This document shows positions 1 to 64,000 of a stretch of DNA of 64,000 bases, piece by piece; the first letter of the stretch is position 1; every line of letters starts with the position of its first letter. The position numbers and the translations under genes were made by a program. Source of the stretch: Marinomonas vulgaris (lineage in GTDB: Bacteria; Pseudomonadota; Gammaproteobacteria; Pseudomonadales; Marinomonadaceae); contig NZ_JAGSSV010000012.1 of assembly GCF_018145875.1 (NCBI RefSeq), forward strand, positions 1 to 64,000. The letters run 5' to 3'. The notes below the pieces were generated by a model. That model saw nothing but the letters and a program-made list of their open reading frames with translations, made no database searches and was not told the DNA's origin.

Positions 1-76
1 AATTTAATAACGGGTTGCCACCTGCCAAAGCAGAAGAGCAACCTAATTTACTGTCCGGAATTAGTTGACCACTACA
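1..76. mobile_element. possible insertion-sequence end
   Basis: The recombinase reading frame stops making family sense at about position 77. Read on the minus strand, the foreign side begins TGTAGTGGTCAACTAATTCC, which has the TG...-type start and A+T-rich end of many IS3-like elements. A 6-base inverted repeat (GGTTGC at 13-18, GCAACC at 38-43) lies inside. No transposase is visible because the window begins here. The IS identity is a guess from the abrupt loss of homology and the end-like sequence; it could also be ordinary decayed flank. Confidence 0.3.
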
Positions 77-901
77 GATTTGAGCGTCCTTTTGTTTTTG
101 CTGTCGGCTCACGTTTTCGTGGATCATGCTCATTGTCATGTCGACGCTCCACTGTCAATGTAGGCTTATCAATGTCTTGGCCTATATCACCTATCTGTAA
201 TCCAACGACTTCACCTACGCGAAAACCTGTTTCATTGAGAATTTGTACTATCAGATAATTTCGAAAGCGAACTGCTTTATTTTTAAACGGATTATATTTG
301 GAATAAGGATCGGCTACCGATACAAAGTCTTCAAATGCGTCGTCGGGTATCGTTGAACGATCAAACTTCAACTTTCTAGCTCTAAATTTTGGTAAGCCAC
401 TCTTAAGCAACTTAGACATTTTATCCAACTGATCAAATAACATTGTGGCTGTTGGCTTATGCTTGACTCTTTCTTGCCCGATGAAATGCAGATAATCTGT
501 AATGTGGCCAATTCTAGTAACGTACTGTACTGTCCTCTACTTATTGTGGGAAGGTCTTCAACTGTTGATGAGCTGTATTTAGACATATCAACAACTTTAC
601 TAGCCTTATCAATTTCAAGCGACGTCGACCTTAGGTAACAGTGTTCTAGGATACGTTTAATATCTTCCCGATTAGGGACTTTTCCTTCATAGATCTCTTC
701 AAGCAAATCCCTATCATTGATCTGTTCCCATTTTTTCAAGTGCCTGATGTTCGTCAAATATCCATCTATAGTCCGAGCAGCCGAGTTTTTTCGGAGCTTC
801 TGGGTCACGAAATGCGTCACCCAAAAGTCAGGCGTACCATCTTCTTGTAGTAGAAAAGGATACCTCTCACCGCTTTTGAACTTGACCATCTCGATACGCA
901 T
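77..901 (-). pseudogene. tyrosine recombinase / phage-type integrase, frameshifted and truncated
   Basis: Two overlapping frames together read as one recombinase. Positions 901 to about 530 encode the N-terminal part, including a SAM-like DNA-binding domain (TIDGYLTNIRHLKKW). A single-base frameshift at about 500-540 then moves the frame, and the reading continues upstream of the ATG at 443 (YVTRIGHITDYLHFIG, not preceded by a start) into the catalytic domain. That domain keeps the first catalytic Arg (ETGFRVGEVVGL) and a beta-hairpin Lys (AKTKGR). The frame ends at 72 before the HxxR box and the active-site Tyr, so the product cannot be active. It is probably the relic of an island or prophage that once sat beside ssb. 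Confidence 0.75.
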
Positions 902-980
902 AGCCTAACCTTTTTTTACATTATTTTTTGTCTATGATCTCAATGGTAGTTTGTGAATTGTTATTTGACAAATTTTTTTT

Positions 981-1015
981 AACAAAAACAAAAAAGCCCC
1001 GATATACGGGGCTTT
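981..1015 (-). terminator. rho-independent terminator of ssb
   Basis: A perfect 9-bp stem (AAAGCCCCG at 993-1001, CGGGGCTTT at 1007-1015) with a 5-base loop. On the minus strand it is followed by a T-rich run, and it lies 38 bases past the ssb stop codon. Confidence 0.9.
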
Positions 1016-1052
1016 CAAGGATATTTTTTTACATCTTAGATTTTGTCTTTGA

Positions 1053-1754
1053 TCAGAACGGAATGTCGTCATCAAAGTCATCAAAGTTTGGCGCCGGTTG
1101 AGGCTTAGACTCTGGTGCTTGCTGCTGAGGAGCGGCTTGCTGAGGCGCTCGCTGTTGCGGTGCTGGCGCCGTCTGCTGTGGCGCATTGCCTCCCCAACTA
1201 CCAAAAGATTGCGGTTGTGCAGGCGCTTGCTGAGGTGCGGCTTGCTGTGGTGCATTGCCATAACCTTGCGGCTGATTAAAACCTTGAGGTGCTTGCTGAG
1301 GAGCTTGACCGTATCCACCTTGTTGAGGCGCAGACTGCTGTGGTGCATTGCCGTAACCGCCTTGCATGGAATCGTAACCGCCCTGTTGGCCGCCACCGTT
1401 GTTATTGTCGCGACCATCAAGCAATTGCATTTCGTTGGCGATGATTTCGGTCGTATAACGCTTAATACCGTCTTTTTCCCACTCACGCGTACGCAAAGAA
1501 CCTTCGATATAGACCTTCGAACCTTTTTTAATAAAATCGCCCGCAATTTGTCCTAGACGATAATTGCCGCGGTCCATAAAGGCCACTCGGTGCCATTCGG
1601 TGCGCTCTTGCATTTGACCGCTTTGCTTATCGCGCCAGCTTTCTGTTGTTGCCAAGCTTACGTTAGCAACCGCTGCACCCGATGGCATAAAACGCACTTC
1701 GGCATCGTTGCCAGCGTTACCAATTAAAATTACTTTATTTATTCCACGTGCCAT
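1053..1754 (-). CDS. ssb: single-stranded DNA-binding protein
   Basis: SSB coats single-stranded DNA as a tetramer in replication, repair and recombination. The N-terminal OB fold (about residues 1-110) starts [20 protein letters not shown], and the C-terminus is the conserved acidic tip DFDDDIPF that recruits partner proteins. The linker (about residues 115-220) is unusually long and rich in Gln, Gly, Pro and Ala, with repeated GYGNAPQQ-like units; at 233 residues the protein is longer than the 178-residue E. coli SSB. The frame extends five codons upstream to a TTG, but the ATG at 1754 is preceded by GGAG at good spacing and matches the family start. It lies 38 bases after the MFS gene and is probably co-transcribed with it. 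Confidence 0.97.
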
Positions 1755-1792
1755 GACGTTGTTCTCCAACTAAAATTCGATAATTGCGTTTT

Positions 1793-3154
1793 TCAAAGAC
1801 GCACTTGTGGGGCTATACGCAACAAAGCGTCTTTATCTAATAATTTTTTATCTACTTTCAGATAAGCCGTTTGCTCATCTTGAAATATCTGCATACCTTC
1901 CACTCCTTGGACGTCAGCAAGTTGATCCGACAACTTGGATAATGATTCTTTGGTCATATCAGGCAGGCTAAACGCAAGACTGGTTAATTGACGTGGGGCA
2001 GGTTGCGCCGCACACACCAAAGACCAAGCCAGAAAGGCGACACCTACTACCCAGAATAAGACACCGCCGTTTGGCTCGTACTGCAATAACCAGCCACCAC
2101 CAACACCGCCGATAAATGACCCCATAAATTGGTGTGTTGAGAACACCCCCATTGCCGTGCCTCGATACCCAACTGGAGCCAGTTTACTCACCAAAGATGG
2201 CAGTAAAGCTTCCAGTGAATTAAAGCCGACAAAATAAAGCCACAAAAGCACACCAAATACCCATAAATGAGGCGCCCAATGCAGCAAGATTGCGCTTACA
2301 CCTAACAAGACAAGCACAATGGTTAACACGCCTTTCATCTTGCCTTTTGACTCTGCAACAATCACCAATGGTAGCATACCTACAAAGGCAAAACCCATGA
2401 TGAGCAGGTACAGCCAGCTATGCTCATCCAGTGATAATCCATAGGATTGAATCAACATATTCGGTACCGTCACAAACAACGCAGTAAGACTGGCATGCAA
2501 CAAAAGTACACTGATATTCAAAAACCATAAGCGGGCATTTTTTAGCACAGCCCCCAAAGCTTGCAAGCTTGGCGTGGTGTCTCGTCGAAAAGCATGTTGA
2601 ACGCTGTTAGGCACGGCAAAGACCACAAGCGCAATACCGAGAAAGGCCAAAATAAACGATAAGTAAAATAGCCCAGAAAAACCAACCAAGCCGAATATCC
2701 AAGGGCCAAGTACCAAGGACAGCATAAAAGATGCCCCTATGCTCACTCCAACCATCGCCATGGCTTTACCACGATTCTGCTCACGAGTAACATCACTAAG
2801 TAGAGCCATTAAAGTGCTGGCAATCGCACCAGCGCCCTGCACTGCTCGCCCAACTATCAGCGTATTAATGTCGTCCGCATTGGCACAAATTAAGCTGCCT
2901 ACGGCAAACATCAAGAGACCAATCACAATGACTCGTTTACGGCCAATTTTGTCAGACCACATGCCCATTGGAATTTGCAAAGTGGCTTGCGTCAGTCCAT
3001 AAATACCAATCGCAGTACCAATCAAGGCAGCATCTGCACCAGTCAGCCCATCGGCTGCCACACTGATAACAGGCATAATAAGAAACAGGCCTAGCATCCT
3101 GAACAAGTAAACAAGCGCCAAGGCAAGCACAGAACGTCGTTCGAGTAGATCCAT
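1793..3154 (-). CDS. MFS transporter with C-terminal YAM-type domain (YajR-like)
   Basis: An inner-membrane drug/proton-type major facilitator of 453 residues with about twelve hydrophobic segments. The loop between segments 2 and 3 has the MFS signature (GMWSDKIGRKR), and segment 4 starts GRAVQGAGAIAS. The last 65 or so residues form a soluble tail (after LTSLAFSLPDMTKESL) resembling the ferredoxin-like YAM domain of E. coli YajR, which has nearly the same length. Its substrate is unknown. Order uvrA/MFS/ssb is the Pseudomonas arrangement. The ATG at 3154 has no clear Shine-Dalgarno sequence. Confidence 0.88.
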   Translation of the reverse strand: MDLLERRSVLALALVYLFRMLGLFLIMPVISVAADGLTGADAALIGTAIGIYGLTQATLQIPMGMWSDKIGRKRVIVIGLLMFAVGSLICANADDINTLIVGRAVQGAGAIASTLMALLSDVTREQNRGKAMAMVGVSIGASFMLSLVLGPWIFGLVGFSGLFYLSFILAFLGIALVVFAVPNSVQHAFRRDTTPSLQALGAVLKNARLWFLNISVLLLHASLTALFVTVPNMLIQSYGLSLDEHSWLYLLIMGFAFVGMLPLVIVAESKGKMKGVLTIVLVLLGVSAILLHWAPHLWVFGVLLWLYFVGFNSLEALLPSLVSKLAPVGYRGTAMGVFSTHQFMGSFIGGVGGGWLLQYEPNGGVLFWVVGVAFLAWSLVCAAQPAPRQLTSLAFSLPDMTKESLSKLSDQLADVQGVEGMQIFQDEQTAYLKVDKKLLDKDALLRIAPQVRL

Positions 3155-3219
3155 AAGGAAGTTACAACCACTTGACTTAAAGGATTAGGAAAAAGATAGC
3201 CATTTTACAAAAAATACCG

Positions 3220-3248
3220 TTGAAGCTCCATTTCAACTACTGTAAAAA
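3220..3248 (+). promoter_or_regulatory. uvrA sigma70 promoter
   Basis: TTGAAG (3220-3225), a 17-base spacer, then TAAAAA (3243-3248), 62 bases before the uvrA start. The -10 lies inside the LexA box, the expected geometry for repression. A 6-bp inverted repeat GTTGAA/TTCAAC (3219-3237) overlaps the -35. Confidence 0.6.
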
Positions 3249-3257
3249 TAGACAGTT
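3238..3257. promoter_or_regulatory. LexA (SOS) box
   Basis: TACTGTAAAAATAGACAGTT matches the gammaproteobacterial SOS consensus CTG-N10-CAG with an A/T-rich core (CTG at 3240-3242, CAG at 3253-3255). It lies between divergent uvrA and the MFS-ssb pair, so it could repress both sides. In E. coli uvrA and ssb also share an SOS box. Confidence 0.88.
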
Positions 3258-3310
3258 ATTTCATTTACTAGCAGATTTCTGTCTGTTGACCGACTTCACA
3301 TGGGAGACTC

Positions 3311-6133
3311 ATGGATACCATTACCATACGCGGGGCCCGCACTCACAATTTAAAAAATGTGGACCTAGACATTCCAAGAGACAAGCTGGTCGTCATTACT
3401 GGTTTATCAGGCTCTGGGAAATCCTCTCTCGCCTTCGATACGTTATACGCTGAAGGCCAGCGTCGTTATGTAGAATCGCTTTCGACCTACGCAAGACAAT
3501 TTCTTTCCATGATGGAAAAACCCGACATTGATCACATTGAGGGTTTATCACCTGCTATTTCCATAGAGCAAAAATCCACCTCGCATAACCCAAGATCTAC
3601 CGTCGGAACCATCACCGAAATATACGATTATTTACGTTTACTCTTTGCCCGTGCAGGACAGCCTCGCTGCCCAGATCATGGCGAGCCGTTGGAAGCGCAA
3701 ACCATATCACAGATGGTTGATAAAGTTATATCGCTGCCAGAAGAAACTAAAATGATGCTGCTCGCTCCGATCGTCAAAGACCGAAAAGGCGAACAGCTAC
3801 ACGTTATCAGCGACTTGCTTTCAAAAGGCTTTATTCGCGCCAGAATAGATGGCATTGTCGTCGATCTGGACGATGCACCAGCACTTGAGAAAAACAAAAA
3901 ACATACCATCGAAGTGGTAATCGACCGTTTTAAAGTACGCTCAGATTTGCAACTTAGATTAGCGGAATCCTTCGAAACCTGTCTTGGTTTATCCGATGGC
4001 ATCGCCAAAGTGATCAACATGGACGATGACAAAGAAGAGTATATTTTTTCTAGCAAATTCGCTTGCCCCGTCTGTGGTTACAGCCTCACAGAGTTGGAAC
4101 CACGCCTTTTCTCGTTCAATAATCCGAACGGCGCTTGTCAGACATGTGATGGCCTAGGCACCCATCAAATGTTCGACCCTGAGCGTATCATTCAGGATGA
4201 GACCCTGACCCTAGCCGAAGGCGCAATACGCGGCTGGGGGCGTCGAAGTATCTTCTACTTTCAGCAACTCAATGCACTGGCCAAACATTATGACTTTGAC
4301 ATCGAACTGAAATACCAAGACATACCGACTCAATTTAAAAAACGAATTTTGCACGGCTCAGGAAAAGACGACATAGATTTCGTGTATATCAACGAACGTG
4401 GCGACAAAATGACCCGCTCTCATCCTTTTGAGGGCGTTATTCCGAATTTACAAAGACGCTACCACGAGACGGAATCCGACAGCGTACGTGATGACTTATC
4501 TCAATACATCAGCGTGCAACCTTGTCCCGACTGTCATGGCTCACGTCTAAACCGATCTGCCCGTAATGTCTTTATTAACGAACAAACCTTACCAGAGGTC
4601 GTCACCTACCCTATTGCTGAATGTCTGCGCTATTTTGAAGCCTTAGATTTGCCCGGCGCTCGCGGTGAGATTGCATCAAAAATACTCAAAGAAATCCGCG
4701 ATCGTCTCACTTTTTTGGTGAACGTAGGATTAGATTACTTAACTCTAGACCGAAAAGCCGATTCTCTTTCTGGTGGCGAAGCTCAACGTATACGCTTAGC
4801 AAGTCAAATTGGTGCCGGCTTGGTGGGTGTCATGTACATTCTTGATGAGCCCTCAATCGGGCTTCATCAGAGAGACAACGAGCGCCTGATCGCGACATTG
4901 ACACGACTTCGCGACCTTGGAAACACAGTTATTGTCGTGGAACATGATGAAGATGCCATTCGTGTAGCTGACTTTGTCGTCGACATCGGCCCAGGAGCCG
5001 GTATTCATGGGGGTAAAGTAATCGCTAGCGGCACGCCTGAAGACATTATGAATTGCGCAGAGTCAGTCACCGGTCAGTATTTAACAGGCAAACGTAAAAT
5101 AGAAGTTCCGAGTATTCGACATCCCGCAAAAGATCAGCAATTCTTGCGTTTAATCGGCGCAACAGGCAACAACTTAAATACGGTCAACTTGAACATACCG
5201 GTCGGCGTAATGACCTGTATAACAGGCGTGTCTGGCTCGGGTAAATCCACATTGATCAACGGGACACTCTACCCACTAGCGGCGACGGCGCTAAACGGTG
5301 CAACCACACTCAAAGCGGCACCCCATGAAAAAATTGAAGGTTTAGATTTATTCGATAAATGCGTCGACATAGATCAAAGCCCAATCGGAAGAACGCCGCG
5401 TTCAAACCCTGCAACCTACACAGGAATTTTCACACCGATGCGTGAACTGTTTGCCGCCACACAAGAGTCTCGTTCTCGTGGTTACAAACCAGGTCGATTC
5501 AGTTTTAACGTAAAAGGTGGACGCTGTGAAGCTTGCCAAGGTGATGGTGTAATCAAAGTGGAAATGCACTTTTTACCAGATGTCTATGTGCCGTGCGATA
5601 CCTGTAAGGGCAAACGATATAACCGCGAAACCCTAGAAATTTCATACAAGGGTAAAAACATCCATGAATGTTTAGAAATGACCATTGAAGATGCCAGAGA
5701 ATTTTTTGACGCTGTGCCATCTGTCGCTAGAAAACTTCAGACACTGATAGATGTTGGCCTTGGGTATATCCGTCTAGGGCAAGCGGCGACCACCTTGTCT
5801 GGTGGAGAAGCGCAACGTGTGAAATTAGCCAAAGAGTTGTCTAAACGTGACACAGGAACAACACTCTATATTCTAGATGAACCAACAACAGGATTGCATT
5901 TTGCCGACATTGAACAGCTTTTAAAGGTTCTACATAGGTTAAGAGACCACGGTAATACCGTAGTGGTGATTGAACACAACCTAGATGTCATCAAGACCGC
6001 TGATTGGATTATTGATCTAGGACCAGAAGGCGGCAGTGGTGGTGGCTATATTATCGCGGAAGGCACGCCAGAGGCGGTAAGTGAGGTAGCAACATCTCAT
6101 ACAGCACGCTTCTTGAAACCTATGTTGAGCTAA
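3311..6133 (+). CDS. uvrA: excinuclease ABC subunit A
   Basis: UvrA is the damage-sensing ATPase of nucleotide excision repair; it loads UvrB at bulky lesions. The 940-residue length and domain order are typical: Walker A 1 ([13 protein letters not shown], about residue 31), zinc module CPVCGY...CQTCDG (about 253-280), ABC signature [16 protein letters not shown] (about 490), Walker A 2 ([13 protein letters not shown], about 640), second zinc module CEACQGDG...[10 protein letters not shown], and signature [16 protein letters not shown] (about 830). The ATG at 3311 follows GGGAG. It is SOS-controlled by the LexA box just upstream. Confidence 0.98.
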
Positions 6134-6158
6134 GATGTAGATTACTTTTCTAAAGCAC

Positions 6159-6191
6159 AAAAAAAGCCGAGCTAATAGCTCGGCTTTTTTA
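6159..6191. terminator. bidirectional terminator between uvrA and rplQ
   Basis: Stem GCCGAGCT (6166-6173) / AGCTCGGC (6177-6184), flanked by an A run on the left and a T run on the right. It serves uvrA on the plus strand and the alpha operon on the minus strand. Confidence 0.93.
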
Positions 6192-6204
6192 TTACAAACT
6201 GATA

Positions 6205-6582
6205 TTACTCAGCGGCTTCTGTAACTGGACGATCGACCAATTCAACATAAGCCATAGGCGCATTGTCACCAGAACGGAAGCCACATTTAAGAATGCGAAC
6301 ATAACCGCCAGGACGAGCTTGGTAACGAGGACCAAGTTCAGAGAACAATTTACCTACTGCATCTTTGCTACGAGTACGAGCAAAGGCTAGACGACGATTC
6401 GCAACGGAATCAACTTTCGCCAATGTGATCAAAGGCTCAGCAACACGACGCAATTCTTTTGCTTTAGGCAATGTAGTCTTAATGACTTCATGCTCAAACA
6501 AAGAAGCTGCCATGTTTTTAAACATAGCTTTACGGTGTGAGCTAGTACGGTTTAAGTGACGTCCACTCTTACGATGACGCAT
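6205..6582 (-). CDS. rplQ: 50S ribosomal protein L17
   Basis: L17 lies near the peptide exit tunnel of the 50S subunit. The 125-residue protein starts [20 protein letters not shown], the family hallmark, and has a slightly variable acidic tail. It is the last gene of the alpha operon (rpsM-rpsK-rpsD-rpoA-rplQ), 42 bases after rpoA and just before the shared terminator. Confidence 0.98.
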
Positions 6583-6624
6583 TTTACATTCCTTACCAAA
6601 CTACGGTGGTCAGGGAACAATGAC

Positions 6625-7629
6625 CTAGCGAGCTAGAACTTTGCTATCGTCTTTCAAACTAGCCGGTGGCCAATTTTCTAAACGCATTCCCAAAGACAAA
6701 CCACGCTGTGCTAAAACATCTTTGATTTCAGTTAACGACTTCTTACCTAGGTTAGGCGTCTTTAGAAGCTCAACCTCAGTGCGTTGAATCAAATCACCGA
6801 TGTAATAAATGTTCTCTGCTTTTAAACAGTTAGCACTGCGAACGGTCAATTCAAGATCATCAACCGGGCGTAGCAAAATTGGATCAATCTCATCCTCTTC
6901 TTCTACAACAGGTGCTTCGCTTTCGCTTTCAAGGGCGACGAACACAGCAATTTGTTGTTGTAGAATAGTCGCTGCACGACGAATTGCTTCTTCAGGGTCG
7001 ATTGTACCGTTAGATTCGATGTCTAAGACTAACTTATCTAGATCAGTACGTTGCTCTACACGAGCATTATCGACACTGTAAGCAACACGGCGAACAGGGC
7101 TGAATGAGGCATCCAGTTGCAAGCGACCGATTGGACGAGTCTCATCGTCGCCAGCAACACGAGCATCAGCAGGCTCATAACCACGACCACGAGCGACTTT
7201 GATCTGCATAGTTAACTCTGCAGTATCATCCAAGTGCGCAATTACATGATCAGGGTTAGCGATCTCTGCATCAGCAACCAACTGAATATCACCAGCCGTT
7301 ACGATACCAGGACCTTTTTTACTTAAAGTAAGAGTTGCTTCATCTTGCCCGTGTAGAGCGATCGCAACTCCTTTCAGGTTAAGAAGAATTTCAATTACAT
7401 CTTCCTTAACCCCTTCGATTGCGCTGTATTCGTGTAATACACCGTCGATTTCAACTTCAACAATCGCACAACCTGGCATTGAAGAGAGAAGAATACGACG
7501 CAATGCGTTGCCTAAAGTATGACCAAAACCACGTTCAAGCGGTTGCAGTGTAACTTTAGCGCGAGTATTGCCCAATTCCTGCACTTCAATGTTGCGTGGG
7601 GTTAACAATTCGCTCACTGAACGCTGCAT
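6625..7629 (-). CDS. rpoA: RNA polymerase alpha subunit
   Basis: Alpha dimerises to nucleate core RNA polymerase assembly. The N-terminal domain (about 1-235) carries the dimerisation motif ([20 protein letters not shown]). A flexible acidic linker leads to the C-terminal domain (about 255-320: [26 protein letters not shown]...[14 protein letters not shown]), which binds UP elements and activators. At 334 residues it is normal. It follows rpsD by 33 bases. Confidence 0.98.
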
Positions 7630-7662
7630 AGATCCACCTATTTCTTAATCCTAATTACCGAC

Positions 7663-8283
7663 TTACTTAGAGTAAAGTTCGACAATTAGGTTCTCATTAA
7701 TTTCAGCTGATAAATCGGCACGTTCTGGAACAGCTTTGTAAGTTGCTTCCAGTTTAGTTGCATCAACTTCGATCCAATGGATCGGTGCACGACCTTTAGA
7801 TAGCTCTAGTGCGCTTTGTACACGCAATTGCTTCTTAGCTTTTTCACGAATTGACACAACGTCACCAGCTTTCACTTGGTAAGACGGGATGTTAACCGTA
7901 GCGCCATTTACTAGAATGCCTTTATGGCCTACTAGCTGACGAGCTTCCGCACGAGTAGAACCAAAACCTGCGCGATATACAACGTTGTCTAAACGTGATT
8001 CTAAAAGTTGCAGAAGGTTTTCACCAGTTGCACCTTTGATACGAGCAGCAGATTTGTAGTAATTACGGAATTGCTTTTCTAGCACACCGTACATACGACG
8101 TACTTTTTGTTTTTCACGTAACTGTAAGCCGTAATCAGAAAGACGACCGCGACGTGCGCCATGCACACCTGGTACTGTCTCTGCTTTACATTTCGACTCA
8201 AGAGCGCGTGAACCGCTCTTCAATTGCAAGTCGGTACCTTCACGACGAGACAACTTACAAGTTGGACCTATATAACGAGCCAT
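7663..8283 (-). CDS. rpsD: 30S ribosomal protein S4
   Basis: A primary 16S rRNA binder at the 30S assembly start point. The start [19 protein letters not shown] and the S4 RNA-binding domain ([20 protein letters not shown], about 94-113) are clear; 206 residues is the usual length. In E. coli S4 is the translational repressor of the alpha operon, but no recognisable copy of its target was identified here. Confidence 0.98.
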
Positions 8284-8299
8284 GTATCTGTCTCCTCAA

Positions 8300-8692
8300 T
8301 TAAACGCGACGTTTCTTAGGTGGACGGCAACCGTTGTGCGGGATTGGCGTCACATCTGTGATGTTGTTAATACGTAAACCTAAAGAGTTCAATGCGCGAA
8401 CTGCAGACTCACGACCAGGACCAGGGCCCTTAATCATTACATCAACGTTTTTAAGGCCAAATTCTTGTGCGACAGTACCGGCACGCTCCGCTGCTACCTG
8501 AGCTGCGAAAGGCGTACTTTTACGGGACCCACGAAAACCAGAACCACCGGCAGTAGCCCAAGACAATGCATTGCCTTGACGGTCAGTGATAGTCACGATC
8601 GTGTTATTAAATGAAGCATGTACATGAGCAACACCATCGACGACCGTCTTTTTGACTTTCTTCTTAGTGTTGCGCGTAGCTGGCTTAGCCAT
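8300..8692 (-). CDS. rpsK: 30S ribosomal protein S11
   Basis: S11 is part of the 30S platform near the mRNA exit. At 130 residues it contains the core [20 protein letters not shown] and ends with the conserved basic tail [11 protein letters not shown]. It lies between rpsM and rpsD. Confidence 0.98.
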
Positions 8693-8757
8693 ATTGCACT
8701 TTCCTATTTAATGCTCAGCTCTAGCGAACTTAGTGGCTAGAGCGAAACGCGTTCAAA

Positions 8758-9114
8758 TTACTTACGAATAGGCTTACGAGGACCTTTTCGTGTACGGGCG
8801 TTCGTTTTGGTACGTTGACCACGAACTGGTAGGCTGCGGCGATGACGAATCCCGCGGTTGCAACCCAAGTCCATCAAACGTTTGATAGACATACTGACTT
8901 CACGACGTAAGTCACCCTCTACAGTATACTTAGCAACTTCGCCACGAAGTTCATCAAGGATAACATCACTTAATGAACCGATTTTCGCGGTTTCTGCAAC
9001 ACCTGTAGCAGCGCAAATAGCGCGTGAACGAGTGCGACCGATTCCGAAGATGTAAGTCAGAGAAATGACCGCATGTTTATTGTCAGGAATATTGACACCG
9101 GCTATACGAGCCAT
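8758..9114 (-). CDS. rpsM: 30S ribosomal protein S13
   Basis: S13 sits in the 30S head and contacts P-site tRNA and the 50S bridge. At 118 residues it starts [20 protein letters not shown] and ends with the basic tail [15 protein letters not shown]. It is the first gene of the alpha operon. A 128-base gap with a long hairpin separates it from rpmJ. Confidence 0.98.
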
Positions 9115-9172
9115 TCACTTTACTCCGTTGTTATTGATGATTAAATGTTAATTCATCATTTTACTTTCATGA

Positions 9173-9216
9173 GGGCGGCTGATTATGCCTATCTTTAGGC
9201 CATAAATCAACCACCC
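9173..9216 (-). promoter_or_regulatory. long hairpin between rpmJ and rpsM
   Basis: Arms 9173-9191 and 9196-9216 pair over about 19 bp around a 4-base loop with two single-base bulges. The two imperfect positions are C-A mismatches on the plus strand but G-U pairs on the minus strand, so it folds better in the transcribed mRNA. No T run follows, so it is not a standard terminator. It may be a processing site or part of alpha-operon control. Confidence 0.5.
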
Positions 9217-9242
9217 TTTCCTATCGTCGAGCTAACTCGCTA

Positions 9243-9356
9243 TTAACCTTGACGCTGTTTGTGACGAGGCTCAACGCAAATCACTCGAACTGAACCGTTA
9301 CGACGAACGATTTTGCAGTTACGACAGATTTTCTTTACAGATGCACGTACTTTCAT
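9243..9356 (-). CDS. rpmJ: 50S ribosomal protein L36
   Basis: Only 37 codons: it starts [20 protein letters not shown] and ends PRHKQRQG. It keeps the zinc ribbon (C11, C14, C27 and a His near 32), so it is the zinc-binding form of L36. It lies 27 bases after secY, at the normal end of the spc operon. Confidence 0.97.
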
Positions 9357-9383
9357 GTTCAACTCCAACCTATGCATAGCGCT

Positions 9384-10715
9384 TTAGCGCATTAGGCCAT
9401 TTGGACCATAACCAGTCAGATTTGACTTCTTCATTAATGACTCGTATTGCTGACTCATCAGATGACTTTGAACCTGCGACATAAAGTCCATGACAACTAC
9501 CACTACGATTAACATAGAAGTACCGCCAAAGTAGAATGGAACATTCCACGCAACAACAAAGAATTGAGGCATCAGTGACACAAGCGTGATGTATAAAGCA
9601 CCAAACAAGGTCAAACGCGTCATTACACCATCAATATACCGAGCTGTATGATCGCCTGGACGAATACCCGGCAAGAAAGCACCGGATTTTTTCAGATTAT
9701 CTGCCACATCTTTAGGGTTGAACACTAGCGCTGTATAGAAGAAGCAAAAGAATACAATTGCTATCGCAAACAACAGCACATAGAGCGGTTGCCCCGGAGC
9801 TAGAGCCAAAGAGATATTTTGCAGCCATTCCATTCCTTCTCCTTGACCAAACCATTGGCCGATAGAAGCGGGGAACAAAAGGATACTTGAAGCAAAAATG
9901 GGCGGAATAACACCCGCCATGTTCACTTTAAGAGGCAAATGACTCTTTTGCGCGGCAAATACTTTTTTACCCTGCTGACGCTTAGCGTAATTAACCGTAA
10001 TACGACGTTGACCACGCTCGATGAATACAACGAACGCGATAGTCGCGATGGCCAACACACCAATCAACAACAAAGCTAAAATATTGATATCACCTTGACG
10101 TGCCGATTCGAATGAACGACCTAAAGCAGAAGGAAGACCAGCAACGATACCAGCAAAGATAAGAATGGAAATACCATTACCAATACCTTTTTCAGTAACT
10201 TGCTCACCCAACCACATTAAGAAGACAGTACCAGCAACAAGAGTAACAACAGCGACAGCATAGAACTCTATACCACTACTGAACGAAATCCCTTGGCTTG
10301 CCAAGCCAACTGCCATACTGGCAGACTGAACAAGAGCAAGTAATACGGTACCGTAACGGGTGTACTGAGTAATCTTACGACGACCCGCTTCACCTTCTTT
10401 CTTAAGCTGCTCTAGCTGCGGACTCACAACGGTCAATAACTGCATAATAATAGAGGCAGAAATGTAGGGCAAAATCCCAAGCGCAAAAATACTCATGCGT
10501 TCGAGTGCGCCCCCTGAGAATACATTGAATAAACTCAGAATTGTGCCTTCATTTTGATCAAACAACGCAGACAATCTGTCTGGATTAATTCCAGGAACAG
10601 GAATATGCGCACCGATTCGGTATACAATAATTGCCAGAAACACAAAACGAATTCGAGACCAAAGCTCGCTTAATCCGTTTTGCATACCAGCGGGTAGTGA
10701 GCCACGCTTTGCCAT
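9384..10715 (-). CDS. secY: protein translocase subunit SecY
   Basis: SecY forms the protein-conducting channel of the SecYEG translocon in the inner membrane. The 443-residue protein has about ten hydrophobic segments. Family motifs include [11 protein letters not shown] near the N-terminus (plug and segment 1-2 region), [16 protein letters not shown] and the C5 loop ending [20 protein letters not shown]. It directly abuts rplO with no gap. Confidence 0.98.
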
Positions 10716-11150
10716 TTATTCCTCGACTTTTCCGCCAGCTGCTTCAATAGCGGCACGAGCACCTTTAGTCACTTTAAGACCACGAACTGTGATAGCTTTG
10801 TCGATAGAACCTGACAAAATAACACGTGCTGTCTTAATTTGATGACCAAGAATGTCGGCGCTTTTAAGAGCAGCCAAATCTACAACTTCAGCATTTACAG
10901 CAGCAAGCTCGTTTAAACGAACCTCAGCAACATACTTTGCCTGACGTGAAGTAAAACCAAATTTTGGCAGACGACGCTGCAAAGGCATTTGACCACCTTC
11001 AAAACCAGGTTTCACTGAGCCACCAGAGCGAGACTTAAGACCTTTATGGCCACGTCCACCTGTTTTGCCCAAGCCGCTACCAATGCCGCGACCAACACGT
11101 TTAGGAGCATGTTTGCTACCTTCGCCAGGACGAAGTGTATTTAAGAACAT
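10716..11150 (-). CDS. rplO: 50S ribosomal protein L15
   Basis: L15 is a late-assembly 23S-binding protein. The Gly/Lys/Arg-rich N-terminal extension ([20 protein letters not shown]) is diagnostic and 144 residues is normal. Its stop codon abuts secY and its start lies one base from rpmD. Confidence 0.98.
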
Positions 11151-11151
11151 G

Positions 11152-11337
11152 TTATTCTCCTACCACTTTAACCATGTAATAAACTTTATTAACCATACCG
11201 CGAACAGCAGGAGTATCTTCCAACTGACGAGTTTGGCCAACTTTACGTAAACCCAAGCCTTTAACAGTTTCACGGTGCTTTGGAAGACGACCGATCGGGC
11301 TGCGGGTTAGTTGAACTGTGATGGTATTATTCGCCAT
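11152..11337 (-). CDS. rpmD: 50S ribosomal protein L30
   Basis: A small 61-residue protein with the family core [20 protein letters not shown] and [20 protein letters not shown]. It lies between rpsE and rplO, as in other gammaproteobacteria. Confidence 0.98.
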
Positions 11338-11343
11338 AACACA

Positions 11344-11844
11344 TTACCCCAAAATTTGATCGACTGACTTACCGCGTTTAGCCGCGATTTGTTCAGGTGC
11401 TTTCATATCCTGCAAACCTTTGATCGTAGCGCGAACCACGTTTACTGGGTTTGTAGATCCGTAACATTTAGCCAAAACGTTGTGAACGCCAGCGATTTCA
11501 AGAACCGCACGCATTGCACCACCGGCAATAATACCAGTACCTTGTGACGCAGGCTGCATGTATACCTTAGACGCGCCGTGGTTTGCTTTAACAGGATACT
11601 GAAGAGTATCTCCGTCAAGTTTTACAGAAACCATGTTACGACGAGCCTGTTCCATTGCTTTTTGAATGGCTTGAGGAACTTCACGCGCTTTACCGCGACC
11701 AAAGCCAACTTTACCATTACCATCACCAACAACTGTCAAAGCGGTGAAAGAGAAGATACGACCACCCTTCACAACTTTAGCAACGCGGTTTACTTGAACT
11801 AGCTTCTCTTGGAGGTCGCTAGTTTGTTGATCATTAACTGCCAT
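11344..11844 (-). CDS. rpsE: 30S ribosomal protein S5
   Basis: S5 contributes to decoding accuracy and mRNA unwinding. The N-terminal double-stranded-RNA-like domain ([20 protein letters not shown]) and the C-terminal fold ([20 protein letters not shown]) are intact; 166 residues is typical. Confidence 0.98.
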
Positions 11845-11854
11845 TTGCTACCCC

Positions 11855-12205
11855 TTAAAACTCTAGACCGGCTTCACGTGCCGCGTCAGCAAGTACTTGA
11901 ACGCGACCATGATATTTGAAGCCAGAACGGTCAAAAGCGACCGAAGTGACACCTGCTTCTTTCGCGCGAGTAGCAATCAAAGTACCGACTTGTTGAGCCG
12001 CTGCTTTATTACCAGTCGCTGTAGCACGTAGAGCTTCTTCAAGAGTAGAAGCGCTTGCTAGCACTTTACTACCACAAGGAGAAATCACTTGAGCATACAT
12101 ATGGCGTGGTGTGCGATGTACAGTAAGACGATTCGCACCTAAGTCACGAATATGCAAACGAGCACGACGTGCACGACGAATCCGAGATTGTTTTTTAGTG
12201 TTCAT
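11855..12205 (-). CDS. rplR: 50S ribosomal protein L18
   Basis: L18 binds 5S rRNA with L5 and L25. It has the basic N-terminus ([18 protein letters not shown]) and ends with [20 protein letters not shown]; 116 residues. Confidence 0.98.
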
Positions 12206-12215
12206 GAATGCCTAC

Positions 12216-12749
12216 CTACTTCTTCTTAGCTTCTTTACGACGAATAACTTCGTCAGAATAGCGAACACCTTTGCCTTTGTATGGCTCTGGTGGACGGAAA
12301 CCGCGAACTTCTGCAGCGACCTGACCAACGGCTTGTTTACAAATGCCTCGGATCACGACTTCTGTTTGTGAAGCACATTCAGCTGTGATGCCTTCAGGAA
12401 GTTCGTAGTCAACTGGATGAGAAAAACCCAGAGACAGGTTAAGTACATTGCCTTTAAGCGCAGCACGGTAACCAACACCTTGAAGAAACAATCTTTTCTC
12501 AAAACCCTGACTAACACCAACAACCATGTTGTTAACCAAAGCACGAGTAGTACCAGCTAAGGCACGGCTTTGTTTTGCACCATCGCGCGCAGCGAAAGTG
12601 ATTACATTTTCTTCTTTAGACACAACAACGCTTGTGTGAACATTAAACTCCAAAGAACCTTTGCCGCCTTTTACAACAACATTTTGGCCATTAAGAGTCA
12701 AATCTACACCACTAGGAAGCGTCACGGGACTATTAGCAACTCGAGACAT
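12216..12749 (-). CDS. rplF: 50S ribosomal protein L6
   Basis: L6 lies at the base of the L7/L12 stalk near the factor-binding centre. It has two similar folds and the conserved C-terminal motif [19 protein letters not shown]; 177 residues. Confidence 0.98.
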
Positions 12750-12757
12750 ACTAACTC

Positions 12758-13150
12758 CTAGAATACAGTGCAGATTACTTCGCCACCAATACCAGCAGCG
12801 CGAGCTGCACGGTCTGTCATCACACCTTTAGAGGTTGAGATGATTGCAACACCAAGACCGGCTTCTACTTTAGGTAGAGAGGCAGAGCCTTTGTATTGAC
12901 GCAAGCTTGGGCGAGATGCGCGTTTAATTTGTTCAATAACCGGCTTACCTTCGTAATATTTTAATTCGATAGTAAGTGTAGGTTTCACTGCTTCGTCTAC
13001 AGAAAAGTCACCAACGTAACCTTCTTCACGTAGAACAGCAGCAATTGATGACTTCATTTTTGATGAAGGCATGCTCACAGAAGTCTTTGCAGCCATCTGT
13101 GCATTACGAATACGTGTAAACATATCCGCAAGGGTATCTTGCATACTCAT
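12758..13150 (-). CDS. rpsH: 30S ribosomal protein S8
   Basis: S8 binds the central domain of 16S rRNA and in E. coli represses the spc operon. It starts [20 protein letters not shown] and ends with [20 protein letters not shown]; 130 residues. An unusually structured 129-base gap separates it from rpsN upstream. Confidence 0.98.
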
Positions 13151-13181
13151 TTAAGAGCTCCTAATTTAAAAACCATTGTGC

Positions 13182-13280
13182 AGCAAATAGAGCTCGCGCA
13201 TAGTACACAGCAGCGAGCAGAATGTCCAGTATTTAGACACCCCACTCACTGCAATGTATTATGATCGCGCTCTACTTGCT
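13182..13280 (-). promoter_or_regulatory. structured gap between rpsN and rpsH
   Basis: Left arm AGCAAATAGAGCTCGCG (13182-13198) pairs with CGCGCTCTACTTGCT (13266-13280): 15 pairs, one bulged base and one position that is C-A on the plus strand but G-U on the minus strand. It therefore favours the mRNA. It encloses about 67 bases that can form smaller hairpins (TGTC/GACA) and overlaps the rpsN stop. The rpsH ribosome-binding site lies just beyond. Possible roles are RNA processing, translational control or coupling insulation; none is shown. Confidence 0.55.
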
Positions 13281-13585
13281 TACCAACTAGCTTTCTTCAA
13301 GCCTGGTACGTCACCACGCATCGCTGCTTCACGCAACTTGATACGAGACAGACCGAAGCGACGGTATACACCGTGCGGACGACCTGTAATTTGACAACGA
13401 TTACGCTGGCGTGAAGAAGATGAATCGCGAGGAAGCGCTTGCAATTTAAGCGTCGCTTCCCACTTTTCATCGTCCGATGCATTAACGTCGCTAATGATCG
13501 CCTTTAGAGCAGCACGCTTTTCAGCGAACTTAGCTACTAATTTAGTGCGTTTTGCTTCGCGCTGAATCATTGATATTTTAGCCAT
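13280..13585 (-). CDS. rpsN: 30S ribosomal protein S14
   Basis: A 30S head protein. At 101 residues it is the long, zinc-free form (no CXXC pair), with the typical end [30 protein letters not shown] given here only in part as [11 protein letters not shown]. It sits between rplE and rpsH. Confidence 0.97.
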
Positions 13586-13597
13586 GATTCCTACCTC

Positions 13598-14137
13598 TTA
13601 TTTCTTGAAAGGGAAACTAAAGGCGGCTAGCAAAGCACGACCTTCTTCGTCGGTACGAGCAGTCGTTGTGATAGTAATATCCATACCACGTACACGATCT
13701 ACTTTGTCGTAATCGATCTCAGGGAAGATGATCTGCTCTTTAACACCCATACTGTAGTTACCACGACCATCGAAAGACTTAGGGTTAAGTCCACGGAAGT
13801 CACGGATACGTGGGATAGCTACATCAACCAAACGGTCGAAGAAGTCCCACATACGCTCACCACGTAGAGTCACTTTACAACCGATCGGGTAACCGTCACG
13901 GATTTTAAAGCCTGCTACTGATTTGCGTGCCTTAGTTACTACAACTTTCTGGCCGCTAAGTGCTTGAAGATCATTAACCGCATGCTCAAGAAGTTTCTTG
14001 TCTGCGATTGCTTCACCAACACCCATATTTAGTGTGATTTTAGTGATTTTAGGCACTTCCATCACATTTTTGTAACTGAACTCTTCAGTAAGAGCCGCTA
14101 CAACTTTGTCTTTATAAACTTGCTTAAGTCTCGCCAT
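13598..14137 (-). CDS. rplE: 50S ribosomal protein L5
   Basis: L5 binds 5S rRNA and contacts P-site tRNA. Motifs include [40 protein letters not shown] and [20 protein letters not shown]; 179 residues. Confidence 0.98.
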
Positions 14138-14154
14138 GGCTATAATTCTCGCTC

Positions 14155-14472
14155 TTAGGCGTCGATCGCTTCACTATTTGATTTGAAAATACGTACTTTT
14201 GTACCATCTTCATTCAATTTAAAGCCGACGCGATCCGCTTTACCCGTAGCATTGTTAAAAATGGCTACATTAGAAACCTGGATAGGTGCTTCTTGTTCAA
14301 CGATACCACCAGTTGAACCCTTCATAGGGTTTGGTTTCTCGTGCTTCTTAACAGTGTTAATGCCAGAAACTAGAACTCGGTTTTCGTCTACTACCTTAAC
14401 AACTTTACCGCGTTTGCCTTTGTCTTTCCCAGCAATCACGATTACTTCGTCGTCACGTTTGATTTTGCGCAT
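14155..14472 (-). CDS. rplX: 50S ribosomal protein L24
   Basis: An assembly-initiator protein with an N-terminal KOW motif ([20 protein letters not shown]) and [19 protein letters not shown]; 105 residues. It lies between rplN and rplE. Confidence 0.98.
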
Positions 14473-14489
14473 AATGTCCCCTCTCTCTC

Positions 14490-14858
14490 TTACAGCACTT
14501 CTGGTGCAAGAGAAACAATTTTCATGAACTGCTCTGTACGCAATTCACGTGTTACAGGGCCAAAGATACGAGTACCAATAGGCTGTCCTGAAGCATTCAA
14601 TAGAACCGCTGAGTTTACATCAAAACGGATAACTGAACCATCGGAACGACGAACACCTTTCTTAGTTCTAACGACAACTGCGTTAAGAACCTGCCCTTTT
14701 TTAACACGACCACGTGGGATCGCTTCTTTCACTGTGACCTTAATAATGTCACCGATAGCAGCATAACGACGATGTGAGCCACCCAGTACTTTAATACACT
14801 GAACACGCTTTGCGCCGCTGTTATCTGCAACATCAAGCATCGATTCTGTTTGAATCAT
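14490..14858 (-). CDS. rplN: 50S ribosomal protein L14
   Basis: L14 forms an intersubunit bridge. It starts [20 protein letters not shown] and has [19 protein letters not shown]; 122 residues. It is the first gene of the spc operon in the classical scheme; no separate promoter was recognised. Confidence 0.98.
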
Positions 14859-14909
14859 TACTGCTCTCCAATCAAATTAGATAACAAGTCTCACGAAGGA
14901 AGGAGCAGC

Positions 14910-15170
14910 TTATACAGCTGCTGCTTTCTCAACAACTTGTACAAGATTCCAAGTCTTAGACTTAGAGTAAGGACGTGTTTCCACAACCTTAACGGTATCA
15001 CCGATCTGACATTCGTTGTTTTCATCATGAGCGTGTAGTTTAGTCGAACGTCGTACGAACTTACCGTATAAAGGGTGTTTTTCTGTACGCTCAACTAGCA
15101 CTGTAATGGTTTTATCCATCTTGTCGCTAACTACTTTACCAGTAGCTGTACGCGCTTTTGTTTCTGCCAT
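14910..15170 (-). CDS. rpsQ: 30S ribosomal protein S17
   Basis: A primary 16S-binding protein with the core [20 protein letters not shown] and [19 protein letters not shown]. The open frame extends to 15191, but the ATG at 15170 matches the family start (MAETKAR) and follows the rpmC stop codon by one base, so translation is probably coupled. 86 residues. Confidence 0.96.
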
Positions 15171-15171
15171 C

Positions 15172-15363
15172 TTAGTTACCTGCCTTATCATTTAGCACGG
15201 TTTTAACACGTGCGATATTGCGGCGAACTTGCGAGAGCAAATGAGTTTGCGCTAACTGACCAGTGGCCTTCTGCATGCGCAGAGTAAATTGCTCACGTAG
15301 TAGTTCAATCAAGGTCGCTTGTAGCTCAGCTACAGACTTTTCTTGCAGTTCTTTTGCTTTCAT
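15172..15363 (-). CDS. rpmC: 50S ribosomal protein L29
   Basis: A small 63-residue protein at the peptide exit tunnel. It starts [20 protein letters not shown]. Its ATG directly follows the rplP stop codon. Confidence 0.98.
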
Positions 15364-15777
15364 CTACATCACCGTACGCGTTACGAAAGTTGTGGACAGA
15401 GGAAGCTTAGCAGCAGCCAACGCGAATGCTTCGCGAGCTAACTGTTCTGAAACGCCCTCAACTTCATAAAGCATTTTTCCAGGTTGAATCTGAGCAACCC
15501 AGTATTCTACGCTACCCTTACCTTTACCCTGACGCACTTCTAGAGGCTTCTGAGTAATCGGCTTATCAGGGAAAACACGAATCCAAATTTTACCACCACG
15601 TTTGATGTGACGAGTCATTGCACGACGCGCCGCTTCAATTTGACGAGCAGTAAGACGACCACGTTCTGTGGACTTCAATCCGAATTCACCAAAGCTGACT
15701 TGGTTCCCGCGAAGTGCTAGGCCGCGGTTACGGCCTTTTTGCATCTTGCGGAACTTAGTACGTTTCGGTTGTAACAT
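15364..15777 (-). CDS. rplP: 50S ribosomal protein L16
   Basis: L16 helps position A-site tRNA in the 50S subunit. It starts [20 protein letters not shown] and contains [20 protein letters not shown]; 137 residues. Confidence 0.98.
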
Positions 15778-15787
15778 GACTTACCCC

Positions 15788-16468
15788 CTACTTAGACTTC
15801 TTCTTTTGTGCGCCTTTATCAGCACGCACTTGTTCAATACCGCCCAAGATCTCACCTTTGAAGACCCACACTTTAACGCCAATGATGCCGTAAGTAGTAG
15901 CTGCTTCATAAGTAGAGTAGTCAATGTCAGCGCGTAGAGTGTGTAGAGGTACACGACCTTCACGGTACCACTCAGCACGTGCAATTTCAGCACCGCCCAA
16001 ACGACCACTAACCTGAACCTTGATACCTTTCGCGCCTGCACGCATAGCGTTTTGTACTGCGCGCTTCATAGCACGACGGAACATAACACGACGCTCAAGT
16101 TGGCTAGCAATATTTTGCGCAACCAATTTCGCATCCATTTCAGGCTTACGAATTTCTTCGATGTTAATATGAACTGGCACGCCCATCATTTCTGATACAG
16201 CATTGCGTAGTTTCTCAACATCTTCACCTTTCTTACCAATCACAATACCTGGACGGGCTGTGTGAATTGTAATACGGGCTGTCTGAGCAGGACGCTGAAT
16301 CTCGATACGAGAAACAGATGCCTGAACCAATTTTTTCTCCAAGTACTTACGAACCTGAAGATCGTTTAATAACAGCTTAGAGTAGTTTTGATTATTCGCA
16401 TACCAAGTAGAAGTATGATCTTTAACTATCCCTAGGCGTATACCAGTTGGATGAACCTTCTGACCCAT
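15788..16468 (-). CDS. rpsC: 30S ribosomal protein S3
   Basis: S3 lines the mRNA entry channel and has helicase activity with S4 and S5. It starts [20 protein letters not shown]. The KH domain ([19 protein letters not shown]) and the C-terminal part ([15 protein letters not shown]) are present; 226 residues. Confidence 0.98.
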
Positions 16469-16482
16469 TGGGTTTCTCCTAA

Positions 16483-16815
16483 TTAGTCAGCGACTTTAAC
16501 TGTGATATGGCAACCGCGTTTTAGAATACGGTCAGCACGGCCTTTGGCACGTGGCATAATACGTTTCAGAGTCATAGCCTCATCAACGTAAGCCGTAGAC
16601 ACACGCAAGTCATCTACATCAGCACCTTCGTTATGCTCAGCGTTAGCAATAGCAGACTCTAGTACTTTCTTGACAATTACTGCCGCCTTTTTAGGACTGA
16701 ACGTTAAAATGTTCAGTGCTTCGCTAACAGATTTGCCGCGGATTTGATCTACAACCAAACGGGCCTTCTGCGCTGAGAGGCGAGCACCCTTCAATGAAGC
16801 GCTTACTTCACTCAT
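16483..16815 (-). CDS. rplV: 50S ribosomal protein L22
   Basis: L22 lines the nascent-peptide tunnel. Motifs: [18 protein letters not shown] and [18 protein letters not shown] (the tunnel hairpin); 110 residues. Confidence 0.98.
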
Positions 16816-16829
16816 GTTAATACCCCTTA

Positions 16830-17105
16830 TTACCGTTTGGCTTTCTTGTCCGCAGCATGACCACGATATGTACGGGTCGGAGCGAACTCACCCAATTTAT
16901 GACCGACCATATCTTCAGTTACTAGAACTGGAACATGCTGGCGACCATTATGGACAGCGATAGTCAACCCTACAAAATCAGGGAAGATAGTAGAACGGCG
17001 CGACCAAGTCTTAATTGGACGACGATCTTTTTTCTCTACCGCAGCCTCTACCTTTTTCAACAAATGAAGGTCGATAAAAGGACCTTTTTTTAGTGAACGT
17101 GGCAC
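16830..17105 (-). CDS. rpsS: 30S ribosomal protein S19
   Basis: A 30S head protein with S13. It starts [20 protein letters not shown] and contains [20 protein letters not shown]; 91 residues. Confidence 0.98.
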
Positions 17106-17120
17106 AGTCGTTTCCTCTTA

Positions 17121-17945
17121 TTACTTAGTACGGCGACGTACAATAAGTTTATCAGTACGCTTGTTGCTGCGCGTTTTGTAACCTTTAGTAGGCACACCCC
17201 ATGGTGTAACTGGGTGACGACCACCTTTGCTACGACCTTCACCACCACCATGTGGGTGATCAACTGGGTTCATCGCCGAACCGCGAACGGTAGGACGAAC
17301 ACCACGCCAACGCGTAGCACCAGCTTTACCAAGAACTCGTAAGCTATGCTCAGAGTTTGATACTTCACCTAAAGTAGCGCGACATTCAGTCAAGACTTTA
17401 CGCATTTCACCTGAACGTAGGCGAAGAGTAACGTAACGACCTTCACGAGCAACTAGCTGAGCAGAAGCACCAGCGGAACGGGCAACTTGTGCACCCTTAC
17501 CTGGCTTAAGCTCGACACAGTGTACGGTACTACCAACTGGGATATTTTGCAGAGGCAAAGTATTACCCGCTTTGATAGGCGCATCTGCACCACTAAAAAC
17601 AACATTGCCAGCTACCATACCTTTGGAAGCGATAATGTAACGACGCTCACCATCAGCATACATAATTAATGCAATGTTTGCAGAACGGTTTGGATCATAT
17701 TCCAAACGCTCAACTACCGCAGGAATTCCGTCTTTATTACGACGAAAATCAACCATACGATAATGCTGCTTATGACCACCACCTACGTGACGCGTAGTGA
17801 TGCGTCCGTTATTGTTACGTCCACCCGATTTGCTTTTCTTATCAAGCAAAGGTGCATATGGTGCGCCCTTGTGCAAATCGTTGTTAGTAACTTTAACAAC
17901 GTGACGACGGCCTGCAGACGTTGGCTTACTTTTAACAACAGCCAT
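17121..17945 (-). CDS. rplB: 50S ribosomal protein L2
   Basis: L2 is essential for subunit association and peptidyl-transferase activity. The conserved C-terminal loop [20 protein letters not shown] includes the key His. The N-terminal OB-like fold ([18 protein letters not shown]) is intact; 274 residues. Confidence 0.98.
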
Positions 17946-17959
17946 TGACCTATCTCCCC

Positions 17960-18256
17960 TTATTCAGCGACCATGAAATCAATGTCTTGACCTTCAGCCA
18001 AACGTACATACGCTTTCTTAACGTCGTTACGCTTACCTAGGCCACGTACTGTGCGCTTTGTTTTACCTTTTTGGTTCAACGTACGGACAGACTCAACTTT
18101 GACTTCAAACAGTGCTTCGATAGCTTGTTTGATTTCAGGTTTTGTTGCATCACCTGTAACACGAAAAACGTACTGACCATTACCTTCGGCTACGATCGTT
18201 GCTTTTTCGGAAATATGTGGACCCAACAGAACTTTATAAATACGTTCGCCGATCAT
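17960..18256 (-). CDS. rplW: 50S ribosomal protein L23
   Basis: L23 is the docking site for trigger factor and SRP at the tunnel exit. It starts [20 protein letters not shown]; 98 residues. Its ATG overlaps the rplD stop by four bases (ATGA), so the two are translationally coupled. Confidence 0.98.
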
Positions 18257-18858
18257 GCTAGTGCCTCCTCAACTTGTTTCAGGGCACCAACTGTCACCAA
18301 CACTTTGTCGTAAGCAATCAAGCTAACAGGGTCGATAGACGCTGCATCACGTACATCTACGTTAGGAATATTGCGAGCCGCTAGGAACAAATTATCATCC
18401 AAGTCATTAGAGATAATCAAAGCGTTCTCAAGATTCAATTCAGCCATTTTTGCAATGAAGAGCTTAGTTTTTGGAGCTTCCAATTTAAGTTCTTCAACCA
18501 CAACAAGACGGTCTTTACGTACAAGTTCAGACCAGATGGTGCGCATTGCTGCACGGTACATCTTCTTGTTCACTTTCTGAGAGTGATCCTGTGGTTTCGC
18601 AGCGAAAGTAACACCACCAGAGCGCCATAGAGGGCTACGGATAGTACCTGCGCGTGCACGACCAGAACCTTTTTGTTTCCAAGGTTTGCGTCCACCACCT
18701 GCTACTTCAGAGCGAGTTTTTTGAGCGCGTGAGCCTTGACGAGCGCCAGCCAAGTAAGATGTCACTACTTGGTGAACTAGTGCTTCGTTGTATTCACGAG
18801 CAAAGGCTACATCAGAAACTTCTACTGTTCCTTCTGCGCCTGTTAGATTCAAGTTCAT
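18253..18858 (-). CDS. rplD: 50S ribosomal protein L4
   Basis: L4 lines the exit tunnel; in E. coli it also represses its own operon by binding the S10 leader. Motifs: [19 protein letters not shown] and [19 protein letters not shown] (tunnel loop); 201 residues. The leader here is too short for the E. coli-type target. Confidence 0.98.
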
Positions 18859-18870
18859 TGTCTACCCCTC

Positions 18871-19509
18871 TTAGCGAGCTTTAACAGCTGATTGAAGAAT
18901 AACATCACCATTTACTGCACCAGGTACGGCACCTTTCACAAGGATAAGGTTACGTTCTGTGTCTACACGAACCACTTCTAGTGATTGTGTAGTAACTTGT
19001 GCAGCACCCATATGGCCAGCCATCTTCTTGCCTTTCCAAACACGACCAGGTGTTTGACATTGGCCGATGGAACCAGGTGCACGGTGAGACAATGAGTTAC
19101 CATGTGTAGCGTCTTGCATACTGAAATTATGACGCTTAATGGCACCTTGAAACCCTTTACCCTTTGATTGACCAGTTACATCAACCATTTGGATAGATTC
19201 GAAATCAGCAACAGTCAGCTCATCACCAACATTGATTTCTTTTTCGTCACCCGCCAGGCGGAACTCCCACAAACCACGACCTGCTTCAACGTTTGCTTTT
19301 GCGTAATGACCTGCAGCAGCTTTGTTAACGCGGCTCGAACGGCGAGAACCTACAGTAACTTGAATAGCTTGGTAGCCATCAGTTTCTGCTGTTTTCACCT
19401 GAGTAACGCGGTTCGGTTCAACCTCGATGACGGTTACTGGCACGGATACACCATCTTCATTGAAGATGCGTGTCATTCCGGCTTTGCGTCCGACTAATTG
19501 AATAGTCAT
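18871..19509 (-). CDS. rplC: 50S ribosomal protein L3
   Basis: An early-assembly protein close to the peptidyl-transferase centre. Motifs: [20 protein letters not shown] and [20 protein letters not shown], whose Gln can be methylated by PrmB; 212 residues. A 127-base gap with a hairpin precedes it. Confidence 0.98.
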
Positions 19510-19592
19510 TTTTTACCTCATTTGCCAGTTGTGTATGGGGCTATCACCCGCTACGGCTGACCATTCCAGATCATTCCACTAATGTGCATAAG

Positions 19593-19611
19593 CCGACTGA
19601 TATCCAGCCGG
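19593..19611 (-). promoter_or_regulatory. hairpin between rpsJ and rplC
   Basis: CCGACTG (19593-19599) and CAGCCGG (19605-19611) pair around a 5-base loop. The central pair is A-C on the plus strand but G-U on the minus strand, which favours a fold in the mRNA. It lies in the 127-base gap after the rpsJ stop. No T run follows. Confidence 0.4.
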
Positions 19612-19636
19612 TTCTCGCACCCCAAACTTTAAGCTA

Positions 19637-19948
19637 TTAACCTAAAGAAATTTGTACTTCCACGCCTGCCGCAAGATCTAGCTTCATCAATGCATCAACA
19701 GTTTTTTCTGTCGGCTCAACGATGTCTAGAACACGTTTGTGTGTACGGATTTCATACTGATCACGCGCATCTTTGTTTACGTGTGGAGAAATCAATACTG
19801 TATAACGCTCTTTGCGAGTAGGAAGTGGAATCGGTCCACGTACTTGCGCACCTGTACGTTTCGCTGTGTCCACAATTTCTTGTGTTGAAGCATCAATCAG
19901 ACGATGATCAAATGCTTTCAGACGAATACGGATTTTTTGGCTTTGCAT
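19637..19948 (-). CDS. rpsJ: 30S ribosomal protein S10 / NusE
   Basis: S10 is a 30S head protein and also the NusE factor in antitermination with NusB. It starts [20 protein letters not shown]; 103 residues. The frame opens at 19966, but the ATG at 19948 has GGAG at good spacing and is the family start. First gene of the S10 operon, about 75 bases downstream of its promoter. Confidence 0.97.
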
Positions 19949-20024
19949 TTCCAACTCCAAATACAATGTTTTAATGACTTAACTGTATATTTATTAAGCC
20001 ACTATCCTTTTTTAAGGACGGCGA

Positions 20025-20053
20025 ATCTTAGCCATTCACAAACTGGTTGTCAA
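20025..20053 (-). promoter_or_regulatory. S10 operon sigma70 promoter
   Basis: On the minus strand: a perfect -35 TTGACA (20048-20053), a 17-base spacer and -10 TAAGAT (20025-20030). It lies between the tuf terminator and rpsJ and would give a leader of about 70 bases containing a small CCTT/AAGG hairpin. Confidence 0.85.
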
Positions 20054-20091
20054 GTAACCAATTTATGAACAAACAAAATAAACCGCATAAT

Positions 20092-20125
20092 AAAAAAGCC
20101 ACTCGATTAGCGAGTGGCTTTTTTT
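20092..20125. terminator. terminator after tuf
   Basis: GCCACTCG (20098-20105) and CGAGTGGC (20111-20118) form an 8-bp stem with a 5-base loop, with A and T runs on both sides. It ends the str operon about 30 bases past the tuf stop and separates it from the S10 operon. Confidence 0.93.
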
Positions 20126-20154
20126 AAATCAAAGCAAATAAATATTTCTATTTA

Positions 20155-21378
20155 TTACTTAAGGATTTTAGCTACAACACCAGCACCAACTGTACGACCG
20201 CCTTCACGGATCGCGAAACGTAGACCTTCGTCCATCGCGATTGGGTGAATCAGTTCAACAGTCATTTGGATGTTATCACCAGGCATAACCATTTCTACGC
20301 CTTCTGGAAGAGAACAAGCACCAGTTACGTCAGTTGTACGGAAGTAGAACTGTGGACGGTAGCCTTTGAAGAATGGAGTGTGACGACCACCTTCATCTTT
20401 ACCCAACACGTATACTTCTGCTTCAAACTCAGTGTGAGGAGTGATTGAACCAGGCTTAGCCAATACTTGACCACGCTGAACGTCTTCACGCTTAGTACCA
20501 CGTAGAAGAATACCACAGTTCTCACCAGCACGACCTTCGTCTAGAAGCTTACGGAACATCTCAACACCAGTACAAGTTGTTTTCGTAGTATCAACGATAC
20601 CAACGATTTCAACTTCTTCTTGAATTTTGATGATACCACGCTCAACACGACCAGTAACAACAGTACCACGACCTTGGATAGAGAATACGTCCTCGATAGG
20701 CATGATGAAAGCACCATCGATAGCACGCTCTGGCTCAGGAATGTACTCGTCTAGAGTCTCAACCAATTTCTTAACGGCAGTAGTACCCATTTCGTTGTCG
20801 TCTTCGCCGTTCAATGCCATCAAAGCAGAACCTGGGATGATTGGAGTATCATCACCTGGGAAGTCATATTCGGAAAGAAGGTCACGTAGTTCCATCTCAA
20901 CCAATTCTAGCATTTCTGCGTATTCTTCAGAATCCGCACCACCACAGTCTTCAGCCAACAAGTCAGACTTGTTAAGGAAAACTACGATGTATGGAACACC
21001 TACTTGGCGAGAAAGAAGGATGTGCTCACGAGTCTGAGGCATAGGGCCGTCAGTCGCGCCACAAACAAGGATAGCGCCGTCCATTTGAGCAGCACCAGTG
21101 ATCATGTTTTTAACATAATCGGCGTGTCCTGGGCAGTCTACGTGTGCGTAGTGACGAATTGGAGAATCATACTCTACGTGTGAAGTAGAGATAGTGATAC
21201 CACGCTCACGCTCTTCTGGCGCATTATCGATACCATCAAAAGCAACAGCTGTTCCGCCGAATACTTCTGCACATACACGAGTCAATGCTGCAGTTAGAGT
21301 TGTTTTACCATGGTCAACGTGACCGATAGTGCCAACGTTAACGTGCGGTTTATTACGTTCAAATTTACTCTTTGCCAT
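20155..21378 (-). CDS. tuf: elongation factor Tu
   Basis: EF-Tu delivers aminoacyl-tRNA to the ribosome. GTPase motifs are G1 [10 protein letters not shown]3 DCPGHADYV and G4 NKSD; domains 2 and 3 follow ([30 protein letters not shown]). At 407 residues it is somewhat longer than the 394-residue E. coli protein, mainly from an acidic insert after NKSD ([14 protein letters not shown]). It is the only tuf in this window; the usual second copy near secE is missing. Confidence 0.98.
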
Positions 21379-21413
21379 GATACATACACCTTAAGAATTA
21401 GTAAGTATGATGA

Positions 21414-23507
21414 TTAATCTTCATTTTTGATGATCGCGTCTGCCACACTAGCCGGTGCTTCAGCGTATTTCTCAAACTCCATTGCATAACTCGCACGCCC
21501 TTGCGACAAGCTACGCACGTCAGTTGCATACCCAAACATCTCCCCTAAAGGCACTTCTGCTCGAATAATTTTCCCTGACGGGGAATCGTCCATCCCCTGA
21601 ACAAGACCACGACGACGATTCAGGTCACCCATCACATCGCCCATGTATTCTTCAGGAGTCACAACTTCCACTTTCATTACAGGTTCAAGAACACAAGGAT
21701 CAGCATCTGCCGCTCCTTTTCTTAATCCCTGAGAAGCTGCAATTTTAAAGGCCATTTCATTGGAGTCAACATCATGGTATGAACCATCGAATAACACCAC
21801 CTTAACACCCAATAAAGGGTAGCCAGCGATAACGCCATTCTTCATTTGCTCCGAAACACCCTTTTCTACTGCAGGGATGTATTCTTTAGGAATAGCACCA
21901 CCAACAATCTCGTTAACAAACTCAAGCCCATCCTTATCGGTTGGAATCAACTTCATTACGACGTGACCGTATTGACCACGACCACCGGATTGACGCACAA
22001 ATTTGTGATTAACCACCACTTCTTTGCGAATTTTCTCCCGATAGGAAACCTGAGGCTTACCAATGTTCGCCTCTACCTTAAACTCACGACGCATACGGTC
22101 GACAAGAATATCAAGGTGCAGCTCACCCATACCGGAAATAATTGTTTGACCTGTCTCCTCATGCGTCTCCACACGAAAAGAAGGATCTTCTTGCGCTAGC
22201 TTACCTAACGCAACACCCATTTTATCTTGGTCTGCTTGAGACTTGGGCTCAACGGCCACAGAAATAACAGGCTCTGGAAACTCCATACGCTCAAGCACAA
22301 CAACATCATTCATGTCACAAAGAGTATCTCCTGTGGTGACAAACTTCATCCCCACGGCAGCAGCAATATCGCCTGCCAACACTTCTTTGATCTCTTCACG
22401 ATTATTAGCATGCATCTGCACCATGCGCCCAATACGCTCACGCTTCTGCTTAACAGAATTGTAAACGGCATCACCGGAACGCAACATACCTGAATACACG
22501 CGCATAAATGTCAATGTGCCCACAAAAGGATCGGTTGCAATCTTAAACGCCAATGCAGAGAACGGAGCCTCATCATCAGCGACTCGAGCAACAGGTGTTT
22601 CTCCATCCTCTAGCGTCCCTTCTATCGCTTTTACTTCAAGCGGAGAAGGCAAATATTCAACAACAGCATCCAGAACAGCCTGAACACCTTTATTTTTAAA
22701 GGCGGAACCGCAAGTTACCAACACAATTTCGTTGGCTAATGTACGAATTCGTAGACCACTCTTAATCTCATCAATGGAAAGCTCACCTTCTTCAAGGTAT
22801 TTCTCCATCAACTCATCGTTCGCTTCTGCGGCGGCCTCAACCATCTTTTCACGCCACTCTAATGCTTCATCAAGCAAATCAGCAGGTATATCCTCAAGAG
22901 AGAATGTCATACCATGATCTTCTTCATTCCACATTATGGTCTTCATCAACACCAAGTCGATAACGCCTTTGAAATCTTCTTCAGCGCCGACGTTGATCTG
23001 AATAGGGACAGCATTTGCACCTAGACGAGTTGCCAGCTGACGAACAACTGAAAAATAATCGGCTCCGGTACGGTCCATCTTATTGACGAACACCATACGC
23101 GGGACTTCATATTTATTAGCTTGACGCCAGACTGTCTCAGTTTGAGGCTGCACACCCGAAGAACCACACAACACAACAACAGCACCATCCAGAACACGCA
23201 AAGAACGCTCTACTTCAATCGTAAAGTCTACGTGCCCAGGTGTGTCTATAATATTGACACGATGCTCATCGAACTGCTTATTCATTCCACTCCAGAAGCA
23301 GGTTGTTGCTGCTGAAGTTATCGTGATACCGCGCTCTTGCTCTTGCTCCATCCAATCCATAGTGGCTGCACCATCGTGCACCTCACCAATCTTGTGGGAC
23401 AGACCTGTATAGAAAAGAACGCGTTCAGTTGTCGTCGTTTTACCTGCATCAACGTGCGCACAAATACCAATGTTTCGGTAGCGGTTGATAGGTGTTTTAC
23501 GTGCCAC
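21414..23507 (-). CDS. fusA: elongation factor G
   Basis: EF-G catalyses translocation and ribosome recycling with RRF. Motifs: [13 protein letters not shown] (G1), DTPGHVDFT (G3), [10 protein letters not shown] (G4), and domain [13 protein letters not shown]. 697 residues, 35 bases upstream of tuf in the str operon. Confidence 0.98.
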
Positions 23508-23528
23508 TGTGTATCCTTCTGGGGATGA

Positions 23529-24002
23529 TTAGAAACGGTAGTGAGAGAATGCTTTGTTAGCTTCTGCCATGCGATGAACGTCTTCACGTTTCTTAACAGC
23601 AGAACCTTTATTTTCAGCAGCATCTAGGATTTCACCTGCAAGACGCAAAGCCATGGATTTTTCACCACGCTTACGTGAAGCATCAACCAACCAACGCATA
23701 GACAAAGCTGCGCGACGTGCTGGACGTACTTCAACAGGGACTTGATAAGTCGCACCACCAACACGGCGAGACTTAACCTCAACCATTGGCTGGATGGATT
23801 CTAGTGCTTTTTCGAAGATCGCCATTGGCTCTTCAGTTTTAGCACGTGTTGCAACAGTATTTAGAGCATTGTAAACAATGCTTTCTGCAACAGATTTCTT
23901 GCCACTAACCATTACGTGGTTAATGAACTTAGCAAGAAGCTGGCTTCCGTGTTTAGGATCCGGAAGGACTTCACGCTTGGCGACAACGCGTCTTCTAGGC
24001 AT
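23529..24002 (-). CDS. rpsG: 30S ribosomal protein S7
   Basis: S7 organises the 30S head. It starts [20 protein letters not shown] and has the beta-hairpin [20 protein letters not shown]; 157 residues. In E. coli S7 represses the str operon by binding the rpsL-rpsG gap, and a hairpin is present in the equivalent gap here. Confidence 0.98.
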
Positions 24003-24025
24003 TGCAATATCCTCTTCAGGTTCGC

Positions 24026-24049
24026 CCGAGACAATGAAATATTGCTCGG
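24026..24049 (-). promoter_or_regulatory. hairpin in rpsL-rpsG gap, possible S7 target
   Basis: CCGAG and CAAT (24026-24035) pair with ATTG and CTCGG (24041-24049), with one bulged A and a 5-base loop. It lies 23 bases upstream of rpsG, where S7 binds in E. coli. Similarity to the E. coli target sequence was not established. Confidence 0.4.
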
Positions 24050-24100
24050 CCTTACTGTATTAAAAAATTATGTCTAAACGATAAATTAAGCAGCTTTAGC

Positions 24101-24560
<460 letters not shown>

Positions 24561-24562
24561 TA

Positions 24563-24588
24563 GGGAGGCGACTAAAAAATCACCTCCC
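24563..24588 (-). terminator. hairpin after rpoC
   Basis: GGGAGGCGA (24563-24571) pairs with TCACCTCCC (24580-24588), 9 pairs including one G-U on the minus strand, 22 bases past the rpoC stop. The T run is poor, so termination may be partial; the str promoter begins directly beyond it. Confidence 0.55.
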
Positions 24589-24609
24589 CTGCGATTTAAC
24601 AGCAAATAA

Positions 24610-27600
24610 CTAGTCTTTCAGTGCTGCACTCAATGCTTCTTCCACATCGGATGCACTTACTGTCGAACTTCCTTCCTTCGCTGCCAACGCAAGCTCTTTC
24701 TTACGCTTGCGCTCATTGTGGTATGCCAAACCTGTACCTGCTGGTATCAAGCGACCTACTACAACGTTTTCTTTAAGGCCACGTAAGTGATCTTTCTTAC
24801 CAGTTACTGCACCTTCGGTTAAGACTCGAGTTGTCTCTTGGAAAGAAGCGGCTGATATAAAGGACTCCGTTGCCAAAGAAGCTTTGGTGATACCTAGAAG
24901 CACACGTTCAAACTTAGCTGGGAATTTACTCTCTGCTTCCGCTTTCTCGTTTGCGTCCAATAATTGAGTGTACTCAACTTGGTCACCTTGAATAAGATCT
25001 GTATCACCAGACTCACCCACTTCCACTTTACGTAACATTTGGTTAACGATAACTTCAATGTGCTTATCGTTAATCACAACGCCCTGTAAGCGGTAAACTT
25101 CTTGCACTTCATTCGTAATGTAGTCAGCTAATGCCTCTACACCTTGAAGACGCAAGATATCATGAGGGCTCAAAGGACCGTCGGCAATAATCTCACCTTT
25201 TGCTACTTCTTCACCATCAAATATGTTGATTTGACGCCATTTCGGAATCAAAGTCTCCACTGGGTCATCACCGTTTTGTGGCGTGATCACCAAACGAATC
25301 TTACCTTTAGTTTCTTTACCAAAGCTCACCACACCACTTGTCTCTGCCATTACAGCAGGATCTTTTGGACGGCGCGCTTCGAACAAATCTGCCACTCGTG
25401 GCAAACCACCGGTAATATCTTTGTTACCTTGAGATTCTTGTGGAATACGAGCCAACACTTCACCAGATTTAACCGTTGCACCATGATCAAGGCTCAACAA
25501 CGCTTTTTCTGGCAGCATGTATTGCACTGGAGAATCCGTACCAGGAATCAACACAGGATTACCTTCTGTGTCTACCACTGCAATCATCGGGCGCAAGTCT
25601 TTACCTGCCGCTGGACGATCACGCACTTCCATAACCTCAATGGTGGTTAAACCGGTCATTTCGTCAGATTGACGACGGATAGTGACGTTTTCTTCCATAC
25701 CGCTAAACTCTAGACGGCCTTCCATCTCAGATACAATTGGGTGTGTATGCGGATCCCAGTTAGCAACGATTTGACCTGCTGTTACTTGATCACCTTCACG
25801 AACACTCAACACGGCACCGTAAGGAAGCTTATAACGCTCTTTCTCACGACCTGCCTCATCGGCAATAGCCAACTCTGAAGAACGAGACGCAACGACTAGG
25901 TGACCAGTATGACGCTCAATACTCTTCATTTTGTTGAAACGAACCGTACCAGCACTCTTCACTTGAACACTGTCGACTGCAGACGCTCGAGACGCCGCAC
26001 CACCGATGTGGAAAGTACGCATCGTCAACTGTGTACCAGGTTCACCGATGGATTGTGCTGCCACAACACCGATCGCTTCACCAATGTTCACCTGGTGACC
26101 ACGAGCCAGATCACGGCCATAACATTTCGCACAAACACCATGACGCGTATCACAAGTGATAACAGAGCGAATGATCATCTCATCCACACCCGCAGCCTCG
26201 ATAGTACGAACATCATGCTCATCGATCAAAGTACCAGAAGATAAAACAAGGTTGCCTTTCGCATCCAATACGTCTTGAGCAACAACACGCCCTAGTACGC
26301 GATGACCTAGAGGCACAACAACGTCACCCCCTTCAATCATAGCCGCCACGGAAATACCGTTTGTCGAGCCACAATCTACCTCGGTAACAACCAAATCCTG
26401 CGCTACGTCAACAAGACGACGGGTTAAGTAACCGGAGTTCGCTGTTTTCAATGCCGTATCAGCAAGACCCTTACGCGCACCGTGAGTAGAGGTAAAGTAC
26501 TGCAGTACAGACAAACCTTCACGGAAGTTCGCAGTGATCGGTGTTTCGATGATGGAACCATCTGGTTTCGCCATCAAACCACGCATACCGCCAAGCTGAC
26601 GCATCTGAGCCACACTACCACGGGCACCAGAGTCGGCCATCATATAAACTGAGTTAAAAGATTGTTGTTCAACCGTTTCACCCGCTTTATTGACAGTGGT
26701 CTCTTTTGCCAAGTTTTTCATCATGGCTTCAGTAACGGTTTCGTTAGTACGAGACCATAAATCGATTACTTTGTTGTACTTCTCGCCTTGTGTAACAAGA
26801 CCATCCGCATATTGATATTCGATTTCTTTTACTTCTGCTTCGGCTTTCGCAATGATGTCAACTTTTTCTGGTGGAATAACAAAATCATCCACACCAACAG
26901 AAGAACCTGACGATGTTGCGTAAGCAAAACCTGTGTACATCAATTGGTCTGCAAAGACACAGCTCTCTTTCAAGCCAACTTTACGGTAACACTCGTTGAT
27001 TAGGTTAGAGATCGCCTTTTTCTTCATGGTTTGGTTAACCACAGAGAAGGGAAGACCATCAGGAACGATATCAAACAATAGTGCACGACCAACTGTTGTG
27101 TCAGCAACGAACGTCGACGGCACTTTGTCACCATCAAGCGTAGTATCCACTTGGCTAATACGAACTTTTACTTTCGCATGCAATTCAACTTGTTTCGCAC
27201 CATACGCACGGTGTACTTCTTTGATGTCAGAAAACGCCATGCCTTCACCTTTGGCATTGATTTTCTCACGAGTCATGTAGTACAGACCCAATACAACGTC
27301 CTGAGAAGGTACGATGATCGGCTCGCCGTTTGCTGGTGAAAGGATGTTGTTCGTAGACATCATCAAAGCACGGGCTTCAAGCTGCGCTTCAATAGTCAAC
27401 GGAACGTGAACCGCCATTTGGTCACCATCGAAGTCGGCGTTGTAAGCTGCACAAACTAATGGGTGCAACTGAATCGCTTTACCTTCGATCAACATAGGTT
27501 CAAACGCTTGGATACCCAAACGGTGAAGTGTTGGCGCACGGTTCAACATCACTGGATGTTCGCGGATAACCTCATCAAGGATATCCCACACTTCAGGTGT

Positions 27601-28812
27601 TTCGCGCTCAACCATCTTCTTCGCTGCTTTGATCGTCGTTGCCATGCCACGAAGTTCAAGCTTAGAGAAAATGAATGGCTTGAACAGCTCAAGTGCCATT
27701 TTCTTAGGTAGACCACACTGATGTAGACGCAGTGATGGGCCTACAGTGATTACCGAACGACCAGAATAGTCAACACGCTTACCTAGCAAGTTCTGACGGA
27801 AACGACCCTGCTTACCTTTGATCATATCAGCCAAAGATTTTAGAGGACGTTTGTTAGAACCGGTAATCGCGCGGCCACGGCGACCATTATCAAGCAATGC
27901 ATCAACAGACTCTTGCAACATACGCTTTTCGTTACGCACGATGATGTCTGGAGCAGAAAGCTCAAGTAGACGTTTTAGACGGTTGTTACGGTTAATCACA
28001 CGACGGTAAAGGTCGTTCAAATCAGACGTCGCAAAACGGCCACCTTCCAGTGGTACCAATGGACGAAGATCTGGCGGAAGAACAGGCAATACGTCCAACA
28101 CCATCCATTCTGGGTTATTTCCAGAATGATAGAAAGCTTCTACCAGCTTAAGACGCTTAGACAACTTCTTAATACGAGTTTCAGAATTCGTGCTGTTTAG
28201 CTCTTCACGCATGCTCTCAATTTCAGCAGGCATGTCTAGGTCGCGCAACAACATTTGAACCGCTTCAGCACCCATGCGGGCATCGAATTCGTCACCGAAC
28301 TCTTCTAGCGCTTCGAAATATTGCTCGTCGTTCAACAACTGGCCTTTATCAAGCGTTGTCATACCTGGATCAATCACGATGAAAGATTCAAAGTACAAAA
28401 CACGCTCAATGTCACGCAAGGTCATATCCATGATAAGACCGATACGTGATGGAAGCGATTTTAGGAACCAAATGTGAGCAACTGGCGAAGCAAGCTCGAT
28501 GTGACCCATGCGTTCACGACGCACTTTAGACAGAGCCACTTCAACGCCACACTTCTCACAAATAACACCACGGTGTTTTAAACGCTTGTATTTACCACAC
28601 AAACATTCGTAGTCCTTGATAGGACCAAAGATTTTTGCACAAAACAAACCGTCACGTTCTGGTTTGAACGTACGATAGTTGATGGTTTCCGGCTTCTTAA
28701 CTTCACCGTAAGACCATGAACGAATCATATCTGGTGACGCCAAGCCAATGCGGATCGCATCAAACTCGTCAGATTGTCCTTGTGATTTTAGAAGACCTAA
28801 TAAGTCTTTCAT
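24610..28812 (-). CDS. rpoC: RNA polymerase beta-prime subunit
   Basis: Catalytic subunit of RNA polymerase. It carries the active-site motif NADFDGDQM (magnesium-binding aspartates), an N-terminal zinc finger ([19 protein letters not shown]) and a second zinc site ([19 protein letters not shown]). The bridge helix/trigger loop region ([19 protein letters not shown]) is intact. 1400 residues, typical for gammaproteobacteria. It follows rpoB by 66 bases containing a small hairpin. Confidence 0.99.
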
Positions 28813-28838
28813 GTAGTATTCGCCCCACTCATAAGGCC

Positions 28839-28855
28839 GGGGAGTCTTGCTCCCC
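28839..28855 (-). other. hairpin in the rpoB-rpoC gap
   Basis: GGGGAG (28839-28844) and CTCCCC (28850-28855) with a 5-base loop and no T run. Probably an mRNA processing or stability element rather than a terminator. Confidence 0.4.
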
Positions 28856-28878
28856 AGCAGGTCAAATGTGATTCGTGC

Positions 28879-31800
28879 TTATTCGGTTTCCAACTCGATA
28901 TCGATACCAAGAGAACGAATCTCTTTGACCAATACGTTGAAGGACTCAGGCATGCCAGGCTCCATTCTGTGATCACCATCGACGATGTTTTTATACATCT
29001 TCGTACGGCCATTCACATCATCGGACTTAACAGTCAACATTTCTTGTAGCGTGTAAGCGGCACCGTATGCTTCTAGTGCCCATACCTCCATCTCACCGAA
29101 ACGCTGACCACCAAACTGTGCTTTACCACCCAGTGGCTGCTGAGTAACCAAACTGTAAGAACCGGTAGAACGTGCGTGCATTTTGTCGTCAACCAAGTGG
29201 TTCAACTTAAGCATGTACATGTAACCAACTGTTACAGGGCGCTCGAAAGCATCACCAGTACGACCATTAAATAACTTAACTTGGCCACTCTCATTAATGC
29301 CAGCCAATCGAAGCATACGCTTGATTTCAGCTTCTTTCGCACCGTCGAAAGCACCAGACGCCATTGGAACACCACCTTTAAGGTTGCCTGCCAAAGTCAA
29401 AATTTCTTCGTCTGTAAAGCTGTCTAGGTCTTCAGTGCGGGCACATTTCAAGTCGCCTTCGTAGCCATTGTAGATTTCGTCAAGGAAGCTACGCAGTTCT
29501 GCAACGGCCTCAGCTTTCTCACGCTCTACGGCTAACATTTCGTTGATCTTACGGCCCAAGCCTTTAGATGCTGCACCTAAGTGAGTCTCCAAAACCTGAC
29601 CTACGTTCATTCGCGATGGAACACCAAGTGGGTTCAACACGATATCAACTGGATCACCGTTTTCATCGTACGGCATGTCTTCCACTGGCATAATTTTAGA
29701 AATTACACCCTTGTTACCATGACGACCGGCCATTTTATCGCCCGGTTGGATACGACGCTTAATTGCAACATACACTTTTACGATTTTCAGAACGCCAGGT
29801 GCAAGATCGTCACCTGTTTGTAGTTTGCGTTTCTTATCTTCGAATTTAGCGTCAAGCTCTTTACGGCGCTCAATCAAAGCCGCTTGCGCTTTTTCAAGCT
29901 GTTCACTGGCTTCTTCATTAGCAACACGAATCTTAAACCACTCTGGGTGATCTAGGTTCGCCAAGTATTCTTCCGTAATAATCGCATTGCGAGCCAAGCT
30001 AGGACCGCCTTCTGCTTGCTGACCCACTAGGGCTTCAGCTAAACGTTCAAACGTTGCTTTCTCAACAATACGGAACTCTTCGTTCAAGTCTTTACGAACT
30101 TGGTCAAGCTGCGATTTCTCGATGAACTTAGCACGGTCATCTTTTTCGATGCCGTCGCGTGTAAATACTTGCACATCGATAACGGTACCGCGTGTGCCAG
30201 TTTTTACGCGCTGTGACGTGTCTTTCACGTCAGACGCTTTCTCACCGAAGATAGCTCGCAATAGCTTCTCTTCAGGGGTAAGTTGTGTTTCACCTTTTGG
30301 TGTCACCTTACCGACCAAAATATCGCCCGGCTCAACTTCTGCACCAATGTACACGATGCCAGATTGATCCAGTTTAGACAGCGCACCTTCACCCACGTTA
30401 GGGATGTCAGCGGTAATCTCTTCTGGCCCAAGCTTAGTATCACGCGCCACACAGGTTAATTCTTGAATGTGGATAGACGTGAAACGATCTTCCTCAACAA
30501 CGCGCTCAGATACTAGGATCGAGTCCTCGAAGTTGAAACCGTTCCAAGGCATGAAGGCAATACGCATGTTTTGACCTAGCGCCAAATCACCCATATCAAC
30601 AGAAGGGCCATCGGCCATAATGTCACCAGAAGCTACCTTCTCACCCTTCATTACCAAAGTACGCTGGTTGATACAGGTGTTTTGGTTAGAGCGCACGTAT
30701 TTCGTCAGATTGTAGATATCTACACCCGCTTCACCGGCGATTGTTTCTTCTGAGTTCACACGAACAACGATACGGCTCGCATCAACAGACTCAATCACAC
30801 CACCGCGAGACGCGACGATACAAACACCAGAGTCCTTCGCGACGTTCTTCTCCATACCTGTACCCACAACTGGCTTATCTGCCTTAAGTGTCGGTACGGC
30901 TTGACGTTGCATGTTCGATCCCATCAAGGCTCGGTTAGCATCATCGTGTTCTAGGAACGGAATCAAAGACGCCGCCACAGACACAACCTGACGTGGAGAA
31001 ACGTCCATTAGATTTACTTTTTCTTTTGGAATCAAAGTGGTTTCGTGCATATGACGCACTTGAACCAACTCATCAACCAAACGGCCTTCGCTATCAACGT
31101 TCGCTGACGCTTGGGCAATAACGTATTTCGCTTCATCAATCGCAGAGATATAAACGGTATCATCCGTCATCTTGCCATCAACAATCTTACGGTATGGCGT
31201 TTCTAAGAAGCCGTAGCTGTTAGTACGCGCATAAGTAGACAGAGAGTTGATCAGACCGATGTTTGGTCCTTCTGGTGTTTCGATCGGACAAACACGACCG
31301 TAGTGAGTCGCGTGTACGTCACGCACCTCAAAGCCAGCACGTTCACGAGTCAAACCACCAGGCCCTAACGCTGAAACGCGACGTTTGTGCGTCACTTCAG
31401 ACAAAGGATTGTTTTGGTCCATGAACTGAGACAATTGGCTAGAACCAAAGAACTCTTTAATCGCCGCCGCTACTGGCTTCGCATTAAGAAGATCTTGAGG
31501 CATCAGACCATCAGCTTCCGCCATAGACAGACGCTCTTTAACCGCTCGCTCAACACGAACTAGACCAACACGGAATTGGTTCTCGGCCATTTCGCCAACA
31601 GAACGAACACGACGGTTACCTAGGTGATCGATATCATCCACCATGCCGTTACCGTTACGGATATCTAGCAGGGTTTTCAATACAGCAACAATGTCGTCGT
31701 TGTCTAGAATGCCTGGACCCGTATCTTCATCACGACCTAAACGGCGGTTGAATTTCATTCGACCAACGCCAGACAAATCATAGCGATCTTCTGAGAAGAA

Positions 31801-32979
31801 CAAACCTTGGAACAAGCCTTCGGCTGATTCTTTAGTTGGCGGCTCGCCAGGGCGCATCATGCGGTAGATTTCAACCAATGCTTCCAACTGATTACTGGTT
31901 GGGTCGATGCGAAGCGTGTCAGAAATAAATGGACCATTGTCCAAATCATTCGTGTACAGCGTTTCTACTTCTGAGATACCAGAAGCTACTAGCGCTTCCA
32001 ACAAATCAACAGACAATTCAGTGTTCGCTTCAGAAATCAATTCGCCGGTTGAAGGGTGAACCAAGTTCTTTGCTGTTACCTTGCCAAGCATGTACTCAAG
32101 CGGAACAGATAGGCGCTCAAGACCGGCCTTTTCCATTACGCGAATATGCTTAGCCGTAATACGACGGCCTTCTTCTACAATCAGCTCGCCATTGGCATCA
32201 GCAATGTTAAACAGTGCCGTCTCGCCACGTAGACGATTCGCCACCAAATCCATTTCAAATCCATCACGTTTCAAGTAGAAGCGTGTTGTTTCAAAGAAAG
32301 CATCCAGAATTTGTTCAGTACCATAACCCAAAGCGCGCAACAAAATAGTTGCCGGCAGCTTACGACGACGGTCAATACGAACGAAGACACAATCTTTTGG
32401 ATCAAACTCGAAGTCCAACCAAGAACCGCGATAAGGAATAATACGAGCAGAGTGCAATAATTTGCCTGAAGAGTGCGTCTTACCACGGTCGTGGTCGAAG
32501 AACACACCAGGTGAACGGTGTAATTGAGAAACAATAACACGCTCAGTACCATTAATTACAAACGTACCATTGTCTGTCATGAGTGGAATTTCACCCATGT
32601 AGACTTCTTGCTCGCGTATGTCTTTAATTGCTTTGTTAGAGGACTCTTTATCATAAATGATGAGTCGAACTCGAACGCGAAGAGGCGCCGCGTAAGTAAC
32701 ACCACGCAACTGACACTCTTTAACATCAAAGACTGGCTTGCCTAAACGGTAATCGACGTATTCAAGCGCCGCATTGCCGGAAAAGCTGACCATTGGAAAG
32801 ACAGATTTAAAGGCCCCATGCAGACCTAATTCCCCACGCTCTGCTAGGCTTTTGCCTTCTTGCAGAAAATTACGGTAGGATTCAAGCTGAATTGCCAGCA
32901 AGTATGGCACATCCAAAACGGGCGGCAGTTTACCGAAATCCTTACGGATACGTTTTTTCTCAGTATATGAGTAAGCCAT
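28879..32979 (-). CDS. rpoB: RNA polymerase beta subunit
   Basis: Beta forms the other half of the polymerase active cleft. The rifampicin-binding cluster reads [20 protein letters not shown], the wild-type (sensitive) pattern; [12 protein letters not shown] and [20 protein letters not shown] lie near the active site and C-terminus. 1366 residues. The frame opens at 33003, but [17 protein letters not shown] at 32979 is the family start and has GGGGA upstream. Confidence 0.98.
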
Positions 32980-33095
32980 CAGCATTCCCCAGCTTGTGCA
33001 CATTGACGCAAAAGGCCCAAATCAGGCCTTACCATATATGGGAGCATTATCTCCCACGTGAAAATTCTTTAAGTTTTATTTGAGTTTTAGAAACC

Positions 33096-33127
33096 CAAAA
33101 AGGCCGGTGACAATAATGTCACCAGCC
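33096..33127 (-). terminator. rplL-rpoB attenuator
   Basis: On the minus strand an 11-bp stem (33102-33112 with 33117-33127, one G-U pair) with a 4-base loop is followed by TTTTTGGG. It lies 40 bases past rplL and 117 bases before rpoB. The E. coli rplL-rpoB gap holds a partial terminator at the same place that lowers rpoBC relative to ribosomal protein genes. Two further hairpins (33012-33030 and 33039-33056) lie nearer to rpoB. Confidence 0.8.
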
Positions 33128-33166
33128 ATTTCGACTATTGGTCGAAATCTGGAAATACAAGTATCA

Positions 33167-33538
33167 TTACTTGACTTCGACAGAGGCACCAGCTTCTTCA
33201 AGCGCTGCTTTAAGAGCGGCTGCGTCGTCTTTAGACACGCCTTCTTTAACAGCCATTGGAGCGCCGTCAACGATTGCTTTAGCTTCTTTCAAGCCAAGAC
33301 CAGTCGCTGCACGTACTGCTTTGATTACGTTAACTTTCTTCTCGCCTGCGCCAGTAAGAATAACGTCAAATTCCGTTTGTTCTTCAGCAGCAGAGCCTGC
33401 ATCAGCAGCAGGACCCGCAGCAACAGCAGCTGCTGCAGATACGCCGAATTTTTCTTCCATTGCTGAAATTAGTTCAACAACGTCCATCACAGACATTTCT
33501 GCTACTGCATTGATGATATCTTCTTTAGTTAGAGCCAT
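33167..33538 (-). CDS. rplL: 50S ribosomal protein L7/L12
   Basis: The multicopy stalk protein that recruits translational GTPases. N-terminal dimerisation part, an Ala/Gly hinge (about 38-52) and the C-terminal factor-binding domain ([20 protein letters not shown]); 123 residues. It lies 82 bases after rplJ. Confidence 0.98.
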
Positions 33539-33620
33539 GACTCAGATTCCTAGCATTCTTTAAAATTACCCGAAGGCAATAAAACAAAATATTTATCAAG
33601 AAACGATACGATAACTCGTA

Positions 33621-34121
33621 TTACGCCGCTTCTTGCTCTTTTTGATCGCGAACCGCTGCAAGAGTACGTACAAACTTGCTTGTTGCGCCCTGAATAACAC
33701 TCATCAGTTTCGCAATAGCTTCGTCGTATGTAGGCAGTGTTGCCAAACGATCAATGTCGCCAGCTGGGATCAACTCACCGTTGAACGCCAACGCCTTCAC
33801 TTCAAATTCTTTGTTGCCTTTAGCAAACGCTTTTAACAAACGAGCGGCCGCACCTGGGTGCTCGTTAGAGAAAGCGATCAACGTAGGACCAACAAAGCTC
33901 TCAGCTAGACATTCGAAGTCAGTGCCTTCTACTGCACGGCGAGCCAATGTGTTACGTACTACACGTACATAAACACCTGCTTCACGCGCTTCTTTACGTA
34001 GTGCTGTCATATTGCCCACGGTAACACCGCGAGAATCAGCAACTACTGCAGACAATGCAGTTTTAGCAACTTCGCTAACTTCGGCGACAATGGCTTTTTT
34101 GTCTTCTAGACCTAATGCCAC
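33621..34121 (-). CDS. rplJ: 50S ribosomal protein L10
   Basis: L10 anchors L7/L12 dimers to the ribosome. It starts [20 protein letters not shown] and contains [17 protein letters not shown]; 166 residues. The L10-L12 complex represses its own mRNA in E. coli, and a matching leader precedes this gene. Confidence 0.98.
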
Positions 34122-34224
34122 TGGTTTTCTCCTGGATTAGCAGGGAATAAATTCCCCTATTTTTTACCAACTCTCCGATTACTCGAAGTACTTGCTGGTG
34201 AGTTAGATCCAGTTTATCTGAATC

Positions 34225-34305
34225 GGGCCACACCATCTGCGCAGGACAAACATTTTTCAACGTTGTTATTAAACCCCAAAAGGTTCCTGCGGTCTTTGAC
34301 GGCCT
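34225..34305 (-). promoter_or_regulatory. L10 leader (autoregulatory RNA)
   Basis: In the 232-base gap before rplJ the mRNA strand carries GTCAAAGACCGCAGGA (around 34285-34300) and TCCTGCGCAGATGGTG (around 34231-34246). These can pair (GCAGGA with TCCTGC, ACC with GGT) leaving an internal loop. They closely resemble, from memory, the E. coli rplJ leader segments bound by L10. A GGGGAAT/ATTCCC hairpin also lies nearer the rplJ start. No promoter was recognised in the gap. Confidence 0.7.
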
Positions 34306-34353
34306 GCTCAACAAATACATGAAGGCAGACCCCAAAGCGCATAATCTAAATGC

Positions 34354-35055
34354 TTACTTCGTGGAAGTAAGAGCACCTAGATCAATTTGTAGACCAGGTC
34401 CCATTGTAGAGGACAAAGTCACTTTTTTCAGGTAAATACCTTTAGATGAAGCAGGTTTAGCACGACGCAAGTCAGCCAATAGCGCTTCTAGGTTACCTCG
34501 GATAGCATCCGCTGCGAATTCGATAGAACCGACTGCTGCATGGATGATACCGTTTTTGTCTGTACGGTAACGTGCTTGACCTGCTTTTGCGTTTTTAACC
34601 GCAGTTGCAACATCAGGCGTTACTGTGCCAACTTTTGGGTTAGGCATTAGACCACGTGGGCCTAAGATTTGACCCAATTGACCAACGATTCGCATTGCAT
34701 CTGGAGAAGCAATAACCACGTCGAAATCAAGTTCGCCAGCTTTAACTTTTTCAGCCAAGTCTTCGAAACCAACAACATCAGCGCCAGCTTCTTTAGCCGC
34801 TTCTGCATTTGCACCTTGTGCGAACACAGCAACGCGAACGTCTTTACCTGCACCGTGAGGCAATACAGTAGAACCACGAACAACCTGATCAGATTTACGT
34901 GGGTCAACGCCTAGGTTTACAGATACGTCGATAGACTCTTTGAATTTAACAGTAGAAATTTCAGACAAAAGTGCAACAGCCTCTTCTACAGAGTACATTT
35001 TTGTCGCTTCTACTTTTTCTGCGATCAAGCGAGCGCGTTTTGTTAATTTAGCCAT
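34354..35055 (-). CDS. rplA: 50S ribosomal protein L1
   Basis: L1 forms the mobile stalk at the E site. It starts [20 protein letters not shown] and contains [19 protein letters not shown]; 233 residues. Its start overlaps the rplK stop by one base (TAATG), so it is translationally coupled. Confidence 0.98.
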
Positions 35056-35489
35056 TAGTTCACACCCTCAACTTCTAGACCCATAGCGCGTGCGCTACCA
35101 GCAATTGTACGAACTGCTGCGTCCATGTTAGAAGCAGTCAAATCAGCCTGCTTAGCAACAACGATCTCTTCTAGTTGAGCACGAGTAACCGTACCAACTT
35201 TCTGAGTGTTTGGACGTGGAGAACCACTCTTCAAGCCAGCTGCTTTTTTAAGCAATACGGCTGCAGGAGTAGACTTCGTTTCGAATGTGAAACTACGGTC
35301 ACTGTAAACAGTAATAATAACAGGTGTTGGAAGACCTGGCTCAACGCCTTGTGTTTTGGCATTGAACGCTTTACAGAATTCCATAATGTTCACACCGTGT
35401 TGACCAAGTGCTGGACCAACTGGTGGACTTGGGTTCGCTTGACCCGCTTTAACTTGTAGCTTGATGTAAGCTTGGACTTTCTTAGCCAT
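35055..35489 (-). CDS. rplK: 50S ribosomal protein L11
   Basis: L11 forms the GTPase-associated centre and is needed for RelA activation. It starts [20 protein letters not shown], followed by [19 protein letters not shown]; 144 residues. Confidence 0.98.
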
Positions 35490-35504
35490 TTTCTAACTCC
35501 AATT

Positions 35505-35527
35505 GGGTCACAGCCCTAAGGCTACCC
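35505..35527 (-). promoter_or_regulatory. possible L1 operator in the nusG-rplK gap
   Basis: On the minus strand GGGT-AGCC-TTAG-GGCT-GTG-ACCC folds into two short stems with an asymmetric internal loop, the general shape of the L1-binding site in the E. coli rplK leader. It lies about 15 bases before rplK. Confidence 0.45.
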
Positions 35528-35538
35528 GTTCAACAAAA

Positions 35539-36072
35539 TCAGGCTTTTTCAACCTGACTAAATTCCAAATCAACTGGTGTAGAGCGCCCAAATATAAGCA
35601 CCGCCACCTTGATTCGGCTTTTATCGTAATCCACTTCTTCAACCACACCGTTAAAGTCAGCAAATGGCCCTTCGTTAACACGAACCACCTCACCCACTTC
35701 AAACAAGGTCTTAGGACGAGGCTTATCAACACCGTCACTAACTCGCTGAAGAATGGCATCCGCTTCACGACTTGTAATTGGAGAAGGCTTGTCTGCCGTT
35801 CCACCAATAAAACCAAGTACGCGAGATGTACCTTTAACCAAATGCCAAGAGCCATCATTCATATCCATCTGAACTAATACATAACCTGGATAGAACTTTC
35901 TTTCACTCTTGCGCTTTTTGCCATCTCGAATTTCAACCACTTCTTCGGTTGGAACCAAGATGTCACCAAAATTCTCTTCTTGCCCCATAACCTGCACCCG
36001 CTCAATAAGCGAACGCATTACGTGCTTTTCGTACCCTGAGTACGCTTGTACTACATACCATCGTTTGGTCAC
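35539..36072 (-). CDS. nusG: transcription termination/antitermination factor NusG
   Basis: NusG binds RNA polymerase through its N-terminal NGN domain ([20 protein letters not shown]) and links it to Rho or S10 through its C-terminal KOW domain ([20 protein letters not shown]). A GTG start at 36072 is preferred: AGGAG lies six bases upstream, whereas the in-frame TTG at 36078 overlaps that site. 177 residues, 9 bases after secE. Confidence 0.96.
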
Positions 36073-36081
36073 GAGCAACTC

Positions 36082-36450
36082 CTAACTTATTACCGAGGAA
36101 ACGATCCAACCAAGGAGCGAATCCACCCCCCACAGCACGAGAGACATAAAAATAACAACCGCCAACACTATTAAAGTAGTTTGCACAGTCTCTTGTCTGG
36201 TCGGCCATACAACTCTGCGAATTTCAGTCTTGGCTTCTTTTGCTAAAGTAAAAAAAGACTTTCCTTTCACGGTTTGTAGCGCAATATAACCAGCAACACC
36301 GGCCAACACTAAAATAGCTATCAAGCGATACAATAGTGACTCAGCAGAATAATAGTTATTGCCAATCACGCCTACCGCAACTAGCAGAACAACAATCGCC
36401 CACTTAAACACATCTCCGCGAGATGCTTGAGCTTCAGTACTCGAACTCAT
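36082..36450 (-). CDS. secE: protein translocase subunit SecE
   Basis: SecE clamps the SecY channel. At 122 residues it is the three-membrane-segment form (segments near 15-33, 40-58 and 92-115) with the cytoplasmic motif KTEIRRVVWPTRQETVQTT. It follows tRNA-Trp and precedes nusG. Confidence 0.97.
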   Translation of the reverse strand: MSSSTEAQASRGDVFKWAIVVLLVAVGVIGNNYYSAESLLYRLIAILVLAGVAGYIALQTVKGKSFFTLAKEAKTEIRRVVWPTRQETVQTTLIVLAVVIFMSLVLWGVDSLLGWIVSSVIS

Positions 36451-36490
36451 ACTTCAGGTGATCCCTAACAAAGAAATAGGATACGAAAGA

Positions 36491-36566
36491 TGGCAGGCCA
36501 AGAGGGACTCGAACCCCCAACAGCCGGTTTTGGAAACCGGTGCTCTACCAATTGAACTATTGGCCT
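36491..36566 (-). tRNA. tRNA-Trp (CCA anticodon)
   Basis: Folds as a 76-base cloverleaf: acceptor AGGCCAA/TTGGCCT, anticodon loop TTCCAAA with anticodon CCA, T arm with GGTTCGAGTCC, and an encoded 3' CCA. It has its own promoter and precedes secE. Confidence 0.97.
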
Positions 36567-36585
36567 ACATTCGTATGGGCGGAGG

Positions 36586-36614
36586 ATGATACCTAAACAA
36601 GCTTTACTAAGCAA
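36586..36614 (-). promoter_or_regulatory. promoter of tRNA-Trp-secE-nusG
   Basis: On the minus strand: TTGCTT (36609-36614), 17 bases, TATCAT (36586-36591), then a G+C-rich discriminator (CCTCCGCCC) typical of stable-RNA promoters. It lies about 20 bases upstream of tRNA-Trp. Confidence 0.75.
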
Positions 36615-36640
36615 GGGTATCTGCCCAAAAAACAGACAAT

Positions 36641-36662
36641 AAAAAAGGCGGTAACACCACCT
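36641..36662 (-). terminator. terminator after tRNA-Thr
   Basis: On the minus strand AGGTGG-TGTTA-CCGCCT (six pairs, one G-U) followed by TTTTTTATTG. It ends the Tyr-Gly-Thr tRNA transcript at the place where a second tuf gene is found in relatives. Confidence 0.7.
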
Positions 36663-36681
36663 ATCTTTTGCATTGAAATGC

Positions 36682-36757
36682 TGGAGCTCACGAGCAGATT
36701 TGAACTGCCGACCTCACCCTTACCAAGGGTGTGCTCTACCAACTGAGCTACGTGAGC
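36682..36757 (-). tRNA. tRNA-Thr (GGT anticodon)
   Basis: A 76-base cloverleaf: acceptor GCTCACG/CGTGAGC, anticodon loop TTGGTAA (anticodon GGT), encoded CCA. Two bases separate its 5' end from the 3' end of tRNA-Gly. Confidence 0.97.
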
Positions 36758-36759
36758 AT

Positions 36760-36834
36760 TGGAGCGGGTAGCGGGAATCGAACCCGCCTCTTCAGCTTGG
36801 AAGGCTGAGGTAATAGCCACTATACCATACCCGC
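36760..36834 (-). tRNA. tRNA-Gly (TCC anticodon)
   Basis: A 75-base cloverleaf: acceptor GCGGGTA/TACCCGC, anticodon loop CTTCCAA (anticodon TCC), encoded CCA. Confidence 0.97.
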
Positions 36835-36837
36835 AAA

Positions 36838-36921
<84 letters not shown>

Positions 36922-36964
36922 ACGAACTCAGCGCTACAACGCAACACCCCAAAAGGTGGGAGCC

Positions 36965-36992
36965 ATTATATGAATCGCTTTGCCAATTGCAA
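36965..36992 (-). promoter_or_regulatory. promoter of tRNA-Tyr-Gly-Thr
   Basis: On the minus strand: TTGCAA (36987-36992), 16 bases, consensus TATAAT (36965-36970), then a GGCTCCC discriminator, about 43 bases before tRNA-Tyr. Confidence 0.8.
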
Positions 36993-36995
36993 GCG

Positions 36996-37709
36996 CTAGC
37001 AAGGATTTTTTTCTACTTTTATCATTGTCTTAGTCAGATCAAAGCGCGAGGTAAACTGCTCCCAGTCTCTTTCATCAATCGCCTCGCTCACATCGATTTG
37101 CTGAATAGGTACATTTCGAAGATGTTCATACACATCAACAGCATAACCAGAAGCATTTTGGATTTTCTGTCGCGACGCTTCAGCCCGAGCCTTCGATGAA
37201 TATAAACCCAAAGAAATGCGGTTTTTCATTTCAGCACGGTTAATTACAAAACTATCAATAGACTTTGCCGCCAGCTCTTTGACAATACGCTCAGCAAGCG
37301 CTGGTGTATCAGGCGCAGCAATATACAGCCAAAATTTAGGGCGTTTACCTGTTATTTCTCGCTCTTGATAAGGCCAGCCCAGTGCGTTTAGTGCTTGAGT
37401 GATTTGCCTTTTATCATCTTGTCGTTCCGTTTCTAAGCGCGGACAGAATACATCGGACGCATCATCAGCCAAACGATCCGCATTGGCTAATGCTTGGCTC
37501 AAGGCCGTCTCGATGTTGTTCTTCACCACCATACCCGCACTGTAGTCTTCGTCTGACACCGCAGAAGGCTCTGACAACAGGTGAATCTTCTCACTGACAG
37601 GAGGACCATATACAGACTCTACCTTTTGTTTAGGCTTATCTTGGACAAAGCTGTGCCAGCTTAAAAATCCTGCGTTCAGCAGCACAATAAACAAAAAGAA
37701 CCATTTCAT
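36996..37709 (-). CDS. SPOR-domain membrane-anchored protein
   Basis: A 237-residue protein with one N-terminal membrane segment (WFFLFIVLLNAGFLSW) and a SPOR-like C-terminal part (FWLYIAAPDTPALAERIVKE ... MKNRISLGLYSSKARAEA, about residues 125-175). SPOR domains bind denuded peptidoglycan at the septum, so a periplasmic cell-wall role is likely but unproven. It overlaps the coaX stop by four bases. Pseudomonas has a similar SPOR gene between coaX and tRNA-Tyr. Confidence 0.75.
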   Translation of the reverse strand: MKWFFLFIVLLNAGFLSWHSFVQDKPKQKVESVYGPPVSEKIHLLSEPSAVSDEDYSAGMVVKNNIETALSQALANADRLADDASDVFCPRLETERQDDKRQITQALNALGWPYQEREITGKRPKFWLYIAAPDTPALAERIVKELAAKSIDSFVINRAEMKNRISLGLYSSKARAEASRQKIQNASGYAVDVYEHLRNVPIQQIDVSEAIDERDWEQFTSRFDLTKTMIKVEKNPC

Positions 37710-38458
37710 GGATTGCCTCGCAATTTCTCACTTCCCACCAATGTCGCTCCGTATGCGACCAAATGCGGCTCGTAAACCAAGGGCACACCCAAAGAAGCCA
37801 ATAATGCTCGAGCGTCACCGCCCGTCACGACCCAAGTATAATCCGTATAACGATGATATAAACGCTCTAAGAACCCCAATGCCATTTCGTAACACCCTTC
37901 CGTCACCGCGCGCGCTGTGGAATCAGGCAAACCCTGCCCTGAGATCACTTCCCCAGCGTCGTAACGAATTTTGGCGGTGTTCGCTAACAAGGTCGTCTCC
38001 ATCAATGCTAAGCCCGGAGTAATGTACCCTCCCAAATGCTCACCAATTTGGTTCACCACATCCACCTTAATCGCGGTGCCAGCATCTACAATCACCACCT
38101 TACCTTTAATCACATGATGGGCCGCCACCACGCCGAGCCAACGGTCAACACCTAAGCGGCTTGGTTCATGATAGGCATTTTTGACCCCACAAGCGGTTTT
38201 TTCACTTTGGACATGACACCAACGGCTCGCTGGAAAGTGCGCGGCAAGATCGGCATGCAACAAGGCGCTCTGTTCTTGCGAGCGCACACTGGCGAAATAA
38301 ATCACACTGGGCACAAACTCATCCAATGCAGGCAGACAATCATCACGCTGCACCCACAACACCTCATTGCCCTCAAAAGCAGTAAATTTGACGCTGGTGT
38401 TTCCCGCATCCACTACTAATACTTTCACTGCATCGGACACACTAGCCACGTCGCACAC
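37706..38458 (-). CDS. coaX: type III pantothenate kinase
   Basis: CoaX performs the first step of coenzyme A synthesis (pantothenate to 4'-phosphopantothenate) without feedback control by CoA. ASKHA-fold motifs: VVDAGNTSVKF (nucleotide-binding), GVDRWLGVVAAHHV and VIVDAGTAIKVD. The start is a GTG at 38458 with GGAGGGG eight bases upstream inside the end of birA (17-base overlap); an internal GTG at 38428 lacks such a site. 250 residues. Confidence 0.94.
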   Translation of the reverse strand: MCDVASVSDAVKVLVVDAGNTSVKFTAFEGNEVLWVQRDDCLPALDEFVPSVIYFASVRSQEQSALLHADLAAHFPASRWCHVQSEKTACGVKNAYHEPSRLGVDRWLGVVAAHHVIKGKVVIVDAGTAIKVDVVNQIGEHLGGYITPGLALMETTLLANTAKIRYDAGEVISGQGLPDSTARAVTEGCYEMALGFLERLYHRYTDYTWVVTGGDARALLASLGVPLVYEPHLVAYGATLVGSEKLRGNP

Positions 38459-39395
38459 TGATTTCCCCTCCGTGCAACGCTACTAGTTCACCATTCTCTT
38501 CTAACATCAGCGCGCCTTTGCCATCGATACCGCGCGCAATACCTTGGCGCTGTTGCGAAACCGTACTCACGGTAACCAACTGATTAAACAACACATCATA
38601 GGCTTGCCAATGATGCTGAAAATGTTTCATACCATTGCCCTCTTCAAACAAGCGGCACACCTCTATTAGCTCTTTAGTGAGTTCAGCTAAAATTTCATTG
38701 CGACTCGGACGATCCGCCAAACGCGACACCAAATCCGTCCACGGCTGATCCACTTGGGTCATGAAACTGGCGTCCATTTCCACATTTAAGCCGATACCGA
38801 TAATCACATGACACACGTCTTGATCCGCGACCATTTCCAACAAAATACCGCAAATTTTTTGCCCATCGATTTGCACATCATTCGGCCATTTTAACCCGGG
38901 GTTTGGCACACCGATCTTTTTTAACACTCGAGCCACCGCCACGCCGACAGCCAAACTCAAGCCTTCGGTCACACTAGGGCCATTATCGAATCGCCACGCA
39001 AACGACAATGTGAGGTTTTTCGCCACACCAGACTCCCACTGACGACCGCGACGCCCTTTGCCATGGGTTTGTCGCTCTACTGACATCAATACAGGCAAAG
39101 GCGCGCCCTGCGCAATGTACTTTTTCGCATCGTCGTTGGTGGATTCCGTCTCGAACGATAATCCTAACGCTACCGATTCCGGCACACCCAGTTCACGCAG
39201 TCTCGCTTGTGATAACAGCTCAATCGGCGACGGCAAGCGATAACCTCGACCTTTTACCGAATGCACTGTAACGCCAATACTTTCCAATTTTTTTAGTTTC
39301 TTCCATATCGCGGCACGGGTCACCCCCAAGGCCGCCCCCAAGGCTTCACCTGAGTGGAATTCATTGTCACTAAGCAGGGCTAGAACAGCTTGCAT
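38442..39395 (-). CDS. birA: biotin-protein ligase / biotin operon repressor
   Basis: BirA attaches biotin to acetyl-CoA carboxylase and represses biotin genes. An N-terminal winged helix (about 1-60: HSGEALGAALGVTRAAIWKK) marks the regulatory class. The catalytic core has the biotinyl-AMP loop GKGRRGRQWESG and KWPNDVQIDGQKICGILLE. 317 residues. It overlaps coaX downstream. Confidence 0.96.
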   Translation of the reverse strand: MQAVLALLSDNEFHSGEALGAALGVTRAAIWKKLKKLESIGVTVHSVKGRGYRLPSPIELLSQARLRELGVPESVALGLSFETESTNDDAKKYIAQGAPLPVLMSVERQTHGKGRRGRQWESGVAKNLTLSFAWRFDNGPSVTEGLSLAVGVAVARVLKKIGVPNPGLKWPNDVQIDGQKICGILLEMVADQDVCHVIIGIGLNVEMDASFMTQVDQPWTDLVSRLADRPSRNEILAELTKELIEVCRLFEEGNGMKHFQHHWQAYDVLFNQLVTVSTVSQQRQGIARGIDGKGALMLEENGELVALHGGEISVRRG

Positions 39396-39423
39396 CCAGA
39401 TTCTCCAATGGCCCTATCGGCCA

Positions 39424-40629
39424 TCACTTATTTATGTTCGTTTGTAAAAAAATAGTCACTTCTTGCATGAGCTCATCAAAATGCGGATTCCACGATACGC
39501 GCGCCGCATGCGGGCTTTTTTCTGTCAGCGCAATGGAACGCTCACCAAACCAATTATTCGTATCCGTGCGACACGCCTGATATTGAGTCGCATCCGACAA
39601 ATACCAACCACAAATGCGATATTCGCCCGTCGCGCCATAATAAGGATTATTCGGATGGCCGTGAATCGCCATATGCGACAAACCAAGAATTTGCTCATCA
39701 GGCCAGTGGCTATTATGCACGCTCAAGCGCGCTGTTTTGATATTTTCTTGGCTTTGGCTGTAGATCACCATCTGGCTGTTTTCGCTGATCATGCCGGTAT
39801 CGAAAACCTCTTGGGAAACCGAGGAATCCACGGTTTGATCTTCATCCGATAAGGCAATAAACACCGGCACATGCTTGGGGTTGTCCGTCACCTCGGTTCT
39901 CACTTCTTTTGCCAAGTGATAAATCTCTGCGATGGCTGGTACAGGAATAGATGCATACTTGGCAAAATCGTCGCTGGGTTCTTTATCCAGCCAGTCTTTT
40001 ACCAGCGCCAGCCAAGGGGACAACCAATCGATGCCGCTGTTGACCTTAAACGCAGGCGCAAACAGTACCGCGCCTGCCACACTGTCTTCGTGTTGCCAAG
40101 CGTATTCTGTTGCCAAAGCGCCTCCCGTTGAGAAGCCCCCTACGTACAAGGTATCCACTTCTTGACTGAACTTATTGGCCCCATGGCGAAATGTGTCACG
40201 CCAATCATCTCGCGTCACATCAAGCAAGTCTTCCGCTCGCGTTCCATGGCCGGGCAATAAAACAACGCGCACCTGATAACAGGCTTGTTGCAGCGCGTAA
40301 GCAGTATCGCGCATAGAAAATGGTGAATCTGATAAACCATGGGACAGCAAAACACCGACGCTAGGTGTCTGCGCGCATTGCTCTGCGTCTGGCAAAAGTT
40401 CAAACGGCATCACCGCCGCCAGTTCCCTTGCCTTATCCTCTTCATTGATCCACACCTTATGCGCTATCAAATGCCGCTCTGCCCGCTCGATATAACGTGA
40501 AAAAGGCTCATCGGCCTCATATACGAAAGCGGCCTGGCTCGCCGCACTGAGCGTCATCAGCATAGGAAACACCCATACCCGCTTGTGCCATTGCGCCATT
40601 TTAGTTTGCATACTAATTCTAGGTTGCAT
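39424..40629 (-). CDS. secreted or periplasmic alpha/beta hydrolase
   Basis: A serine hydrolase fold: oxyanion region LLSHGLSDSP, nucleophile elbow GFSTGG (catalytic Ser), a likely acid in LSDEDQTVD and a His in LGLSHMAIHG. The N-terminus is basic then hydrophobic and ends ASQA/AF, so a Sec signal is likely. Its substrate is unknown; a lysophospholipase or esterase is plausible. Several in-frame ATGs exist (40665, 40629, 40611, 40599); 40629 has a weak AGGCG site. 401 residues from that start. Confidence 0.75.
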   Translation of the reverse strand: MQPRISMQTKMAQWHKRVWVFPMLMTLSAASQAAFVYEADEPFSRYIERAERHLIAHKVWINEEDKARELAAVMPFELLPDAEQCAQTPSVGVLLSHGLSDSPFSMRDTAYALQQACYQVRVVLLPGHGTRAEDLLDVTRDDWRDTFRHGANKFSQEVDTLYVGGFSTGGALATEYAWQHEDSVAGAVLFAPAFKVNSGIDWLSPWLALVKDWLDKEPSDDFAKYASIPVPAIAEIYHLAKEVRTEVTDNPKHVPVFIALSDEDQTVDSSVSQEVFDTGMISENSQMVIYSQSQENIKTARLSVHNSHWPDEQILGLSHMAIHGHPNNPYYGATGEYRICGWYLSDATQYQACRTDTNNWFGERSIALTEKSPHAARVSWNPHFDELMQEVTIFLQTNINK

Positions 40630-40705
40630 AATTCGCCTTTTGAATAAAAGCCAGCGTGCTATCATCGCGTGACAAAGCCACCAACATCACCACACTGATT
40701 AAAAC

Positions 40706-41158
40706 ATGCCAATATCCTACCCTAATGCCGAGCGAGTTCCTTCTCTTTGGTTTCCTCTGGTCAAAAAATTCTACCAAGCGCACTATCCGAGTGGAAAACC
40801 CAATAAAGCCGACCCTATCTGGGTGATCAAACACAAGGGCGCTATTTTGTGTGCTGTTAGATTAAAACAACTCGGCGATGACCAGTTGCTCACGGCCATG
40901 GTGACTGAGCCAAGCCAGAGAAATCAAGGTCTAGGCGGTCATTTACTCGGCTGTATAAAAAAGGCGCTCAGTGAGCGCCCTTGTTATTGTTTTGCTTTTA
41001 CACACCTTGAAGATTTTTATACAAAACACCATTTCGTTGCGCTCACGGCTGCACAACTGCCACCAGTGCTGCGAAGTCGGTTTTTAGCCTACACGGCACA
41101 AGGGCGAGCTCTAACGCCGATGCGCTATTGCCCGCCCGATTCCTTGAATATCGACTAG
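40706..41158 (+). CDS. GNAT-family N-acetyltransferase
   Basis: A 150-residue protein with the acetyl-CoA pyrophosphate loop (VTEPSQRNQGLGGHLLG, about residues 70-86) and the C-terminal FYTKHHF segment typical of GNAT enzymes. Its substrate is unknown. It is divergent from the hydrolase and convergent with opgG, and its stop codon lies in a GTCGACTAGTCGAC palindrome. Confidence 0.8.
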   Translation: MPISYPNAERVPSLWFPLVKKFYQAHYPSGKPNKADPIWVIKHKGAILCAVRLKQLGDDQLLTAMVTEPSQRNQGLGGHLLGCIKKALSERPCYCFAFTHLEDFYTKHHFVALTAAQLPPVLRSRFLAYTAQGRALTPMRYCPPDSLNID

Positions 41159-41163
41159 TCGAC

Positions 41164-42840
41164 TTATTTTAAATGACCAGCATTGTGTAATTCGCGGTCT
41201 TCTACCGGCGGCGGTGTCCATTGGTACTGCCATGTTTCGGTTAACGGCTGACCATTGGCTTCTAAGTACACACGCATGTTAATCGGCTTTGGTGTGCCCT
41301 CTTCGCTGGGCGGTACCAAATCAAACATAGCGCGATAACCATCGATAGAGTGCAAAGGGCGCGCAGACTCGATCTCAGTTCGCCCATCCGACGTGGTAAT
41401 CACGGCGTTTACCTTGGCATCTTGTCCTAACATGGCCAAAGAGCCACCAGCAAAGTCAATCACAAAACGCTTACTGTAATAGTCACGCTTTTTACCAATC
41501 ACGCCACCAATACCGGTAAAGGTGTCTACCACACGAGCACGGTTCGACTGCACCGGCGGTTGACTGCCCCAATACATCTTGTAGCTGTATAGCAGCTCTT
41601 GACCTGCTTCGACCGGTTCGGCTGGGTTCCAAAACGCCACTATATTGTCGAAGGTTTCATCCAGTGTGGGAATTTCCACTAGCTGCACGGACCCCTTACC
41701 CCAATCACCCAGTGGCTCTATCCATAAACTAGGACGTTTTTCATAAAACACACCGTCGTCTTGATAATGGTCGAAATTACGATCACGCTGCATCAAACCA
41801 AAGCCTTTCGGGTTTTCATCGCTGTAGGCATTAAAACGCAACTGCTCAGGGTTGCCCAGCGGCCGCCAGATCCATTCCCCCTTACCCGTTTGCATCGCTA
41901 ATCCATCGGAGTCATGAATCTCGGCGCGCCAATCATAATTAGTACGACGATCGTTTTCGCCAATCATAAACATGCTGGTCATGGGCGCTACCCCTAGGCG
42001 TTCAATCGATTCACGAGGGTAAATCGCAGAATCCACCTTCATGGTGTAGGGCTCGCCCGGCGACATATCAAAGCGGTACGCGCCCGACACACTTGGGGAA
42101 TCCATCAAGGCATACACAGTCACTTTATCGGAGCCAGGTTCCGGCTTTTCTAACCAGAAGTCAGTAAACACCGGGAACTCTTCTGGATGTGGCATGGCCG
42201 TGTCCACCGCCAAACCACGTGCCGACAAGCCGTATTGCATTTCGCTGCCTACCGCGCGGAAATAGCTCGCACCCAAAAACGCCACCACGTCTCGCTGCCA
42301 GTCTGTCGAAAATTGCATTCTAAAACCGGCAAAGCCTAAGTCTTTCGGCAGCGCTTCGCCGTCCACTTGGGACTTGCCGTAATCAAAAGCAGCGGGGGAA
42401 TACGGAATCGGCGTCGATTCACCGTTTTCCAACTCGTTCATGTGTATTGGCGTATCGAAGCCCAATCCCAAATGAAACCATTCCGCCCGAAACTCAGACG
42501 GCTCATCACGCCATACAGCAGCGTCTTTTTTGAAGTGCAATTGTTGGTAATCGTCCCAATCTAAGCGCTTTAAGCTATCAGGCAACTCCCCCTGATGACT
42601 TTGATAAGGCTGCGCCGCCAATTGACGCGCATGCCCCTTCAGCCAAGCAAAGTCGAACACTTCCCCTTCTTTAGGCTGGGCGGCCGAAGATTGGGCACGT
42701 GACGAAGCATCTGTGTGCAATGAGCTTGCACACGCCGTCATGCTAAACAAGACACCCACCGTAAAGAGCGAACGACTGGCCAAACGCTGCAAACGATTAG
42801 CCGGCGAAAGCATTGAAGAAACTGGATGATAACTAGACAT
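41164..42840 (-). CDS. periplasmic glucan biosynthesis protein OpgG/MdoG family
   Basis: OpgG/OpgD proteins shape osmoregulated periplasmic glucans. Family motifs: FFDWARLKGHARQL-like start (FDFAWLKGHARQLAAQPY), AGFRMQFSTDWQRDVVAFLGA, YRAVGSEMQYGLSARG-like segment and the C-terminal Ig-like domain. The N-terminus ends LFSMTACASS, so it may be a lipoprotein. A GTG lies upstream at 42849, but the ATG at 42840 is preferred. No opgH glucosyltransferase is adjacent, unlike the usual opgGH operon. Confidence 0.88.
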   Translation of the reverse strand: MSSYHPVSSMLSPANRLQRLASRSLFTVGVLFSMTACASSLHTDASSRAQSSAAQPKEGEVFDFAWLKGHARQLAAQPYQSHQGELPDSLKRLDWDDYQQLHFKKDAAVWRDEPSEFRAEWFHLGLGFDTPIHMNELENGESTPIPYSPAAFDYGKSQVDGEALPKDLGFAGFRMQFSTDWQRDVVAFLGASYFRAVGSEMQYGLSARGLAVDTAMPHPEEFPVFTDFWLEKPEPGSDKVTVYALMDSPSVSGAYRFDMSPGEPYTMKVDSAIYPRESIERLGVAPMTSMFMIGENDRRTNYDWRAEIHDSDGLAMQTGKGEWIWRPLGNPEQLRFNAYSDENPKGFGLMQRDRNFDHYQDDGVFYEKRPSLWIEPLGDWGKGSVQLVEIPTLDETFDNIVAFWNPAEPVEAGQELLYSYKMYWGSQPPVQSNRARVVDTFTGIGGVIGKKRDYYSKRFVIDFAGGSLAMLGQDAKVNAVITTSDGRTEIESARPLHSIDGYRAMFDLVPPSEEGTPKPINMRVYLEANGQPLTETWQYQWTPPPVEDRELHNAGHLK

Positions 42841-42847
42841 AATAAAC

Positions 42848-42914
42848 ACTCTATCTGCTAAAAGTTATTGCCTATGTTAGCGAATTGCGCCACCAGTAAG
42901 TGTTCAGATAGAGT
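42848..42914. repeat. 10-bp inverted repeat between opgG and uraA
   Basis: ACTCTATCTG (42848-42857) and CAGATAGAGT (42905-42914) are perfect inverted copies 47 bases apart. One arm touches the opgG ribosome-binding region. This could be a looped operator or a long RNA stem; no regulator was identified. Confidence 0.5.
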
Positions 42915-43062
42915 AAACATTTAAGACATTCGTTTGGAAAACACTCAGCAAACTGACAGTCTAGTGAGTTTAAAAAGCATGACTTTCTGGCGCTCGCCTG
43001 TTGTTGTCTATAAAATCGCGACCACTCAATAAAACGATGCAAATACCACAAGGAATCCCACC

Positions 43063-44304
43063 ATGAAAAATGCCGTATTAGGCGTTCAGATGCTGTTTGT
43101 TGCATTTGGCGCGCTTGTACTTGTTCCTTTATTAACCGGACTTGACCCTAACGTAGCGCTGTTTGGTGCCGGAATCGGAACCCTGTTGTTTCAATTGACC
43201 ACTCGACGCAGTGTGCCGATTTTCCTCGCTTCATCCTTCGCCTTTATTGCGCCCATTATGTATGGAGTACAAACCTGGGGCATTCCCGCTACCATGGGCG
43301 GCTTAATGGTCGCCGGTTTAGTCTATGTAATACTGGGCGGATTTATCCGCATCAAGGGGGCAGGGTTTATTCATAAACTGCTACCGCCAGTGGTTATCGG
43401 TCCTATCATCATGGTGATTGGCTTGGGGTTAGCACCCGTTGCTGTCAACATGGCGCTAGGCAAAAGTGGTGATGGTTCTTTGCAGCTAGTCGATGGCGAT
43501 ATAGCGATCTGGATCGCCTTAGCGTCTTTGCTGACGACCGTGTTGATCAGTGTGTTTGCTAAAGGCATGTTGAAACTCTTGCCCGTGTTCGGCGGCATTG
43601 TCGTGGGCTACGTGTTGAGTTTGTTTTGTGGCATTGTCAGCTTCGACGCGATTCACAACGCCGATTGGTTTGCTGTGCCAAACTTCACCGCACCAGAATT
43701 TAATATCAACGCGATTCTGTTTATGTTGCCCGTCGCCATCGCGCCTGCCGTAGAACACGTGGGTGATATTTTGTCGATCTCCAACGTGACTGGGAAAAAC
43801 TACCTGAAAAAACCGGGGTTACACCGTACCATTGCGGGCGACGGCATTGCCACCATGGCTGCGGCTATGGTCGGCGCGCCACCAAACACCACCTACAGTG
43901 AAGTAACTGGCGCTGTCATGCTGACCAAAGCCTTTAATCCTGTGATCATGACCTGGGCCGCCATTGCCGCCATTGTGTTGGCATGGATGGGTAAACTCGG
44001 CGCGGCACTGCAAACCATTCCGCTACCTGTAATGGGCGGCATTATGATTTTGCTGTTTGGTTCCATCGCGGCGGTGGGCTTAAACACCCTGATCAAAAAC
44101 CAAGTGGACTTGCACAAGTCGCGTAACCTAATCATTGTCGGCGTGACCTTGGTATTTGGCATCGGTGGCATGGCGTTTGGCATTGGCGAATTCAGCCTGC
44201 AAGGCATCAGCTTGTGCGGTATCGTCGCGATTACCTTGAATCTGATTTTGCCGAAAGACATCGGCGACAGCCAAATTGTCGATAAAGCGCAAATGGAAGA
44301 CTAA
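43063..44304 (+). CDS. uraA: uracil/xanthine permease (NCS2 family)
   Basis: An inner-membrane nucleobase:proton symporter of 413 residues with about 14 hydrophobic segments. NCS2 features: FAFIAPIMYGVQTWG, LLPPVVIGPIIMVIGLGLA, the signature around AVEHVGDILSISNVTGKNY (the Glu binds uracil in UraA), and GAPPNTTYSEVTGAVMLTK. Uracil is the probable substrate. ATG with AAGGA upstream. No riboswitch was recognised in the 222-base leader. Confidence 0.9.
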   Translation: MKNAVLGVQMLFVAFGALVLVPLLTGLDPNVALFGAGIGTLLFQLTTRRSVPIFLASSFAFIAPIMYGVQTWGIPATMGGLMVAGLVYVILGGFIRIKGAGFIHKLLPPVVIGPIIMVIGLGLAPVAVNMALGKSGDGSLQLVDGDIAIWIALASLLTTVLISVFAKGMLKLLPVFGGIVVGYVLSLFCGIVSFDAIHNADWFAVPNFTAPEFNINAILFMLPVAIAPAVEHVGDILSISNVTGKNYLKKPGLHRTIAGDGIATMAAAMVGAPPNTTYSEVTGAVMLTKAFNPVIMTWAAIAAIVLAWMGKLGAALQTIPLPVMGGIMILLFGSIAAVGLNTLIKNQVDLHKSRNLIIVGVTLVFGIGGMAFGIGEFSLQGISLCGIVAITLNLILPKDIGDSQIVDKAQMED

Positions 44305-44341
44305 TCGCTTTTCTTTAACGCTATAAAACTCTCTCAGAACA

Positions 44342-44366
44342 GCCTCCATCGAGGCCGTTTCCTTAC
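44342..44366 (+). terminator. possible terminator after uraA
   Basis: GCCTC (44342-44346) and GAGGC (44351-44355) with a 4-base loop, then CGTTTCCTTACTTTT. The stem is short. Confidence 0.4.
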
Positions 44367-44458
44367 TTTTATCCTTAGTTAATGCTCAATAGCCTGCTTG
44401 ATCTTCCCTTGTGTTCCACTCATATTATTTAATTAGTTTTTATATAAGGGAAACACGA

Positions 44459-44998
44459 ATGACCAAATACCTCGGTGTTGTGTTTATGGCGCTCTTGCTT
44501 AGCGCTTGCTCCACCAATGACAATTGGCGCACAGCGAGCCGCGAACCGGCTGGTATTGCCCCATCGCCCAGTGAAGAAAAAGCCGCGGTGATCGAGTTCT
44601 ACGCCGCGGACGCCTTTAGTTGGCGCGGTTGGTTTGCGGTGCACACTTGGGTTGCGATCAAAGAAGCCAACGCCGCAGAATACACTGTGTACGAAGTCAC
44701 TGGCTGGCGAGTACGTCGCGGCTTACCGGCGCTGTCTGAATACACCACAACCACACCCGATCGCTACTGGTTCGGCGCCAAGCCTGAAAAAGTACTGTCA
44801 ATCATTGGCCCCAAAGCCGACGAACTGATCCCACGCATCCGCGATGCAGTAAAGCGCTACCCTTGGGCGGATGAATACACAGTGTTTCCTGGCCCGAACA
44901 GCAATACCTTTCCTACCTGGATTGGCCTACAAGTACCAGAGCTCAACCTAGACATGCCTTTCAGCGCCATCGGCAGCGGTTACGCCGACAACGACTAA
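44459..44998 (+). CDS. DUF3750-family lipoprotein
   Basis: A lipoprotein signal (MTKYLGVVFMALLLSACS, lipobox LSAC) is followed by a domain with FSWRGWFAVHTWVAIKEA and GLPALSEYTTTTPDRYWFG, typical of the DUF3750 family. The function is unknown; the conserved Trp/His/Asn pattern suggests an enzyme fold. The frame opens at 44411, but the ATG at 44459 starts the signal peptide and follows AAGGGA. 179 residues. Confidence 0.8.
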   Translation: MTKYLGVVFMALLLSACSTNDNWRTASREPAGIAPSPSEEKAAVIEFYAADAFSWRGWFAVHTWVAIKEANAAEYTVYEVTGWRVRRGLPALSEYTTTTPDRYWFGAKPEKVLSIIGPKADELIPRIRDAVKRYPWADEYTVFPGPNSNTFPTWIGLQVPELNLDMPFSAIGSGYADND

Positions 44999-45025
44999 TC
45001 GTAGGCAGGAACGAATTGTAGACAC

Positions 45026-45062
45026 AAAAAAACGGATTCTCTGTGAAGGGAATCCGTTTTTT
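45026..45062. terminator. bidirectional terminator
   Basis: ACGGATTC (45032-45039) pairs with GAATCCGT (45050-45057), flanked by A and T runs. It serves the DUF3750 gene (plus) and yheV (minus). Confidence 0.88.
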
Positions 45063-45101
45063 GTATGACCGTTTTTAAGACAGTAACAACACCTTAGACA
45101 C

Positions 45102-45362
45102 TCAGTGCTTGGTCATACCCGGATTAGGAATAAAGTTAATCACTACTTCTTCGGCGTCCGGCGCGCTGCTGTGTGGCGCGTTTACCCGAGTAGGAATTTC
45201 CGTCGGCTGGGCTTGCACTACGGTCGACTGCACATCGGTGAAACCACATGCAATGCACTCACGAAACTGCTTTTCTTCTTCGTCATCGCGCCAAGCACGA
45301 ATCTTGTCCATTTCACTGCAGCGGGGGCAAACGGCACCCGCAATAAAGCGTTTTACTGTCAT
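45102..45362 (-). CDS. yheV: YheV-type zinc-ribbon protein
   Basis: An 86-residue protein with two cysteine pairs (CPRC at 12-15, CIAC at 36-39) and an acidic segment between, as in YheV. The function is unknown. It follows prlC by 21 bases, an arrangement common in gammaproteobacteria, so they are probably one operon. Confidence 0.85.
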   Translation of the reverse strand: MTVKRFIAGAVCPRCSEMDKIRAWRDDEEEKQFRECIACGFTDVQSTVVQAQPTEIPTRVNAPHSSAPDAEEVVINFIPNPGMTKH

Positions 45363-45383
45363 AACCTTGTCACCTCTGACGAC

Positions 45384-47414
45384 TTACGCCGCAATACCGC
45401 TGTGTCTAAGTAATGCGTCTGTGCTTGGTTCGCGTCCACGAAATGCAGCGAATAATTCCGCCGCTGGGCGTGAACCACCATTTGCTAATATAGTATCACG
45501 GAAGTGTGCGCCTGTTTCAGTGTTAAAAATGCCGTCTTCTTCAAATTTCGAAAACGCATCGGCCGACAAGACTTCAGCCCATTTGTAGCTGTAATAACCC
45601 GCCGCGTAACCCCCCGCAAAGATGTGCGAAAAACTGGTTTGGAAGCGGTTAAACTCAGGCGGCGTCGTTACCGCCACTTTACTGCGCACATCGTCGATAA
45701 CGGATTGCACCGACATACCCGCTTGGTATTCACGGTGTAAACGGAAATCAAACAAGGAAAACTCCAGCTGTCGCATCATTTGCATGCCCGATTGGAAGTT
45801 CTTCGCCGCCAGCATTTTATCGAGTAAATCCTGCGGTAACGGCTCACCTGTTTCATAATGACCCGCAATGTGCGCCAGCGCTTCTGGCTCATAACACCAG
45901 TTTTCCATAAATTGGCTCGGCAACTCTACTGCGTCCCACGCCACACCATTAATACCCGATACGGACGACACATCTACTTGGGTCAGCATATGATGCAAAC
46001 CATGACCAAATTCGTGGAACAAGGTGGTGACTTCGTCGTGTGTGAGCAAAGCCGGTTTGTCGCCGATCGGTGGCGTAAAGTTACACACCAAATACGCAAT
46101 CGGCAGCTGCAAACGCTTATCGCTTAAACGACGACGTGTACGACACGAATCCATCCAGGCCCCGCCGCGTTTGGCTTCGCGAGCGTATGGATCGAGGTAA
46201 AAACGCGACACATCTTCACCGTCCTTGCTGATGGTGAAAAGCTGCAAATCTTTGTTGTAGGTATCGAAGTCTTTTTCTTCGCGAATGTCCACGCCAAACA
46301 GAGTTTGCGCCACATAAAACAAGCCCGACAATACCTTGTTCATTGGAAAATACGGACGCAACTCTTCTTGAGAAATGCTGTATTTGTGCTGACGCAGTTT
46401 TTCCGCGTAATAGGTCATGTCCCAAGAGTTTAGGGTATCGACGCCATTTTCTTCTTTGGCGAAGGCTTTGAGCTGTGCCAAATCGTCTTCCGCTGCGCTT
46501 TTAGATTGTTTACCCAACGTCTCTAAAAAGTCGATTACTTGCTGGCCGTTTTCCGCCATCTTGGTCGCCACGGACAATTCTGCGTAGTTGTCGAATCCTA
46601 AAATCTGCGCCATTTCGTGACGCAACGACAAGATTTCGTCGATCAAGGGCGCGTTATCGAACTTGATGTCGCCACTCTGATCCGAAGCTCGTGTGGCGTA
46701 AGCACGGTACATTTCTTCGCGCAACTCGGCGTTATCCGCGTAGCTCATCACCGGAATGTAAGACGGTAAATCCAGCGTAAACAACCAGCCTTCTTGATCT
46801 TTGGCTTTGGCCATTTGCTGGGCTTGCGCCAAGGCAGATTCTGGCAAACCAGATAGCTCGCTTTCGTCGGTAATTAGCTTGCTCCATGCTTGTGTGGCAT
46901 CCAACACATTCTCACCGAACTGGCTGCCCAATTCAGACAAACGCTGGCTGATTTCGCCGTAGCGGGTTTTGGCTTCGCCTTCTAAGCCCACACCAGACAA
47001 TTCAAAATCGCGGATGGTTTGGCTCAAAGCTTCTGTTTGCGCCACGCTTAGCGCTGTTGCCGCGTCGCTTTCTGATAAGCTTTTGTACGCCTGATACAAG
47101 GCTTTGTTCTGGCCTAAATCTGTGTAGAACTGAGTCAACTTTGGCAAGCAAGCATTGTACGCCGCGCGCAGTTCGGGCGTATTTTTGACGGAGTTTAAAT
47201 GCCCGATCGGCGACCAGAAGTTGTTCAAATCGTCATGCAGTTGATCTAATGGTAATACCAAGCTTTCCCAAGTTAGGTGAGTGTTTTCTGACACGCAGGC
47301 CTCAATGGCTTCTTGGTTGCGTTTCAAAAGAGCGGTTAAATCCGTTTCGATGTTGGCAACGTCCACTCCGGTAAAGTCCGGTAAACTGGTCGCATCCCAT
47401 ACAGACTGTGACAT
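45384..47414 (-). CDS. prlC: oligopeptidase A (M3 zinc peptidase)
   Basis: A cytoplasmic metallopeptidase that degrades signal peptides and other oligopeptides. The zinc motif HEFGH is at residues 467-471, and a second ligand Glu lies about 26 residues later (AVELPSQFMENW). 676 residues, close to E. coli PrlC. It starts the prlC-yheV pair. Confidence 0.96.
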   Translation of the reverse strand: MSQSVWDATSLPDFTGVDVANIETDLTALLKRNQEAIEACVSENTHLTWESLVLPLDQLHDDLNNFWSPIGHLNSVKNTPELRAAYNACLPKLTQFYTDLGQNKALYQAYKSLSESDAATALSVAQTEALSQTIRDFELSGVGLEGEAKTRYGEISQRLSELGSQFGENVLDATQAWSKLITDESELSGLPESALAQAQQMAKAKDQEGWLFTLDLPSYIPVMSYADNAELREEMYRAYATRASDQSGDIKFDNAPLIDEILSLRHEMAQILGFDNYAELSVATKMAENGQQVIDFLETLGKQSKSAAEDDLAQLKAFAKEENGVDTLNSWDMTYYAEKLRQHKYSISQEELRPYFPMNKVLSGLFYVAQTLFGVDIREEKDFDTYNKDLQLFTISKDGEDVSRFYLDPYAREAKRGGAWMDSCRTRRRLSDKRLQLPIAYLVCNFTPPIGDKPALLTHDEVTTLFHEFGHGLHHMLTQVDVSSVSGINGVAWDAVELPSQFMENWCYEPEALAHIAGHYETGEPLPQDLLDKMLAAKNFQSGMQMMRQLEFSLFDFRLHREYQAGMSVQSVIDDVRSKVAVTTPPEFNRFQTSFSHIFAGGYAAGYYSYKWAEVLSADAFSKFEEDGIFNTETGAHFRDTILANGGSRPAAELFAAFRGREPSTDALLRHSGIAA

Positions 47415-47624
47415 ATCGTGATATCCTTCGAGGTAAGGTTAAGGCGTTTGATGTGGCAGTTTGCCTTCTTACTCTGTCGCCTTAACAAGGCAAAATAAGA
47501 CGCGAATTTCGCTTCACTGTGCCTAATAAGATAGGTGGTCTTTGTCGTTTTTCAATGCGCTTATCGCTATTGTGTTAATAGTTTCTTCATTTTATGAGAA
47601 AAATCATCTGTTAGGAGAGAATTT

Positions 47625-48170
47625 ATGGTGATGAAAGCGTTTCGTGGCAAAACGCCACAGTTGGGCAATCGTGTTTGGGTAGATGACAGCGCCGTACTGA
47701 TAGGCGATGTCACCATCGGCGAAGACAGCTCCGTGTGGCCATTAGTCGCTATTCGGGGCGACATGCACCGCATTACAATCGGCGCTCGCACCAGCATTCA
47801 AGATAACTCCTGTCTACACATTACCCACGCCAGCACCTACAAACCCGAAGGCCACCCGCTAACCATTGGCGACGATGTCACCGTGGGTCACATGGCCATG
47901 TTGCATGGCTGCGCTATCGGCAACCGTGTTTTGGTTGGCATGGGCACCACGATTCTCGACGGTGCCGTGGTCGAAGACGAAGTCATCATCGGCGCTGGTT
48001 CCTTAGTGCCACCGGGCAAGCGTCTTGAGTCAGGCTTTATGTACCTAGGCTCTCCCGTCAAACAGGTTCGTCCTTTGAACGCAAAAGAAATCGAGTATTT
48101 TCAATACGCTGGGCTTAACTACGTCAAACTAAAAGACGAGTACATCGCTGAAGCTAACGAGCCTTCATAA
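47625..48170 (+). CDS. yrdA: gamma-class carbonic anhydrase-like protein (YrdA type)
   Basis: A left-handed beta-helix of hexapeptide repeats (IGDVTIGEDSSVWPLVAIRG, IGDDVTVGHMAMLHG, VLVGMGTTILDG) with the metal-binding His residues (ITHAST, GHMAMLHG). Family members bind zinc or iron; carbonic anhydrase activity is not always shown. 181 residues; ATG after TAGGAGAG. Confidence 0.92.
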   Translation: MVMKAFRGKTPQLGNRVWVDDSAVLIGDVTIGEDSSVWPLVAIRGDMHRITIGARTSIQDNSCLHITHASTYKPEGHPLTIGDDVTVGHMAMLHGCAIGNRVLVGMGTTILDGAVVEDEVIIGAGSLVPPGKRLESGFMYLGSPVKQVRPLNAKEIEYFQYAGLNYVKLKDEYIAEANEPS

Positions 48171-48197
48171 AATAATTTAAAAATAATGCAGAGACCT

Positions 48198-48224
48198 TGT
48201 AAGAAATCGTCATGCAAGGTCGTC
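48198..48224 (+). promoter_or_regulatory. ECF-type promoter of the sigma gene
   Basis: TGTAAG (48198-48203), 17 bases, CGTC (48221-48224), 28 bases before the sigma start. The same pattern precedes bufA1, so the sigma factor probably activates its own gene. Confidence 0.6.
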
Positions 48225-48252
48225 CTATTACAGCTAACGCTTTGAGGCTTCA

Positions 48253-48882
48253 ATGACAAATGCGACCCTCTCTGTTGAAATGGATTCTTCAGCAGCCAGC
48301 AACATCTTTCAAGATGGGGCTTTTATCGAAGAATTACGTGTGCAAATGCTGAAGTTTGCACGATTACAGGTGCGGGATATTCAGTTAGCAGAAGACGCGG
48401 TGCAAGAAGCCATGCTGTCGGCGTATCAACACATTGATCGTTTTGCCAGACAGTCGGCGTTTAAAACCTGGGTGTTTTCCATCCTAAAGAATAAGGTCAT
48501 AGACTTATTGCGCAAGGAAAAGCGTCATGTGGTCGCCAGTCAATTAGAAGATGGGCCAAACCTTAGTGGTGAGGCTCTTATTGAACACTTATTCGAAGAA
48601 AATGGTCACTGGCAAAAGGACGAACGTCCCAAAAAATGGGATCAGCCAGATCACGGTGTGGAAAACGAACATTTTTGGCGAATATTCGACGCCTGCCTAG
48701 AGGCTCTACCGGCCAAATACGGTCGACTGTTTATGATGCGAGAATTTCTCGAAATGGAAACTCCCGAGATTTGTCATAACGAAGACGTATCGGTCACCAG
48801 CCTCAATGTCACCTTATATCGCGCCCGTTTACGTTTGCGGGAGTGCTTAGAGGACAATTGGTTTGGAAAGGAGAAGTCATAA
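48253..48882 (+). CDS. ECF sigma factor of the bufferin locus
   Basis: A 209-residue sigma70-family factor with region 2 (VRDIQLAEDAVQEAMLSAYQ ... FKTWVFSILKNKVIDLLRK, about residues 38-95) and region 4 (LPAKYGRLFMMREFLEMETP ... VTSLNVTLYRARLRLRECL, about 157-200). It is followed 3 bases later by an anti-sigma gene and then the bufferin genes. Similar sigma/anti-sigma pairs control DUF2282-DUF692 genes in Neisseria and Caulobacter. Confidence 0.9.
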   Translation: MTNATLSVEMDSSAASNIFQDGAFIEELRVQMLKFARLQVRDIQLAEDAVQEAMLSAYQHIDRFARQSAFKTWVFSILKNKVIDLLRKEKRHVVASQLEDGPNLSGEALIEHLFEENGHWQKDERPKKWDQPDHGVENEHFWRIFDACLEALPAKYGRLFMMREFLEMETPEICHNEDVSVTSLNVTLYRARLRLRECLEDNWFGKEKS

Positions 48883-48885
48883 ATC

Positions 48886-49083
48886 ATGATGAATTGTAAG
48901 CAAGCAGCCCAAATGCTCTCGGAAAAATTAGATCGCCCCTTGAGTGCCAAAGAAAAAATGGCGCTGACATTGCACACGACAATGTGTCCTCCTTGTCGTT
49001 TATTTGGTAAACAAATGGGCAGTTTAAGAGATCTATCCAAAGCTTATACTAAGCCTAAAGATCAGCACGAAGAAAAAAATTGA
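48886..49083 (+). CDS. small zinc-type anti-sigma factor
   Basis: A 65-residue soluble protein with HTTMCPPC, the HxxxCxxC zinc motif of ZAS anti-sigma factors, plus an N-terminal Cys (MMNCKQ). No membrane segment. Zinc or thiol chemistry at this motif typically controls sigma release; copper is a plausible trigger given the downstream genes. GGAG lies upstream of the ATG. Confidence 0.85.
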   Translation: MMNCKQAAQMLSEKLDRPLSAKEKMALTLHTTMCPPCRLFGKQMGSLRDLSKAYTKPKDQHEEKN

Positions 49084-49091
49084 GTTTGTTG

Positions 49092-49118
49092 TGTAATAAA
49101 CTCTTTGGCCGTAACGTC
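49092..49118 (+). promoter_or_regulatory. ECF-type promoter of bufA1
   Basis: TGTAAT (49092-49097), 17 bases, CGTC (49115-49118), 62 bases before bufA1. It has the same spacing and -10 as the promoter before the sigma gene. Confidence 0.6.
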
Positions 49119-49180
49119 AAAGAATTCGTAACACAACTATGAATTGATTTTCCCTTTATTAAAAACGTGAGGCTCTGATT

Positions 49181-49462
49181 ATGAAAAACACAAAAGCAAC
49201 TCTATCTCTTGCTCTAGGTACGGCCATCGCTCTTTCTGCTGTTGCTGTAACAGCGCCAGCAGAAGCGGCCAGCAAAGAAAAATGTTACGGCGTTGCCTTG
49301 GCAGGGCAAAACGACTGCGCAGCGGGCCCAGGAACGTCATGCGCGGGCACCTCAAAAACCGATTACCAATCCAACGCGTGGAAACTAGTGCCAGCAGGCA
49401 CTTGCGTGGATACCGCCTCTGAAACATCGGCGACGGGCCACGGCCAACTAAAAGCCTTCTAA
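49181..49462 (+). CDS. bufA1: bufferin precursor (DUF2282)
   Basis: A 93-residue secreted precursor: Sec signal peptide ending at TAPAEAA (about residue 30), then a mature part with four cysteines (EKCYG, NDCAAG, TSCAGT, GTCVD). In the described bufferins, two core cysteines are converted to heterocycles by the MNIO enzyme and the product sequesters copper. This sequence keeps that cysteine layout. The modification is inferred from family and neighbours. Confidence 0.88.
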
Positions 49463-49470
49463 GCGACCCA

Positions 49471-50364
49471 ATGAACCTGCCTTTTTCTGTTCAAAAAAGC
49501 CAAGACGCCACGGCGTCTTCTGGCTTTTTATCCGCATCCGGTGTGAGTTTAAAACCGGCTTATTATCACGACATTTTAAATGCTCTGCCCGCCCTGGGCT
49601 TCTTCGAGATTCACGCCGAAAACTACCTGAGTCAAGGCGGCCCCGCGAAACATTATCTGCACAAGATCCGTGAACACTATGACATGACCGTTCATGGGGT
49701 TGGCTTATCCATCGGCGGCGCATTGCCTCTGGACAAATCACACCTAGCACGCGTGGTGCAACTGGTTAACGATCTACAGCCTGCGGTGTTTTCTGAGCAT
49801 CTTGCTTGGTCAACACACGATCAAGGCTTTTTCAATGACTTATTACCTGTCGCCTACGACAAAATCTCTCTGCAGCGAGTGTGTGATCATATCGATCAAT
49901 TGCAAAACGCGCTTCAACGCCCAGTGCTGATTGAAAACCCGTCCACCTATTTTGAATTTACCCACAGCGATTTTAGCGAAATCGATTTTATAACCGCCAT
50001 GGTAAAGCGCAGTGGCTGTGGTTTATTGCTCGATATCAACAATGTAGAAGTGTCTTGCTTTAACCGTCAGGCCAATCCATACGACTATCTAGATGCTTTC
50101 CCTACCCACGACGTTGGACAAATCCATTTGGCGGGTCACACACTCGACCAAAATCCAAATGTGCCGCTCAAAATAGACAGCCACGACCAAGCCGTGTGCG
50201 ATCAAGTTTGGGCATTATACGAGCACGCTCTTACTCGCATGGGCGATCGTCCCACATTGATTGAAAGAGATGGCAACCTTCCCTCTTTCGAGCAGTTATT
50301 CGCCGAAGCGCAACAGGCCGATCAGGTGCGCAGCCGCATCAAGCGAGGACAACCCCATGCATAA
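49471..50364 (+). CDS. bufB: MNIO enzyme (DUF692), bufferin-modifying
   Basis: A multinuclear iron-dependent oxidase of TIM-barrel type, 297 residues. Metal and active-site motifs: HGVGLSIGG, SEHLAWS, LIENPSTY, GLLLDINNV, IHLAGH, and LIERDGNLP near the C-terminus. It would act on the cysteines of BufA1 before export. It starts 8 bases after bufA1 and overlaps bufC by 8 bases. Confidence 0.92.
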   Translation: MNLPFSVQKSQDATASSGFLSASGVSLKPAYYHDILNALPALGFFEIHAENYLSQGGPAKHYLHKIREHYDMTVHGVGLSIGGALPLDKSHLARVVQLVNDLQPAVFSEHLAWSTHDQGFFNDLLPVAYDKISLQRVCDHIDQLQNALQRPVLIENPSTYFEFTHSDFSEIDFITAMVKRSGCGLLLDINNVEVSCFNRQANPYDYLDAFPTHDVGQIHLAGHTLDQNPNVPLKIDSHDQAVCDQVWALYEHALTRMGDRPTLIERDGNLPSFEQLFAEAQQADQVRSRIKRGQPHA

Positions 50365-51100
50365 AGCGTTTGCAGCTAGTTTACTGCATCAAAATGATCA
50401 GGTGTATTCGCGGATCAAAGGCCAAAGCAACGACGAAAAGCACACGCGTTTCAATGTGTATCGTAACAATGTGTTTGTCTCTCTGATCGATGCTTTAGCC
50501 GATATTTTTCCTGTGACGCAACAACTGGTCGGCGATGAATTCTTCCGCGCCATGGCTCGTGAGTTTGTGCAAAACAACCTTCCCAGCTCGCCGGTCATTA
50601 GCGATTACGGACAAGAATTTGACGCCTTTATTCGTGGCTTTACTCCGGCGGACAGCGTGCCTTTTTTGGCCGACATAGCCGCGCTAGAGCATCAATTATT
50701 GGCGCTCACGCACACCGCTGAATACCCAACGCTCGATCACGAGCAGGTTTCCGCCGCCTTTAGTCAAGTAGAAGACCCTAGCGCCCTACGCTTGTCGTTA
50801 CCGCCAAACGCACACATTGTCGTGACGACTTTTGCTATTGGCTCTTTGTATCTCGCTCATAAAAACCAACAACACAACATCATAGCGACGCTGACCATCG
50901 ATGCAAACGAGCATCTATTACTGGCAAAATCTGACTTGTATGCCGAATTGCGCGTGATCAGCCCGGCTGAATCTGAATTTATAAAAAACCTGATGGAAGG
51001 CAAAACATTGGGCGATGCCATTCCTGACGATGACACCTTTGATCTTGGCTCTAGCCTAGCCAAAATCATTGAATGGCAATTGCTGACACACATCAGCTAG
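50357..51100 (+). CDS. bufC: MNIO partner protein (DUF2063)
   Basis: A DUF2063 protein of 247 residues (HTRFNVYRNNVFVSLIDALA near the N-terminus is diagnostic). Partners of this family deliver the precursor to the MNIO enzyme. The frame opens at 50261 inside bufB, but the ATG at 50357, overlapping the bufB end, is the true start. Confidence 0.9.
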   Translation: MHKAFAASLLHQNDQVYSRIKGQSNDEKHTRFNVYRNNVFVSLIDALADIFPVTQQLVGDEFFRAMAREFVQNNLPSSPVISDYGQEFDAFIRGFTPADSVPFLADIAALEHQLLALTHTAEYPTLDHEQVSAAFSQVEDPSALRLSLPPNAHIVVTTFAIGSLYLAHKNQQHNIIATLTIDANEHLLLAKSDLYAELRVISPAESEFIKNLMEGKTLGDAIPDDDTFDLGSSLAKIIEWQLLTHIS

Positions 51101-51154
51101 GCGCCATCGAGACTAAATACACCCACCATAACGCGACCAATAAGAGGAAATCAC

Positions 51155-51649
51155 ATGGTTACTTCCATGCTGCGACTATCAGAAATCATGTTTAAGAAAA
51201 TACCAGAATCCTTGATTCTGTTTATCGCGCGATTCTCCATCGCGGCGGTGTTTTGGAAATCTGGTCAAACCAAAATAGAAGGCTTCTCTCTTGATCTCAT
51301 TAGCATGGAAGCACAATTAGGCTGGCCGCAACTGAAAGAATCCACCTTGTTTTTATTCGAATACGAATACAATTTGCCGTTGATTTCCGCCAGTCTCGCG
51401 GCACTATTGGCGACGATTGCCGAGCACCTCTTGCCTATTTTGATTCTAACGGGGTTTTTCACGCGCTTTGCAGCGTTTGGTTTGGCGGGGATGACGCTGG
51501 TGATTCAGTTTTTAGTGTATCCAGATGCGTACCCGACTCACGGAACATGGTTGGTCATTGCCTTGTTGCTCATGTACCGCGGTGCGGGGATGTTCTCGTT
51601 GGACCATTTGCTATTGAAAAGACAAGCCTCTAACGCGTTGGCAGAGTAA
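51155..51649 (+). CDS. DoxX-family membrane protein of the bufferin locus
   Basis: A 164-residue inner-membrane protein with about four hydrophobic segments and the DoxX-type motifs [19 protein letters not shown] and [20 protein letters not shown]. DoxX genes often close bufferin and related operons; the role may be redox or membrane related. GAGG lies upstream of the ATG. It overlaps the convergent chemoreceptor gene by 20 bases. Confidence 0.85.
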
Positions 51650-53261
51650 AGGTCGACGTGGCTTCTTGCGTTTGAGCCGCCGCACCAGACAAGGCGTCGG
51701 TCAGTGTACTCAACCGCTTAGAAGTTTGCTCATTGCTTACCGTGACTTCCACAATACGAGTCACGTGTTCGGCAATGTCATTGGCTTCACGGGCTTGCTG
51801 CTGCGCTAAGCCAGACAAATCATCCAGACTGCTTAAGGATTTCGCTGAATCCAGTTCCAATTGACGCAAAGGCGTCACCACATCTTCAATTTGCGCCACA
51901 CCGTGACGCATTTTCTCTTGGCCTTTCGCCATTTCATTGGAGATCTGCAACGACAAACTGCTGATTGTAGTAATGACCTTATCGATCGACGCGGTTACCT
52001 CGGCAGTATTGGTCGCTAAATTGCGTACCTCATCGGCCACCACGGCAAAGCCTCGACCACTTTCACCGGCACGGGCGGCTTCGATCGACGCGTTCAGTGC
52101 CAACAGATTCGTTTGCTCTGCCACGTTACGAATACTGTTCACAAACTCGGTCACCGTGCTGGCACTTTCGTTTAATTCCGCCACCGCATGGGAAGTTTCT
52201 TCAATATACGCCGCCACGTCGGTAATGTCCGTCGCCGCTGAGGTAATCACTTGCTTGCCATGTTTGGCCAAGTCGTGAGCGGCTTCCGCCAAATTACGCG
52301 AAATACTGACATGATCGGCCATCACTCGCGCCGCATTGGATAACTCACTGACCGAACCTTGAATGTCGCTCGCCATCACGGCTTGAGTATTTGACCCTTG
52401 GTTCACATCGGCCACACTGGTGCGAATCTCGTCCGACGCACTGACCACGGTTTTAGCACTTTTGTCGATTTTTTTAATCACGCCAGCCAAGCTGATTTGC
52501 ATGCGTTTTACGCTGTCGAGCAAGCGACCAATCTCACCGGTTTGTTCCGTAGTAATGGATTGCGATAAATCACCATGGGCAAATTTATCCAGCAAGGTCA
52601 CCACGTAATCTAATGGCCGAACGATGCTACGAGTAATCAATATAGACATCACCATGCCAATTAAAATAGCCAAAATACCAACACCAACAATCAGCCAAAT
52701 AGCCCAATCGGATTCTGATAACACCTCTTGCTGACTGGCTTGCATGATGTTGCGCTCATATTCACCCAGCGCTTTGGTTTGCGTAAGAAAGGTTTGTAGC
52801 TCGTCGCGAGTGGACCCAGCCATCAATTGCTTTGCGTCGTCGAGTTCGCCAAATTCCAGCGCTTCTACCGTAGACTGTAGCGCTGCTTGGTAAACTTTTC
52901 GCTGAGCTTTAAGGTCTTCAATAATGCGGATTTCGTGGTCGGATTTGACCAACGCAGACATGATTTCTAAGTTGTCGTCTAAGTTTTTATTGCGCGCGTC
53001 TATCTCTTTGTAAATGGCGACGCGGGCGTCGCGCTCTTCCAAAACAAACAGCAACAATAAGCGGCTGGCGAGACTTTCGGCGTCTACGTTAAGCTCACCG
53101 GTTAATTCTACCAAGGCGGCGTTTTCGTCAACGATGCTGCGAATGCTGCCCGACATCAATTGAAAGCGACTCACCGATAACATCACTACCACAACCAACA
53201 AGGCGATCAACACCAAATAGCTCGCGCTAAGACGACCTCGTATACTGGAAAAACCCGGCAT
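51630..53261 (-). CDS. methyl-accepting chemotaxis protein
   Basis: A 543-residue chemoreceptor: membrane segment near 11-30, a four-helix-bundle type ligand domain (about 31-185), membrane segment near 190-212, HAMP ([20 protein letters not shown]), and the signalling hairpin [20 protein letters not shown]. The ligand is unknown. It is convergent with the DoxX gene. Confidence 0.95.
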
Positions 53262-53369
53262 TCATACACCTCTTCTTTATGGTTAAGCCAAGGATAAACA
53301 CACCATGGCGTTGACTTTGACTTGATCTAAACACATTAGACGAAGAGATATCCACTTTTGTTACGAAAA

Positions 53370-54161
53370 CTAACCCAATCGTTTGAACGGCAAACTGTAA
53401 GCCAGCAAAAACAAAAAAGCGGCACACACCACAACACTTGGGCCCGTCGGCGTATCCCAATGATAAGACGCCCACAAGCCACCACACACCGACAAACAGC
53501 CAAGCACACTGGCAATGGACGCCATTTGCACCGGTGTATTCGAGAGTTTACGCGCCGTCGCGGCGGGGATAATCATCAAGGAAGTAATCAACAAAACGCC
53601 GACGATCTTCATCGCCACGGCAATCACTAAAGCCACCAGCAACATCAGTAACAAACGAATCGCCTCGACGGGATAACCTTCCACTTTGGCCAGCTCTTCG
53701 TTAACTGTGACCGCCAGCAACGGCTTCCAAAATATCACCAGTAAAGAAATCACCGCCAAGCCACCGCCGTAAATCCAGTACACATCGGTTTGGCTGATCG
53801 CCAGCAAATCACCAAACAAATACGCCATCAAATCGATGCGAATATTATCGAGAAAACTCACCGCCACCAAACCCAGAGACAAGGCCGAATGCGCCAAAAT
53901 CCCCAATAAAGTGTCTGTGGCAATAATATGTTTTTTCTGTAGCGTCACCAGTACCAGTGCCAAGCCCACACACAATACAATGATGGCCAAATTCAAATTA
54001 ATGTCGAACAAGAACCCCAGCGCCACACCCAATAACGCTGAATGCGCCAGCGTATCGCCAAAATAGGCCATGCGTCGCCACACCACAAACGCCCCTAACG
54101 GCCCAGCGACGGACGCTACCCCTAATCCGCCGATTAAGGCTCTAAACAAAAGATCTAACAT
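53370..54161 (-). CDS. znuB: zinc ABC transporter permease ZnuB
   Basis: An inner-membrane permease of the zinc/manganese ABC class, 263 residues, about eight hydrophobic segments. Motifs: GGLGVASVAGPLGAFVVWRR, FGDTLAHSALLGVALG and LITSLMIIPAATARKLS. Last gene of the zur operon, 59 bases after znuC. The partner binding protein ZnuA is not in the window. Confidence 0.93.
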   Translation of the reverse strand: MLDLLFRALIGGLGVASVAGPLGAFVVWRRMAYFGDTLAHSALLGVALGFLFDINLNLAIIVLCVGLALVLVTLQKKHIIATDTLLGILAHSALSLGLVAVSFLDNIRIDLMAYLFGDLLAISQTDVYWIYGGGLAVISLLVIFWKPLLAVTVNEELAKVEGYPVEAIRLLLMLLVALVIAVAMKIVGVLLITSLMIIPAATARKLSNTPVQMASIASVLGCLSVCGGLWASYHWDTPTGPSVVVCAAFLFLLAYSLPFKRLG

Positions 54162-54220
54162 GGTTTTACCAACTCCAAACGAAATATCGGTCTTGTCGTA
54201 TTGCTGCTTTTAAGAAATGG

Positions 54221-55021
54221 TTAAGAGTGATGACAATTGGCGTGAGCGGATGTCGCACCCTTGTGGTTTGCATCCTCGCTCTCAGACAACACATCACCGT
54301 GCTCGTCGTGAACATGGTCGTGCTGGTGAGCGTAAATCGCAATGGATTCATCCGCACCGGGCACACCAAACAAGGCTTGATACGCCGGATGACCAGTCAC
54401 GTGCTGTGGACTGCCAGAACAACACACGTGCTGGTTGATGCACACCACGGTGTCAGTTTTCGCCATCACCAAGTGCAAATCGTGGGACACCATCAAAACA
54501 CCGCAGCCTAACTCATTGCGAATACCTTCGATCAAGTTATACAGCTCCACCTGACCGTTCACATCTACCCCTTGCACCGGTTCGTCCAGTACCAATAAGT
54601 TGGGGTTGTTCAGCAAAGCTCGTGCTAGTAAAACGCGTTGTGTTTCCCCGCCCGATAACACGTGCACTTGCGAACTGAGCAAATGCCCAATGCCAACTTT
54701 CTCCAACGTGGGAACGATTTTCGCCTTATCGACGCCTCGTACCAAGGCCAAAAAGTGCTTCACTGTTAGAGGCAAGGTGGGGTCTATGTGTAACTTTTGC
54801 GGCATATAACCAATGCGTAAACTCTTGTGACGAATCACTTCGCCAGATGTCGCCGTTTGTAGTCCGAGCAAGGTGCGAATCAAGGTACTTTTACCACTGC
54901 CGTTAGGACCAATCAGGGTAACGATCTCCCCTTCACTGATGCTCATGTCGATGCTGTTCAGCAATACACGCCCATTAAAAGTAATACCGATTTTATCGAA
55001 TGCAACCAATTGCTGACTCAT
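54221..55021 (-). CDS. znuC: zinc ABC transporter ATP-binding protein ZnuC
   Basis: The ATPase of the zinc importer: Walker [10 protein letters not shown], signature [16 protein letters not shown], Walker B LLVLDEP, and a His-rich tail ([12 protein letters not shown] and HANCHHS) that may bind zinc. The frame opens at 55066, but [12 protein letters not shown] at 55021 overlaps the zur stop by ATGA, so translation is coupled. 266 residues. Confidence 0.94.
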
Positions 55022-55518
55022 GCTGACGCTCCTGCTGACGCAGCCGCACTCTGGCAGCTTGCACACAAACCAATCAATTCGATAGTCTCAGAGCGCAGCT
55101 CAAACCCTTGCTGCGCGGCTTTTTCAATCAGCGAGGCGTGAATGTCTTGGTAGTCGAACTCCATCACATTGTGGCATTGATCACAAATCAGAAAGTATCC
55201 TTTGTGTGCCTTGTCGGCATGAGCACAACCTAAGTACGCATTCATCGATTCCACCTTGTGAATCAAGCCCGCATTCAACAGGAAATCCAACGCTCGATAC
55301 ACAGTCGGTGGCGCAGAATTGAAGCCTTCCTCGGCCAATTTTGCCAATAACTGATAAGCACCAAGCGGGCGATGGCTTTCCCAAATCAGTTCCAGTGCGC
55401 GACGACGCACCTTGGTCAAGCGCTGCCCCTGCTCCGTACACAGCGTCTCGGCTGTGGCCAAGGCGGTTTTAATGCACTGGTTGTGATTGTGATGTGATTG
55501 TGAATTATCGTGAATCAT
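55018..55518 (-). CDS. zur: zinc uptake regulator Zur (Fur family)
   Basis: A Fur-family repressor, 166 residues. Winged-helix part ([20 protein letters not shown] ... [20 protein letters not shown]), then a zinc site with CDQC and CASC pairs. The N-terminus is His-rich (SQSHHNHNQ). It probably represses its own operon through the palindrome at 56530-56546. Confidence 0.94.
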
Positions 55519-56501
55519 TAAAAAGCCCTTCCTGCGTTACCTAGGTAACTCCAAATCATCGACACACTGATGATGACCAAAGCCAAAGCGGCTACAAAAC
55601 CAAATAAACGGGTTACTCGTTGACGCCATACTTGGTGCTCGTTGCTCATGGCAAACCCCGTGTCGCGCACAAACACGCTGACTGCCGCCAAAGCCGCCAC
55701 CGTGATGGCCGTGCCCAGCGCCATGGCAAATGTCGCCACTAAGCCCCAAACGAAAATATTGGCACTTAACGAAAACAACAAAACGAGAATCGCCCCAGTA
55801 CAAGGACGAATCCCCACCGCGGCCACCATGGCCCATAAACCGCGACGCGCCGCATTGGCTTCTTGAGTCTGCTCGTTGTGGTGAGCATGATCGCAACACG
55901 AACCTGTGTGCGCCTGTTCTGAGTGAGCATGTTCTGCATGCCCGTGCTTGATATGAGAGTGACTGGCGTGATCGTGCACATGGTCTTGCGAATGGTCGTG
56001 CCCACAGCTGGATTTGCCTCGCGACAAACGCACCAGCATCCACACACCAATCAAACCAACTGCGGCGAAACTCGCCACTTCAAAAAACTGACTGATCTTC
56101 ATTGCTTTGCCCGCCAAAGAAAACACTTGACTCAGCACCACAATGATCACCACGGCCATCACAGCCTGCACGCCCGCGCACAAAAACGCTAGGCTGATAC
56201 CACGACGCAACGGCGCTTTGCTGGCCAGCATATAGGCAGAAATCACCGCTTTGCCATGCCCCGGCCCCGCTGCATGAAACACACCATAAAAGAAACTGGT
56301 GGAGATTAACCCCCATAACAACGCGGGGCTGCCACCTTTACTGATAGAGCGAACCAGCGTCACCAATTCACGATGAAAGGTTGCCTGTTGAGCAATCACC
56401 CACTGGATAAAATCTTGATACGCCGTGAGACCGCTCGCAGCATAAAGAGGAGAACTAAGGCACAACAGCGATAAAGCCAAAAACACGACGCGCTTAAACA
56501 T
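55518..56501 (-). CDS. NicO-family metal transporter (ZevB/RcnA-like)
   Basis: A membrane protein of the nickel/cobalt transporter family with a signal-like start (MFKRVVFLALSLLCLSSPLYA), the motif FHAAGPGHGKAVISAYML, a long His-rich loop (HDHSQDHVHDHASHSH and similar) and the motif VGIRPCTGAILVLLF. In Haemophilus the DUF1007 plus NicO pair ZevAB supports zinc uptake. Placement first in the zur-znuCB transcript makes zinc the likeliest metal. The ATG at 56501 is preferred over the open frame to 56546, which overlaps the Zur-like box. Confidence 0.85.
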   Translation of the reverse strand: MFKRVVFLALSLLCLSSPLYAASGLTAYQDFIQWVIAQQATFHRELVTLVRSISKGGSPALLWGLISTSFFYGVFHAAGPGHGKAVISAYMLASKAPLRRGISLAFLCAGVQAVMAVVIIVVLSQVFSLAGKAMKISQFFEVASFAAVGLIGVWMLVRLSRGKSSCGHDHSQDHVHDHASHSHIKHGHAEHAHSEQAHTGSCCDHAHHNEQTQEANAARRGLWAMVAAVGIRPCTGAILVLLFSLSANIFVWGLVATFAMALGTAITVAALAAVSVFVRDTGFAMSNEHQVWRQRVTRLFGFVAALALVIISVSMIWSYLGNAGRAF

Positions 56502-56529
56502 ACAAACTTGACCGACAATAGGTAGAGTT

Positions 56530-56546
56530 TTGTTATGGTATAACAA
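56530..56546. promoter_or_regulatory. Zur box
   Basis: TTGTTATGGTATAACAA: perfect 7-bp arms around a 3-base centre, matching the core GTTAT...ATAAC of the gammaproteobacterial Zur motif. It lies 29 bases upstream of the NicO-family gene and would control that gene with zur, znuC and znuB. Confidence 0.85.
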
Positions 56547-56620
56547 TTAAAACCTAAGGAGAAGTCATGCCGACGCGGCGTCGCTGTTTATCATTATTTG
56601 ATCGATATTTTAGATAGCAA

Positions 56621-57238
56621 TTAAAGAGGAATCGCCACCGGCTGTAAAAAACCCATCACGCCACTCATAAAGATTTGCGCGGCCATAGCGGCGAGGATCA
56701 AACCAGTTATTTTTGACAGAACATTCAGGCCGGTGCGTCCGAGCATTTTTTCGATCAAAGAGCCCGAGTACAAAATAATCGTCAGGGTACCAAGGGCAAG
56801 CAATAATCCCATCAAACCGATGATTAAATCCCAGCCTTGCAGCTCAGCACCGTAGACTAAAATCGTACCAATCGTCGCCGGGCCAATAATCGTCGGCACC
56901 GCCAAGGGTACAACCGACACATCGTCGCGCTCTTCGCTCGGCATGCCCACCGCATGGTTGCGCGTACCATCGCGCACTAAACTCAAGGCCGACAAAAACA
57001 ACAGCACCCCAGAGCCTATTTTGAAAGAGTCCAGCGTAATGCCCAACACAGCAAACAAACTGCCACCAAAAAAGAGCAACACAATCGAAATAGCCACAGA
57101 GGCAATAATCGCCTTGTTCGCCACTTGCCGACGAGACGCCGAAGACTCTCCGCGCGTCAGTGCCAAAAACATCGACAGCACAAAAAACGGCGCAAACAGG
57201 AAGAAGAATTTAATCCACGTTGAAATCAATAAGCTCAT
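56621..57238 (-). CDS. MarC-family membrane protein
   Basis: A 205-residue inner-membrane protein of the MarC/UPF0056 family with about six hydrophobic segments and the motif PLAVPTIIGPATIGTILVYG. Despite the name, a resistance role is not established. It lies between the LysE-family gene and the Zur-controlled operon. Confidence 0.88.
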   Translation of the reverse strand: MSLLISTWIKFFFLFAPFFVLSMFLALTRGESSASRRQVANKAIIASVAISIVLLFFGGSLFAVLGITLDSFKIGSGVLLFLSALSLVRDGTRNHAVGMPSEERDDVSVVPLAVPTIIGPATIGTILVYGAELQGWDLIIGLMGLLLALGTLTIILYSGSLIEKMLGRTGLNVLSKITGLILAAMAAQIFMSGVMGFLQPVAIPL

Positions 57239-57273
57239 TTAACACATTACCAGAAAAGCACATCATCACGCGA

Positions 57274-57918
57274 TCAGCGTTGACTCAATGCGAGTTTCAC
57301 ACCAAAGCCCACCAGCAATACGCCGGTTACGCTGTCCATTACCAGCGCGACTTTTGGTCGCGCCAGCCATACTCGCGCTTTGTGAACCATCAGCGCCAGA
57401 AAAGTTTGCCATGTCATCGCTATGATAAAGTGAAGTGTGGCCATAAAAAGAGATTGAGCCAAAGCCGAATGGCTTGGGTCGATAAACTGTGGCAAAAACG
57501 CCATGTAAAAAATAATCGGTTTGGGGTTGAGTACATTCGACAAAATCCCCTGACGAAAGCCGCCCCAAGCGGTGAGGCTTTTCGTTGAACTTGCGTCTTT
57601 GAACGTCATACCAACGGGCTTCATCGCACTGCGAATGGCTTGCACCCCTAGATACACCAAATACGCGGCTCCCACCAATTTAAACGCCGTAAACAGACCC
57701 GCTGAACCCAACAAGATCACCGACAAACCCAATGCCGATACCGTGGCATGGGCAAATAACCCCATGCAAATGCCTAAACTGGTTAAAAAGCCCAATCGCC
57801 AACCACCCGACGATGCCGCATTGCGCATCACCAAAATCGTATCCACACCTGGGCTCATGGTCAGCACGGTAATCGCCGCCAAAAAAGGTAACCATTGGAA
57901 ATGCTCTAACATCAACAT
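57274..57918 (-). CDS. LysE/RhtB-family exporter
   Basis: A 214-residue amino-acid or metabolite exporter with about six hydrophobic segments. Motifs: LTMSPGVDTILVMRNAASSG and GFRQGILSNVLNPKPIIFYM. Its substrate is unknown; a role with homoserine or threonine is conceivable because thrB lies nearby. Confidence 0.88.
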   Translation of the reverse strand: MLMLEHFQWLPFLAAITVLTMSPGVDTILVMRNAASSGGWRLGFLTSLGICMGLFAHATVSALGLSVILLGSAGLFTAFKLVGAAYLVYLGVQAIRSAMKPVGMTFKDASSTKSLTAWGGFRQGILSNVLNPKPIIFYMAFLPQFIDPSHSALAQSLFMATLHFIIAMTWQTFLALMVHKARVWLARPKVALVMDSVTGVLLVGFGVKLALSQR

Positions 57919-57953
57919 CTGCTTTTCATCCTGACTGTTTAACGACTAATAAC

Positions 57954-58529
57954 TTAAGATCGACAGGTTAGATCGACCCAAAACACCACAGATGTCTCAG
58001 TGGCTTCCCGTTCCATTGGCGTGCAAGTTTCAGACAAGGCGCCAGACAATCGCACCAAGCCTTCTTCTAATGGCTCCATAGCAAAATACAACTCATCGTC
58101 GCCAAACGCCATGCTTAATGTCGACGTTTCAAGATTCACCGCGGCAGGCAATTCCACCCCTAAACGAATCCACAGCATTTGATCACGAATGCGCACATCT
58201 AAAATGCGCACTTCGCTGGGCGTTAAATCCGCCCCATCTTGCTTCATTTTCATGAAGAAACCGTACTGATCGAAGCTTTGCAGTATCTCGACCATGTCGA
58301 GCTTTTCTTGCCCAGTAAATTCCCCGTCGCCGTTCACATCGTATTCAGCGATCAGGCTGGTCGAGGTAAAAAGATCCAAGCCCCACGTGGCTTCCAAATG
58401 CGTCACATCGGCTTGATTGACGGTCACGCGATATTGTGAATCCACCCACACATGAGGGTGTGCCATGGCCGATCCAGCAAAGAAAACCGCCATCCCCAAA
58501 CACAATACAAAACGCATCATACCGCTCAT
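57954..58529 (-). CDS. DUF1007 periplasmic protein (ZevA-like)
   Basis: A 191-residue exported protein: signal peptide ending AGSAMA, mature start HPHVWVDSQYRVTV, typical of DUF1007. It also has an EF-hand-like stretch (DVNGDGEFTGQE). ZevA, its Haemophilus relative, works with the NicO-type ZevB in zinc acquisition. Here the ZevB-like gene lies on the same strand beyond two unrelated genes. Confidence 0.85.
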   Translation of the reverse strand: MSGMMRFVLCLGMAVFFAGSAMAHPHVWVDSQYRVTVNQADVTHLEATWGLDLFTSTSLIAEYDVNGDGEFTGQEKLDMVEILQSFDQYGFFMKMKQDGADLTPSEVRILDVRIRDQMLWIRLGVELPAAVNLETSTLSMAFGDDELYFAMEPLEEGLVRLSGALSETCTPMEREATETSVVFWVDLTCRS

Positions 58530-58543
58530 TAAAAACGACCTCT

Positions 58544-59506
58544 TTACAAAGATGGCACCAAACTCGGCGCGAATCGCACACGGGCTTCTAAAATACGCTG
58601 AAACTCTAGCGGATCGTGCTGCTGGGCCAACCGCTCAGGGTCGTGCTTGGCGCCATGCCAGGCTTCCAAGCGCGATAACCAGAAACGCAACGCAGCAATG
58701 CGCAACATGTAAGGCCAAGCTTCAACTTCTTCTGGCGTCGCGTCTCGTTCGTGTAAATAGGCTTTTAGCAGCGCACGGTATTTCGCTTGATCCAACTCGC
58801 CGCTACTCATGTCCGAGCACCAATCGTTTACCACAATGGCCAAGTCGTACATGGCCCACGAATGACAAGCGTTATAAAAGTCGATGATCGCCGACAGTTT
58901 ATTGCCCTCAAACAGGGTGTTGTTGTAGAACAAATCCCCATGAATAGTGGTTTTTGGCAAGTCGTCGTGTTCGGCAATAAAGGCATCAAATTCAGCAATT
59001 TGCGACTGCAGCAACGCAGCCTGGGCCGGTTCCAATTCGTCTTTGATCGCTTGGCTGGTTTTGTGCCACCAAGCAACGCCGCGGTGACTGTCGCGATGCT
59101 CGGGGAAATCTTCACCGGCTATGTGCAACTTCGCCAGCGCCTCACCCATTAATCGGCAAGAAGTTACATCGGTGCTTTTAAGCTCGCCACCGGGGAAACA
59201 ATCCACAATGATCGCGGGGCGACCATTTACTTCGCGCAAACGCTCGCCGTGAATATCAATCAGCGCCGCCGGCACATTGAACCCCTTGTGTTTTAAATGC
59301 GCGACCACATCCAAAAAGTACGGCACTTCTTCCAGCTCAAACTCTTCAAACAAGGTCACCACGTACTTGCCTGTCGTCGTGGTTAAAAAGTAGTTGGTGT
59401 TTTCCACACCACCCGAAATACCTTGGAACGAGACCAGTTCACCTAAATAATAATCGGCCACTAAGGCCCGCATGTCAGAGTCTGAAAGGGATGTGTAAAC
59501 TGCCAA
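58544..59506 (-). CDS. thrB: homoserine kinase (APH-like type)
   Basis: Phosphorylates homoserine in threonine synthesis. Kinase-fold motifs: GGVENTNYFLTTTTGKYVVT (nucleotide loop), IHGDLFYNNTL (catalytic HGDxxxxN) and IIDFYNACHS (metal-binding Asp). This is the Pseudomonas-type ThrB rather than the GHMP-type of E. coli. 320 residues; neighbour of polA as in Pseudomonas. Confidence 0.94.
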   Translation of the reverse strand: MAVYTSLSDSDMRALVADYYLGELVSFQGISGGVENTNYFLTTTTGKYVVTLFEEFELEEVPYFLDVVAHLKHKGFNVPAALIDIHGERLREVNGRPAIIVDCFPGGELKSTDVTSCRLMGEALAKLHIAGEDFPEHRDSHRGVAWWHKTSQAIKDELEPAQAALLQSQIAEFDAFIAEHDDLPKTTIHGDLFYNNTLFEGNKLSAIIDFYNACHSWAMYDLAIVVNDWCSDMSSGELDQAKYRALLKAYLHERDATPEEVEAWPYMLRIAALRFWLSRLEAWHGAKHDPERLAQQHDPLEFQRILEARVRFAPSLVPSL

Positions 59507-59716
59507 GTTGTGCTACCTAATTTATGATCAAAAAATAACGCGAATAATAAAGCGCCTATGCTCCACAATAAGCGACAAAAGGTCAATTCGAACCGTCTTA
59601 ATTTTACGTCTACCAAGCCATAATGCAGGAAATCATTACCGAATTAAGACTGAAAAACGCCTCGATAATGCTTAGAATAGAAGCCAATAATCGCCGATTC
59701 ATAAAGAGGTTCTATT

Positions 59717-62485
59717 TTGGCTACGGATTCAACAACACAAACTCCCATGATCTTGGTAGACGGCTCGTCTTACTTATATCGAGCGTTTCACGCGATTCCC
59801 CCAATGAGCACCAGCACGGGGCATCCGACAAACGCGACCCGTGGTGTGATCAGCATGATCCGCAGCCTGATAAAAACCTACCCAGATTCTCCCATGGTGA
59901 TCATTTTCGACGCCAAGGGCAAAACCTTCCGCGATGAGATCTACAGCGAATACAAAGCACAACGCCCGCCCATGCCCGACGATCTTCGTCCGCAAATCGA
60001 GCCGATTCACCGCATGGTCGAAGCCATGGGCTTGCCGCTGGTCATCATTGATGGCGTGGAAGCCGACGACGTGATCGGCACCATCGCCAAGCAAGTGGGC
60101 GAAACCGGCCGTGAGGTCGTCGTTTCAACGGGCGACAAAGACATGGCGCAGCTGGTCACCGACAAGGTCACCCTCGTCAATACCATGAACAACACCGTCA
60201 TGGACATTCAAGGCGTGAAAGACAAGTTCGGCATTCCGCCAGAGCTTATCATCGATTATTTGGCTCTAATGGGCGACAAGGTCGACAATATTCCTGGCGT
60301 GCCGGGCGTGGGCGAAAAAACCGCTTTGGCGCTGTTACAAGGCTTGGGTAGCATCAAAGAAATTTACACCCGCCTCGACGACATCGCGGCGCTGGGCTTT
60401 CGTGGCTCGAAAACCTTGGCGAAGAAAATGGCCGACAACAAAGACATGGCGGAATTGTCTTACACCTTGGCGACCATTAAATGCGACGTGGAACTGCCGT
60501 TTAATTCCCTTGAGCTAAAAAACGGCGAAGCCGACAAAGAGGTGCTGAAGGAATGGTTCGCCAAGATGGAATTCAAAACCTGGCTGAGTGATTTGGACAA
60601 AGCCCCCAGTGTCGAAGACGCCAGTGATACCGTAGCGAACAACGATGGCCAAGCGGCCGCGCCCGTTGCGTCTAATATCGAAGCCAATTACACCACTGTC
60701 CTCGACAAAGAGACCTTCGCCGTTTGGTTAGAAACCATTCAAAACGCCAAACTCACTGCTTTTGATACCGAAACCACCAGCTTGAATTACATGGCGGCGG
60801 AATTGGTTGGCGTGTCTTTCTCGGTAGAAGCCGGCGTGGCGGCGTATGTGCCGTTCGCCCACGATTACGAAGGTGCGCCGGAACAGCTCGACCGCGCTTG
60901 GGTACTTGAACAGCTCAAGCCTTGGCTCGAAGACGACAGCAAAGCCAAAGTCGGCCAGCACCTTAAATACGACGCCAACGTGCTCAACAATTACGATATC
61001 ACCTTGCGCGGCATCGCCTACGACACCATGTTGGAATCTTACGTGTACAACTCCGTGAGCTCCCGCCATGACATGGACACGCTGGCGAAAAAATTCCTCG
61101 ATCACACCTGTGTCAGTTTTGAAGAACTCGCGGGTAAAGGTAAGAAACAAAAAACCTTCAACGAAATCGACCTAGAACAAGCGGCGTTTTACGCGGCGGA
61201 AGACGCCGACATCACCTTGCGCCTTCACCAAGCCATCTGGCCACAAGTCGAGAAAATACCGGGCTTAGTCAGCGTTTTTAACGACATCGAGTGCCCTCTT
61301 GTGCCGGTATTGGCGAAAATGGAACAAACCGGCGCCTTGATCGATCCAGAATTGTTGCACGCTCAAAGTGCAGAAATCGCCGGTAAATTACAAGAACTAG
61401 AAATCAAAGCCCACGAAGAAGCCGGTGAAAGCTTCAACTTGAGTTCGCCAAAACAACTGCAAGTGATCTTGTTCGAAAAGCAAGGTTTGCCGGTGATTAA
61501 GAAAACGCCAAAAGGCCAACCCTCTACTGCCGAGCCTATCTTGCAAGAACTGGCTGAAAACCACGAATTGCCACGCTTGATCATGGAACACCGCACCTTG
61601 TCTAAGTTGAAATCCACTTACACCGACAAGCTGCCCGAAATGATCCAGAAAACCGGCCGTATTCACACGTCTTACCATCAAGCGATCACCGCCACGGGGC
61701 GTTTATCGTCGACCGATCCAAACTTACAAAACATCCCGATCCGCTCGGCAGAAGGTCGTCGGATTCGCCAAGCCTTCGTCGCGCCAACCGGCTACAAGCT
61801 GGTCGCAGCCGATTACTCGCAAGTAGAACTGCGCATCATGGCGCACTTGTCACAAGACAAAGGTCTGCTAGATGCTTTTACCAAAGACGCCGATGTGCAC
61901 AAAGCCACCGCAGCGGAAGTGTTTGAAGTCACATTAGACGAAGTCACCACCGAACAACGCCGTCGCGCCAAAGCCATCAACTTCGGCTTGATCTACGGCA
62001 TGTCCGCTTTTGGTCTAGCGAAACAACTTGGCATTAGCCGCCCAGAAGCCGCGAAATACATCCAGCGCTACTTCGAGCGCTACCCCGGCGTGCAGCAATA
62101 CATGGAAAACACCCGTGAAGGCGCGAAAGAAAAAGGCTTTGTAGAAACCATTTATGGCCGTCGTTTGTACCTGCCCGACATCAAAGCGAAAAACGCCATG
62201 ATGCGCCAAGCCGCCGAACGCACCGCGATCAACGCACCAATGCAAGGCTCCGCCGCCGACATCATCAAACGCGCCATGATCAAAATGCACGACTGGCTCG
62301 CCAACACCGACCTAGACGTAAAAATGATCCTACAGGTACACGATGAACTCATCTTTGAAGTAGCGGAAAAAGACCTAGACGCCGCCCAAGCGAAAATCGT
62401 CGACATCATGCAAAACAGCAGCAAAATCGACGTACCTTTGTTGGTCGAAGCGGGTGTTGGGGATAACTGGGACGAGGCGCATTAA
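59717..62485 (+). CDS. polA: DNA polymerase I
   Basis: Fills gaps and removes RNA primers. 922 residues: 5'-3' exonuclease domain (about 1-290, starting MILVDGSSYLYRAFH at residue 12), 3'-5' exonuclease with FDTETTSLNY (DxE kept, so proofreading is probably active), then the polymerase domain with motif A DYSQVELRIMAHLS, motif B RRRAKAINFGLIYGMSAF and motif C QVHDELIFE. The start is TTG at 59717 with AGAGG seven bases upstream; an ATG at 59750 lacks a good site. The last 211 bases occur again at 63661-63871, with the abi gene between. Confidence 0.97.
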   Translation: MATDSTTQTPMILVDGSSYLYRAFHAIPPMSTSTGHPTNATRGVISMIRSLIKTYPDSPMVIIFDAKGKTFRDEIYSEYKAQRPPMPDDLRPQIEPIHRMVEAMGLPLVIIDGVEADDVIGTIAKQVGETGREVVVSTGDKDMAQLVTDKVTLVNTMNNTVMDIQGVKDKFGIPPELIIDYLALMGDKVDNIPGVPGVGEKTALALLQGLGSIKEIYTRLDDIAALGFRGSKTLAKKMADNKDMAELSYTLATIKCDVELPFNSLELKNGEADKEVLKEWFAKMEFKTWLSDLDKAPSVEDASDTVANNDGQAAAPVASNIEANYTTVLDKETFAVWLETIQNAKLTAFDTETTSLNYMAAELVGVSFSVEAGVAAYVPFAHDYEGAPEQLDRAWVLEQLKPWLEDDSKAKVGQHLKYDANVLNNYDITLRGIAYDTMLESYVYNSVSSRHDMDTLAKKFLDHTCVSFEELAGKGKKQKTFNEIDLEQAAFYAAEDADITLRLHQAIWPQVEKIPGLVSVFNDIECPLVPVLAKMEQTGALIDPELLHAQSAEIAGKLQELEIKAHEEAGESFNLSSPKQLQVILFEKQGLPVIKKTPKGQPSTAEPILQELAENHELPRLIMEHRTLSKLKSTYTDKLPEMIQKTGRIHTSYHQAITATGRLSSTDPNLQNIPIRSAEGRRIRQAFVAPTGYKLVAADYSQVELRIMAHLSQDKGLLDAFTKDADVHKATAAEVFEVTLDEVTTEQRRRAKAINFGLIYGMSAFGLAKQLGISRPEAAKYIQRYFERYPGVQQYMENTREGAKEKGFVETIYGRRLYLPDIKAKNAMMRQAAERTAINAPMQGSAADIIKRAMIKMHDWLANTDLDVKMILQVHDELIFEVAEKDLDAAQAKIVDIMQNSSKIDVPLLVEAGVGDNWDEAH
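62274..62484 (+). repeat. polA 3'-end direct repeat, copy A
   Basis: The final 211 bases of polA, to one base before its stop codon end, are repeated at 63661-63871. By direct alignment there are 11 mismatches and no gaps; only one changes an amino acid (Asn here, Asp in copy B), the rest being silent. Confidence 0.97.
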
Positions 62486-62528
62486 GCGCCTCTAAAGTCA
62501 CAAGCATAGATATACCAGAGGGAACTGT

Positions 62529-63527
62529 ATGTATAACAAGCCATGGCTCAGTTACGAGCAACAACTTGATAAGCTCATTGAAAATGGGCTTATCATTAAT
62601 GATAGAAACAAAGCTCTCTCATTTTTGGAAAGAATTGGATACTACCGACTCAGCGGCTATTGGCATCCTTTCAAACAAAGATCTGAACTTTGCTGCCTGT
62701 ACAACCCAGCAATAAAAAAGCCTAATAAAAAACAAAAACGTGCAACAACATTAGTATTTGACCAGTTTATTACTGGGGCCAATTTCCAAAGTGCTGTCGA
62801 TTTGTATATTTTCGATAAAAAACTAAGGATGATTGTCTTAGATGCGTTAGAGCGTATTGAAGTCGCTCTTCGGGTGGATATATCTCATACCCTTGGGAGA
62901 AATAGCCCTTTCGCCTATTTAGAGCCTGATCATTTCAAAGATTTATTTAGCAAGCAAGTCGACACCAAAACAGGTGTTATTCCACAGCATGCTTGGCTAC
63001 AAAGTCACGCCAATCTGATATCTCGCTCTAAAGAAGAGTTCATTCTGCATACAAAAGAAAAGTACGGTTTGCCCGTTCCTATTTGGATTGCCTGTGAAGT
63101 ATGGGATTTTGGAACATTATCTCGACTCTTCAAGGGTATGCTGCCTGAGCAACAAACATTAATTGCAAAAAAATACGGCGTGACGAAAGGAGAAACGCTT
63201 GAATCATGGCTACGTTGCTTAAACTATCTTCGTAACGTCTGCGCACATCATAGCCGTCTATGGAATCGCAATATGATTGAGCAACCAAAGCAAGAAGGCC
63301 TAAAGGACATTAACCATTTCACTGATAGCTTGAGTGCTCATGCTCTCGCAAGGCCCTTCCTACAGCTTTGCATAACTCAGCACCTTCTAACAAAGATCAA
63401 CCCTAATTCCACATGGTGGGAGCGCTTAAAAAGCTTACTTAATGAGTTTCCTGACCTAACAGAACAAGGTATAACTTTGGAGGCAATGGGAATGATTGAA
63501 GACTACACAGAATGGCGTTGGCAATAA
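62529..63527 (+). CDS. abiF: Abi_2-family (AbiF/AbiD-like) HEPN abortive-infection protein
   Basis: A 332-residue Abi_2 protein. It starts YNKPWLSYEQQLDKLIENGL and contains RIGYYRLSGYWHPF and a HEPN nuclease motif RNVCAH (R235, H240) within NYLRNVCAHHSRLWNR. A second R-X4-H (RVDISH, 115-120) is present. HEPN proteins of this family are RNases linked to phage defence and are considered relatives of Cas13. Its codon use is clearly more A+T-rich than polA and neighbours. GAGGGAAC lies before the ATG, 43 bases after polA; no clear promoter was seen, so it may be read from polA. Its targets are not known. Confidence 0.88.
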   Translation: MYNKPWLSYEQQLDKLIENGLIINDRNKALSFLERIGYYRLSGYWHPFKQRSELCCLYNPAIKKPNKKQKRATTLVFDQFITGANFQSAVDLYIFDKKLRMIVLDALERIEVALRVDISHTLGRNSPFAYLEPDHFKDLFSKQVDTKTGVIPQHAWLQSHANLISRSKEEFILHTKEKYGLPVPIWIACEVWDFGTLSRLFKGMLPEQQTLIAKKYGVTKGETLESWLRCLNYLRNVCAHHSRLWNRNMIEQPKQEGLKDINHFTDSLSAHALARPFLQLCITQHLLTKINPNSTWWERLKSLLNEFPDLTEQGITLEAMGMIEDYTEWRWQ

Positions 63528-63530
63528 AAA

Positions 63531-63640
63531 ACCCCTAAGCAGATCAGTTGTAAGCAACATCACTGAAAGGGGCCGTGTTGAGATTAATTATGAACCACGA
63601 GTTCATTTTGTGCAACGGTGGAACGATTACTCTAGATATA
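63531..63640 (+). ncRNA. possible AbiF-associated small RNA
   Basis: Beginning 4 bases after the abiF stop, the non-coding stretch has several pairings: CCCCT (63532-63536) with AGGGG (63568-63572), an inner CAGT/ACTG or GTTG/CAAC helix, GTTG (63577-63580) with CAAC (63613-63616), and a perfect ATGAAC/GTTCAT hairpin (63590-63606). A conserved RNA motif (abiF RNA) is known beside Abi_2 genes, and position and fold are compatible. I could not check the covariance model, and 3' limit is approximate. Confidence 0.5.
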
Positions 63641-63660
63641 AATGTCAAATTATTATTATA

Positions 63661-63872
63661 CCATGATCAAAATGCACGACTGGCTCGCCGACACCGACCT
63701 AGACGTGAAAATGATCCTACAAGTACACGATGAACTGATCTTCGAAGTAGCGGAAAAAGACCTAGACGCCGCCCAAGCGAAAATCGTCGACATCATGCAA
63801 AACAGCAGCAAAATAGACGTGCCTTTGCTTGTGGAAGCGGGTGTTGGGGACAACTGGGACGAGGCGCATTAG
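63661..63872 (+). pseudogene. polA 3'-end fragment, copy B
   Basis: Encodes the last 69 or so residues of DNA polymerase I in frame, from MIKMHDWLAD through motif C (QVHDELIFEV) to DNWDEAH and a TAG stop. It has no polymerase N-terminus and no start site, so it is a remnant of the polA end displaced by the abi insertion. It is followed by a terminator 24 bases later. Confidence 0.92.
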
Positions 63873-63895
63873 CGGGCTTAGATAAACCCTAGAAC

Positions 63896-63927
63896 AAAAA
63901 AAGCCATGCATGAGCATGGCTTTCTAT
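63896..63927. terminator. terminator after the polA fragment
   Basis: AAAGCCATGC (63900-63909) and GCATGGCTTT (63914-63923), a 10-bp stem with a 4-base loop. An A run on the left gives a strong T tract for a minus-strand gene beyond the window; the plus-strand T run is weaker. It is probably the original polA terminator. Confidence 0.8.
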
Positions 63928-64000
63928 TTCGTCTGTCTTCGGTGGGCTGCCTAAGCAGGGATATCCGAAGCACTCGTTGATAATGCTAGCCAAAAGAAGC
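63928..64000. other. no gene recognised at the window end
   Basis: The last 73 bases carry no identifiable gene. On the minus strand a short open frame ends at a TAG at 63952-63954 and could be the C-terminus of a gene starting beyond the window, but it is too short to judge. Confidence 0.3.

What the first reader, a model, noticed from the sequence alone, without database searches (positions are those of the whole stretch)
62274..63923. Abi cassette inserted behind polA between two copies of the polA 3' end
Order: intact polA, A+T-rich abiF gene, structured non-coding DNA, a second 211-base polA end, terminator. The insert is about 1.4 kb, carries no integrase or transposase, and leaves polA readable to its normal stop. 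This suggests a small defence cassette that enters by homologous recombination at polA or carries its own gene end to repair the target, as some islands do at guaA or tRNA genes.
Basis: partly seen in the sequence, partly recalled or inferred. Interest (0 to 1): 0.9.

Follow-up and report, generated by a model that had tools for sequence, protein, structure and literature searches.

The report
Stacked defence cassettes behind polA
In Marinomonas, a marine bacterium, small genes that look like phage defences are inserted one after another right behind the DNA polymerase I gene, often separated by spare copies of that gene's last 200 letters, so that new genes can enter without breaking it.

Summary
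In detail: polA (59717-62485), an Abi_2/AbiF-family gene (62529-63527), a conserved hairpin, and a second 211-nt polA end (63661-63871, 94.8%). The window cuts the structure short: within 0.9 kb beyond it lie a second, Abi_2-like gene and a third polA end, then mtgA.

Of 48 genus genomes, 47 have a polA-end match and 20 have extra ends behind intact polA (E<=0.001); none of 227 matching non-genus genomes does (E<=1e-6). Many enclosed genes are defence-like; no integrase was found beside them. G039/G035 form an empty/occupied pair. M. rhodophyticola carries the window's two cassette types in reverse order. Eleven of 19 scars start 198-228 nt before the stop, and the polA end is less linked to upstream polA than upstream windows are to each other.

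Best reading: cassettes arrive joined to a donor polA end, recombine into polA, regenerate it and displace the old end as a scar. Whether RecA-type recombination or an unseen site-specific recombinase does this is unresolved, and some data fit neither simply. Defence function is inferred from families. New variant of known integrase-free hotspots.

The parts
59717..62485 (+). intact polA (DNA polymerase I)
   Evidence: ORF; Pfam DNA_pol_A, 5'-3' and 3'-5' exonuclease domains
62274..62484 (+). R1: the polA 3' end that is repeated downstream (211 nt, inside intact polA)
62529..63527 (+). abiF/abiD-family gene, 332 aa, Abi_2 domain; RNVCAH fits the HEPN RxxxxH motif (motif meaning recalled)
63528..63590 (.). 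conserved hairpin behind abiF, candidate non-coding RNA or terminator; strand undecided; T-run on the - strand
   Evidence: nearly invariant in 6 Marinomonas sequences, 17 predicted pairs, 2 with a compensatory change but covariation term +0.39 kcal/mol; no Rfam match
63661..63871 (+). R2: second copy of the polA 3' end (scar), 94.8% identical to R1
63896..63926 (+). terminator-like hairpin after R2, start of the next cassette, which continues outside the window (216-aa Abi_2-like gene and third polA end R3 at C3:64032-64887, then mtgA)
   Evidence: sequence; ORFs

Best explanation
The 3' flank of polA is a cassette hotspot of the genus Marinomonas with mostly defence-like cargo. A cassette (one gene or a small operon, no recombinase of its own) arrives physically joined to a polA 3' end from a donor. 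Recombination within about the last 0.3 kb of polA, most likely RecA-type crossover anchored in the conserved block before -200 with the other end joined nearby, leaves an intact hybrid polA and pushes the recipient's own last ~200 nt downstream as a scar. Later cassettes enter at the polA-proximal position and build arrays polA-C1-R2-C2-R3-native flank; the R copies then serve as homology for gain, loss and shuffling. Shown: the arrangement, an empty/occupied pair, the two cassette types in either order, cargo families, reduced linkage of the polA end to upstream polA. Inferred: direction and order of insertion, the recombination enzyme, the vehicle, and defence function.
For: Extra polA ends behind intact polA in 20 of 47 genus genomes with a polA match, 18 at E<=1e-5. 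G035 R2 and its near-identical 43/44-nt spacer hold the place of G039's polA end. Reverse cassette order in M. rhodophyticola. G044/G045: different cassettes, same flank from the R2 stop. Step at about -195 in polA divergence of 8 close pairs (9.5-15.7% against 2.5-5.7% upstream) not seen in 858 distant pairs; end windows correlate 0.45-0.53 with upstream windows, these 0.70-0.78 with each other, and the end exceeds the control in 14/16, 14/17 and 12/17 pairs. No recombinase signature in 387 kb behind 47 polA genes.
Against: A cassette 99.8% identical in G001 and G027 adjoins polA ends only 90% identical, with the change at the stop codon; a donor end travelling with the cassette should be shared, so later replacement must be assumed. 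Only 8 of 19 scars are closest to their own genome's polA end. One of the three unbiased comparisons is not significant (p=0.08). Clustered scar starts (11 of 19) suggest a site rather than general homology. 27 of 47 genomes have no recognisable scar.
Confidence: 0.55

Rival explanations
1. Site-specific integration: a tyrosine or other recombinase, lost from the cassettes or acting in trans, uses an attachment site in polA about 225-190 nt before the stop. The element carries the rest of the gene to regenerate it, as islands at guaA or tRNA genes do (recalled), and the cassettes are recombinase-less relics or passengers.
For: Scar starts at -198..-228 in 11 of 19 scars, with cargo as different as AbiF, HEPN-like, Fic and AAA_15/GmrSD/methylase. 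Direct repeats flank the cassettes and polA stays readable. The first ~16 nt of R2 are shared by G035 and G040 although the rest differs.
Against: No integrase among 40 cargo proteins, in the 25 of 72 Pfam families shown for 100 polA-proximal proteins, or by signature scan (limited sensitivity); the genome's own 8 PF00589 matches lie on other contigs. The 11 starts are not independent (three share one HEPN junction) and the 30-nt interval was chosen after seeing them. Exact starts differ. The same cassette adjoins different polA ends.
Confidence: 0.25
2. Insertion with a ~200-nt target duplication: the polA end is copied on both sides of an inserted cassette by staggered cutting and fill-in.
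For: Cassette identity begins at the polA stop (G001/G027) and falls off in the scar (G035/G040: cassette 96.9%, scar 83.6%). 8 of 19 scars are closest to their own genome's polA end.
Against: 11 of 19 scars are closer to another species' polA end. The model does not explain why the intact polA end is decoupled from upstream polA. No transposase was found in the AbiF or HEPN-like cassettes. A duplication of this length is not known to me.
Confidence: 0.08
3. Coincidence: ordinary local duplication and decay of a gene end in a hypervariable region, without any link to cassette entry.
For: 27 of 47 genomes have no recognisable scar, some scars enclose no cassette (G003, G011, G012), and the right flank also varies.
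Against: Recurrence in 20 of 47 genus genomes and in none of 227 matching non-genus genomes, same orientation behind polA, near-exact empty/occupied junction, reordered arrays.
Confidence: 0.07

Closest known systems
Displacement arrays of T6SS effector-immunity modules in Vibrio cholerae (PMC5361080; passages read)
   Same: New modules push old 3' ends and genes downstream and build arrays without an integrase; homologous plus homology-facilitated illegitimate recombination is proposed there
   Different: There the 5' gene is part of the weapon and its 3' end changes function; here polA is a housekeeping gene whose product stays the same and whose end only serves as repair and homology
Minimal mobile elements of Neisseria (review PMC3898611; passages read)
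   Same: Different whole-gene cassettes next to a conserved gene, incorporated by homologous recombination
   Different: The description read there has two conserved flanking genes and no repeated gene ends; here the right flank varies and polA ends separate the cassettes
Integrase-less hotspots with recombining flanking core genes (PMC5635113; passages read) and core defence hotspots of Pseudomonas aeruginosa (PMC10250203; passages read)
   Same: Rapid turnover of (defence) genes beside a core gene, many without mobile-element genes; recombination in the flanking core gene
   Different: No gene-end scars are mentioned in the passages read, and polA does not occur in PMC10250203
AbiF-ncRNA toxin-antitoxin systems (PMC12373285; passages read)
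   Same: Abi_2 protein with RxxxxH motif and a conserved hairpin beside the gene
   Different: In C. difficile the RNA lies upstream and matches RF03085; here the hairpin lies downstream and matches no Rfam family

Membership tests
Abi_2 / AbiF-AbiD protein family | Abi_2 domain over the curated cut-off | tested here: met
   194 bits against 25.6; AbiD in PADLOC
Abi_2 / AbiF-AbiD protein family | associated abiF-motif RNA (RF03085) | tested here: inconclusive
   conserved hairpin downstream but no Rfam match at gathering or at E<=5
Abi_2 / AbiF-AbiD protein family | toxicity and protection against phage | not testable with these tools
   needs bench work
Integrative island at a gene 3' end | flanking direct repeats with the target gene left readable | tested here: met
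Integrative island at a gene 3' end | element-encoded integrase | tested here: not met
   none among 40 cargo proteins, the Pfam families shown, or by signature scan
Minimal mobile element | different whole-gene cassettes at one conserved place, without mobile-element genes | tested here: met
   a few Y1 transposase and IS66 genes occur nearby
Minimal mobile element | incorporation solely by homologous recombination in flanking conserved genes | tested here: inconclusive
   polA end partly decoupled from upstream polA, but clustered scar starts
Integron cassette array | integron integrase beside the array | tested here: not met
   no recombinase signature near polA; own PF00589 matches on other contigs
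Integron cassette array | attC sites between cassettes | not tested
   separators are polA ends; attC models were not run

The most novel reading that the evidence does not exclude
Marinomonas has an undescribed site-specific cassette-capture system, integron-like in outcome: a recombinase in trans recognises polA about 225-190 nt before its stop, each captured defence cassette supplies a fresh polA end, and an array of single-gene defences grows from the polA side.
Probability: 0.2. Interest if true: 0.9.

Novelty: new variant of a known kind. Interest (0 to 1): 0.68.

Why it matters
How small defence genes move without mobile-element genes is an open question. Here scars, empty sites, arrays in either order and a recombination-marked gene end lie in one short locus of a marine genus, which makes the mechanism directly testable. 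The locus is also a place to look for new defence genes: 15 of 40 proteins examined had no Pfam family at E<=0.001.

Tried and rejected
Assembly artefact: rejected (diverged copies inside one contig, recurrence in other genomes). Plasmid or phage carrier with a polA end: 77 of 72,556 plasmid and 54 of 50,697 phage records match the 69-aa end, each below 60% identity; records near the window's genome may be left out there. A degenerate tail pattern in viral contigs gave one hit, a complete polymerase ORF, not a free polA end. Models with one fixed crossover in which the polA end or the scar always travels with the cassette: contradicted by G001/G027 and G035/G040. Hypermutation of the polA end: in 8 close pairs most changed codons are synonymous, although the nonsynonymous share is higher than upstream. 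AbiF cassettes elsewhere with other repeated gene ends: the 17 non-Marinomonas loci of 21 show no polA and no flanking direct repeat in the DNA held. Structure prediction was not run.

Biases: one search compares windows that were used to choose the pairs, so one search is the fair test; its three p values are 0.0003, 0.003 and 0.08. The 8 pairs share genomes. Scar starts come from 19 scars; left out were G034, G017, further short matches in G005 and G010, and M. rhodophyticola (start -201); a 40-nt hit 7.4 kb behind polA in G039 was dropped. One search used a slightly different 19 (the other G010 match). By eye, the scars of G044 and G045 extend to about -213, beyond their BLAST start. Searches examined 40 of the 48 proteins picked, not all of them between polA ends. 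PADLOC numbers count families, not proteins, and only 25 of each list were shown.
Full report
Observation. polA (59717-62485) is intact and its last 211 nt recur at 63661-63871 (94.8%). Between them lie an Abi_2/AbiF-AbiD gene (62529-63527) and about 130 nt of non-coding DNA. About 60 nt of that are nearly invariant in six Marinomonas sequences. A consensus hairpin of 17 pairs has 2 pairs with a compensatory change, but the covariation term is slightly unfavourable (+0.39 kcal/mol), the single sequence folds no better than shuffles, and no Rfam family matches. So RNA function is a candidate only.

Beyond the window. The own-genome search found a third polA end. The contig stretch reads polA-R1-abiF-R2-216-aa gene-R3-69 nt-mtgA. 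The 216-aa protein matches Abi_2 weakly (E=2.8e-8, 34.7 bits against a cut-off of 25.6, no stretch significant alone) and carries RNRCGHH, an RxxxxH motif (significance recalled). Identity to R1 falls from 94.8% (R2) to 90% (R3) with distance from polA, as expected if the polA-proximal cassette is younger.

Genus survey. Of 48 genus genomes, 47 have a polA-end match and 20 have two or more at E<=0.001 (18 at 1e-5), the extra ones on the same contig within 6 kb behind intact polA. The family sample held only this genus. In an order sample of 244 genomes, 10 belong to the genus; of the 234 others 227 have one match and 7 none at E<=1e-6. Short or diverged scars in distant taxa could be missed.

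Cargo. Proteins behind polA, in genomes with and without scars, include AbiF, the 216-aa Abi_2-like protein, SIR2, HipA with an HTH protein, Fic, HamA with helicase parts (Hachiman-like, name recalled), HD with AEP-like, CAP12/PCTIR TIR, AAA_21, HATPase with HSDR_N, AAA_15 with GmrSD and cytosine methylase, NERD/Schlafen helicase and FRG; 15 of 40 have no Pfam family. Some are not defence-like (Glyco_hydro_3; LysE). PADLOC matched 187 families among 100 polA-proximal proteins (AbiD in 12) and 45 families among 106 proteins 5-8.5 kb downstream, where Dnd and other defence models also appear. These are family counts, so the enrichment is indicative. No integrase was seen in the 40 proteins, in the 25 of 72 Pfam families shown for the proximal set (6 Y1 transposases, 1 IS66), or by a signature scan of 387 kb (one unconvincing hit). 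The genome's 8 PF00589 matches are on other contigs.

AbiF distribution. Of 17 genomes with an AbiF match (of 48, E<=1e-20), 8 have it behind polA: all five with at least 78% identity and three with 44-45%. The other nine, including one at 46% (G006), have it elsewhere. Of 21 loci in the wider collection, 4 are Marinomonas, behind or in an array behind polA; the 17 from other genera show no polA and no flanking repeat.

Empty and occupied sites. In G039 a gene follows polA after 44 nt. In G035 a near-identical spacer (43 nt, one substitution and one deletion) and the same gene follow R2, with the HEPN-like cassette between R1 and R2. G044 and G045 share the flank from the R2 stop but hold different cassettes (a Fic-containing one, and AbiF). 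G009 has directly behind polA the genes that in G020 follow the AbiF cassette, though no scar was found in G020. In G047 mtgA starts 639 nt behind polA. M. rhodophyticola has polA-HEPN-like gene-R (91%, start -201)-AbiF, the reverse of the window's order.

Recombination marks. Eight close pairs (2.5-5.7% upstream) differ by 9.5-15.7% in the last 210 nt, and the profile steps up at about -195; 858 distant pairs show no step. In 46 genomes the end window correlates 0.45-0.53 with upstream windows, which correlate 0.70-0.78 among themselves. With pairs chosen on other sequence, the end exceeds the control in 14 of 16 (p=0.0003), 14 of 17 (p=0.003) and 12 of 17 (p=0.08) pairs. Scar starts fall at -198..-228 in 11 of 19 scars across unrelated cargo; the interval was drawn after seeing them and three share one junction.

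Results against a simple picture. A cassette 99.8% identical in G001 and G027 adjoins polA ends only 90% identical, and the change comes at the stop codon. In G035/G040 the cassette is 96.9% and the scar 83.6% identical. Only 8 of 19 scars are closest to their own genome's polA end. Repeated gain and loss through the repeated ends could produce this, but that is inference.

Interpretation. The data fit repeated entry of cassettes that bring a polA end, regenerate polA and displace the old end, followed by exchange through the repeats. The conserved polA block before -200 (divergence 0.04-0.08 in distant pairs) is a natural anchor for recombination between species, with a joint just beyond it, much like the displacement model for V. 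cholerae T6SS arrays (PMC5361080, passages). A site-specific recombinase would explain clustered starts better but has no direct support.

Literature. In the listings of searches I saw no paper on a polA-linked defence hotspot. One Aeromonas island paper containing 'downstream of polA' (PMC8667584) was seen only as a listing. The library holds openly licensed papers only.

Noticed in passing
window 63896-63960 and the leaders behind polA in G016, G026, G033, G035, G040: A shared stretch (terminator hairpin followed by a conserved run of about 30 nt) precedes the 216-aa Abi_2-like gene and also other genes; possibly the old polA terminator or a cassette leader.
   Followed up: no
downstream regions of polA in the 47 genus loci: A 27-member cluster of ORFs, the kind matched as Y1 transposase (6 of 100 proximal proteins), and a palindromic repeat of roughly 75 nt beside polA in several genomes, which look like RAYT/REP elements (recalled). 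Not compared with their genome-wide density.
   Followed up: partly
G035/G039 (c52), G030/G044 (c48), G038/G043 (c54-c56): Cassettes shared by two genomes each whose tested proteins (4) have no Pfam family: candidates for unknown defence genes.
   Followed up: partly
G025 and G037, behind polA: Two-gene cassette, a weak HATPase match plus a DUF4325 STAS-like protein.
   Followed up: no
G019: The only one of 48 genus genomes without a polA C-terminal match despite 99% completeness.
   Followed up: no
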